This document shows positions 1 to 32,896 of a stretch of DNA of 32,896 nucleotides, piece after piece. The position numbers and the translations under genes were made by a program. The notes below the pieces were generated by a model. It worked only from the letters and a program-made list of their open reading frames with translations. It did no database searches and was not told the DNA's origin. The DNA comes from a virus, in IMG/VR virus record IMGVR_UViG_3300023180_000219, positions 1 to 32,896 of that record; one strand, written 5' to 3'. Position 1 is the stretch's first letter. Each line of letters begins with the position of its first letter.

Positions 1-1
1 A

Positions 2-106
2 CCAGCTTGTTATCAACTAACGTACAGAGGTTGCAACTACTGGTCATGTTATCTCATTCATTTGAATGAGTGGTTTGACAAAATCTTCGACTCAGAGGGG
101 GACTAA
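2..106 (+). CDS. C-terminal end of a small unknown protein (5' truncated)
   Basis: An open frame enters from the left edge and stops with TAA at 104-106, leaving 34 visible residues ending FDKIFDSEGD. No in-frame ATG is visible, so the start lies outside the window. The stretch QLTYRGCNY resembles the LTYRGxxY signature at the start of DUF4278 proteins, which occur in cyanobacteria and their phages; that link is tentative because only one short motif supports it. The stop codon lies inside the stem-loop of the terminator that follows, so this gene ends its transcription unit. Confidence 0.5.
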   Translation, partial: PACYQLTYRGCNYWSCYLIHLNEWFDKIFDSEGD

Positions 107-124
107 GGTCTCCCTCTTTTTTTT
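94..124 (+). terminator. Rho-independent terminator
   Basis: AGAGGGGGAC (94-103) pairs with GTCTCCCTCT (108-117) around a TAAG loop, with one G-U pair, and is followed directly by a run of T through 124. It ends the unit whose last gene stops at 106 and separates it from the operon starting near 170. Confidence 0.88.
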
Positions 125-171
125 GTGTAAATAGTTACACAGTCTAGGGCACACAACCCATATGGGTATGA

Positions 172-420
172 GTGTACAGAGAACCGCATTTACAGCGTAA
201 ATCAGACGAGTGCGCTGAGATCTGGAACCAATGGTATGAGTGGCGTTACACCCGCCCTGAGGACCCCCTGGCACCTTCTGTGGCTAGGGAGTTGAGGTCT
301 CAGTGGGGTCAGTGTTGTATCGAACTTGGAGACATGGTTCAGGAGACTTTGAGAACTGATCCTTACTACAAGGGCTGGGAGAAACTGGTAAGGGTTGACA
401 AGAAACCCAAACCTAGATAG
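172..420 (+). CDS. Unknown small protein, uncertain start
   Basis: This frame encodes about 82 residues, with a tryptophan-rich stretch (EIWNQWYEWRYTRPEDP) and a basic end (KKPKPR). I do not recognise it. The start is uncertain. A TGA lies in frame at 169-171, so the earliest possible start is the GTG at 172, and no ATG follows until about residue 55. Two ATGs just upstream (162 and 168) are in another frame that ends after 10-12 codons at 200. No convincing Shine-Dalgarno sequence precedes the GTG. The amino-acid composition looks like real protein. It is the first gene after the terminator at 94-124. Confidence 0.55.
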   Translation: MYREPHLQRKSDECAEIWNQWYEWRYTRPEDPLAPSVARELRSQWGQCCIELGDMVQETLRTDPYYKGWEKLVRVDKKPKPR

Positions 421-446
421 AATAACTCTGCCAGGGTTCAAGGGAC

Positions 447-623
447 ATGAACAAAGCTAAACTTAAAGTTCTTCTGGCCGCTTTGAAAGAAGTAGTAGAG
501 GAACTAGAATCAGAAATCTATTCCGATACTGACGCATACTTAGAAAGTGATCCATATGGATCTAGTGATTTAATTAACGATTACATTGAGGTCTTTGACG
601 ATGACGATGGCTACCCAGACTGA
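447..623 (+). CDS. Small acidic unknown protein (58 aa)
   Basis: ATG at 447 is preceded by AGGG at 441-444 and opens a 58-codon frame to TGA at 621-623. The N-terminal half (MNKAKLKVLLAALKEVVEEL) looks like an amphipathic helix. The rest is strongly acidic and ends EVFDDDDGYPD. It overlaps the next gene by 23 nt, which suggests translational coupling. I do not recognise the family. An acidic protein of this size could be a DNA mimic or protein-binding factor, but nothing in the sequence proves that. Confidence 0.6.
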   Translation: MNKAKLKVLLAALKEVVEELESEIYSDTDAYLESDPYGSSDLINDYIEVFDDDDGYPD

Positions 624-828
624 TTGGCGTTATAGTGATGAACGCATGAAAATTAGAGAACAGGTTCTCAAAGTTCTCCTTTCAAAGTTTGGACATCAAT
701 TAGAGAATGGTGTGCCAAAGTATTCCTCTCAATCCATTTACGAATGTGCTCATGATTGGGTATCACAGGGGAATGTAAATAGTGACGGTGTTATCAAATG
801 CTACTTGGAGCATTACGCCAATGTATGA
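601..828 (+). CDS. Unknown conserved-looking small protein
   Basis: The product is about 75 residues (MTMATQTDWRYSDERMKI...). I chose ATG 601 because GAGGT at 588-592 is well spaced for it; ATG 607 in the same frame is equally possible. It contains mixed helices with KIREQVLKVLLSKFG near the N-terminus and HDWVSQGNVNSDGVIKCYLE near the C-terminus. It overlaps the preceding 58-aa gene and runs 8 nt into the next gene, so it belongs to a tightly coupled operon. No functional motif is recognised. Its good coding character and compact overlaps support it being a real gene. Confidence 0.7.
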   Translation: MTMATQTDWRYSDERMKIREQVLKVLLSKFGHQLENGVPKYSSQSIYECAHDWVSQGNVNSDGVIKCYLEHYANV

Positions 829-1009
829 AGATCTAGATTGTTTCGAAAAAGCCTTATCACACTTCGGAACCAGAGTTGATATCATCATTGCCATGGAGGT
901 AGGTGATAAGATAGACTCTGAGACTGCTTACCAGATGATCAAGAAAGAACTGAAGGAAGTAAAGAAGATTCGCAAACAACACAAAGAAACCAATTGTGAG
1001 GAGTGTTAA
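821..1009 (+). CDS. Unknown small protein (62 aa)
   Basis: I take ATG 821, which overlaps the upstream TGA (826-828) and has GGAG at 807-810 as a ribosome site. The frame opens further upstream at 782, but that would bury the start deep in the previous gene. The protein starts MYEDLDCFEKALSHFGTRVD and ends in a lysine-rich helix (KKELKEVKKIRKQHKETNCEEC) with a two-cysteine tail. Function unknown. The last base of its stop codon is the first base of the thyX start, so it is coupled to thyX. Confidence 0.68.
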   Translation: MYEDLDCFEKALSHFGTRVDIIIAMEVGDKIDSETAYQMIKKELKEVKKIRKQHKETNCEEC

Positions 1010-1644
1010 TGACTGTTAAACTTGTATCTGTGACTCCTGATGCAGAACAAACCATGGCCTATGTGGCACGGGTGAGTAATCCTGCTAATCAAGACAACGA
1101 TAACTATGCAGGTCTTCTGCGTTACTGCATCAAACATAATCATTGGAGTGTGTTTGAACAATCTTTCATGACTCTTGAAGTTGAGACCACTAGGGCTATC
1201 GCGGCCCAGATTTTGCGTCACCGTTCGTTCACATTTCAAGAGTTTTCTCAACGGTATGCTGATAGTTCCTTACTCTCGAAGGCGATCCCTCTTCCAGAAC
1301 TCCGTCGTCAAGACACCAAGAATCGTCAGAACAGTATTGATGACTTGGATCCGTTCATGGTTCAAAGGTTAGAGATGCAGATGCAAACTCTATTTGATTC
1401 TTCCATGGCTCTGTATCAACAGATGCTTGAGTCTGGTGTTGCAAAAGAGTGTGCTCGTAATGTTCTTCCTCTGTGTACTCCTACTCGCATCTACATGAGT
1501 GGCTCTTGCCGTTCATGGATCCATTATATCAATCTTCGTTCTGCAAATGGAACTCAGAAAGAACACATGGAAGTTGCAGAATCTTGTAAGAAAGTATTTG
1601 TCGAACAGTTTCCCACCGTTGCAGAAGCCCTTGAGTGGGTCTAA
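1009..1644 (+). CDS. thyX: FAD-dependent thymidylate synthase ThyX
   Basis: ThyX makes dTMP from dUMP with methylenetetrahydrofolate and reduced FAD, supplying thymidine for phage DNA synthesis. The ThyX signature is at residues 70-82: RHRSFTFQEFSQR. The usual form is RHRxxSxNxxSxR; here Gln stands where Asn is common. A second family region lies near the C-terminus, WIHYINLRSANGTQKEH. Length (211 aa) is normal for the family. ATG 1009 is preferred over GTG 1003 because GAGGAG (998-1003) is ideally placed for it and the ATG overlaps the previous stop. The gene sits at the head of a nucleotide/replication block, as in many cyanomyophages. Confidence 0.95.
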   Translation: MTVKLVSVTPDAEQTMAYVARVSNPANQDNDNYAGLLRYCIKHNHWSVFEQSFMTLEVETTRAIAAQILRHRSFTFQEFSQRYADSSLLSKAIPLPELRRQDTKNRQNSIDDLDPFMVQRLEMQMQTLFDSSMALYQQMLESGVAKECARNVLPLCTPTRIYMSGSCRSWIHYINLRSANGTQKEHMEVAESCKKVFVEQFPTVAEALEWV

Positions 1645-1647
1645 ATA
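1640..1647 (+). promoter_or_regulatory. Possible late promoter octamer TCTAAATA
   Basis: TCTAAATA spans the thyX stop codon and lies 21 nt upstream of the ATG at 1669. The same octamer precedes structural genes at 8927 and 21843. Here it is in a non-structural operon and partly forced by the stop codon, so it may be chance. Confidence 0.25.
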
Positions 1648-1668
1648 ACATCACCCCCTTTGTTTATT

Positions 1669-1917
1669 ATGCCGACTTATCCTGTTATCAATAGAGAAAC
1701 TGGTGAACAAAAAGAAGTGACAATGAGTTTCACTGTTTGGGACCAGTGGTTAGAAGATAACCCAGGTTGGATTAGAGACTGGTCTGATCCATCCACTGCT
1801 CCCATGGCCACAGAAGTGGGGGACTGGAGGAACAAACTCGTTTCCAGAAAACCAGGCTGGAACGAGGTACTAGAACGCGCCTCTCAAGCACCTGGATCCA
1901 AAGTCAAGAAAATCTAG
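1669..1917 (+). CDS. Small FmdB-like protein without cysteines
   Basis: The protein is 82 residues starting MPTYPVINRETGEQKEV. The opening resembles FmdB-type small proteins (MPxYxY...), which normally carry a zinc ribbon, but no cysteine is present, so a metal site cannot form. After it comes a tryptophan-rich part with DQWLEDNPGWIRDW and a C-terminal SRKPGWNEVLERASQAPGS that looks helical. ATG 1669 is chosen over the upstream TTG 1660. It lies between thyX and phoH, ending 1 nt before the phoH start. The FmdB link is inference from the first residues only; the function is unknown. Confidence 0.72.
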   Translation: MPTYPVINRETGEQKEVTMSFTVWDQWLEDNPGWIRDWSDPSTAPMATEVGDWRNKLVSRKPGWNEVLERASQAPGSKVKKI

Positions 1918-1918
1918 T

Positions 1919-2677
1919 ATGGCTTCAAGAAAAAGAAAGTCTCAAGATCCAATTGGAATTGGCATGACCGCTAAACAATTGAAAAGGAAGAAACCAATTA
2001 ACACGGACTTCCTAGTTGACATTGAACCTCTTACACCAAACCAAGAGAAATTCTTCGAAGCGTATAAGAAAGGTCAACACATCTTTGCATATGGATGTGC
2101 AGGTACAGGTAAAACATTTGTTGCACTCTATAATGCACTGAAAGATGTGTTGAATGAGTACACTCCATACAAGAAGATCTACATCGTCAGATCTCTTGTG
2201 GCCACCCGTGAGATCGGGTTCCTTCCTGGAGACCATGAGGACAAGTCGGCCCTCTATCAGATTCCATACAAGAACATGGTCAAGTACATGTTCGAAATGC
2301 CTTCTGATGCAGACTTTGATATGCTCTGGGGCAACTTAAAAGCTCAAGAGACTGTATCGTTCTGGTCTACTTCATTCATTCGTGGTACAACCTTTGATGA
2401 TTGTATTCTGTTGATTGACGAAAGTCAGAACTTGAATTTTCACGAACTTGATAGTATAATTACTCGTGTAGGTGACAACTGTAAGATCATGTTCTGTGGT
2501 GACGCAGTTCAAACTGATCTGCAGAAGACCTACGAAAAAAATGGTATTCTTGACTTCATGAGAATCATCGAACAAATGGAAGAGTCATTCTGCATGGTTG
2601 AATTCCAAGTAGAAGACATCGTTCGTTCTGGCCTTGTGAAAGAGTACATCATGAAGAAAACTGCCCTAGGTCTCTAA
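1919..2677 (+). CDS. phoH: PhoH-like ATPase
   Basis: PhoH proteins are P-loop ATPases, common in marine phages; their role during infection is not settled, though RNA metabolism and phosphate stress have been proposed. Walker A is GCAGTGKT (residues 59-66). Walker B is ILLIDESQN (Asp167, Glu168), followed by a GDAVQTDL motif near residue 195. The stretch VRSLVATREIGFLPGD is typical of the family. The N-terminus is basic (MASRKRKSQD). Length is 252 aa, as expected for the phage form without an N-terminal PIN domain. Its TAA overlaps the ATG of the exonuclease gene by one base (2677). Confidence 0.95.
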   Translation: MASRKRKSQDPIGIGMTAKQLKRKKPINTDFLVDIEPLTPNQEKFFEAYKKGQHIFAYGCAGTGKTFVALYNALKDVLNEYTPYKKIYIVRSLVATREIGFLPGDHEDKSALYQIPYKNMVKYMFEMPSDADFDMLWGNLKAQETVSFWSTSFIRGTTFDDCILLIDESQNLNFHELDSIITRVGDNCKIMFCGDAVQTDLQKTYEKNGILDFMRIIEQMEESFCMVEFQVEDIVRSGLVKEYIMKKTALGL

Positions 2678-3354
2678 TGAATCGAAATTTTGTTAATCAT
2701 CTTGGTGATGTTGAACTAGAAAAGAAAGAGACTCCTGGGTGTCGTCTTTACCAACTGCCAAATGGTGACTGGGTGCCTTCGATCACCTCAGTCACCTCTT
2801 TCTATAACCGCGAAAAATTTATTAAGTGGAGACAGAGAATTGGTGAGGAGAAGGCGAATCAAATCACTAGAAAGGCTACGAGCCGCGGCACGGACTTCCA
2901 CGAGGCCGCACAGAATTATCTTGAAGGGAAACCACTTGACTGGTCGAGTCATCTTCCCGCGACGCAATTCATGTTCCAGGCTTGCAAACCAATCCTTGAT
3001 CGTATTGATAACATCCATGCTATTGAAAGGACTCTTTTTAGTGAGTACCTTGGTGTTGCTGGTCGTGTTGATTGCATTGCGGAGTTTGATGGGGAGCTTG
3101 CTGTCATTGACTTTAAAACTTCAGACTACATTAAACCAGAGGAATGGTTAGAAAACTATTTTGTTCAAGAAACCTTCTATGCATGTGCGTATTATGAAAT
3201 GACAGGAATACCTGTCAAGAAACTAATCACTATCATGCAAACTCCTAACGGAGAGAACCATGTATTTGACAAAAGAAACAAAGACGAGTATATTAAGCTA
3301 CTAGTTAAGTACATTAAGAAATTTGTTACTCATAGACTTTCCGATGCCCAATAA
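2677..3354 (+). CDS. RecB/MGME1-like PD-(D/E)XK exonuclease
   Basis: This 225-aa protein has the motif order of Cas4/RecB-type single-strand exonucleases, of which mitochondrial MGME1 is a member. His75 lies in GTDFHEAAQ, Glu117 in AIERTLFS, Asp132 in AGRVDCIAE, Asp145 and Lys147 in VIDFKTS, and Gln164 in FVQETFYACAY. All catalytic positions are present, so it is likely active. No cysteine cluster for an iron-sulphur site is evident. A role in processing DNA ends or recombination during replication is inferred from the family and from the neighbours (phoH, 33, 59, 32). It overlaps gp33 by 11 nt. Confidence 0.88.
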   Translation: MNRNFVNHLGDVELEKKETPGCRLYQLPNGDWVPSITSVTSFYNREKFIKWRQRIGEEKANQITRKATSRGTDFHEAAQNYLEGKPLDWSSHLPATQFMFQACKPILDRIDNIHAIERTLFSEYLGVAGRVDCIAEFDGELAVIDFKTSDYIKPEEWLENYFVQETFYACAYYEMTGIPVKKLITIMQTPNGENHVFDKRNKDEYIKLLVKYIKKFVTHRLSDAQ

Positions 3355-3604
3355 AGAAGTAGACAAAGCTCTTAAAGACAAGTTTCTTTGTCAAACTAAG
3401 TTCACAAAAGATATTGAAAACTTAGTCAAGAGTGATCCCGACTTCAATTATATCGATGCAATCGTTTACTATTGCGACGAGAACAAAATTGAGTTAGAAT
3501 CTGTCCCGAAGTTGATCTCCAAACCCTTGAAAGAAAAACTCAAGGCCGAAGCTATGGATCTCAATTTCTTAAAACGTACATCCCGTGCTCGATTGCCCCT
3601 GTGA
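3344..3604 (+). CDS. 33: Late transcription coactivator gp33
   Basis: In T4, gp33 binds host RNA polymerase at the beta flap and links it to the sliding clamp to activate late promoters. The 86-aa product matches T4 gp33 in its conserved central part: IENLVKSDPDFNYIDAI, YYCDENKIELESVPKLIS, and LKEKLKAEAMDLNFL. Gene order 33-59-32 is also that of T4. ATG 3344 is used; the frame is open back to a TTG at 3323, inside the exonuclease gene. The product ends SRARLPL. T4 gp33 ends in an acidic-hydrophobic clamp-binding tail (LDFL type, from memory), which is not visible here. Confidence 0.88.
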   Translation: MPNKEVDKALKDKFLCQTKFTKDIENLVKSDPDFNYIDAIVYYCDENKIELESVPKLISKPLKEKLKAEAMDLNFLKRTSRARLPL

Positions 3605-4194
3605 AAGTGACCCCATTTGAAGTCTACACAACCTATCTTGGAATGAAGAATCATTTCACCAAGGATAAGTATGATTTCATTAAATATAGTGGAAGAACCC
3701 GTGCATCTGTTGCGTCTTTTAATAAACGACGTGACAGATATTTTTTTGAGAGAATGTCCCGTAAAAAGGAAGACAGTGAAATTGTAAATTATTTCATTGC
3801 CAACTTTACTTCTCATGATGATCCAAGTAAAGTGTGGATAGGAGAGATTATCCAGAATGGAGAAACCAATTTCAAACAATGGCAAAAACGAAACCAGTCG
3901 TTGTCCTACATATTCGGAAACGAAGTTGAAGGAATCTTTACAAGAGATAATTTCGACAGTTACTTCAGCACTCAAGGCCAACATCCGAAGATCCTGAAGG
4001 CCTACATGAGGAAGGAAATTAGTCTGGAAACACTTGTCATTCTGGATAAAATCTTGGGTTTCAGATCTCGTCTTGATAAGAAACTGGATGACCCTATCTG
4101 GTGTACGGTTTCCCTCAAAATGAAGAAGTACGAACCCTTCCTAAATATCGACGTGTTCAAATTCAAAAGAATCCTAAAGGAGAAACTACTATGA
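3601..4194 (+). CDS. 59: DNA helicase loader gp59
   Basis: gp59 loads the gp41 helicase onto gp32-coated forks. The alignment to T4 gp59 is clear along its length: a KYDFIKYSGR segment, KRRDRYFFERMS, VWIGEI, LETLVILDKILGF and a C-terminal LKMKKYEPFLNID. Length is 197 aa against about 217 in T4. The start is GTG at 3601, which overlaps the gp33 stop by four bases (GTGA). The first in-frame ATG (3643) would cut off the conserved N-terminal helix, so GTG is preferred. No strong ribosome site is visible, consistent with coupling to gp33 translation. Confidence 0.92.
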   Translation: MKVTPFEVYTTYLGMKNHFTKDKYDFIKYSGRTRASVASFNKRRDRYFFERMSRKKEDSEIVNYFIANFTSHDDPSKVWIGEIIQNGETNFKQWQKRNQSLSYIFGNEVEGIFTRDNFDSYFSTQGQHPKILKAYMRKEISLETLVILDKILGFRSRLDKKLDDPIWCTVSLKMKKYEPFLNIDVFKFKRILKEKLL

Positions 4195-4532
4195 GTTTTC
4201 TTGACAGTGAATACGTTCGTGCATCTCTTGTAGAGATCAATGAACTTCAAGAAGACATCTATGGTGACATCATGAAGTTTCCATCCATGTCGGATGAAGA
4301 TAAGTATGAACACATTTCCAAACTGGAAAAACTTCTGGAAAAACAAAAGATTATGTACACTCGGGTCTCCCTGAGTGATGATCCAGAGGCCCTCCAGATC
4401 AAGGAGAACATCACCCAAGCAGCCAAAATGTTAGGTGTACCAGGGGAGGTGGACCCTGGGACTCTCTTTGATAATATGTACAAGACCATCTCAGGTCTGA
4501 AAAAAATGTTGGGTCAGACGCTTGACGACTGA
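4191..4532 (+). CDS. DUF1825 family protein
   Basis: The 113-aa protein begins MSFLDSEYVRASLVEINELQ and continues with KLEKLLEKQKIMYTRVSLSDDPEA. It ends with GTLFDNMYKTISGLKKML. This matches the pattern of DUF1825, a family of small helical proteins found in cyanobacteria and cyanophages whose function is unknown. ATG 4191 overlaps the gp59 stop (ATGA), and AAGGAG at about 4177-4182 gives a good ribosome site; an upstream extension in the same frame lies inside gene 59. Placement between 59 and 32 ties it to the replication operon, but no direct functional evidence exists. Confidence 0.85.
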   Translation: MSFLDSEYVRASLVEINELQEDIYGDIMKFPSMSDEDKYEHISKLEKLLEKQKIMYTRVSLSDDPEALQIKENITQAAKMLGVPGEVDPGTLFDNMYKTISGLKKMLGQTLDD

Positions 4533-4548
4533 CTCCAGACCTGTTACG

Positions 4549-4617
4549 ATGACTCTGCCACCACAAAGGCCAAATCCAAACAATCCGAGGTATCCGAATG
4601 TCTTTTGCAGACCTTAA
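4549..4617 (+). other. Possible proline-rich leader peptide before gene 32
   Basis: A 22-codon frame starts at ATG 4549 and ends at TAA 4615-4617, running 20 nt into gene 32 in another frame. It encodes MTLPPQRPNPNNPRYPNVF and three more residues. Proline clusters slow ribosomes, so a translational leader role is conceivable. No clear ribosome site precedes it, so it may be chance. Confidence 0.25.
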
Positions 4618-5524
4618 GAAACAGTCCAAACTGGGTTCCCTGACCTCCAAACTGGTCAAGGAAGTTGAGAAGATGAATACTCCCGCAGGTGGTGATGACC
4701 GTCTGTGGAAACCAGAGATGGACAAGTCTGGTAACGGTTACGCCGTAGTCCGTTTCCTCCCTGCACCTGAGGGTGAAGACCTTCCTTGGGTGAAACTGTA
4801 CAAACACGCCTTCCAAGGTCCTGGCGGTTGGTACATTGAGAATTCCCTGACCACTCTGGGTCAGAAGGATCCCGTGTCCGAACTGAACACTACTCTCTGG
4901 AACAACGGGACCGATGCGGGTAAAGAAGAGGCCCGCAAACAGAAGCGTAAGTTGGAATACTACTCCAACATCTACGTTGTGAAGGATCCTGCAAACCCTC
5001 AGAACGAAGGTAAAGTTTTCCTTTACAAGTTCGGTAAGAAGATCTTTGACAAGATCATGGGTGCGATGCAACCTGAGTTCGAAGATGAAGAGCCCATCAA
5101 CCCCTTTGACTTCTGGGCTGGTGCAGACTTCAAGATCAAGATCAAGAAGGTTGCAGGTTACTGGAACTACGACTCCTCTGAGTTCGCACGTCCTGGTGCT
5201 CTCCTGGATGGTGATGATGATGCACTGGAGGCCCTTTGGAAGAAGGAATACTCCCTCCAAGAGATCGTTGCACCTGATCAGTTCAAGTCCTACGATGACC
5301 TGAAGAAGCGTCTGAACATGGTTCTGGGTAACGCTGCTCCCAAGTCTCGTCCTGTTGCTGAAGAAGTCAATGATGAAGATGACTTCCGTGGTTCCTCTCG
5401 TGAACTCACCGATGATCTTCGTGGTGAACTGAATAATCTGCAACCCACTGCTTCCTCTTCTTCTTACTCTGATGAGGATGAAGATGATGCACTCTCTTAC
5501 TTCCAGAAACTGGCTGAAGAGTGA
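4598..5524 (+). CDS. 32: Single-stranded DNA-binding protein gp32
   Basis: gp32 coats single-stranded DNA in replication, recombination and repair. The 308-aa protein matches T4 gp32 in its core: YSNIYVVKDPANPQNEGKVF, LYKFGKKIFDKI, FKIKIKKVAGYWNYD, and FKSYDDLKKRLNMVLG. The N-terminus is basic (LKKQSKLGSLTSKL), fitting cooperative self-binding, and the C-terminus is acidic (DEDEDDALSYFQKLAEE), fitting partner binding. The region equivalent to the T4 zinc site reads WYIENSLTTLGQKDPVSE and has no cysteines. GAGG at 4587-4590 serves ATG 4598. Confidence 0.95.
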   Translation: MSFADLKKQSKLGSLTSKLVKEVEKMNTPAGGDDRLWKPEMDKSGNGYAVVRFLPAPEGEDLPWVKLYKHAFQGPGGWYIENSLTTLGQKDPVSELNTTLWNNGTDAGKEEARKQKRKLEYYSNIYVVKDPANPQNEGKVFLYKFGKKIFDKIMGAMQPEFEDEEPINPFDFWAGADFKIKIKKVAGYWNYDSSEFARPGALLDGDDDALEALWKKEYSLQEIVAPDQFKSYDDLKKRLNMVLGNAAPKSRPVAEEVNDEDDFRGSSRELTDDLRGELNNLQPTASSSSYSDEDEDDALSYFQKLAEE

Positions 5525-5643
5525 TGGGAGAAGCTGTTCACGCATGGAACACCATGGGGTATGGAGAGGGTTTCCTCTTCTCCCTGTGGGTGATCGGAAT
5601 GTACTACATTAAACTGCGAATGGATCGAAAATTTGGGCGATGA
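5524..5643 (+). CDS. Small membrane protein (39 aa)
   Basis: ATG 5524 overlaps the gene 32 stop (TGATG), and the frame runs 39 codons to TGA at 5641-5643. After MGEAVHAWNTMGYGE comes one hydrophobic segment (GFLFSLWVIGMYYI), then a basic tail (KLRMDRKFGR). This is the layout of a single-pass membrane peptide with a cytoplasmic C-terminus by the positive-inside rule. Its stop overlaps the start of the next membrane protein by four bases, so the two are coupled to each other and to gp32. Function unknown. Confidence 0.65.
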   Translation: MGEAVHAWNTMGYGEGFLFSLWVIGMYYIKLRMDRKFGR

Positions 5644-5849
5644 GTAAGAAAAAGACTATCTGGCGTTTATGGGCTAAAGCACTTGGAGAAAAACCAACTA
5701 AATGTGACAGAGAGTCTGATACTATTGCTTGGATACGCACCTTTATTTTTGTTTCTTACTTGGTCACTAATGTGGCTATTGTTGCTAATGCCGTAAGACA
5801 TTGGAACGATGTGCCGGCCACCAAAAACGCTACTTGTTTCCAAAAATAG
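5640..5849 (+). CDS. Small membrane protein (69 aa)
   Basis: ATG 5640 overlaps the previous stop (ATGA). The N-terminus is basic (MSKKKTIWRLWAKALGEKPTK), then comes IAWIRTFIFVSYLVTNVAIVANAV as one membrane span from about residue 29, then a polar tail with a cysteine near the end. The basic N-terminus suggests it stays in the cytoplasm with the C-terminus outside. It is the last gene before the bidirectional terminator. I do not recognise a functional family. The pairing of two membrane peptides behind gp32 may mean they act together. Confidence 0.75.
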   Translation: MSKKKTIWRLWAKALGEKPTKCDRESDTIAWIRTFIFVSYLVTNVAIVANAVRHWNDVPATKNATCFQK

Positions 5850-5862
5850 CGGAAAAAAAATT

Positions 5863-5903
5863 CTGGGGCTTTTTGACCTGCCAGGGTCAGCCCCAGTTTT
5901 TTT
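5863..5903. terminator. Bidirectional rho-independent terminator
   Basis: CTGGGGCT (5863-5870) pairs with AGCCCCAG (5889-5896), and TGACC (5874-5878) with the inner GGTCA extends the stem. A T-run follows at 5897-5903 on the plus strand. An A-run at 5853-5860 serves as a T-run on the minus strand. It lies between the plus-strand unit ending at 5849 and the minus-strand unit ending at 5907. Confidence 0.9.
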
Positions 5904-5906
5904 GTA

Positions 5907-6548
5907 TTATTGGAATTCTGTGTTTTTCAGTGTTTTAGTGATATAGTTCGAATTCTTCTCATAATTCATTATTGTCTTCAAATCTCTTATAACTTGTGGT
6001 AAGAGGTCTCTGCGAATTAACTGAATATTTCTCTTTCTCTCATTTAACTGAATTTCGTTCTCAAATACGGAAACTGACTTTATAGGAGCCACGGTCTTTA
6101 ATTGACCAGCTTTAGTATAAGTCACAGTAAACGTTTTATCAACAACTTTTCCTGCAGGTACGATCAGATTGTTGTTGTAGTCTCTCCATTCGATCGTCTC
6201 ATAGTGATGAATGGACACCAATTGATCTGCGGTGTATTTTTCATTCAATACGATATTTAAGTCATATTCGGCTAAAGGCCATTCGGACCTGACATCTATG
6301 ATATTGTTGGAAGTTAAGACAACCCAGTCAAAATCTGGATTACCATAGAACTTTTCTGCAACTTGGTCTGGTCTGTCGTTCCCAACAATTTTGTATTTTT
6401 CAAAAAGTGTAGCAACAGTTGCAAAATCATCTCTCAGTTTTGCACGACGAAATAAATTTTTTACCTCAACAGTATCTGTACTCGACTGTTTGTCGTTGAG
6501 TAAAGACTGGTATTTTAAGTTTGGAAGGTAAGAAAAATAGTTAGCCAT
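5907..6548 (-). CDS. 53: Baseplate wedge subunit gp53
   Basis: gp53 is a wedge protein that helps join baseplate wedges around the hub. The 213-aa product has the gp53 hallmark near residues 50-85: YKIVGNDRPDQVAEKFYGNP followed by WVVLTSNNI, which corresponds to the LysM-like part of T4 gp53. The C-terminal ERKRNIQLIRRDLLPQVIRDL also matches. It is the last gene of the minus-strand unit. Its ATG overlaps the stop of gp48 by one base (6548), so they are coupled. Length is close to T4 gp53 (196 aa). Confidence 0.88.
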   Translation of the reverse strand: MANYFSYLPNLKYQSLLNDKQSSTDTVEVKNLFRRAKLRDDFATVATLFEKYKIVGNDRPDQVAEKFYGNPDFDWVVLTSNNIIDVRSEWPLAEYDLNIVLNEKYTADQLVSIHHYETIEWRDYNNNLIVPAGKVVDKTFTVTYTKAGQLKTVAPIKSVSVFENEIQLNERKRNIQLIRRDLLPQVIRDLKTIMNYEKNSNYITKTLKNTEFQ

Positions 6549-7975
6549 TAGAATGCTACGTCGTCTTCTGGGAAGTTACCAAGTTCATAATCATCATCGT
6601 AAATAGGTGCAATTTCACTAAATCCCATAGTTATCAAAGTTGTTACTGGTTGAGAGTCTGGGCCATATGCTGCGAAAGATCCAGTTCCTCCAGTGTAGTC
6701 AACTGCCAAGTTTGTCAATGCACAGGTCTTAAACTTATTTAATCCCAATACTTCACTATTTACAGAAGCACCTCTTCTGTATTCGAGTCTGAATACATCT
6801 GGTGTTCCAAGTAGTAGGTTTGATCCTCCTTGAAAACTGCCACCATTTCTCTTGGCTGCCATTCTATATTTTAAAGTTCGAATAATTTTTCTTACTGCGA
6901 TTGCTTCTTCTTTACTTCTTGGTGATAGTCTATATGTGAAGTTAAAGTTTCTTAAACCAGGACCAGCAAATAATAATTCAAGGTTTTCGTTCAATACTGC
7001 ACCCTGAATTTTTGATAAAAGAACACCAGGATCTATATTAACCTTAGCTTTGCTTGCAAGGTCTGTTACCGTTTGTAAGAGAAGTCTTTGTTTAGCAAAT
7101 CCAGATCCAGCCACATTTTTAAAACCCTCAGCGAGTCCTTGGAGTGCGTCACCAACTATTTTGGTAATATTTTCATCCGTTTCTCCTCCCAGTATTGCTT
7201 TGATTGTGGGATTTAATAGTTCTCCCGCTACACCACCTTGTCTTCCCTCTCCCCATGCAACTCCGTTTTGATCGGAGATTTGGTTTGGCATTGGAAGAAC
7301 AATAGTTTCAAGTAATTGTTCATTTTTAGTTCTTAAAAATTGAGAAGATGTTTCTGGGTTGATATTTACACCTTCTAATTTTCCTGCAGGAATATACTGT
7401 GCTGCTGTAATTGTGAAGTGGTCTTGGATTTGAATATCCATGTCAATAGGATATTTCAAAACTTTGTAACCAGATACTGCTTGGTCGTAAAAATAATTTG
7501 GTGTTTGTGGGAAAGGTATGACCGAGTTTAGTTCTTGTTTTGAACTTACTTCTGGACCATAATTATCATCATTTTGCAACTCTGCCGAGTCTTCGGTGTT
7601 TACCTTTGAGTTGATTGATTTCTTTTGTATATCTCCATCACCAGCAGCTATTTCATCTTTTAATTTTTGTATTTCTTCGGGAATTAGTGCATCTATGTAT
7701 AGATCTAAGGCCTCATTTCTAAAGTCATTCAGTGTTTTTAATTGATTGCTTCCGAACACTGAATTGATGAGTTCGTCTGAAGCTCCATCAAGAAGATTTG
7801 GTGAAAATTCACCTATCTTTAAATCTGTTATATCCGATTCTGTAAAAACTAAGGTTCCAGTTCCATCCTGATACTCAGACTGAGTTGCAGAATAAACTGA
7901 GTATGCTTTCGTGTCTGTGTTTACGATAACGTATGTATTGTTATCGGAATTATACTTTCCTTTAACTAATGCCAT
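6548..7975 (-). CDS. 48: Baseplate tail-tube cap gp48
   Basis: gp48 caps the hub and seeds tube polymerisation with gp54. This 475-aa protein is longer than T4 gp48 (364 aa). The C-terminal half contains the tube-like core: LRNFNFTYRLSPRSKEEAIA followed by a helix (VRKIIRTLKYRMAA), matching the T4 pattern FTWDLTPRSTEDLMAI. It then has a beta-rich end with CALTNLAVDYTGG and TTLITMGFSEI. The N-terminal 150 residues are extra relative to T4 and include a charged helix (PEEIQKLKDEIAAG). Its start overlaps the stop of the upstream gene (7975). Assignment rests on the core pattern and gene context. Confidence 0.8.
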   Translation of the reverse strand: MALVKGKYNSDNNTYVIVNTDTKAYSVYSATQSEYQDGTGTLVFTESDITDLKIGEFSPNLLDGASDELINSVFGSNQLKTLNDFRNEALDLYIDALIPEEIQKLKDEIAAGDGDIQKKSINSKVNTEDSAELQNDDNYGPEVSSKQELNSVIPFPQTPNYFYDQAVSGYKVLKYPIDMDIQIQDHFTITAAQYIPAGKLEGVNINPETSSQFLRTKNEQLLETIVLPMPNQISDQNGVAWGEGRQGGVAGELLNPTIKAILGGETDENITKIVGDALQGLAEGFKNVAGSGFAKQRLLLQTVTDLASKAKVNIDPGVLLSKIQGAVLNENLELLFAGPGLRNFNFTYRLSPRSKEEAIAVRKIIRTLKYRMAAKRNGGSFQGGSNLLLGTPDVFRLEYRRGASVNSEVLGLNKFKTCALTNLAVDYTGGTGSFAAYGPDSQPVTTLITMGFSEIAPIYDDDYELGNFPEDDVAF

Positions 7976-8490
7976 CAGATTTTATCCCCTCTCCACGCAC
8001 GGTACGAAGGGAAACGTCTCCCTGTATCTAGTTTGATAAACTCTTCAGTTGGTAACATGGATACGTCTGCCATTTCAGATTCTGGAACTCTCATCATGTT
8101 ACCCTGTACCCCTTCAAAATTATACCTATGCAAGGTTTTTTTGGGCACAGTTATTCCATCTGCACTATTTATTAAGCCTTTTGCGACAGCCTCTCTTAAT
8201 TTAGGCGATAAGTAGTGCATATTTGCACCGACGAATCCTTTTTGATCAACACTTATCACATAAGCTAATGGATATTGATCATAATATTTGAGTCTTTCTG
8301 GTTTTGTTGCGTTATAATTGAAGAAATACATTTCTCCAACTTGTGCGGGCCCAGATTCTTCTCCAAATGAACCTGGATCATCGTATTCTGAACCTTGGTA
8401 GTTTCCAAGAGTCTCTATCAAGGCATCACGATATTGTTGCCGTGTTCCTTGTTTTCCAACTTGTGCCTTGACAATAGAGAGAATACTCAT
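7975..8490 (-). CDS. Conserved phage protein of unknown function between gp4 and gp48
   Basis: The 171-aa protein contains GEMYFFNYNATKPERLKYYD, then YPLAYVISVDQKGFVGANMHYL. The pattern (aromatic FxY, YYDxxPL, GFxGxNxHYL) is one I remember from other T4-like marine phages, without a firm function. The C-terminus (DTGRRFPSYRAWRGDKI) is basic. No gp2-type or nuclease motif is visible. Its ATG overlaps the gp4 stop by four bases, and its stop overlaps the gp48 start. A baseplate or head-completion role is inferred only from the neighbours. Confidence 0.75.
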   Translation of the reverse strand: MSILSIVKAQVGKQGTRQQYRDALIETLGNYQGSEYDDPGSFGEESGPAQVGEMYFFNYNATKPERLKYYDQYPLAYVISVDQKGFVGANMHYLSPKLREAVAKGLINSADGITVPKKTLHRYNFEGVQGNMMRVPESEMADVSMLPTEEFIKLDTGRRFPSYRAWRGDKI

Positions 8491-8927
8491 TTGATTCCTA
8501 ATTCTTTTTCTGTGAAGATTTTGAATTCCCAGAGTCTATCTTTACAGTATTCTCTCGCTGCTTCCCATTTGGCCTGATTGGTTCCCCAAGTGTAGACCTC
8601 ATTCAACCAGGTCTTAGTTCTTTTGGTTGGATTTGGATCTGGTTGTTTGCACTGTTTTGCTGGTTTTACTTCAACCATTACTTTTCTAATTTTTCCAGAT
8701 GCATCTTTGTACTTGATCATAAAATCTGGAAAATATCGATGCCAACGGCCATCGACTGGTGATTTGTATGGAATTGCAATCTCTTCACTTTGCCACTGAA
8801 TTACTGCATCGTTTTTGTCGCAGTAAACCATAAATTTTCTTTCCCACAGTGATCTATAAACGATCTGTGTGGGATCACCTTTATACTTTTGTGGATTTGA
8901 TGGTTTAAACCTTCCACTATAAGCCAT
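8487..8927 (-). CDS. 4: Head completion protein gp4
   Basis: gp4 (also called 50/65 in T4) completes heads after packaging so that tails can join. The 146-aa product aligns almost end to end with T4 gp4: YSGRFKPSNPQKYKG, IVYRSLWERKFMVYCDKN, EEIAIPYKSPVDGRWHRYFP and TNQAKWEAAREYCK. The FPDF (Asp68) and VEVKP (Glu86, Lys88) pair is the layout of a PD-(D/E)XK nuclease-like fold. It is the first gene of the minus-strand unit and starts at the edge of the divergent promoter region. It overlaps the next gene by four bases. Confidence 0.95.
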   Translation of the reverse strand: MAYSGRFKPSNPQKYKGDPTQIVYRSLWERKFMVYCDKNDAVIQWQSEEIAIPYKSPVDGRWHRYFPDFMIKYKDASGKIRKVMVEVKPAKQCKQPDPNPTKRTKTWLNEVYTWGTNQAKWEAAREYCKDRLWEFKIFTEKELGIK

Positions 8928-8934
8928 CTAAATA
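8927..8934 (+). promoter_or_regulatory. Late promoter octamer TCTAAATA for gene 54
   Basis: TCTAAATA reads rightward and ends 33 nt before the gene 54 ATG at 8968. T4-like late promoters are a single octamer at -10 (TATAAATA in T4) read by the gp55 sigma factor; the TAAATA core is kept. It overlaps the first base of the gp4 start codon. Confidence 0.6.
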
Positions 8935-8953
8935 ACCATAACAAGCCTTCTAA

Positions 8954-8961
8954 TATTTAGA
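8954..8961 (-). promoter_or_regulatory. Late promoter octamer TCTAAATA for gene 4 unit
   Basis: On the minus strand, 8961 down to 8954 reads TCTAAATA, identical to the octamer at 8927-8934 in the other direction. It ends 26 nt upstream of the gp4 start at 8927 and is the only promoter seen for the 4-48-53 unit. Confidence 0.6.
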
Positions 8962-8967
8962 GCCACC

Positions 8968-9876
8968 ATGGCATCAAACAAGTTTAAAGGTGGAAAATAT
9001 CAGATTGAAAACCTGAGAAGTCGTTTTCAAACAGTCGCCACCGACAACGACTACCAGGTATTTTTTAGTTTAGGATCTGCGGTTCTTGATGAAGCCACCG
9101 CACTTGGAATTGATGTCAGTTTTATTACTGAAGATCTTGGTCTTTATGTGAGTGATGCTGTTCTACCAGGATCAAGTTTTAATGATGTTGAAATAAGTGG
9201 AGACAGACAGGGCATCATCGAAAGAAATGCCGCTGGTAGAATATATGATGATGTTACTTTTACTTTCTATGTTGATAGAAATTATGACACTCTGAGATTC
9301 TTTGAGATTTGGCTTCAATACATCAATCCACTTTACGGTGCAACGAGTGGTGAGAACACATATGTAACCAAATTAAATTATCCAGATGATTACAAATGTG
9401 AGATGGCAATCACCAAGTTTAATAAAGATCTTGACACTGCGGCCTTTGAGGTAGACTTCAACAACTTTGTTCAAACTGCAAAACATCAACTAGGTTATAG
9501 ATTCTTCCGTGCATGGCCATATTCTTTGGCATCAACTCCCATTAGCTATGGTGGCATCAATCTTCTGAGATGTAATGTCACGTTTAGATATGACCGTTAC
9601 ATTGTAAGCGAAGTTACATATCCACGAGCTCCTGAAGTTGGTGGACCAATTAGAGTTCCTTTTGTTGGTGGTGCTGCACCAGTTGGAGAACCTCAGGGAG
9701 AGAAGAAACCGATTGATCAACCAACACAGACTCAGAATAAACCTACAGGAGTTCCAGTTTCTGCTGGTGCTGCTGGTGCAGGTGGAGTTAAATACAAACC
9801 TGCGGGTATGAGCACTGGTGAAGCAATAGCCAGTGGACAACTTTATAATGATATAAATCTTACCTCCAAATACTGA
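8968..9876 (+). CDS. 54: Baseplate tail-tube initiator gp54
   Basis: gp54 sits on gp48 and starts the tail tube. The 302-aa product has the tube-protein pattern: GLYVSDAVLPGSSFNDVEIS, then a strand and helix (FTFYVDRNYDTLRFFEIWLQ), then YKCEMAITKFNKD. After it comes RCNVTFRYDRYIVSE, a typical final strand pair. The core is about 215 residues. The last 85 residues form a proline, glycine and alanine-rich tail (GVPVSAGAAGAGG) that is probably flexible. It could instead be called gp19-like, since gp54 and gp19 share the fold; position beside gp26 favours gp54. The gene starts at ATG 8968, downstream of the late octamer at 8927. Confidence 0.8.
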   Translation: MASNKFKGGKYQIENLRSRFQTVATDNDYQVFFSLGSAVLDEATALGIDVSFITEDLGLYVSDAVLPGSSFNDVEISGDRQGIIERNAAGRIYDDVTFTFYVDRNYDTLRFFEIWLQYINPLYGATSGENTYVTKLNYPDDYKCEMAITKFNKDLDTAAFEVDFNNFVQTAKHQLGYRFFRAWPYSLASTPISYGGINLLRCNVTFRYDRYIVSEVTYPRAPEVGGPIRVPFVGGAAPVGEPQGEKKPIDQPTQTQNKPTGVPVSAGAAGAGGVKYKPAGMSTGEAIASGQLYNDINLTSKY

Positions 9877-9877
9877 C

Positions 9878-9885
9878 TATAAATA
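9878..9885 (+). promoter_or_regulatory. Late promoter TATAAATA for gene 26
   Basis: TATAAATA is an exact copy of the T4 late consensus. It lies in the 29-nt gap between gene 54 and gene 26 and ends 20 nt before the ATG at 9906, which suits a short leader. Confidence 0.75.
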
Positions 9886-9905
9886 TTCATACTGAATAAG
9901 TTATT

Positions 9906-10613
9906 ATGCCCTTACCAACTATTGCAACTCCTACGTTTGAACTGACTTTACCATCAAACGGAAAGAAAATTAAGTACAGACCATTCCTCGTAAAAGAAGA
10001 GAAGGTTCTCATTCTTGCATTGGAAGGTGGAGAAACCACAGAAATAACAAGATCTATTAAAGACGTTCTAAAGGCCTGTATTCTGACAAGGGGCGTTAAG
10101 GTAGATCAATTGCCAACTTTTGATATTGAGTATTTGTTCCTCAATATCCGTGGTAAGTCTGTTGGTGAAACTGTAAATGTGGTTGTAACTTGTCCTGATG
10201 ATGGCACGACTCAAGTCCCTGTGACGATTGGTGTCGATGAGATTGAAGTTATCAAAAGTGATGATCACACCACCGACATTGATGTTGATGGCAAATATAA
10301 GTTGAGAATGAAGTATCCTTCATTGGAACAGTTTATCAATAATAACTTTAACTTCACCGATGAAGAACAAGATGTTTTCAAGTTGGTAGCTTCATGTGTT
10401 GATCTTGTCTATGATGATGAGACTGTATATGATGATTTTACCGAGAAAGAAATGATCAAGTTTCTGGAACAGTTCAATTCAAAACAGTTCCAAGAAATCG
10501 AAATGTTCTTTGAAACAATGCCAAAACTGTCACATGTAATCACTGTGACCAATCCTAACACTGGTGTTGAAAATTCCGTTAAACTGGAGGGTCTCTCAAG
10601 TTTTTTCGGTTGA
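9906..10613 (+). CDS. 26: Baseplate hub subunit gp26
   Basis: The 235-aa protein carries the T4 gp26-type baseplate signature: a beta N-terminus ending IKYRPFLVKEEKVLILALEG, then ITRSIKDVLKACILT and FDIEYLFLNIRGKSVGE. It continues with an acidic, helical C-terminal half that includes FKLVASCVDLVYDDE and EMIKFLEQFNSKQF. Length is close to T4 gp26 (208 aa). It follows an exact late promoter and is the first gene of the hub block 26-51-hub-27, the T4 order. Its stop lies just before the start of the next small gene. Confidence 0.9.
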   Translation: MPLPTIATPTFELTLPSNGKKIKYRPFLVKEEKVLILALEGGETTEITRSIKDVLKACILTRGVKVDQLPTFDIEYLFLNIRGKSVGETVNVVVTCPDDGTTQVPVTIGVDEIEVIKSDDHTTDIDVDGKYKLRMKYPSLEQFINNNFNFTDEEQDVFKLVASCVDLVYDDETVYDDFTEKEMIKFLEQFNSKQFQEIEMFFETMPKLSHVITVTNPNTGVENSVKLEGLSSFFG

Positions 10614-10615
10614 GT

Positions 10616-10798
10616 ATGGCTTACATGTCAGCTGAGTCATACTATAGTTTGAACTTTTCGTTGATGCAGTACCATAAATACTCTTTGACGGAAATTGAAA
10701 ACATGATGCCATTCGAGAGAGACATTTATGTGAATCTCTTGAAGAACTACCTTGAATCAGAAAAACTGAAACAACAACAGGAACACGGTCTGGGTTAA
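10616..10798 (+). CDS. 51: Small hub assembly protein, gp51-like
   Basis: The 60-aa product begins MAYMSAESYYSLNFSLMQYH and continues YSLTEIENMMPFERDIYVNL. The rest (LLKNYLESEKLKQQQEHG) is helical. T4 has gene 51, a hub assembly catalyst, directly after 26, and small proteins with this PFERxIYVxLL pattern are called gp51 in related cyanophages as I remember it. It is far shorter than T4 gp51 (249 aa), so the assignment depends on position and one motif. ATG 10616 is chosen; a TTG at 10610 is in frame. Its stop overlaps the next ATG (10798). Confidence 0.6.
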   Translation: MAYMSAESYYSLNFSLMQYHKYSLTEIENMMPFERDIYVNLLKNYLESEKLKQQQEHGLG

Positions 10799-12621
10799 TG
10801 GCAGAACCAAACAACCAATATGAAGCAATAGGCCCCAACCCATTTGGTTTAGATCCTCGTCTCAGCGACGCGGCTTGGGCTGCTGCTCTGGCGGGTACTT
10901 TTCTAACTCCTATTCCTGGTGATGAGGCTCTTGTTGCTGGTGCTGGTGGTAGGGCTCTATTGAGTAGAAGTCTTGGTGGTAGAATATTTGGCGCGGGTGC
11001 TCGACTTGGAAAGGGTTTATTTGGTGCTGCTGGAAGGGCATTTAATTTTGGAAGAAATATATCCTTTGCTTCAGACCTTTTAGGTTTGGGTGATAAAGAT
11101 AAAAAGACAGAAGATAATCAAGAATCAAAAAGACAAGCACAACAATTTATTCGCAGTTCCTCCCTTGGTGCGGGACAAGAGGCCTACGATGATTCTCCAG
11201 ATGTAATTCAAGGAGAAAGTGAGGCTGTTTCTCCATATTTACCTCCAAGTGTTTCTGCACCAGAACTGATTCCTCCAGAGCCACCACCTGTAACTGGAGA
11301 TCCAACAACTGATTATATTGTAAGACAATTAGACGCAATCAATTCAAACATATCTGCGATTGCTGGTGCTCTCACATCTTCTATAATTGCCGATGAAGAA
11401 TATCGACAAGCCGTAATTGCACAACAGAAAGGAGCTGTGGCGGCGAGAGGTCAAACAAGATCTAGGGAGAGAACTGAAAGAAGAAAAGGAATGATGCGAT
11501 ATGTGAGAGAACAAGCTGCTAGTAGATCTGTCGGTGCTGCAAAGGGTGTATTTTCTGCAGCTGCTCCTGGTCTTGGTGCTTTTGGGTTACTTTCTGCTAT
11601 TAATGCATTAGATGGTGCAAAAGATTGGTTTGGTGAACAATTTGATGGTTTAAAAGACTGGTGGAAAAATGTATGGGATAAAATTACGGGATTTGACTAT
11701 GGCAATCTTATAGACCTTGACTGGTGGAAAAATAAGACTGATGAATTAGCTCCTGACTGGATGAAAGATTTGTGGAGTAATGTAACTGGTTTTGACTATT
11801 CCCAACTTCTTCAACCTGATTGGTGGAAGAATAGTATTGGATCTGCCTTTGAATGGATGCAACAAGGCATCGGTAGTATGATGGGTGGATCACAAGAAGA
11901 AAAACTAAAGACAAAAATCAGACAGGCTGAAAGTGGTTCTGATTATGGAACTTTGTTTAGAAAATATCTGGAAGGATTTTCTAGAGGTGATGAAAAGGCC
12001 GATCAGATGTCCATTGGGGACGTTGTTAAACTCCAAAAAGATTACCTCGCATATCAAGAATCAATAGGTATTCCAGCAAATAAAAGGAGTGCTGCTGTAG
12101 GTGCATATCAGATGCTTTATCCAGATGTTGCTGCTAAAGCACTTGGGATTCCACTCACTGCAAAGTTTGATAAAGCCATCCAAGATAGACTTGCTGATTA
12201 TTATCTAAACATTGCTGGGTATAAAGACTTTAAAGCTGGAAAAATAACTGCGGAACAGTTCAATGATAGATTAGCTGGTCAGTTTGCTGCTCTTAAAAAA
12301 ACAAGTGGTAAAGGTGCCTATGATGAAGATGGACTCAATAAGGCTTATGATAGTGTTCTTGATATATTGAAAAGTTCCGATTCTGGATTTGTAATGCCCG
12401 ATCTAGGTCTTAGTGAAGCTGCTTCTGGTGTGATCAATCAAATACAACAGTTTGGTTCTGGTGTTTTTGAGATGTTAGAACCTATTATTATTGATAATTC
12501 TAAGAAACAATCAAATCTAAACACATCACAACTTAGTGGTGGAAGTGGTTTAATTGAGACTCTTGATCCATTTAATCCCAATTCTACACTTTATTCCCCT
12601 CTTCTTTTTGGTGGTAACTAA
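10798..12621 (+). CDS. Tail hub / tape-measure-like protein with lysozyme-like domain
   Basis: This 607-aa protein has several parts. Residues 1-90 are rich in glycine and alanine with hydrophobic stretches. Residues 100-180 are proline-rich and probably disordered. Residues 180-260 are helical and basic (RGQTRSRERTERRKGMM). Residues 275-350 hold two copies of a 33-residue unit containing W(D/S)xxTGFDY and PDWWKN or LDWWKN. Residues 370-510 resemble a lysozyme-type domain: IRQAESGSDYGTLF with a likely catalytic Glu near 377, then SAAVGAYQM near 430. In T4 the tape-measure protein gp29 is coded in this hub block, and gp5 carries the lysozyme. I infer a combined hub or tape role with peptidoglycan cleavage. 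It overlaps the M23 gene by one base. Confidence 0.72.
   Translation: MAEPNNQYEAIGPNPFGLDPRLSDAAWAAALAGTFLTPIPGDEALVAGAGGRALLSRSLGGRIFGAGARLGKGLFGAAGRAFNFGRNISFASDLLGLGDKDKKTEDNQESKRQAQQFIRSSSLGAGQEAYDDSPDVIQGESEAVSPYLPPSVSAPELIPPEPPPVTGDPTTDYIVRQLDAINSNISAIAGALTSSIIADEEYRQAVIAQQKGAVAARGQTRSRERTERRKGMMRYVREQAASRSVGAAKGVFSAAAPGLGAFGLLSAINALDGAKDWFGEQFDGLKDWWKNVWDKITGFDYGNLIDLDWWKNKTDELAPDWMKDLWSNVTGFDYSQLLQPDWWKNSIGSAFEWMQQGIGSMMGGSQEEKLKTKIRQAESGSDYGTLFRKYLEGFSRGDEKADQMSIGDVVKLQKDYLAYQESIGIPANKRSAAVGAYQMLYPDVAAKALGIPLTAKFDKAIQDRLADYYLNIAGYKDFKAGKITAEQFNDRLAGQFAALKKTSGKGAYDEDGLNKAYDSVLDILKSSDSGFVMPDLGLSEAASGVINQIQQFGSGVFEMLEPIIIDNSKKQSNLNTSQLSGGSGLIETLDPFNPNSTLYSPLLFGGN
11674..11850 (+). repeat. 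Two-copy 33-residue tryptophan-rich repeat
   Basis: Within the hub protein, WDKITGFDY starts at 11674 and WSNVTGFDY at 11773, exactly 99 nt apart. Each is followed by a DWWKN motif. The DNA has diverged while the protein pattern is kept, so the duplication is old and functional. Confidence 0.7.
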
Positions 12622-13880
12622 TGGACATCAATCAGATTTTTGCTTCAAATAGAGTAAAACAATCTCTTGGTAGTCTTACAAATACTACTCAAAGTCTTGT
12701 TAGGATCATTCGTAAGGATGCACAAAAAAGAAAAACTGCATATGGAAGAATAACTGATTTAAATAAACGATTATCGAAACGAATATCTTATGTTTCTCCA
12801 TCTGCTGCTGTAGGAACCATTGACGATACTCCACAGAGATCTTTTTCTTTTAGGCCTCCATCTGGAACTGGTATGTCATTGGCTGCATACGGTGGTCTTT
12901 CTGCTATAGATTTTTTAAATAAACTTTTCAATAAAAGTGAAGAAGAATTGAAAAAAGAGGATCCATCCTATGATCCTACCAAGATAAATCTTCCAGGCCC
13001 AGAAAATGTAAATCCTCAACCAACACAAACAACACCATTTACACCAGAACAGGAACAAGAATATGTTGATAGTCTTCCTCCTGGTGTGAGAGAAGACATG
13101 GAGAAAGGTGGTAAGACACAACCACCATCAATATTGGAATCTATTTGGGGTAGTCTGACAAATCTTATTGGTGGTATGTTTGGTGGAATGAAGCCAGGAT
13201 CACCAATACCATCTCAATTTAGTCCTTTGACTGGTGTTTCTGGAAGTGTTAGAGTTGATGGTAAGAGAAATGCCATGTTGTCAACGGCATACAGTCCATT
13301 TTCTCCCGCTGATGTGAAAGAAAAGGACATACAAATTATTTCTGGAAAGGGATATAGAGAAAGTACCGATTCTGTTCACAAGGGGTTTGATGTCGCTGCA
13401 CCAAATGGAACTCCACTATACGCATATCTTCCTGGAAAAATTACAAGAAAGGGTACAGATAGAGGTTATGGAAACTTTGTAGAGTGGAAAGATGATCAAT
13501 ATGGTCAGACCCACTTTTTTGCACACATGCAACATCCAACCTCCCTGAATGTTGGAGATACATTTAAACAAGGCCAAACTCTTGGATTGGTTGGTGCAAC
13601 TGGTAGAGTTGATGGACCACATCTGCACTGGGAAATCGGGAAACAGGGGTCGGAGATAGATCCTATGAAGTGGGTTAATTCTCACCCAATCAAGGAGGAA
13701 CCAGTAGAACCAACGAAAACATCATCCACGGTTAATAATCAAGCCAGAAAAATTAGTCAGGTTAATAAGATAGATAGTAGTAGTGTGGCCGTTGCGCCTG
13801 TTTCATCAAAGACTGACTATAAAGATATTTCCACATCAACTGTAAAGACTCAAATTCAACCAATAATCATCTATAGCTAA
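12621..13880 (+). CDS. Virion M23 family peptidase
   Basis: M23 (LytM-type) zinc endopeptidases cut peptide cross-bridges in peptidoglycan. The domain spans about residues 235-355 of 419. It has HKGFD (His253, Asp257), a FFAHMQHP segment, and HLHWE (His334, His336), which together give the metal ligands and catalytic His. The sequences GTPLYAYLPGKI and GQTLGLVGATGRV are typical family strands. The N-terminal 200 residues are basic at first, then proline-rich. The C-terminal 60 are Ser/Thr/Val-rich and probably a linker or docking strand. Location in the hub block between the lysozyme-like protein and gp27 suggests it rides in the tail and acts at DNA entry rather than host lysis; that is inference. 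Confidence 0.88.
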   Translation: MDINQIFASNRVKQSLGSLTNTTQSLVRIIRKDAQKRKTAYGRITDLNKRLSKRISYVSPSAAVGTIDDTPQRSFSFRPPSGTGMSLAAYGGLSAIDFLNKLFNKSEEELKKEDPSYDPTKINLPGPENVNPQPTQTTPFTPEQEQEYVDSLPPGVREDMEKGGKTQPPSILESIWGSLTNLIGGMFGGMKPGSPIPSQFSPLTGVSGSVRVDGKRNAMLSTAYSPFSPADVKEKDIQIISGKGYRESTDSVHKGFDVAAPNGTPLYAYLPGKITRKGTDRGYGNFVEWKDDQYGQTHFFAHMQHPTSLNVGDTFKQGQTLGLVGATGRVDGPHLHWEIGKQGSEIDPMKWVNSHPIKEEPVEPTKTSSTVNNQARKISQVNKIDSSSVAVAPVSSKTDYKDISTSTVKTQIQPIIIYS

Positions 13881-15172
13881 TGAGTTATATAAAGAACGTA
13901 AAAATTTCTAATCTTGTTATAACTTCTCTGGATGGTTCGAAGACCGCAGAGGTAGGTAGTGGAATTGATAGTGTCATACAATTTGATTATTTTGAGAGTA
14001 TTTTTAATCCATCGATAGAAGCGGTACTTACAATCGTAAGCAGAGATAAACTGACATCGAGACTGCCTATAATTGGGACTGAAAAAGTAACCATAACGAT
14101 AACACATGACACTGGTGAACAGGACTTTACTTTCTATGTGCAGAGTGTAAATGAACCTCTGTCGGACTCAATGAGAAGTATTATTGTATTGAGTTTGACC
14201 ACAGAAGATAATATCAAACAAGAGTTAGAACAATATAGACTTACATCTAGATACGAACCCACAGTAGCTATTGATGCCCATGTCAAAAATATCATGAATC
14301 TCTTGGGTACTGAGAAAGAAGTTGAGATAGAAAAGACTGCAAATTCTTATGGATTTTTTGGAAACTATTGGAGACCATTCAGAGGTATCTATTGGTTGGC
14401 TAAAAGATCTTTATCAAAAGAAGGACAAGATAGATCTGGATTTTTATTCTGGGAAACAAAGTCAAAATACAGATTTAAGAGTATTGACACCATCGCGGCT
14501 GATGCTGAAAAACTTTCGAAAGAAGGTAAAATTATAAATTATCAACAAAGAGATTATGTTTCCGATGCCAATGATGATAGTGATAACTTTGTGATTCACT
14601 CCCCATTTGTTGAGTATAATCAAAACATTTTATATCAACTTAGAAAGGCCGCATACGGAGACAATACAAAGTTTTTTAATCCTCATACTATGCCTCAGTC
14701 TTTCCAACCAGAAGATAAAACTGTCTATTCAGAGTCTTTTGGTAAGTCAGATCACTTCGGTACAAGTGATTTAACACAGAGAGAATTTGGAATTATGAAC
14801 TCACCCAGTTCCATCGATGTTCAACCATTTGTTAGTGGAACAATGAATAAAGATGGTGCTGTCAATAATGAAGAAGACGATGATCCACACAAGTGGATGG
14901 GTCAGTCCAACATTAAATATCAGTCAATTATGTCTCAGTCTCAGAGAGTGACTATTCCAATGAACTTGACTCTTGAGGCTGGAGACCCGATTGTTCTTAA
15001 TTTAATTTTGTCAAACGAGGGCCTTGACGATCACGGAAGTGGGGTGTATCTTATAAAGGACCTACGTCATACTATCAAATTTGGTGAGTCTGGTGTGCAA
15101 TGCCTTACAAATCTGCGTTGTATTCGAGATAATTATGGAAATGTTGGAGTAAATCCAAAAATAATTTATTAA
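13880..15172 (+). CDS. 27: Baseplate hub protein gp27-like
   Basis: gp27 forms the trimeric ring that joins the tail tube to the gp5 spike. This 430-aa protein (T4: 391) begins with a strand-rich domain (VIQFDYFESIFNPSIEAVL), typical of the barrel domains in gp27. It continues with EKVTITITHDTGEQDFTFYV and a helical middle (YWLAKRSLSKEGQDRSGFLF, then WETKSKYRF). Its C-terminus has a second beta domain (SQRVTIPMNLTLEAGDPIVL). This matches the gp27 / VgrG N-terminal architecture. Start ATG 13880 overlaps the upstream TAA by one base. Its neighbours, the M23 peptidase and the gp5-like protein, fit the hub role. Confidence 0.82.
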   Translation: MSYIKNVKISNLVITSLDGSKTAEVGSGIDSVIQFDYFESIFNPSIEAVLTIVSRDKLTSRLPIIGTEKVTITITHDTGEQDFTFYVQSVNEPLSDSMRSIIVLSLTTEDNIKQELEQYRLTSRYEPTVAIDAHVKNIMNLLGTEKEVEIEKTANSYGFFGNYWRPFRGIYWLAKRSLSKEGQDRSGFLFWETKSKYRFKSIDTIAADAEKLSKEGKIINYQQRDYVSDANDDSDNFVIHSPFVEYNQNILYQLRKAAYGDNTKFFNPHTMPQSFQPEDKTVYSESFGKSDHFGTSDLTQREFGIMNSPSSIDVQPFVSGTMNKDGAVNNEEDDDPHKWMGQSNIKYQSIMSQSQRVTIPMNLTLEAGDPIVLNLILSNEGLDDHGSGVYLIKDLRHTIKFGESGVQCLTNLRCIRDNYGNVGVNPKIIY

Positions 15173-15194
15173 ATAGTTAAAAGGAGTAAAACAA

Positions 15195-15407
15195 ATGGAA
15201 AACATCGAAGCACACATTGAAGCAGACAAAAAGATTCTAGACGATCCACAAATCTCACCTCAAGCACGCAGACATACCGAAGAAGAACTTGCTGCGCTGA
15301 AAGCATACGCAGAGAATCATCCAGAAGATCATCATGATCCTACTTCTCTGGAACTTTATTGTGATGCCAATCCAAGCGCTCCAGAGTGTTTGGTCTATGA
15401 TGACTGA
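15195..15407 (+). CDS. cp12: CP12-like Calvin-cycle regulator
   Basis: CP12 inactivates GAPDH and phosphoribulokinase by joining them in a complex, shutting the Calvin cycle. The 70-aa product ends SLELYCDANPSAPECLVYDD, matching the CP12 C-terminal pattern LExYCxxNPxxxECxxY. Cys56 and Cys65 have eight residues between them, the spacing of the GAPDH-binding cysteine loop in CP12. The N-terminal cysteine pair of host CP12 is absent, and only RRHTEEELAALKAY hints at the core helix. AAGGAG (15181-15186) is a strong ribosome site 8 nt before ATG 15195, and an ATTAAATA element at 15169-15176 could give it its own late promoter. It is known that T4-like cyanophages carry cp12; the effect on the host here is inferred. 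Confidence 0.82.
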   Translation: MENIEAHIEADKKILDDPQISPQARRHTEEELAALKAYAENHPEDHHDPTSLELYCDANPSAPECLVYDD

Positions 15408-15413
15408 TAAATA
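15406..15413 (+). promoter_or_regulatory. Late promoter GATAAATA for the gp5-like gene
   Basis: GATAAATA overlaps the CP12 stop codon and ends 23 nt before the ATG at 15437. It keeps ATAAATA of the T4 late consensus, and the same octamer recurs at 28205. Confidence 0.6.
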
Positions 15414-15436
15414 ATCTGTAAAGAATACTTGTTTGA

Positions 15437-17638
15437 ATGAAAGAGGTATTATCACGCCCAGGTAGTATGGGATCTGATGGTCTCAGATGGTGGATTGGCC
15501 AAGTTGCGCCAAGATCTGCCTGGGCTGGTGCTGGACTTCTTATCAACGATAAAAGTTCTGGTAGATCCGATAATAAACCAGAACAAGAAATTTATTACAA
15601 CCGAGTAAAGGTAAAGGTTGTAGGTTTTCATGATAAAATTGCAGATCCTAATGATCTGCCTTGGGCTCATGTGGTGAACAGCCCAAACGTATCGTCTGGA
15701 TATGGATTTAAAGACTCTACACACTATCTTGAAGGTGGGGAAAGTGTATTTGGTTTTTGGTTGGATGGAGAAGATGAACAAAAACCAGTAATTCTTGGAG
15801 TCTTTTATAGAAATAGTATAGCAGAAGATCTCTCACAACCACTGAAAGGATCTGCTGCAACACCAACAAACGGTGCGGCTGTTCAAAATAATCTGGATCA
15901 AAAACCGACTGGTGGGACTGCTTCGACTAATGTAGCAACAGGAGAAACCACACCAGAGACAACTACTTCATATAATCCAAAATATAATCTTTTTACTGGT
16001 ATAAGTGAAGATAAGAAAGTTGTAAGACCACATATTTCAAATGAAGCTAGTTCTCAAAAGGGAACTTCTGATGCTGCAGAAGCTCATCACACTTTTCTTG
16101 GTGTAAAAACTAGTAGACCCACATGTAAAAGAGATAATAGTATTGCTGAGATAACTGGTCTTCTTGGAGATTTCTCTGAGTTCTTGCTTACTGCTCAAGG
16201 ATATGCAAATTTCTATGTGAATTTGATAACCAACACATTAATAAATTTAGATGAGGAAATTAAACTCATCGCAAAGAGCATTACAAAGATAATGACCTCT
16301 CTTTATACTGCCATTCGTGATGAAATTTTTGCAGAGATTGCAAAGAAAATACAGGAATTTATAAATGAAATTCTTCCAGAGGAAGTAAAACCACTTTTTG
16401 GTGATAGTATTAAAGGAACTGTAGATACAATTTATTGTATTTTTGAAAATCTGATTGAAGCCATACTCAACATAGTCGTTGACCTTCTTTTATCCCTTGT
16501 TGGTCAATTTGTCAATGGTCTTGTTTGTGCTGCAGAACAACTTACTGGTGCTCTGTTAAACAGCCTGCTCGATGCCATGGAACAGGCCATAAGTCCTATA
16601 CTTCAAAGTTTGAATGAGACTTTAGGTGGTGCTCTTGGAAGTGTAAATCAGATAATCAATCAAGCTTTGGAAGCAGTTGGAATCGTATACAGTTTCATTG
16701 GATGTGACAAGTTTAAGTGCCCACTTCCTTCTAGATTTGATAATGCATATGGACCCACTCAGGCCCAGAAGGACAGCGCACAATCTATATTCTCTTCTAT
16801 TTCTATTCTCAACATTCAAACCTCCACAGATGAAGATGGTAACTCAGTAACTGTTGGTGATTTGTTAAGTGATGCGGAGGACAACGCTGCTAGTATATTT
16901 GGTCCTCAGTCTCCAGAAGATCAAGCTCTTGCAGCTCAGGTCAATGCACTCGCTGGCGGATGTAATCCAAATATATTGGTGTGTGGTCCACCAACTATTG
17001 AGATATTTGGTGGTGAAGGTTTTGGTGGTGCGGCCAATGCAGTGGTAAATGAACTTGGCCAGGTGATTGGTGCGGACATTGTTGAAGCTGGTTTTGGTTA
17101 CAGTTCTGAGTCACCTCCATATGTCACAGTTAAGGACGCTTGTAGTGAAGGTAAGGGTGCAAAGGCAACAGCAATCATTGATGATGAATCTGGTGAAATT
17201 ATTAAAATCTTAATTGATAATCCTGGATATAACTATCCACAGAAACCAGGTAAAATTATAACGTCTACAGGAATTATCCCTGTCACTCAAGATCCACCAG
17301 AAGAAGCCATTATTGATAAAATTGCTCAGATTGATGATGTCATCGTTACCAATCCTGGATATGGATATAATCCAGGCGATACAATTCAAATCGATGGTGT
17401 TGATTTACCTGATGGTCTTCCAATCTTGGAACCAGTCATCGTTGGTGGAAAGATTGTAGATGTTAAGATTCAAAGTCCTGGATATGGATTCACAGAGATT
17501 CCACCACTCACAATAAATAGTGACACTGGAATCGGTGCAGATTTCTCTGTGGTTCTTAAATTCGTTAATGTTGATGAATTGATTGAACCAATCGATCCAG
17601 CTAAGATTATCCAAGTAATAAATTGCGTAGGTAAATAA
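15437..17638 (+). CDS. 5: gp5-like baseplate hub protein (OB fold, no lysozyme)
   Basis: Residues 1-130 resemble the OB-fold of T4 gp5: RWWIGQVAP, a strand YYNRVKVKVVGFH, then LPWAHVVNSP and ESVFGFWLDGEDEQKPVILG. T4 gp5 has the same pattern ending in GHFLD...GIVLGTYGG. No lysozyme domain follows. Residues 130-230 are Thr/Asn-rich linker. Residues 270-420 form long hydrophobic helices (IVVDLLLSLVGQFVNGLV) that could be membrane-active. Residues 525-720 contain repeats with PGY(G/N)Y or PGYGF separated by isoleucine and valine strands. At 733 aa it is longer than T4 gp5 (575). The spike is coded by the next gene, whose start overlaps this stop. Confidence 0.78.
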   Translation: MKEVLSRPGSMGSDGLRWWIGQVAPRSAWAGAGLLINDKSSGRSDNKPEQEIYYNRVKVKVVGFHDKIADPNDLPWAHVVNSPNVSSGYGFKDSTHYLEGGESVFGFWLDGEDEQKPVILGVFYRNSIAEDLSQPLKGSAATPTNGAAVQNNLDQKPTGGTASTNVATGETTPETTTSYNPKYNLFTGISEDKKVVRPHISNEASSQKGTSDAAEAHHTFLGVKTSRPTCKRDNSIAEITGLLGDFSEFLLTAQGYANFYVNLITNTLINLDEEIKLIAKSITKIMTSLYTAIRDEIFAEIAKKIQEFINEILPEEVKPLFGDSIKGTVDTIYCIFENLIEAILNIVVDLLLSLVGQFVNGLVCAAEQLTGALLNSLLDAMEQAISPILQSLNETLGGALGSVNQIINQALEAVGIVYSFIGCDKFKCPLPSRFDNAYGPTQAQKDSAQSIFSSISILNIQTSTDEDGNSVTVGDLLSDAEDNAASIFGPQSPEDQALAAQVNALAGGCNPNILVCGPPTIEIFGGEGFGGAANAVVNELGQVIGADIVEAGFGYSSESPPYVTVKDACSEGKGAKATAIIDDESGEIIKILIDNPGYNYPQKPGKIITSTGIIPVTQDPPEEAIIDKIAQIDDVIVTNPGYGYNPGDTIQIDGVDLPDGLPILEPVIVGGKIVDVKIQSPGYGFTEIPPLTINSDTGIGADFSVVLKFVNVDELIEPIDPAKIIQVINCVGK

Positions 17639-18228
17639 TGCCAAACTCACAGTCAGGTGATTTTGATATTGACACTAGGAGACATTTCCGATTTGAAGGC
17701 GGACAAAATTCTCCATATGGAAAGGTTAGTTATCGCGTATTAACTAATCTTGGCGCTGGCCATGGTTGGTATCAGAATGGTACAAGTGAAGATCACCAAA
17801 TGGTTGCAACTGGCAGATCTGTCGAATCACTTGGTCATAAAGTAAAGAAGTCCAAGACTAATGAATCAGATCCTTTATTACCCGCAAAATTAATTCGTGC
17901 AAAACACGGTGATATTATTTTGGAGGCAGTAGATGGTGATATTATCCTAAAAGGTGATAACATCATAATGTATGCGGACGGTATCCGAAATACTGGGGAT
18001 GGCGACATTCAGATGTATGCCAATAAGGCCGTAAGTATTGAAGGATCTGATGTTAGAGTTAGTAGTGCTAACTTGAGACTTATTGGTAAGAAAGACTTTT
18101 CTCTTATCGGAAAAGTATATGGCAATATAACTGCTGGAGTTCTAAATGCATCCGCTTCTTCCGATTTCGGTGCATCTACTCTACTTGGTAAGATGAAAGG
18201 TATTGCTGAGAGTTTGGGGGCGATCTAA
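17638..18228 (+). CDS. Beta-helical spike protein (gp5 C-terminal-like)
   Basis: The 196-aa protein starts with a polar region (MPNSQSGDFDIDTRRHFRFE) followed by GHGWYQNGTSEDHQM. From about residue 85 it shows short repeating strands typical of triple-stranded beta-helix needles: HGDIILEAVDGDIILKGDN, then IMYADGIRNTGDGDIQMYAN, then KAVSIEGSDVRVSSANLRLI. T4 gp5 and VgrG carry such a helix as their C-terminal spike. Here it is a separate gene directly after the OB-fold protein, with one-base overlap, so it most likely forms the membrane-piercing needle. No PAAR motif was recognised at its end. Confidence 0.72.
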   Translation: MPNSQSGDFDIDTRRHFRFEGGQNSPYGKVSYRVLTNLGAGHGWYQNGTSEDHQMVATGRSVESLGHKVKKSKTNESDPLLPAKLIRAKHGDIILEAVDGDIILKGDNIIMYADGIRNTGDGDIQMYANKAVSIEGSDVRVSSANLRLIGKKDFSLIGKVYGNITAGVLNASASSDFGASTLLGKMKGIAESLGAI

Positions 18229-19163
18229 TGGCATTTTTTCCTGTAATGTATGGGAACCGACTTGTTGTTGGTTCTGAAGCTTCCGCTGGTGTCTCTAAGG
18301 TTCAAACACAACCTTTTGATGGATCTGTTCTTGGTGGATTTACTGTTCTCAATGGTCCTGTTCAAGTCGGTGTTGCTCCACTAGCACCAGTTCCTCTTGG
18401 AACTCTTCACATTGGACCCAACCCACCTACATCTGGCCCAACTTCTTTAGCCTCTTTACACATTGTTCATCCTTCAATCGGGATGAACGTTATTTCTCCG
18501 ATTGCTGCTAATTTTTATGGAGCAGTCAATACTTATGCCATTCAACAGGCATATGGATCCGACTTTTCCTTTGGATTAAAACAGACCCTTGGAACGTTTA
18601 ACAAGGTTGGAAAAGGTGTAGAGGTTGGAGGAACTACAAAGGCCGAACCAGGAATCACTGAGGCTGCACCAAATAGAACCAGTGCTGGCAACATGACAAT
18701 TGCTGGTAACTTAACTGTTACTGGCACAATTAGCGGTGTAGTCAATCCCCAGGCCTGGAAAGGATTTGACATCAAACATCCTAAGAAACCAAATAGACGT
18801 ATTCGACATATTTGCGTAGAGGGCCCAGAGGCAGCAATCTATGTCAGAGGAACACTCAAAGGATCTAACGTTATCGAACTTCCAGAATACTGGGATGGTT
18901 TGATTGACATTGAATCTATTTCTGTCCACCTTACTCCTATCGGAAACTATCAAGAGTTGTATGTTGACAAGATTGAGTGGGGTAAGAAAGTGATTGTCAA
19001 GAATAATCAAGGGTCTGCAATTAATTGTTACTACAAGGTTGAGGCCGCTAGAATCGATGGTGAACCATTGATCGTCGAATATGAAGGAGAAACTGCTGCT
19101 GACTATCCTGGAGATCCAACGCAATATTCAATCTCTGGTCATGATTATGGGAGGAAAGACTGA
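18228..19163 (+). CDS. Virion structural protein with a C-terminal fibre-type domain
   Basis: The 311-aa protein has a proline, glycine and valine-rich first half (VAPLAPVPLGTLHIGPNPP) and a short beta stretch (NMTIAGNLTVTGTISG) typical of fibre shafts. Residues 182-300 form a distinct domain: DIKHPKKPNRRIRHICVEGP, then YVRGTLKGSNVIELPEYWDG, then SVHLTPIGNYQELYVDKI. This domain (CVEGPE, ELPEYW, LTPxGxxQ, VEYEG) recurs at the ends of tail or fibre proteins in marine phages; its function is not known to me. The gene lies between the spike and another structural gene in a one-base-overlap operon. A baseplate-attached fibre or adaptor is likely. Confidence 0.65.
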   Translation: MAFFPVMYGNRLVVGSEASAGVSKVQTQPFDGSVLGGFTVLNGPVQVGVAPLAPVPLGTLHIGPNPPTSGPTSLASLHIVHPSIGMNVISPIAANFYGAVNTYAIQQAYGSDFSFGLKQTLGTFNKVGKGVEVGGTTKAEPGITEAAPNRTSAGNMTIAGNLTVTGTISGVVNPQAWKGFDIKHPKKPNRRIRHICVEGPEAAIYVRGTLKGSNVIELPEYWDGLIDIESISVHLTPIGNYQELYVDKIEWGKKVIVKNNQGSAINCYYKVEAARIDGEPLIVEYEGETAADYPGDPTQYSISGHDYGRKD

Positions 19164-19972
19164 TGCCATTAGATAACAATGCAAAAACTGAGTTTGTCAT
19201 TGCAGATATTAATGCAAAGATAAAACAACAGAACGATATTATTGGATTCAATACAACATCATCATTACAATCTAGACTCGATTATGTTGATGAGATTGTT
19301 GCGGCTTTTGATCCTGCAATCAAAGGAATAGATAACAAAATCGTTTCCATTGGCCAATCTATCAATCAACTTAAAGATGAAATCATTGTTTTGATTTCTG
19401 ATGCCGTTGGTGTATCTACAGTGAACACTTGTGGTATTGCAAGCACTGGTCCTGGTGGTGATTGTTTTGTTAGTGCTGATGGTGGTCTTGATGGTGGATG
19501 GGCTGGTGGTATTTCCACATGTCTGTTGGGATATACTCCCGAGTATTACGACACAGTTACTTCTAGGATTTGGGCATTTTCGAGTACATCATCGAATCCC
19601 TTTGTCTCATCTACTACAATTTTGAGTAGTGCTAGTAATACCTTTGGTGCTGGAATTGGAACGTTTTTGGTTGTTAATCAAAACAATAGTTCTTATACTG
19701 CTGGTTATCGGGTAACCTTGAAGAGTACTCCAAGTTGCTCTGCCGTTCAGACTCAAATTGATGCAAAAGATGCAGAGATTGCAACTCTAAGAAGTGAAAT
19801 TGGAAAGTATCTTGGTGTTGTGAATACTATTCGAGAACAAAGATGGAAGTCTCAACTAGAGAAATGGGGTTTGGTCAGGGCTCAGAAAGAGGCTGAAGAG
19901 GATAAGGAAAAACTGGTTGGTGTTCTGACCGCCTTCACCGATTCAACGTACACGAGCCTGTTCCTCAAGTGA
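19163..19972 (+). CDS. Structural protein with coiled coils flanking a beta domain
   Basis: The 269-aa protein begins with a heptad-rich helix (KTEFVIADINAKIKQQNDII) and SIGQSINQLKDEIIVL. The middle part is Gly/Ser/Thr-rich with several cysteines (CGIASTGPGGDCF). From about residue 195 a long charged helix follows (DAKDAEIATLRSEIGKYL, then RAQKEAEEDKEKL). Such coiled-coil ends around a small globular part fit a trimeric tail or fibre component. ATG 19163 overlaps the previous TGA. It is the last gene of the hub operon before the tRNA region. I do not recognise a named family. Confidence 0.6.
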   Translation: MPLDNNAKTEFVIADINAKIKQQNDIIGFNTTSSLQSRLDYVDEIVAAFDPAIKGIDNKIVSIGQSINQLKDEIIVLISDAVGVSTVNTCGIASTGPGGDCFVSADGGLDGGWAGGISTCLLGYTPEYYDTVTSRIWAFSSTSSNPFVSSTTILSSASNTFGAGIGTFLVVNQNNSSYTAGYRVTLKSTPSCSAVQTQIDAKDAEIATLRSEIGKYLGVVNTIREQRWKSQLEKWGLVRAQKEAEEDKEKLVGVLTAFTDSTYTSLFLK

Positions 19973-19982
19973 CACAGGGCCC

Positions 19983-20011
19983 TTGCCCCAACCCCCTGAC
20001 AGTGTTATTAT
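19983..20011 (+). promoter_or_regulatory. Candidate sigma70-type promoter for the tRNA region
   Basis: TTGCCC (19983-19988) and TATTAT (20006-20011) are 17 nt apart, close to -35 and -10 boxes of the host housekeeping sigma factor. They lie just after the structural operon and before the 70-aa gene and tRNAs, which are expected to be expressed earlier than structural genes. Confidence 0.4.
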
Positions 20012-20034
20012 ACATAGGTAATGAGAGGTCACGA

Positions 20035-20247
20035 ATGACTGACGAGTACCTGACAAAAGTCGTTATTGACGTTTGTTATAGAACTTTCTATCTGTTCTCA
20101 TCGGATGGTGAAAAACAGATTGTCGATTGTGAAACTGTGGATCAATTCATGGAACTGCGTGAGATGGTCAACCTTGCAAAAGAGTTTGACGAGGAAGTAC
20201 AAGTCATTTATTGTGATCCCATTACCACCCTTGCGGGTGTGGTGTAG
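20035..20247 (+). CDS. Small unknown protein ending inside tRNA-Gly
   Basis: ATG 20035 has AGAGG at 20024-20028 as ribosome site; the frame extends upstream to 19969 but without one. The 70-aa product begins MTDEYLTKVVIDVCYRTFYL and includes SSDGEKQIVDCETVDQFMEL, a small alpha/beta-looking protein. The last four codons plus the stop (20233-20247) are the first 15 nt of tRNA-Gly, so message and tRNA cannot both be complete from one molecule. I do not recognise the family. Confidence 0.68.
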   Translation: MTDEYLTKVVIDVCYRTFYLFSSDGEKQIVDCETVDQFMELREMVNLAKEFDEEVQVIYCDPITTLAGVV

Positions 20248-20303
20248 GGGTAACATCTGAGCCTTCCAAGCTCCAGTCGCGGGTTCGATTCCCGCCACCC
20301 GCT
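20233..20303 (+). tRNA. tRNA-Gly (UCC)
   Basis: Acceptor GCGGGTG pairs with CACCCGC, the T arm is GCGGG-TTCGATT-CCCGC, and the anticodon loop is CTTCCAA with anticodon TCC. The anticodon stem TGAGC/GCTCC has a T-C mismatch at its outer end. Discriminator base is T; no CCA is encoded. It reads GGA. Confidence 0.9.
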
Positions 20304-20304
20304 T

Positions 20305-20517
20305 ATGAAAGAATCGCAAGACTTCCATGCGTATCGCTTCGGTGGATTTAAAGTCACATCAATAACCCTCCTAAGACTGATTAGTGAATTGGAGGGTTCA
20401 TATCAACTCCTCAAGTACATGGGATTTGAAGAGGATATGAATACTGTTGATGAGATGAAAAAACGTTACTACAAACTTTACTTCCAAAAATCAAAAGAAG
20501 AAAAGAATGCGACCTGA
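20305..20517 (+). CDS. Small unknown protein between tRNA genes
   Basis: ATG 20305 lies one base after the tRNA-Gly 3' end, so any ribosome site would be inside the tRNA; none is seen. The 70-aa product begins MKESQDFHAYRFGGFKVTSI and continues with a helical part (TLLRLISELEGSYQLLKYMG), then a basic end rich in lysine. The protein looks genuine in composition. It overlaps the next gene by 11 nt. Family not recognised. RNase processing of tRNA-Gly would leave a message with almost no leader, so leaderless initiation is possible. Confidence 0.6.
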   Translation: MKESQDFHAYRFGGFKVTSITLLRLISELEGSYQLLKYMGFEEDMNTVDEMKKRYYKLYFQKSKEEKNAT

Positions 20518-20686
20518 AACTCGTAAATCAATGGAGATGTTATTCTCCGCCAAGTGGAATGTTCCAACCGCAGCTACAAACTGTGGTTTATCTTGGAAAG
20601 AAATGAAAATAACATTCAATGAATATTGTGCATTTCATTCACCCACTTATTGTCCAGAGCCCGAAGATCAACTCAGTCTCTTCTGA
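20507..20686 (+). CDS. Small conserved-looking cyanophage protein (59 aa)
   Basis: ATG 20507 opens a 59-codon frame to TGA 20684-20686. It starts MRPETRKSMEMLFSAKWNVP, contains ATNCGLSWKEMKITFNEYCA, and ends with PEPEDQLSLF. The middle looks like a short helix-turn-helix-type arrangement (AATNCGLSWKEMKITF), which could bind nucleic acid, but that is weak. I remember very similar small proteins from other T4-like cyanophages without assigned function. It overlaps the upstream gene by 11 nt and ends 6 nt before tRNA-Ile. Confidence 0.72.
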   Translation: MRPETRKSMEMLFSAKWNVPTAATNCGLSWKEMKITFNEYCAFHSPTYCPEPEDQLSLF

Positions 20687-20692
20687 GTTTGA

Positions 20693-20764
20693 GGGACTGT
20701 CGCCTATTGGTTAAGGCCCACTGCTTATAACGGTGTGAATCGGGTTCAATTCCCGACAGTCCTA
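20693..20764 (+). tRNA. tRNA-Ile (UAU)
   Basis: Acceptor GGGACTG pairs with CAGTCCT (G-U at the end), the D arm is GCC-TATTGGTTAA-GGC, the anticodon stem is CACTG/CGGTG around CTTATAA, and the T arm is TCGGG-TTCAATT-CCCGA. The anticodon is TAT, reading the rare codon AUA. Discriminator is A. Confidence 0.87.
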
Positions 20765-20768
20765 CCTC

Positions 20769-20841
20769 GCTCCTTTAGCAATCTGGTGAATGCAGCGAAC
20801 TCATAATTCGCCTGAGGCGTGTTCGATCCACGCAAGGAGCA
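20769..20841 (+). tRNA. tRNA-Met (CAU)
   Basis: Acceptor GCTCCTT pairs with AAGGAGC, the anticodon stem GCGAA/TTCGC encloses CTCATAA, and the T arm is GCGTG-TTCGATC-CACGC. The anticodon is CAT. It could in principle be an Ile tRNA with modified C, but an Ile-UAU tRNA is already present next to it, so Met is preferred. Discriminator is A. Confidence 0.82.
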
Positions 20842-20846
20842 CCTAC

Positions 20847-20931
20847 GGGACGGTGGTGGAAGTGGTAGACACACCAGACTTAAAATCTGTTGAGCATTAC
20901 GCTCGTGAGGGTTCAAGTCCCTCTCGTCCTA
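20847..20931 (+). tRNA. tRNA-Leu (UAA)
   Basis: This is a class II tRNA with a long variable arm (TGAGCATTACGCTCG). The anticodon loop is CTTAAAA with anticodon TAA. The T arm is GAGGG-TTCAAGT-CCCTC. Acceptor GGGACGG pairs with TCGTCCT with two G-U pairs. It reads UUA, a codon favoured in AT-rich phages. Confidence 0.88.
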
Positions 20932-21054
20932 CTAGTCTTGGACAGACTTAAAACTTATCCTGGTGCGCCTAGATACATAGTCTCGGGATGACTTTAAAAG
21001 CGCCCTGGTCGGGAACCCCTTCCCCCGTCATATACTGCGAAGTGTATGACATCT
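20932..21054 (+). other. Structured spacer inside the tRNA cluster
   Basis: The 123 nt between tRNA-Leu and tRNA-Thr hold no tRNA. GTCATATAC (21027-21035) pairs with GTGTATGAC (21042-21050) with one G-U pair around a TGCGAA loop. Upstream, GGTGC (20962-20966) can pair with GCGCC (21000-21004). A C-rich stretch (CCCCTTCCCCC) lies between. No T-run follows, so it is not a terminator. It could be a processing signal, a decayed tRNA or a small RNA. Confidence 0.45.
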
Positions 21055-21128
21055 GCCACTTTAGCTCAGCTGGATAGAGCAACGGTTTTGTAAACCGTAG
21101 GTCGTCGGTTCAAGTCCGACAAGTGGCT
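21055..21128 (+). tRNA. tRNA-Thr (UGU)
   Basis: Acceptor GCCACTT pairs with AAGTGGC, the D arm is AGCTCAGCTGGATAGAGC, the anticodon stem ACGGT/ACCGT encloses TTTGTAA (anticodon TGT), and the T arm is GTCGG-TTCAAGT-CCGAC. Discriminator is T, followed by CCA at 21129-21131, which abuts tRNA-Pro. Confidence 0.92.
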
Positions 21129-21131
21129 CCA

Positions 21132-21205
21132 CGAGGAGTAGCTCAGTTTGGTAGAGCACTCGCTTTGGGAGCGAGTGGCCGCAGGTTCGAATCCTGTCTC
21201 CTCGA
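21132..21205 (+). tRNA. tRNA-Pro (UGG)
   Basis: Acceptor CGAGGAG pairs with CTCCTCG, the anticodon stem CTCGC/GCGAG encloses TTTGGGA (anticodon TGG), and the T arm is GCAGG-TTCGAAT-CCTGT. Discriminator is A; no CCA is encoded. It starts directly after the CCA of tRNA-Thr, so one cut could free both ends. Confidence 0.92.
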
Positions 21206-21221
21206 TTATGCAGTTATCATC

Positions 21222-21833
21222 ATGCATGAAATACCTTTTATTGTAAAAGAAGATTTTCTTGACGAAGGTGAATTTTCTCAAGTTGTAGAAGAAACAGAAA
21301 CTCTCCTTGATAGTTTTATCGAAGTAGAATTTAGTAGACCTGCAACAAAAGATGGAGTCATACTTAAACACAGTAGTGGTATGATGTATGACGACTATTA
21401 CAATGGATTATCGAAGGAACTATCTCCAACAGTAAAAATCTTTCATAAAAAGATATTTGATAACTTTCTTTATAGTGAGTTTGATCAAATAGGAACTCTG
21501 TGTCATAACTTAAACTGGACTAGTATGATGATTTCATACTATGAAAATGACGATTACTATAAACCACATTTTGATGCATCTTTTATCACAGGGCTCTATT
21601 GGTTTGACATAAGGCCACAAAGAAAATTTGCTGGTGGAGAATTATATTTGTATAATGGTACTAAGTTTATGCAACCTGATGCTGCGATTCCATTTCAACC
21701 AGTTAATAACCGATTTGTTGCATTTCCCAGTTGTTACTTACATGAAGTGAAACCAATAGTTTTATCTGAAAGATTTAAAGGTCAAGGTTATGGGAGATTC
21801 TGCATAACCATGTTCTGTGGTCACGGGTCATAG
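21222..21833 (+). CDS. 2-oxoglutarate/Fe(II)-dependent oxygenase
   Basis: The 203-aa protein is of the prolyl-4-hydroxylase type, which hydroxylates proteins or small molecules using 2-oxoglutarate, oxygen and iron. The iron ligands are His116 and Asp118 (YYKPHFDAS) and His174 (CYLHEVKP). Arg192 (GYGRFCITMF) is placed to bind 2-oxoglutarate. GGELYLYNG and NRFVAFPS are typical core strands. ATG 21222 (MHEIPFIVKEDFLDEGEF) is chosen; an upstream extension of the frame would cover tRNA-Pro. The gene follows the tRNAs and precedes the fibre genes. Its substrate is unknown; virion or host proteins are both possible. Confidence 0.87.
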   Translation: MHEIPFIVKEDFLDEGEFSQVVEETETLLDSFIEVEFSRPATKDGVILKHSSGMMYDDYYNGLSKELSPTVKIFHKKIFDNFLYSEFDQIGTLCHNLNWTSMMISYYENDDYYKPHFDASFITGLYWFDIRPQRKFAGGELYLYNGTKFMQPDAAIPFQPVNNRFVAFPSCYLHEVKPIVLSERFKGQGYGRFCITMFCGHGS

Positions 21834-21842
21834 TAATGATTG

Positions 21843-21850
21843 TCTAAATA
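21843..21850 (+). promoter_or_regulatory. Late promoter octamer TCTAAATA for the large fibre gene
   Basis: TCTAAATA lies between the oxygenase stop (21833) and the ATG at 21888, 37 nt upstream of the start. It is the same octamer as the facing pair at 8927 and 8954, and it marks the beginning of the fibre locus. Confidence 0.6.
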
Positions 21851-21887
21851 TAAGGAGAAGAAATCTTGTACGCCGCAGGATAGCGAA

Positions 21888-24800
21888 ATGCCTTTAAGTA
21901 GACTAGAGAATTTCCTTAAGAACGTTGAAGGTAACATTCTATATGTAAACCCATCTGACCTTGATTCTACTGATAGTATTGAGAATCAGGGTAATTCTCT
22001 GACTAGACCATTCAAAACTATTCAGAGAGCTCTGCTTGAGTCTGCAAGATTCTCGTATCAGATTGGTCAAAATAATGATAAGTTCAACAGAACCACCATT
22101 CTGTTGTATCCAGGCGTTCATGAGATTGATAACAGACCTGGTTTTAACGTAGTTGATTCTGGCGGCAGTGGACTGTTCAGAGATAGAAATGGTAATATTC
22201 AAACCTTAAATCAATTAACGGCGGATAGTAACTATAATATCAACGACTCGACAAACGAACTTTACAAGTACAACTCTGTAGAGGGTGGTGTTATCATCCC
22301 TCGTGGTACTTCTATTGTTGGTCTTGATCTTCGTAAAACTATTATCAGACCAAAATTTGTACCAGATCCTACAGATGATGCTATCCTGCGTTCAGCCATC
22401 TTCCGTGTAACTGGTGGTTGTTACTTCTGGCAGTTCACTGCTCTGGACGGTGACTTAAATGGATCGGTATATAAGGACTATACGACTAATAGATATACTC
22501 CTTCATTCTCACACCACAAACTCACCGTATTTGAGTATGCTGATGGTGTAAATGGAGTTGGTATTGGTACTTCTACCAGCACCACTGATCTTTCAATGTA
22601 TTATCATAAAGTCCAAAGGGCTTATGGTGACAGTTCTGGTCGTGCCATTGGTGATTTCCCTGCAACTCTTGATATGCAGGCTAAACTGCCTGAATATGAA
22701 GTTGTAGGCCCACTTGTAAACAATGATGTTGGTATTACAAGTATTCGTGCTGGTGCTGGATCTAAGACAAATACTTCGACAACGATTACAGTAGACTGTT
22801 CTACGCCACACGGCCTGGTGGTTGACAGTCCATTTAGAGTTGCTGGTGTTAATACATATCCAAATATCTACAACGGAAACTTCCAAGTAACTGGTGTTTC
22901 TTCCGAAAGAATCTTTACATATAGAACAAGTTCTTCACCTCTTGATGGTCTTCCTTCACTTGATGGTGATGAGAAAATTATTGCGGACACTGATAGTGTC
23001 TCTGGTGCTTCTCCATACATCTTTAACTGTTCTGTAAGATCAGTTTATGGTCTCTGTGGTATGCACGCTGATGGATCTAAAGCCACTGGCTTTAAGTCCA
23101 TGATTGTTGCCCAATACACTGGTGTTGGTCTTCAGAAAGATAATAATGCTTTCTTACTGTATAACTCCACCACAGGTCAGTATGACAACAATGCTACTGT
23201 GGCTGACAGTGAGAAACCACTTTATATCAATTCGGATGCGGTCTACAGACCATCATATGAAAGTTATCATGTGAAGTGTTCTAATAAGTCCTTCATCCAA
23301 ATTGTATCTGTATTTGCTATTGGTTACGCAAAACACTTCCTCACAGAGTCTGGTGGTGACCAATCAATTACAAACTCTAACTCTAACTTTGGTGCAAAAG
23401 CTCTTGTATCGAAAGGTTTCCAAGATGAGGCCTTCAATAGAGACAATAAGGGCTACATCACACATATTGTTCCTCCACAAAGACTTTCTAAGTCCGATAA
23501 GTCAGTAGAGTGGTTGCCACTTAATGTTGGTCTGTCAACTGTAACAACATCAGAGATTTATCTCGATGGATTTACCGATCCTGATATTCCACCCCCAGTG
23601 GTTGTTGAAGGTTATAGAATTGGTGCAAGATCTGATTTTAATATCAATGGTCTTTGCAGCAATCCAGATCTTCTGAAGATTTCTATCGCTGGTGTTGGAA
23701 CTTTCTCTGCACCAATTAAAATGTTGAATTCGGATGGGACTCCTGGTCCAAGCCGAATGAAGGAATATGATGTTGGATTTGTTGGAGCTGCAAACAGTAT
23801 CACCAGCAGCACATTAACTCTCAGACAGGATCATGAACTCTATGCTGGTGAGAGTGTAAGAGTCATCTCTGATGATGGTTCAATGCCTGATGGCCTTGAC
23901 TCAAATACTGTTTACTATGCAGTTACTAATGATTCCCAGAATGAAACTCTGAATGCTGATCAGATTAAACTTGCAAGAACTGAAAATGAAGCTATTCTTG
24001 GTGGATCTGGTAACTTTATCACCATCAATAATAACAAAGGTGGTAAGTTAAGAATCAACTCCAGAGTATCTGATAAACTCCCTGGTGATTTTGCTCACCC
24101 AGTTCAATACTCCACTAGTAATTCAAACTGGTATGTAAAAACTTCTACCAGTACATCGGAAAATACTATTAAGAATGCTCTTATTTCCAATAAGAATACT
24201 ATTGGACCAAGAACTAATAAGTCATTCTTCGAAAGAAAAGAAGATACTAGATCTCTTGGCGATAAGATCTACAAACTTCGTTTTGTTATTCCCAAGACGT
24301 ATCAAGAGGCGAGACCTCCTATCCCTGGATTTGTAATTCAAGAATCCAGCACTGTCGGTGTAACAACGGCCACTGATTTCACGGATAATGTCCCAGATGC
24401 AACAGTATTAAGAAACCTCAGAATACTTAAGAGTGTTGACAGAGATTCAAATACTGGTATCACAACCATTGTTACTGAGAAACCTCACAACTATGAGGTT
24501 GGTGATGAAGTTAAAATCCTGAATGTAAAGAGTTCTGGAAACACTGTTGGTGCTGCCAACACTGGATACAACATCACAAGAAAAGTAGTTGGTATCACAA
24601 GCTCCAAGGGCCTTGAGGTATCGTTTGCGAACGATCCTGGTTCATTCATTAACACTCTTTCTACCAGAAATAATGGTCTTCCAACCATCTCTAGAAAGAC
24701 ATCCAAGGAAACATTTGTTGTATATCGTGTAGAAACTCTCAAGGCACACGAATATAACAAACAGGATGGTGTTTATCACCTTATCTGTATTGATGGTAGT

Positions 24801-27800
24801 ATCAAACCAACTGTTAATGAGTTTGGTAGTGAGACCTTCAATCAACAAATTGAAAATCTGTATCCTCAGTTTGATGCAGACAACTTTGTCATGGATCCAT
24901 CTCCTGCGGCTAGTTTCGCAGTCAATGAGCCAATTGGTAAGGTTGTAACCAACAGTCTTCAATATAGTGTTACTAAGGAATTTGCCAATAGATTTGCAGT
25001 AAGTAATGGACTTGGAATCGCTGTAACTTTCGCTGAAGGTTCCACAGCAGGTATTTCAACTGTATATCTTGATAGAGAACACAATCTCAATACTATTGTT
25101 TCTGTCAGCCTTGGATCGACTGGTTCTGGATACGGTGCTGGTATTACAACAACTCTTTATAATGCGTCTCTTGTATATCCTTCGAGTGGAGATGGTAGTG
25201 GTGCTACTGTAAACATCGATGTTGATGGTATTGGTGGTATAACTGGAATCACCATTGTAGATGGTGGTAGTGCCTATAGTATTGGTGATACTCTTCAGAT
25301 TGTTGGTGTCCAGACTGGTGCTGGTCATGTTGTTGGATCTGTTACTGTAACTAAGACATCGGATAACGTTGGTGATGCCGTTCAAATCGTTGGTGTCGGT
25401 ACATCACTTTCTCGTTATGCAAGTGGATACAATGGTGTCTATAAGATCACTGGTATCAAGCCAAAAGAAATTGCATACGACAATGGATTCTGGCCTGGTT
25501 ACTATGATGTAAATACTGTTGGTATGCAGACTGGTTTTGCACTGTATGCTGGTAACGCACCAGTAGTCTCTGCAATTTCTTACTCTAGTGCTGCAACAGG
25601 TATTGTAACTGTTACAACTTCTGGTCCACATGGACTGAATGTAAACAATCCATTTAGAATTGTTGGTGCTGCTCAAACAATCTATAATTATGAAACCATT
25701 GTAAACGAGAAGATCAGCAACACTCAGTTTAACTTCAAGTTCAATGAAGTTTATACTCCAGTCTCCTACACAAGTGGTGCTTCGGTCCTCCCAATAGGTT
25801 ACGGTGCGAGAGGTGGTAGAACAGAGGCTGGAAATGAGAGAGTTGGACAGAGACTTGTCCCATTCGTTTCAGGCATTTCTACAACAATGTCTGCGGCCTC
25901 AATCAACTCAACTTCCACAACATTAACACTTTCCGATAGTTCTGGATTCTATAAGGGAGACTATGTACAGATTGATGCTGAAGTTATTCGTATCTCTTCT
26001 GACTTCTCATCCAATGCAGCCACCGTTCTCAGAGGTCAACTTGGTACACGTTCCGCATCTCATGATGCCTCTTCTTTAGTCAAGAAGATTCGTATCGTTG
26101 CTACTGAGAAGAGAAGACATTCGATTCTTCGTGCATCTGGTCACACGTTTGAATACCTTGGTTTTGGTCCTGGTAACTATTCAACTGGTATGCCTCAAAA
26201 GCAGACCAGAGTTCTCACCAAAGAAGAACAGTTCCTGTCACAGTCTCTGACATCTAATGGTGGTGCAACAGTTTATACTGGTGTTAATGACACTGGTGAC
26301 TTCTATATTGGTAACAAACTTATCAACTCTCAGGATGGAACGGAATCAACATTCAATATTCCAATTCCAACTGTAACTGGTGCTTCCGAAGACGCTGCTG
26401 GAGCTGCTACAAGACTTGACGTAATCTTTGATAGTGTTAGTGTTCGTGAAGGTCTCACAGTTGATGGTGAAAATAACACTACTGTTAAGATCAATGCACC
26501 AACCACTATCAGTGAAAAATTAACCACAACTGGTACAGATGGTATTGAAGCTGTTCAAATCTCCATAAACGGTGGTCTTCCTCAGAACAGAACAATAACA
26601 TATTCTCCAACAAAACCAACTGCTTCTGGAACTGTTGGTGATGTTACATTCAACTCTAACCCAAGCTTTGGCCAATATATTGGTTGGATCTTCACTCAAG
26701 AGGGTTGGAAGAGATTTGGTTTAATTTCAACAGAAGCCGACTCAACAAAACTGAGTGTTGGTACTGTTGGTGTTGGATCTACAAGTGCTTCCAGAATTGG
26801 TCAACAAGATGGTCTTGATGTTCGTGGTACTATTGTTGCTGATGCGTTTGTTTGTGCTGGTGTTTGTACATTTAGTGGTGGAACGACATTTGCTTCGGTT
26901 ACTTTTGATTTATTAAATGTTGGAATTGCAACTATAACGAATACACTTGATGTTCAACAGAGTGCAAAGTTTAGTGGAATCACTACTTACTTCAGTGGCT
27001 CTCAACTCAAGTTCAGAGATGATGTTAACGCACACTTTGGTATTGCTAATGATCTTACAGTCCGTCATGACTCTGGTGATGGAAACTTAGTTCTGAACAA
27101 TAATAGTATGAACTTTACCCTTAAGGGTAGTCAAGATATCTCTATTCAAGATAACTCTGGTAACAATTACATCTTCTGTAATAATTATGTCTCACTCTAT
27201 TACAATGGTAGTGAAAAATTAAGAACTACCAATACTGGTGTTACAGTCTATGGAACTATAGCTGGTGTTTCCACTGGTGCAGACAGAATCAACGTTGACG
27301 AGGCCGCAGGTAATACAAATTATCAGGTCCTATTCAGTGAAAACCAAGGCGCTGGTTATCAGAGACCTTACATTGATTCTGAATCTGGTGTATTTACTTA
27401 CAACCCATCGACTAATACTCTGTCAGCTGGAGTATTCAATGGTTCTGGTGCATCTCTGACCAACATTCCTAACAGTGCAACCACTGCAACCAATTCAAAT
27501 ACTGCAAATACTATTGTTGCTCGTGATGCTTCTGGCAATTTCTCTGCTGGAACTATTACTGCTTCTCTGAGTGGTAACGCCAGTACTGCTTCTCAAGTAT
27601 ATATTAACAACGATGACAGTGGTGATACCAACTGTCCAATCTTGTTTACGCAGAACACAACTGCTGGTAATAAACCAATTTATGAAGACTCTGCTCTTTA
27701 TTTTGATAATACAAACAATATCCTGTACACCACTACATTCTCTGGTGCATTGAGTGGTAACGCCAGCACTGCTTCTCAGGTATATGTTACCAATACAACC

Positions 27801-28196
27801 AGTGGTACTTACTATGTGAATTTCTCTTCTAGTGGGTCTGCTAACCGTGATATTCGTAATGCCACTTCACTTTCATATAATGCTACCACTGATGTATTGA
27901 GTAACACTTCTGACGAGAGGTTGAAAGAAAATATTGAAATTATCTCCAATCCTATTGAAAAGGTACAACAACTTCGTGGTGTTACCTTTGATTGGAAGAA
28001 AAATGGTGCTGCTTCTGTTGGTGTGATTGCACAAGATGTTGAGAAAGTACTTCCACAACTTGTAACTACAGATGATGAAACAGGTTATAAGTCAGTTGGT
28101 TACGCAAACATGGTGGCCGTACTGATTGAAGCTGTTAAGGAACAACAGACACAAATTGAAGAATTGAAAGCAAAGGTTGACGAATTATCTAAATAG
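21888..28196 (+). CDS. Giant tail fibre / structural protein with S74 chaperone domain
   Basis: This 2102-aa protein starts MPLSRLENFLKNVEGNILYV. Residues 1-150 resemble the start of a right-handed beta-helix (GNSLTRPFKTIQRALLESA, ILLYPGVHEIDN). The long middle has repeated modules with TGIxTVTTxxPHGL-type strands, a GYGAGITTTLYNASLVYPSS stretch and HTFEYLGFGPGNYS. The shaft near residue 1800-2000 has two SGNASTASQVY repeats. From Ser2008 (TSDERLKENIE) to the end is a Peptidase S74 intramolecular chaperone, which trimerises the fibre and then cuts itself off before that serine; the C-terminal coiled coil is EEQTQIEELKAKVDEL-like. AGGA (21877-21880) serves ATG 21888; the frame is open to TTG 21840, but that codon lies upstream of the late promoter. 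Confidence 0.85.
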   Translation: MPLSRLENFLKNVEGNILYVNPSDLDSTDSIENQGNSLTRPFKTIQRALLESARFSYQIGQNNDKFNRTTILLYPGVHEIDNRPGFNVVDSGGSGLFRDRNGNIQTLNQLTADSNYNINDSTNELYKYNSVEGGVIIPRGTSIVGLDLRKTIIRPKFVPDPTDDAILRSAIFRVTGGCYFWQFTALDGDLNGSVYKDYTTNRYTPSFSHHKLTVFEYADGVNGVGIGTSTSTTDLSMYYHKVQRAYGDSSGRAIGDFPATLDMQAKLPEYEVVGPLVNNDVGITSIRAGAGSKTNTSTTITVDCSTPHGLVVDSPFRVAGVNTYPNIYNGNFQVTGVSSERIFTYRTSSSPLDGLPSLDGDEKIIADTDSVSGASPYIFNCSVRSVYGLCGMHADGSKATGFKSMIVAQYTGVGLQKDNNAFLLYNSTTGQYDNNATVADSEKPLYINSDAVYRPSYESYHVKCSNKSFIQIVSVFAIGYAKHFLTESGGDQSITNSNSNFGAKALVSKGFQDEAFNRDNKGYITHIVPPQRLSKSDKSVEWLPLNVGLSTVTTSEIYLDGFTDPDIPPPVVVEGYRIGARSDFNINGLCSNPDLLKISIAGVGTFSAPIKMLNSDGTPGPSRMKEYDVGFVGAANSITSSTLTLRQDHELYAGESVRVISDDGSMPDGLDSNTVYYAVTNDSQNETLNADQIKLARTENEAILGGSGNFITINNNKGGKLRINSRVSDKLPGDFAHPVQYSTSNSNWYVKTSTSTSENTIKNALISNKNTIGPRTNKSFFERKEDTRSLGDKIYKLRFVIPKTYQEARPPIPGFVIQESSTVGVTTATDFTDNVPDATVLRNLRILKSVDRDSNTGITTIVTEKPHNYEVGDEVKILNVKSSGNTVGAANTGYNITRKVVGITSSKGLEVSFANDPGSFINTLSTRNNGLPTISRKTSKETFVVYRVETLKAHEYNKQDGVYHLICIDGSIKPTVNEFGSETFNQQIENLYPQFDADNFVMDPSPAASFAVNEPIGKVVTNSLQYSVTKEFANRFAVSNGLGIAVTFAEGSTAGISTVYLDREHNLNTIVSVSLGSTGSGYGAGITTTLYNASLVYPSSGDGSGATVNIDVDGIGGITGITIVDGGSAYSIGDTLQIVGVQTGAGHVVGSVTVTKTSDNVGDAVQIVGVGTSLSRYASGYNGVYKITGIKPKEIAYDNGFWPGYYDVNTVGMQTGFALYAGNAPVVSAISYSSAATGIVTVTTSGPHGLNVNNPFRIVGAAQTIYNYETIVNEKISNTQFNFKFNEVYTPVSYTSGASVLPIGYGARGGRTEAGNERVGQRLVPFVSGISTTMSAASINSTSTTLTLSDSSGFYKGDYVQIDAEVIRISSDFSSNAATVLRGQLGTRSASHDASSLVKKIRIVATEKRRHSILRASGHTFEYLGFGPGNYSTGMPQKQTRVLTKEEQFLSQSLTSNGGATVYTGVNDTGDFYIGNKLINSQDGTESTFNIPIPTVTGASEDAAGAATRLDVIFDSVSVREGLTVDGENNTTVKINAPTTISEKLTTTGTDGIEAVQISINGGLPQNRTITYSPTKPTASGTVGDVTFNSNPSFGQYIGWIFTQEGWKRFGLISTEADSTKLSVGTVGVGSTSASRIGQQDGLDVRGTIVADAFVCAGVCTFSGGTTFASVTFDLLNVGIATITNTLDVQQSAKFSGITTYFSGSQLKFRDDVNAHFGIANDLTVRHDSGDGNLVLNNNSMNFTLKGSQDISIQDNSGNNYIFCNNYVSLYYNGSEKLRTTNTGVTVYGTIAGVSTGADRINVDEAAGNTNYQVLFSENQGAGYQRPYIDSESGVFTYNPSTNTLSAGVFNGSGASLTNIPNSATTATNSNTANTIVARDASGNFSAGTITASLSGNASTASQVYINNDDSGDTNCPILFTQNTTAGNKPIYEDSALYFDNTNNILYTTTFSGALSGNASTASQVYVTNTTSGTYYVNFSSSGSANRDIRNATSLSYNATTDVLSNTSDERLKENIEIISNPIEKVQQLRGVTFDWKKNGAASVGVIAQDVEKVLPQLVTTDDETGYKSVGYANMVAVLIEAVKEQQTQIEELKAKVDELSK
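27554..27801 (+). repeat. Duplicated shaft segment SGNASTASQVY
   Basis: Two near-identical DNA segments, about 27566-27605 and 27751-27790, encode LSGNASTASQVY followed by a polar stretch, about 185 nt apart. They lie in the shaft just before the S74 domain and differ by a few third-position changes. Confidence 0.7.
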
Positions 28197-28201
28197 AAAA
28201 G

Positions 28202-28217
28202 ACCGATAAATATCGGT
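28202..28217. promoter_or_regulatory. Late promoter GATAAATA inside a perfect inverted repeat
   Basis: ACCGATAAATATCGGT forms a 7-bp perfect stem (ACCGATA / TATCGGT) around two bases, and contains GATAAATA (28205-28212) in its centre. It lies in the 50-nt gap before the ATG at 28247. It has no T-run, so it is not a terminator. Confidence 0.6.
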
Positions 28218-28246
28218 GACTAGGTAGATACCATCGTTACAGCCAT

Positions 28247-31015
28247 ATGGCATCCAATATCCGATTTAAAAGATCTTCCGTAACTGGGAAGGTCCCAACC
28301 GCAGTACAACTGCCAATTGGTGAATTGGCTATGAACACCACAGATGGTGTTCTTTGGATGCAAGAAGAGGGTGGAAGAATCCTTAACATTCGTGCTGGTG
28401 CAGCACTGACTGAGGGAAGATTCATCTACGTCTCTACATTTGGCGATGACACTAATAACGATGGTAGTAGTCCATCAAAGGCTAAAAGGACAATCAAAGG
28501 TGCTCTAGGCATTGCTACTGCTGGAGACACTATTGAAGTTGCTGCTGGTACTTTTGTTGAAGATAATCCACTGGTGGTTCCACCTGTGGTTGCCATTCAG
28601 GGTGAGGATTTGAGGTCTACCACGGTAAGTCCTCAGAATACCAATGCTGATTTTTTCCTTGTAAATAACGGCGCATTTATTGGTAACATGAGTTTTGTGG
28701 GATCTGCCACAACTCATGCAGTAGTTGCTTTTGATCCAAATAGAGTCGGTGTTGTAACTCAGTCTCCATATATTCGTAACTGTACCAACTTCATTCCAAA
28801 CAGTATTGGAATGAGGATTGATGGTAGTCTGAGAATGGGTAATAATGGTGTCAACGGCTCAATGGTTGTTGACTCATACACACAATACAATCTGAATGGT
28901 ATTGGTGTTTCGATTACCAACAAGGCCTACGCACAGTTGGTTTCGATCTTTACTATTAACTCTGGAATTTCTATTTTCTGTGGTTCTGGTGGTGCATGTG
29001 ACATTACCAACTCCAACTCTTCATTCGGTAACTTTGGTCTTATTGCTGATGGTGTAAGTCCTGTTCAGTACATTGGTTTCTCTACAACTTCCTCTGGAAT
29101 TGGTAGTGACCGTATTGAAGTTCAGTTTGGTAACAGCAGAGGACTGCAAATCACTAACTTTGAGTATGATCAAGCCACTGGATTCTCAACAGTCACCGTA
29201 GCTGAATCACACAACCTTGCAGTTGGTTATGCTGCCACCCTTCAGGGTATTGGTTTCACATGTGCTGGTTATGGTCAGACACATGCAGTTTCCACGTTCA
29301 TCTATGATGAACAGACTGGTATTTCTACTGTAACGACTGCAACCAATCACGGATTGATTGCTGGTCAGAACTTCAAGATTGAAGGTCTCTCATTTACTTG
29401 CCCTGGTGGATCTGGAATCACTACAACCGTCTTTCCTGATGGGAAATATGGTTATATGTTCAAGGTTGATTCTAAATTATCAGATACTAGTTTTACATAT
29501 AATGCTGGTGCATCGAACATTGTTCACACTCACACAGCAGACACTGGTATCATTCGCACAGGTATTAACACAGACATCTTCCCAAGTCCAGACATTCAAC
29601 CAGGATCTTCTGGATTTGTCTATGATGTAGTTGGTGTTGAATCTCCTACTAAGTTTAATGTCTATTCTGGCATTTCATCAATCACTCACACCTTCGTTCA
29701 GGCTGGTATCAGAACAGTAACAAACGCTGTTTATACAGAATCGACTGGTATTACCACGGTTACTGTAACCGAACCACACTTCATGAAGGTCACAGATCAT
29801 GTAAGACTTGATGGGTTAGAGTTTAGTTGTGCTGGATATTCGACTGGTCCACAAGTCAACATCACTAATGTGTTGTATGACAACACCACTGGTGTTACCA
29901 CAATTACAACTGGAACTGCATCTTCTGTTACCGTAGCAAAGACTGTCCAACTTGCTAACATTGAGTTTAGTTGCCCTGGTGGTAGTGGAATTAGTACCAC
30001 TATCTTCCCAACTGCGTTACATAATTCAAATGCAGTTTATGGCCATGATGTGTTCCGTGTCACTGCGGTGAACAGTGCCACTGAATTTGAAATCAACGCT
30101 GGAGTATCAACTATTCCACATACTTACGTCAGTGGTGGTACTGCTATTGCTGGTGTTACTACGACTACTTTCCCAGATGGAAGTGGTCGTTATGGATATG
30201 TTTTTGAAGTTATAGGTATCACAAGTACAACATTTACTGTTGATTGTGGTATTTCAACTATCGCACATACTTATGTTTCTGGTGGAACTGCTAGAAAAGT
30301 TGGTGCTGCAAAACTCTATGCAAACCGTCCGTATGATGGTCAAGTTCTGTATCTTGACACTCTGTATAAACAGTTGGACAAGATTGATGTAACAAGCACT
30401 GGTTCTGGTTATCAATCAACACCCGTAGTTACAGTTTCTGCACCTGAGGGTCCAAATGGAACTCGAGCCACGGCTGAAGCCACAGTTGAAAATGGACAAA
30501 TTAAAGAAATTACTGTAACCAATAATGGTTCTCAGTATATCAATAATCCTTCTATTACTATTACTGGTGGAAGTCCAACTATTGCGGCTGGAACGACAAC
30601 AGGAATGAGACCTTTATACTACACTGTTGAACAGGCCACCCAACCAGACAAGTATACTGGCATTTCTACAGTTATATTTGACCAGGTTCTTAATAATGCA
30701 GTTGGTGTTGGAACTACCATTTACTTCCATCAAGTAAGTCTCGTTCTTGCATCATCACACTCATTTGAATGGATTGGTTCTGGTGGAGACTTAGCAGGTT
30801 CTCGTCCCAGACTTGGTGGTGTTGGTATTCAAAGTTGTGAAGTGGTAGGAAGAGATGGTGGTATCGTGGTTTATACATCCACGGACCAGTCTGGTAACTT
30901 CCGTATTGGTAATGACGTTAATATCAATCAGGTTACAGGTACTATCTCTGGTAGAGCCTTCAACCAAAGTCTGTTAAATACAGTAACACCTCTCATCATC
31001 GCTCTGGAAGACTAA
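28247..31015 (+). CDS. Beta-helix fibre / structural protein (922 aa)
   Basis: The N-terminus (IRFKRSSVTGKVPTAVQLPI, then GELAMNTTDGVLWM) resembles the start domain of many phage tail proteins. Residues 60-290 look like a pectin-lyase-type right-handed beta-helix: FIYVSTFGDDTNNDGSSPSK, GDTIEVAAGTFVEDNPLVVP, then stacked ITNSNSSFGNFG turns. Residues 300-700 hold repeated modules with TG(I/V)(S/T)TVT and alternating FTCAGYG or FSCPGGSGI motifs. A GSGYQST stretch follows near 725. The end has HSFEWIGSGGDLAGSRP and SGNFRIGNDVNINQVTG, shared with the 2102-aa protein. No catalytic residues were recognised, so a structural or receptor-binding role is likelier than an enzyme. Confidence 0.75.
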   Translation: MASNIRFKRSSVTGKVPTAVQLPIGELAMNTTDGVLWMQEEGGRILNIRAGAALTEGRFIYVSTFGDDTNNDGSSPSKAKRTIKGALGIATAGDTIEVAAGTFVEDNPLVVPPVVAIQGEDLRSTTVSPQNTNADFFLVNNGAFIGNMSFVGSATTHAVVAFDPNRVGVVTQSPYIRNCTNFIPNSIGMRIDGSLRMGNNGVNGSMVVDSYTQYNLNGIGVSITNKAYAQLVSIFTINSGISIFCGSGGACDITNSNSSFGNFGLIADGVSPVQYIGFSTTSSGIGSDRIEVQFGNSRGLQITNFEYDQATGFSTVTVAESHNLAVGYAATLQGIGFTCAGYGQTHAVSTFIYDEQTGISTVTTATNHGLIAGQNFKIEGLSFTCPGGSGITTTVFPDGKYGYMFKVDSKLSDTSFTYNAGASNIVHTHTADTGIIRTGINTDIFPSPDIQPGSSGFVYDVVGVESPTKFNVYSGISSITHTFVQAGIRTVTNAVYTESTGITTVTVTEPHFMKVTDHVRLDGLEFSCAGYSTGPQVNITNVLYDNTTGVTTITTGTASSVTVAKTVQLANIEFSCPGGSGISTTIFPTALHNSNAVYGHDVFRVTAVNSATEFEINAGVSTIPHTYVSGGTAIAGVTTTTFPDGSGRYGYVFEVIGITSTTFTVDCGISTIAHTYVSGGTARKVGAAKLYANRPYDGQVLYLDTLYKQLDKIDVTSTGSGYQSTPVVTVSAPEGPNGTRATAEATVENGQIKEITVTNNGSQYINNPSITITGGSPTIAAGTTTGMRPLYYTVEQATQPDKYTGISTVIFDQVLNNAVGVGTTIYFHQVSLVLASSHSFEWIGSGGDLAGSRPRLGGVGIQSCEVVGRDGGIVVYTSTDQSGNFRIGNDVNINQVTGTISGRAFNQSLLNTVTPLIIALED

Positions 31016-31018
31016 AAA

Positions 31019-31363
31019 ATGGCGATTACCCCGTTAAACGTATTCAGGACGGTTAGGCATAATGTGACTGCCAGCACTGTTGGTATTTACACCGCTCCCC
31101 CTAACGTTGCGTCCATCATTCTTGGAGCATATGCTGCGAATGTTTCTACAGGCATCGCAACAATTACAGCCTCTCACTATAGATCAACTGATGGTTTAGG
31201 TGAAGTTGCAATTGTAAATGCAATCAAAATTCCCAATAATGACACTCTGTCAATGATTGACGGAAAACTCATTCTTGAAACTGATGATGAGTTTAGAATT
31301 AGTGCTACTGAAGCCGGCACTGTAGAACTTACATTAAACATTCTGGAAACCGCCAAACAGTAA
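31019..31363 (+). CDS. Small fibre-locus structural protein (114 aa)
   Basis: The product begins MAITPLNVFRTVRHNVTAST and consists of alternating strands: VGIYTAPPNVASIILGAYAA, GIATITASHYRSTD, then VNAIKIPNNDTLSMIDGKLI. It ends EFRISATEAGTVELTLNILE. This fits a compact beta-sandwich such as a fibre-attached or decoration protein; no family name is recognised. It starts 3 nt after the 922-aa gene and ends 6 nt before the repeat protein, so the three are co-transcribed. Confidence 0.72.
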   Translation: MAITPLNVFRTVRHNVTASTVGIYTAPPNVASIILGAYAANVSTGIATITASHYRSTDGLGEVAIVNAIKIPNNDTLSMIDGKLILETDDEFRISATEAGTVELTLNILETAKQ

Positions 31364-31369
31364 TAAAAA

Positions 31370-32896
31370 ATGCCTAAGTATATTTCTGGCCGCGTTCCTA
31401 CTAATAGCCCTGGTGCAGCTAGCACAGATAGGTATGAGTTTTTGGGTTTGGAAGATGCCGAACCTAATCTTGGTATAGCTCCTGCTGATAATTCTCTGGT
31501 TAGCACTGGAAGTACAGGTGCTAGGGTTCTTACTGATACTCCCACCGTTACGGGTATCAATGCGACTGGAATTGTAACTGCAACAACAGGCATTATTACG
31601 ACTGTCAATGCGGAGACAGTAGACGTTAGTTCAAATCTTTATGCTGTAGCTGGTGTAGTAACTTCTTTGACATCTACTGATATTGTAGGCACTGGTGCCA
31701 CAATTTCAACCGTAAATGTCAATCAGGCCAATGTAAATATTGGTGTTGTTACAACATTAGATGCGGAAACTGTTGATATTAGTTCAAATCTTTATGCTGT
31801 AGCTGGTGTAGTAACTTCTCTTACCTTTACTGATGTTGTTGGTACTGGTGGCACAATTACTTCATTGGAAGTAGTCCACCTGACCCCAACTGATATTGTT
31901 GGTACTGGTGCAACAATTACAACTATTAACTCCACAACAGTAGTAGTTGCATCTGAAACTGTCACTGACATTGTAGGTACTGGTGCTACCTTCACTGATC
32001 TTGAATCAACCAGAGCCACAATAACGGACACTGTTGGTACGGGTGCCACATTTACTACATTGAATGTAACTGGTGATGCAACCATAACCAGATTGGCCCC
32101 AACAGATACTGTTGGTACTGGTGCTACTTTCACCGATTTAACTGCAACCAGATTAACTCCCACTGATACAGTTGGTACAGGCGCTACATTTACCACTGCC
32201 ACTATCAGTAGACTGACACCAACAGATACTGTTGGTACTGGTGCCACATTTACTACATTAAATGTAACTGGTGATGCTACTGTAACTAGATTGGCTCCAA
32301 CGGATACAGTTGGTACTGCTGGTACATTCACGGATCTCAATGTAACCAGATTAACTCCCACTGATACTGTGGGTACTGCAGCTACATTTACCGATCTTGA
32401 TGCAACTAGATTTACACCTACCGATACTGTTGGTACTGGTGCAACATTTACCACTCTTACTACAACATCTCTCAGTGCAACTGCTGGAAATCTTGATGTT
32501 CAAGCCACTGTAGTTGGTGTAGCGAATACTCTATACGCAAGAACAGGTGTTATCACAGATCTTACTGTAGAAGATCGTTTAGCTGTTGGTGGTGGTGTCA
32601 CTGTTAGTGCCGCATCTACATTCTCTGGGGATGTTACATTTTATGCTGGTATTCGAGACTTCGAAGGTGATATTGGTCTTCCTGGCCAAGTTCTTCAGTC
32701 TACTGGAAGTCAAGTTAATTGGGTAAACTTTGGTCAGGCTGGTGTAACGATTCAGGATGAAGGCAGCACTGTAGGAACCGCTGGAAGTGTTTCTATCATT
32801 AACTTTGATGGTGCTGGTGTAGTCGCTACTGCTAGTGGTATTGGTGCTACAATCACGATCGGTGCATTAGACACTGCTGCTGGTCTTGATGGTGAG
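31370..32896 (+). CDS. Tandem-repeat tail fibre protein (3' truncated by the window)
   Basis: ATG 31370 opens a frame that stays open to the window end (509 codons). The N-terminus is MPKYISGRVPTNSPGAASTD. Residues 80-370 are made of repeats of the type TPTDTVGTGATFTTLNVT, six of them in exact 20- or 26-residue register. After about residue 370 the repeats stop and AVGGGVTVSAASTFSGDVTF and LPGQVLQSTGSQVNWVNFGQ follow, typical of fibre shafts near their distal part. The missing end probably carries a tip or chaperone domain. Composition is almost all Thr, Gly, Ala and Val. It is the fourth gene of the fibre locus. Confidence 0.85.
   Translation, partial: MPKYISGRVPTNSPGAASTDRYEFLGLEDAEPNLGIAPADNSLVSTGSTGARVLTDTPTVTGINATGIVTATTGIITTVNAETVDVSSNLYAVAGVVTSLTSTDIVGTGATISTVNVNQANVNIGVVTTLDAETVDISSNLYAVAGVVTSLTFTDVVGTGGTITSLEVVHLTPTDIVGTGATITTINSTTVVVASETVTDIVGTGATFTDLESTRATITDTVGTGATFTTLNVTGDATITRLAPTDTVGTGATFTDLTATRLTPTDTVGTGATFTTATISRLTPTDTVGTGATFTTLNVTGDATVTRLAPTDTVGTAGTFTDLNVTRLTPTDTVGTAATFTDLDATRFTPTDTVGTGATFTTLTTTSLSATAGNLDVQATVVGVANTLYARTGVITDLTVEDRLAVGGGVTVSAASTFSGDVTFYAGIRDFEGDIGLPGQVLQSTGSQVNWVNFGQAGVTIQDEGSTVGTAGSVSIINFDGAGVVATASGIGATITIGALDTAAGLDGE
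31627..31819 (+). repeat. 40-bp direct repeat, copies 153 bp apart
   Basis: Positions 31627-31666 and 31780-31819 are identical over 40 nt and code for SSNLYAVAGVVTS. The 153-bp offset is a multiple of three, so recombination between copies would delete or add 51 codons in frame. Confidence 0.9.
32099..32476 (+). repeat. 60-bp tandem repeats in the fibre gene
   Basis: Repeat starts (the codon for Pro of PTDTVGT) fall at 32099, 32159, 32219, 32297, 32357 and 32417, giving spacings of 60, 60, 78, 60 and 60 nt. The 78-nt unit has six extra residues (GDATVT). Looser copies extend upstream to about 31678. Third positions vary, so the protein pattern is under selection. Confidence 0.92.

Follow-up and report, generated by a model that had tools for sequence, protein, structure and literature searches.

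The stretch of DNA that we analysed (the window) is the IMG/VR record IMGVR_UViG_3300023180_000219, 32,896 bases long. From its gene content and gene order it is a fragment of a member of the Kyanoviridae, the T4-like cyanophages, which are among the most abundant viruses of the ocean. By summed match, S-CAM9 and S-PRM1 are the closest phages at the DNA level, with about 66% identity over half of the query. The hub region reads, in order, a gp54-like protein (302 aa), gp26 (235), gp51 (62), two proteins that we call X (607) and Y (419), a gp27-like protein (430), CP12 (70), gp5 (733) and three proteins of 196, 311 and 269 aa (Table 1). We refer to the interval between gp51 and gp27, occupied here by X and Y, as the slot. 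One-base overlaps join gp51 to X, X to Y and Y to the gp27-like gene, which fits an operon with translational coupling.

Table 1. Genes and domains of the hub region, in positions of the window
Feature	Position	Strand	Evidence
Tail-tube-initiator-like protein (gp54-like), 302 aa	8968..9876	+	Pfam Phage_TTP_2 5.6e-11; family profile vs T4 gp54 63.5% probability, E 7e-5
gp26, baseplate hub / assembly protein	9906..10613	+	PF12322 9.6e-71; vs T4 gp26 94.1%
Short gp51-like hub assembly protein	10610..10798	+	Match to T4 gp51 residues 211-245, E 0.002
X, 607-aa slot protein	10798..12621	+	ORF, profile, AF2, VIA
Predicted GH104-like lysozyme/transglycosylase domain (X aa 366-525), candidate catalytic Glu378	11893..12372	+	Lambda lysozyme matches; Glu378 invariant in 10 diverse sequences
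Y, 419-aa slot protein	12621..13880	+	ORF
M23 peptidase domain (Y aa 252-348)	13374..13664	+	PF01551 2e-24; HKGFD at 253, HLH at 334
gp27-like hub protein, 430 aa	13880..15172	+	phrog_350 tail protein 5.9e-81
CP12 (host-derived carbon-metabolism regulator)	15195..15407	+	PF02672 1.1e-12
gp5, 733 aa: OB ~15-130, alpha-helical ~230-420, G-x-G-Y repeats ~506-733	15437..17638	+	Profiles
Probable central spike, 196 aa, beta-helix-like aa ~84-160	17638..18228	+	Conserved repeats; same gene place in 22 phages

The initial annotation had read this locus as a cell-puncturing device, that of T4 gp5, split over four neighbouring genes. Every open reading frame that it named is present where it had been placed, but the count has to be corrected to five structural genes (for the 607-, 419-, 430-, 733- and 196-aa proteins) and the CP12 gene, which lies inside the hub operon and yet is no part of the puncturing device. 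Among eight T4 hub-region proteins gp54 was by far the best match of the 302-aa family profile. The 430-aa protein, with homologues in 443 phage records, had no match in the PDB and matched T4 gp27 with a probability of 1.5%, though gp27 still came out top among eight T4 proteins; we call it gp27-like from its position and its PHROG family. No PAAR tip protein was found in the window. S-CREM2, S-CRM01 and S-N03 each have one.

As had been proposed, the OB fold is in the 733-aa protein, a member of the gp5 family (phrog_1922, 1e-115). In the PDB, the match of a profile built from 22 gp5 sequences to T4 gp5 was confined to residues 6-99 (1k28, E 1.9e-7), and in hhalign the family profile reached a probability of 96.7% against the T4 gp5 OB fold (residues 5-101), compared with 0.1% against the T4 lysozyme domain and 0.0% against the gp5C beta-helix. 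Between the OB fold and the C-terminus lies a hydrophobic helical domain, followed by glycine-rich repeats. The same profile also returned matches to influenza HA2, which we read as chance coiled-coil similarity. No lysozyme was detected in the gp5 of any of the Kyanoviridae compared, and yet kyanovirus gp5 is routinely annotated as tail lysozyme.

The lysozyme-like domain resides instead in X. The AF2 model of this protein has a low-confidence N-terminus, a long helix at residues 171-242, a lysozyme-like region at 366-525 and a low-confidence C-terminus; pLDDT is mostly 90-97 over 366-500 and drops to 71-85 by 525. Pfam gave no lysozyme match in X, but in an alignment with further slot proteins residues 340-549 show an A-x-G-x-Y-Q motif and an invariant glutamate, Glu378, kept in all ten of a set of diverse sequences. 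A profile of this alignment found lambda lysozyme in the PDB (1am7/3d3d, E about 4e-6) as well as an entry named '66 kDa protein' (11mn_A, 1.5e-8). In VIA realignment the domain scored Z 10.9 with 8kea_A, from the baseplate of phage A-1(L), and 10.8 (3d3d, over 132 residues) and 10.1 with lambda lysozyme. Foldseek alone, run with the model of all 607 residues, returned nothing at E below 0.001; what supports the fold is the sequence profile together with the VIA realignment. Because 8kea_A and lambda lysozyme score well above the Slt-type transglycosylases (about 6), the domain is confidently predicted to have a lambda-R/GH104-like lysozyme/transglycosylase fold, which sets it apart from the T4 gp5 lysozyme, an enzyme of the GH24 type. 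The claim of a lysozyme-like domain in the 607-aa protein is therefore borne out by a predicted lysozyme fold. We also considered that the T4 lysozyme itself had been relocated to a new gene, and rejected this for the present phage, where the X domain matches the T4 gp5 lysozyme with a probability of 0.2% in hhalign.

The M23 peptidase, which had been assigned to the same 607-aa protein, proved to be in the separate protein Y. The Pfam match falls there, which rules out a location inside X, and the sequence meets the M23 zinc-ligand pattern HxxxD plus HxH. The proposed pair of wall-cutting activities, glycan and peptide, thus does lie beside the hub genes, but in two proteins and not in one hub protein of 607 aa.

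The slot was then read in 26 cyanobacterial Kyanoviridae. It holds two genes or, in S-RSM4, S-CAM4, ACG-2014e and S-CRM01, a single fused one; in Syn33 the X protein is annotated as two pieces. Enzymes were called by Pfam, PHROG and a local GH104-like profile, with profile misses likely, and on this basis at least one wall hydrolase is present in 25 of the 26 phages, while a glycan cutter and a peptide or amide cutter occur together in 12; since the phages are related, the counts do not stand for independent events. About a dozen unrelated hydrolase families are represented, namely M23, Phage_lysozyme, Phage_lysozyme2, SLT, VanY, CHAP/Amidase_5, Glucosaminidase, M15, C39, GH19 and, below threshold, Amidase_2/SleB. 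GH104 with M23 is found in the window, S-SRM01, DSL-LC02 and Sf-FS3, and Phage_lysozyme with M23 in Sf-CH8 and ACG-2014f. Other pairings are SLT with VanY (DSL-LC03), GH104 with Amidase_5/CHAP (S-CAM7), GH104 with an S-CAM7-type amidase region recognised by homology (ACG-2014e), Glucosaminidase with M15 (S-RIM2) or with VanY (S-SCSM1), and Phage_lysozyme2 with C39 and Phage_lysozyme (S-ShM2). Syn33, in which Amidase_2 and SleB both fall below the Pfam cut-offs, was left out of the 12. The remaining phages have one detected hydrolase class each, S-CAM1 by a sub-threshold match, and in the slot of S-8S55 none was detected.

This comparison directly gives domain content, gene order, conservation and exchange. 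The GH104-like profile was found in 12 phages, in X or Y only, and the T4 gp5 lysozyme matches slot proteins only (X of S-CRM01, Y of Sf-CH8 and of ACG-2014f) and never gp5. The slot is an exchange site in which unrelated wall hydrolases replace one another across the family, and the dispersed arrangement is general in the Kyanoviridae, which suggests a modular tip that is adapted to the wall of the host. HTVC008M infects SAR11 and Melnitz-2 infects Methylophilales; with a cut-off of E 0.05, Pfam detected no hydrolase in the slot proteins of either phage. The cyanobacterial wall is a plausible reason for the slot hydrolases; the host contrast has n = 2 and carries no test. Slot enzymes are usually annotated as endolysin or hypothetical, and recognising the slot tells us where to look for entry enzymes matched to the wall chemistry of the host.

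The explanation that we favour, at a probability of about 0.72, is that this T4-like cyanophage encodes here a cell-puncturing tip that divides the functions of T4 gp5 among separate chains. In this tip gp5 would keep the OB hub, with the helical domain standing where T4 has its lysozyme, and would form the hub together with gp27. The separate 196-aa protein would most likely be the trimeric spike below gp5 that pierces the outer membrane. X and Y would be co-transcribed, ride in the tail either level with the hub or above it, and be released together with the hub upon contraction, whereupon X, as a lambda-R-like transglycosylase, would nick the glycan strands and Y would cut the peptide cross-links, opening the peptidoglycan for the tube. 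We infer the tail position of the two proteins, their release and their catalytic activity. A point against this explanation is that profiles find both activities in fewer than half of the phages; the others may have undetected domains or only one activity. As for the original idea of T4 gp5 split over its neighbours, the parts are indeed dispersed, but a simple split does not describe them, given a lysozyme of another family, a gp5 with its own helical domain and C-terminal repeats, and enzymes placed in an exchangeable two-protein slot.

This explanation could be extended, and would not be excluded, by a reading in which X and Y together are the tail tape measure, in place of T4 gp28 and gp29, with the wall hydrolases as cargo domains. 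The T4 operon runs 51-27-28-29-48-54, with gp29 as the tape measure. X and Y lie within the hub operon, in which T4 has gp28 and gp29 directly after gp27; in the cyanobacterial records that we read, no gene of the hub region is annotated as tape measure. The lengths of X and Y co-vary among 20 two-gene phages (r 0.93, or 0.87 without S-CREM2). The longer slot protein also tracks published tail length in five phages (r 0.94, or 0.92 without S-CREM2), a measure that was picked after the data were seen; summed X and Y length gives r 0.87, falling to 0.46 without S-CREM2. The tail lengths are from PMC10665884, PMC9602691 and PMC8557907, the value for S-SRM01 being a sheath length and that for S-CRM01 the midpoint of 140-170. 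Four of the five phages have 0.15-0.18 nm per residue of the longer protein, and S-CREM2, at 0.27, is off this scale. There are weak PHROG tape-measure matches in X, and the equivalent protein of HTVC008M is annotated as putative tail tape measure. Within three lineages the N-terminal regions of X and Y are related in profile-profile comparison (99.3, 94.4 and 95.3%, with column-shuffled controls at 1.5% or less), but in the lineage of the window the figure is 0.2%. An iterated HMM suggested one N-terminal domain common to nearly all X, Y and the HTVC008M protein, which we do not trust, as the profile-profile comparison supports a relation of X to Y in the three lineages only.

Several observations speak against such a role. 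The N-terminal profile shows no homology to T4 gp29 (1.1% probability), the profile match of the slot proteins to the HTVC008M protein is only 23%, and the AF2 model of X from the window has a single long helix of about 72 residues and low-confidence stretches. Four phages have the single fused gene, and in S-CREM2 other large virion proteins could be the tape measure. The kyanoviruses also have a common ancestry, so the lengths of X and Y are not independent, and the length data are few and uneven. We therefore hold the tape-measure role to be tentative and on balance unlikely, and regard as similarly doubtful the fuller picture in which a related X/Y pair, duplicates in several lineages, fills the tube, sets tail length and carries exchangeable wall cutters. 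If it were true, slot proteins of 1565 and 1456 aa would account for the 418-nm tail length of S-CREM2. As a candidate for the missing kyanovirus tape measure, X and Y can be tested.

It is improbable that X and Y have no part in the tail and serve as lysis endolysins or capsid cargo, with genes that merely lie in the hub operon, although many slot proteins are in PHROG families labelled endolysin and the authors of two virion proteomes proposed capsid cargo or carry-over. Virion presence is taken from these papers on two relatives. S-CREM2 virions yielded 73 unique peptides of slot ORF 208 and 71 of ORF 209, against 25 for gp27, and the authors suggested that the two proteins are encapsulated in the capsid (PMC10665884). 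Such high counts, above that of gp27, speak against the endolysin or cargo reading, but the slot proteins are far longer than gp27, so the counts are not copy numbers. Both slot proteins of S-SCSM1, ORFs 213 and 214, were found in the virion preparation and judged unlikely to be structural (PMC9602691). In the cyanobacterial members that we read, however, the slot is always between gp51 and gp27, and in the window it is bound to them by the one-base overlaps. X and Y are moreover long and multi-domain, unlike compact endolysins, and have the common N-terminal regions in three lineages. From gene position, a tail role of the S-CREM2 and S-SCSM1 proteins seems more likely, and recognition of the slot thus offers an alternative reading of both proteomes.

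The remaining component of the tip is the spike. The 196-aa protein has conserved GDI.L.A..GDIILKG.NI..A repeats, and its profile found weak PDB matches (E 0.04-2), several of them to C-terminal parts of contractile-system spikes (7aef, 8gra VgrG, 7b5h All3320, 6j0m Pvc8). AF2 modelled the monomer poorly (pLDDT 50), from which nothing can be learned if the protein is an intertwined trimer; Foldseek with this model found nothing, and no signal came out of a simple test for strand alternation (p 0.48). By profile it matches the ACG-2014f-type proteins in the same place at 95% and T4 gp5C at 8%. T4 gp5C directly matches a separate gene in this place in S-N03, S-CREM2, S-CRM01 and MED4-213, and in HTVC008M, S-RIM8 and Syn33 the match falls inside the end of gp5; the C-terminus of HTVC008M gp5 matches the separate spike gene of the S-CREM2 type at 95%. 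In all, 22 of 27 phages have the spike on a gene of its own, and in five it is fused to gp5 (S-RIM8, S-RIM2, Syn33, S-ShM2 and HTVC008M), S-RIM2 and S-ShM2 being counted by a shared C-terminal profile and not by a direct single-sequence match. Because gp5C matches separate genes in some phages and gp5 ends in others, these profiles indicate that gp5 and the spike have split or fused within the Kyanoviridae. The virion proteome of S-CREM2 includes the product of the gene in the same position, ORF212 (PMC10665884). The beta-helix claimed for the 196-aa protein is thus favoured by the conserved repeats and the profile links, and direct spike matches, AF2, Foldseek and the alternation test give it no firm support; the protein is probably the central spike with a beta-helix, its position being the stronger argument. 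That it is some other baseplate or fibre protein, as the poor monomer and the null results of Foldseek and the alternation test might allow, is improbable in view of the direct gp5C matches at this gene position, the beta-helix carried on gp5 in phages that lack the separate gene, and the link to the ACG-2014f-type proteins.

Several known systems can be compared with this tip. With the gp5-gp27 hub of T4 (1k28, 5iv5) it has in common the gp5 OB fold, the plan of hub and spike, and relatives of gp26, gp51 and gp54 nearby; it differs in a gp5 with a helical domain and repeats and no lysozyme, in a spike on its own gene, in enzymes placed in two extra proteins, and in a 430-aa protein whose homology to T4 gp27 is undetectable by sequence. 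Other Kyanoviridae (S-CAM9, S-SSM7, S-SCSM1, S-CREM2, DSL-LC02) have the gene order and the slot of the window, with different slot hydrolase families. Lambda R, a GH104 lytic transglycosylase, shares with X the predicted fold, the G-x-Y-Q and Q-D motifs and the conserved glutamate, but is a free enzyme of late lysis, whereas the X domain sits in a virion-type protein. Tape measures with wall hydrolase motifs are known from mycobacteriophage TM4 (PMC1796659), and these too are long tail-associated proteins with a wall-hydrolase domain; there the function sits in one protein, and here it would be shared by two. A biochemically studied parallel is the baseplate of the Anabaena myophage A-1(L) (8kea), a cyanophage whose hub has lysozyme, endoglucanase and peptidase domains, the last two active on Anabaena cells (PMC10966104), and in which residues 85-261 of 8kea_A are the best structural match of the X lysozyme domain. 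In that phage, which is not T4-like, the hub protein gp15 itself carries the enzyme domains, and the spike has its OB and beta-strand domains in one chain, unlike the window. A dual-hydrolase hub is therefore already published for an unrelated cyanophage, and the kyanovirus case is a family-wide rearrangement of the T4 tip with an exchangeable slot.

Searching the PDB with the profile of the predicted lysozyme domain encoded between gp51 and gp27 gave 11mn_A, a '66 kDa protein', as the top match (E 1.5e-8). The gp5 of kyanoviruses is commonly labelled 'baseplate hub subunit and tail lysozyme' in public records (for example L001, L002 and L019), although a search of kyanovirus gp5 for a lysozyme domain found none.

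The gene X, which carries the predicted lysozyme domain in the window, is annotated in Syn33 as two pieces of 124 and 761 aa (L027:858-3646) that match successive parts of the X proteins of the relatives S-RIM2 and S-RIM8. This could reflect a disruption, a frameshift or a sequencing error.

Most of the relatives read have cp12 in the same position as the window, which is consistent with the published remark that cp12 is frequently near gp5 (PMC3037559), and in most relatives carrying the 196-aa type of probable spike the same two conserved proteins come after it.

Features in and around the hub operon of the window
Feature	Window position	Remark
CP12 gene	15195-15407	Calvin-cycle regulator of host origin; inside hub operon, between gp27-like and gp5 genes
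Hydrophobic alpha-helical domain	16124-16696	gp5 aa 230-420
G-x-G-Y repeats	16952-17635	gp5 C-terminus, aa 506-733
311-aa conserved protein	18228-19163	first after probable spike; phrog_17490
269-aa conserved protein	19163-19972	second after probable spike; without family

The gp5 repeats match further cyanophage virion proteins in PHROGs, which are annotated as virion structural, baseplate wedge and head closure proteins.

The alpha-helical domain, found in the kyanovirus gp5 proteins read, lies at the position where T4 gp5 has its lysozyme. The exception is the SAR11-infecting relative HTVC008M, whose gp5 of 350 aa, unlike that of the window, lacks this domain and consists of the OB fold and beta-helix only.
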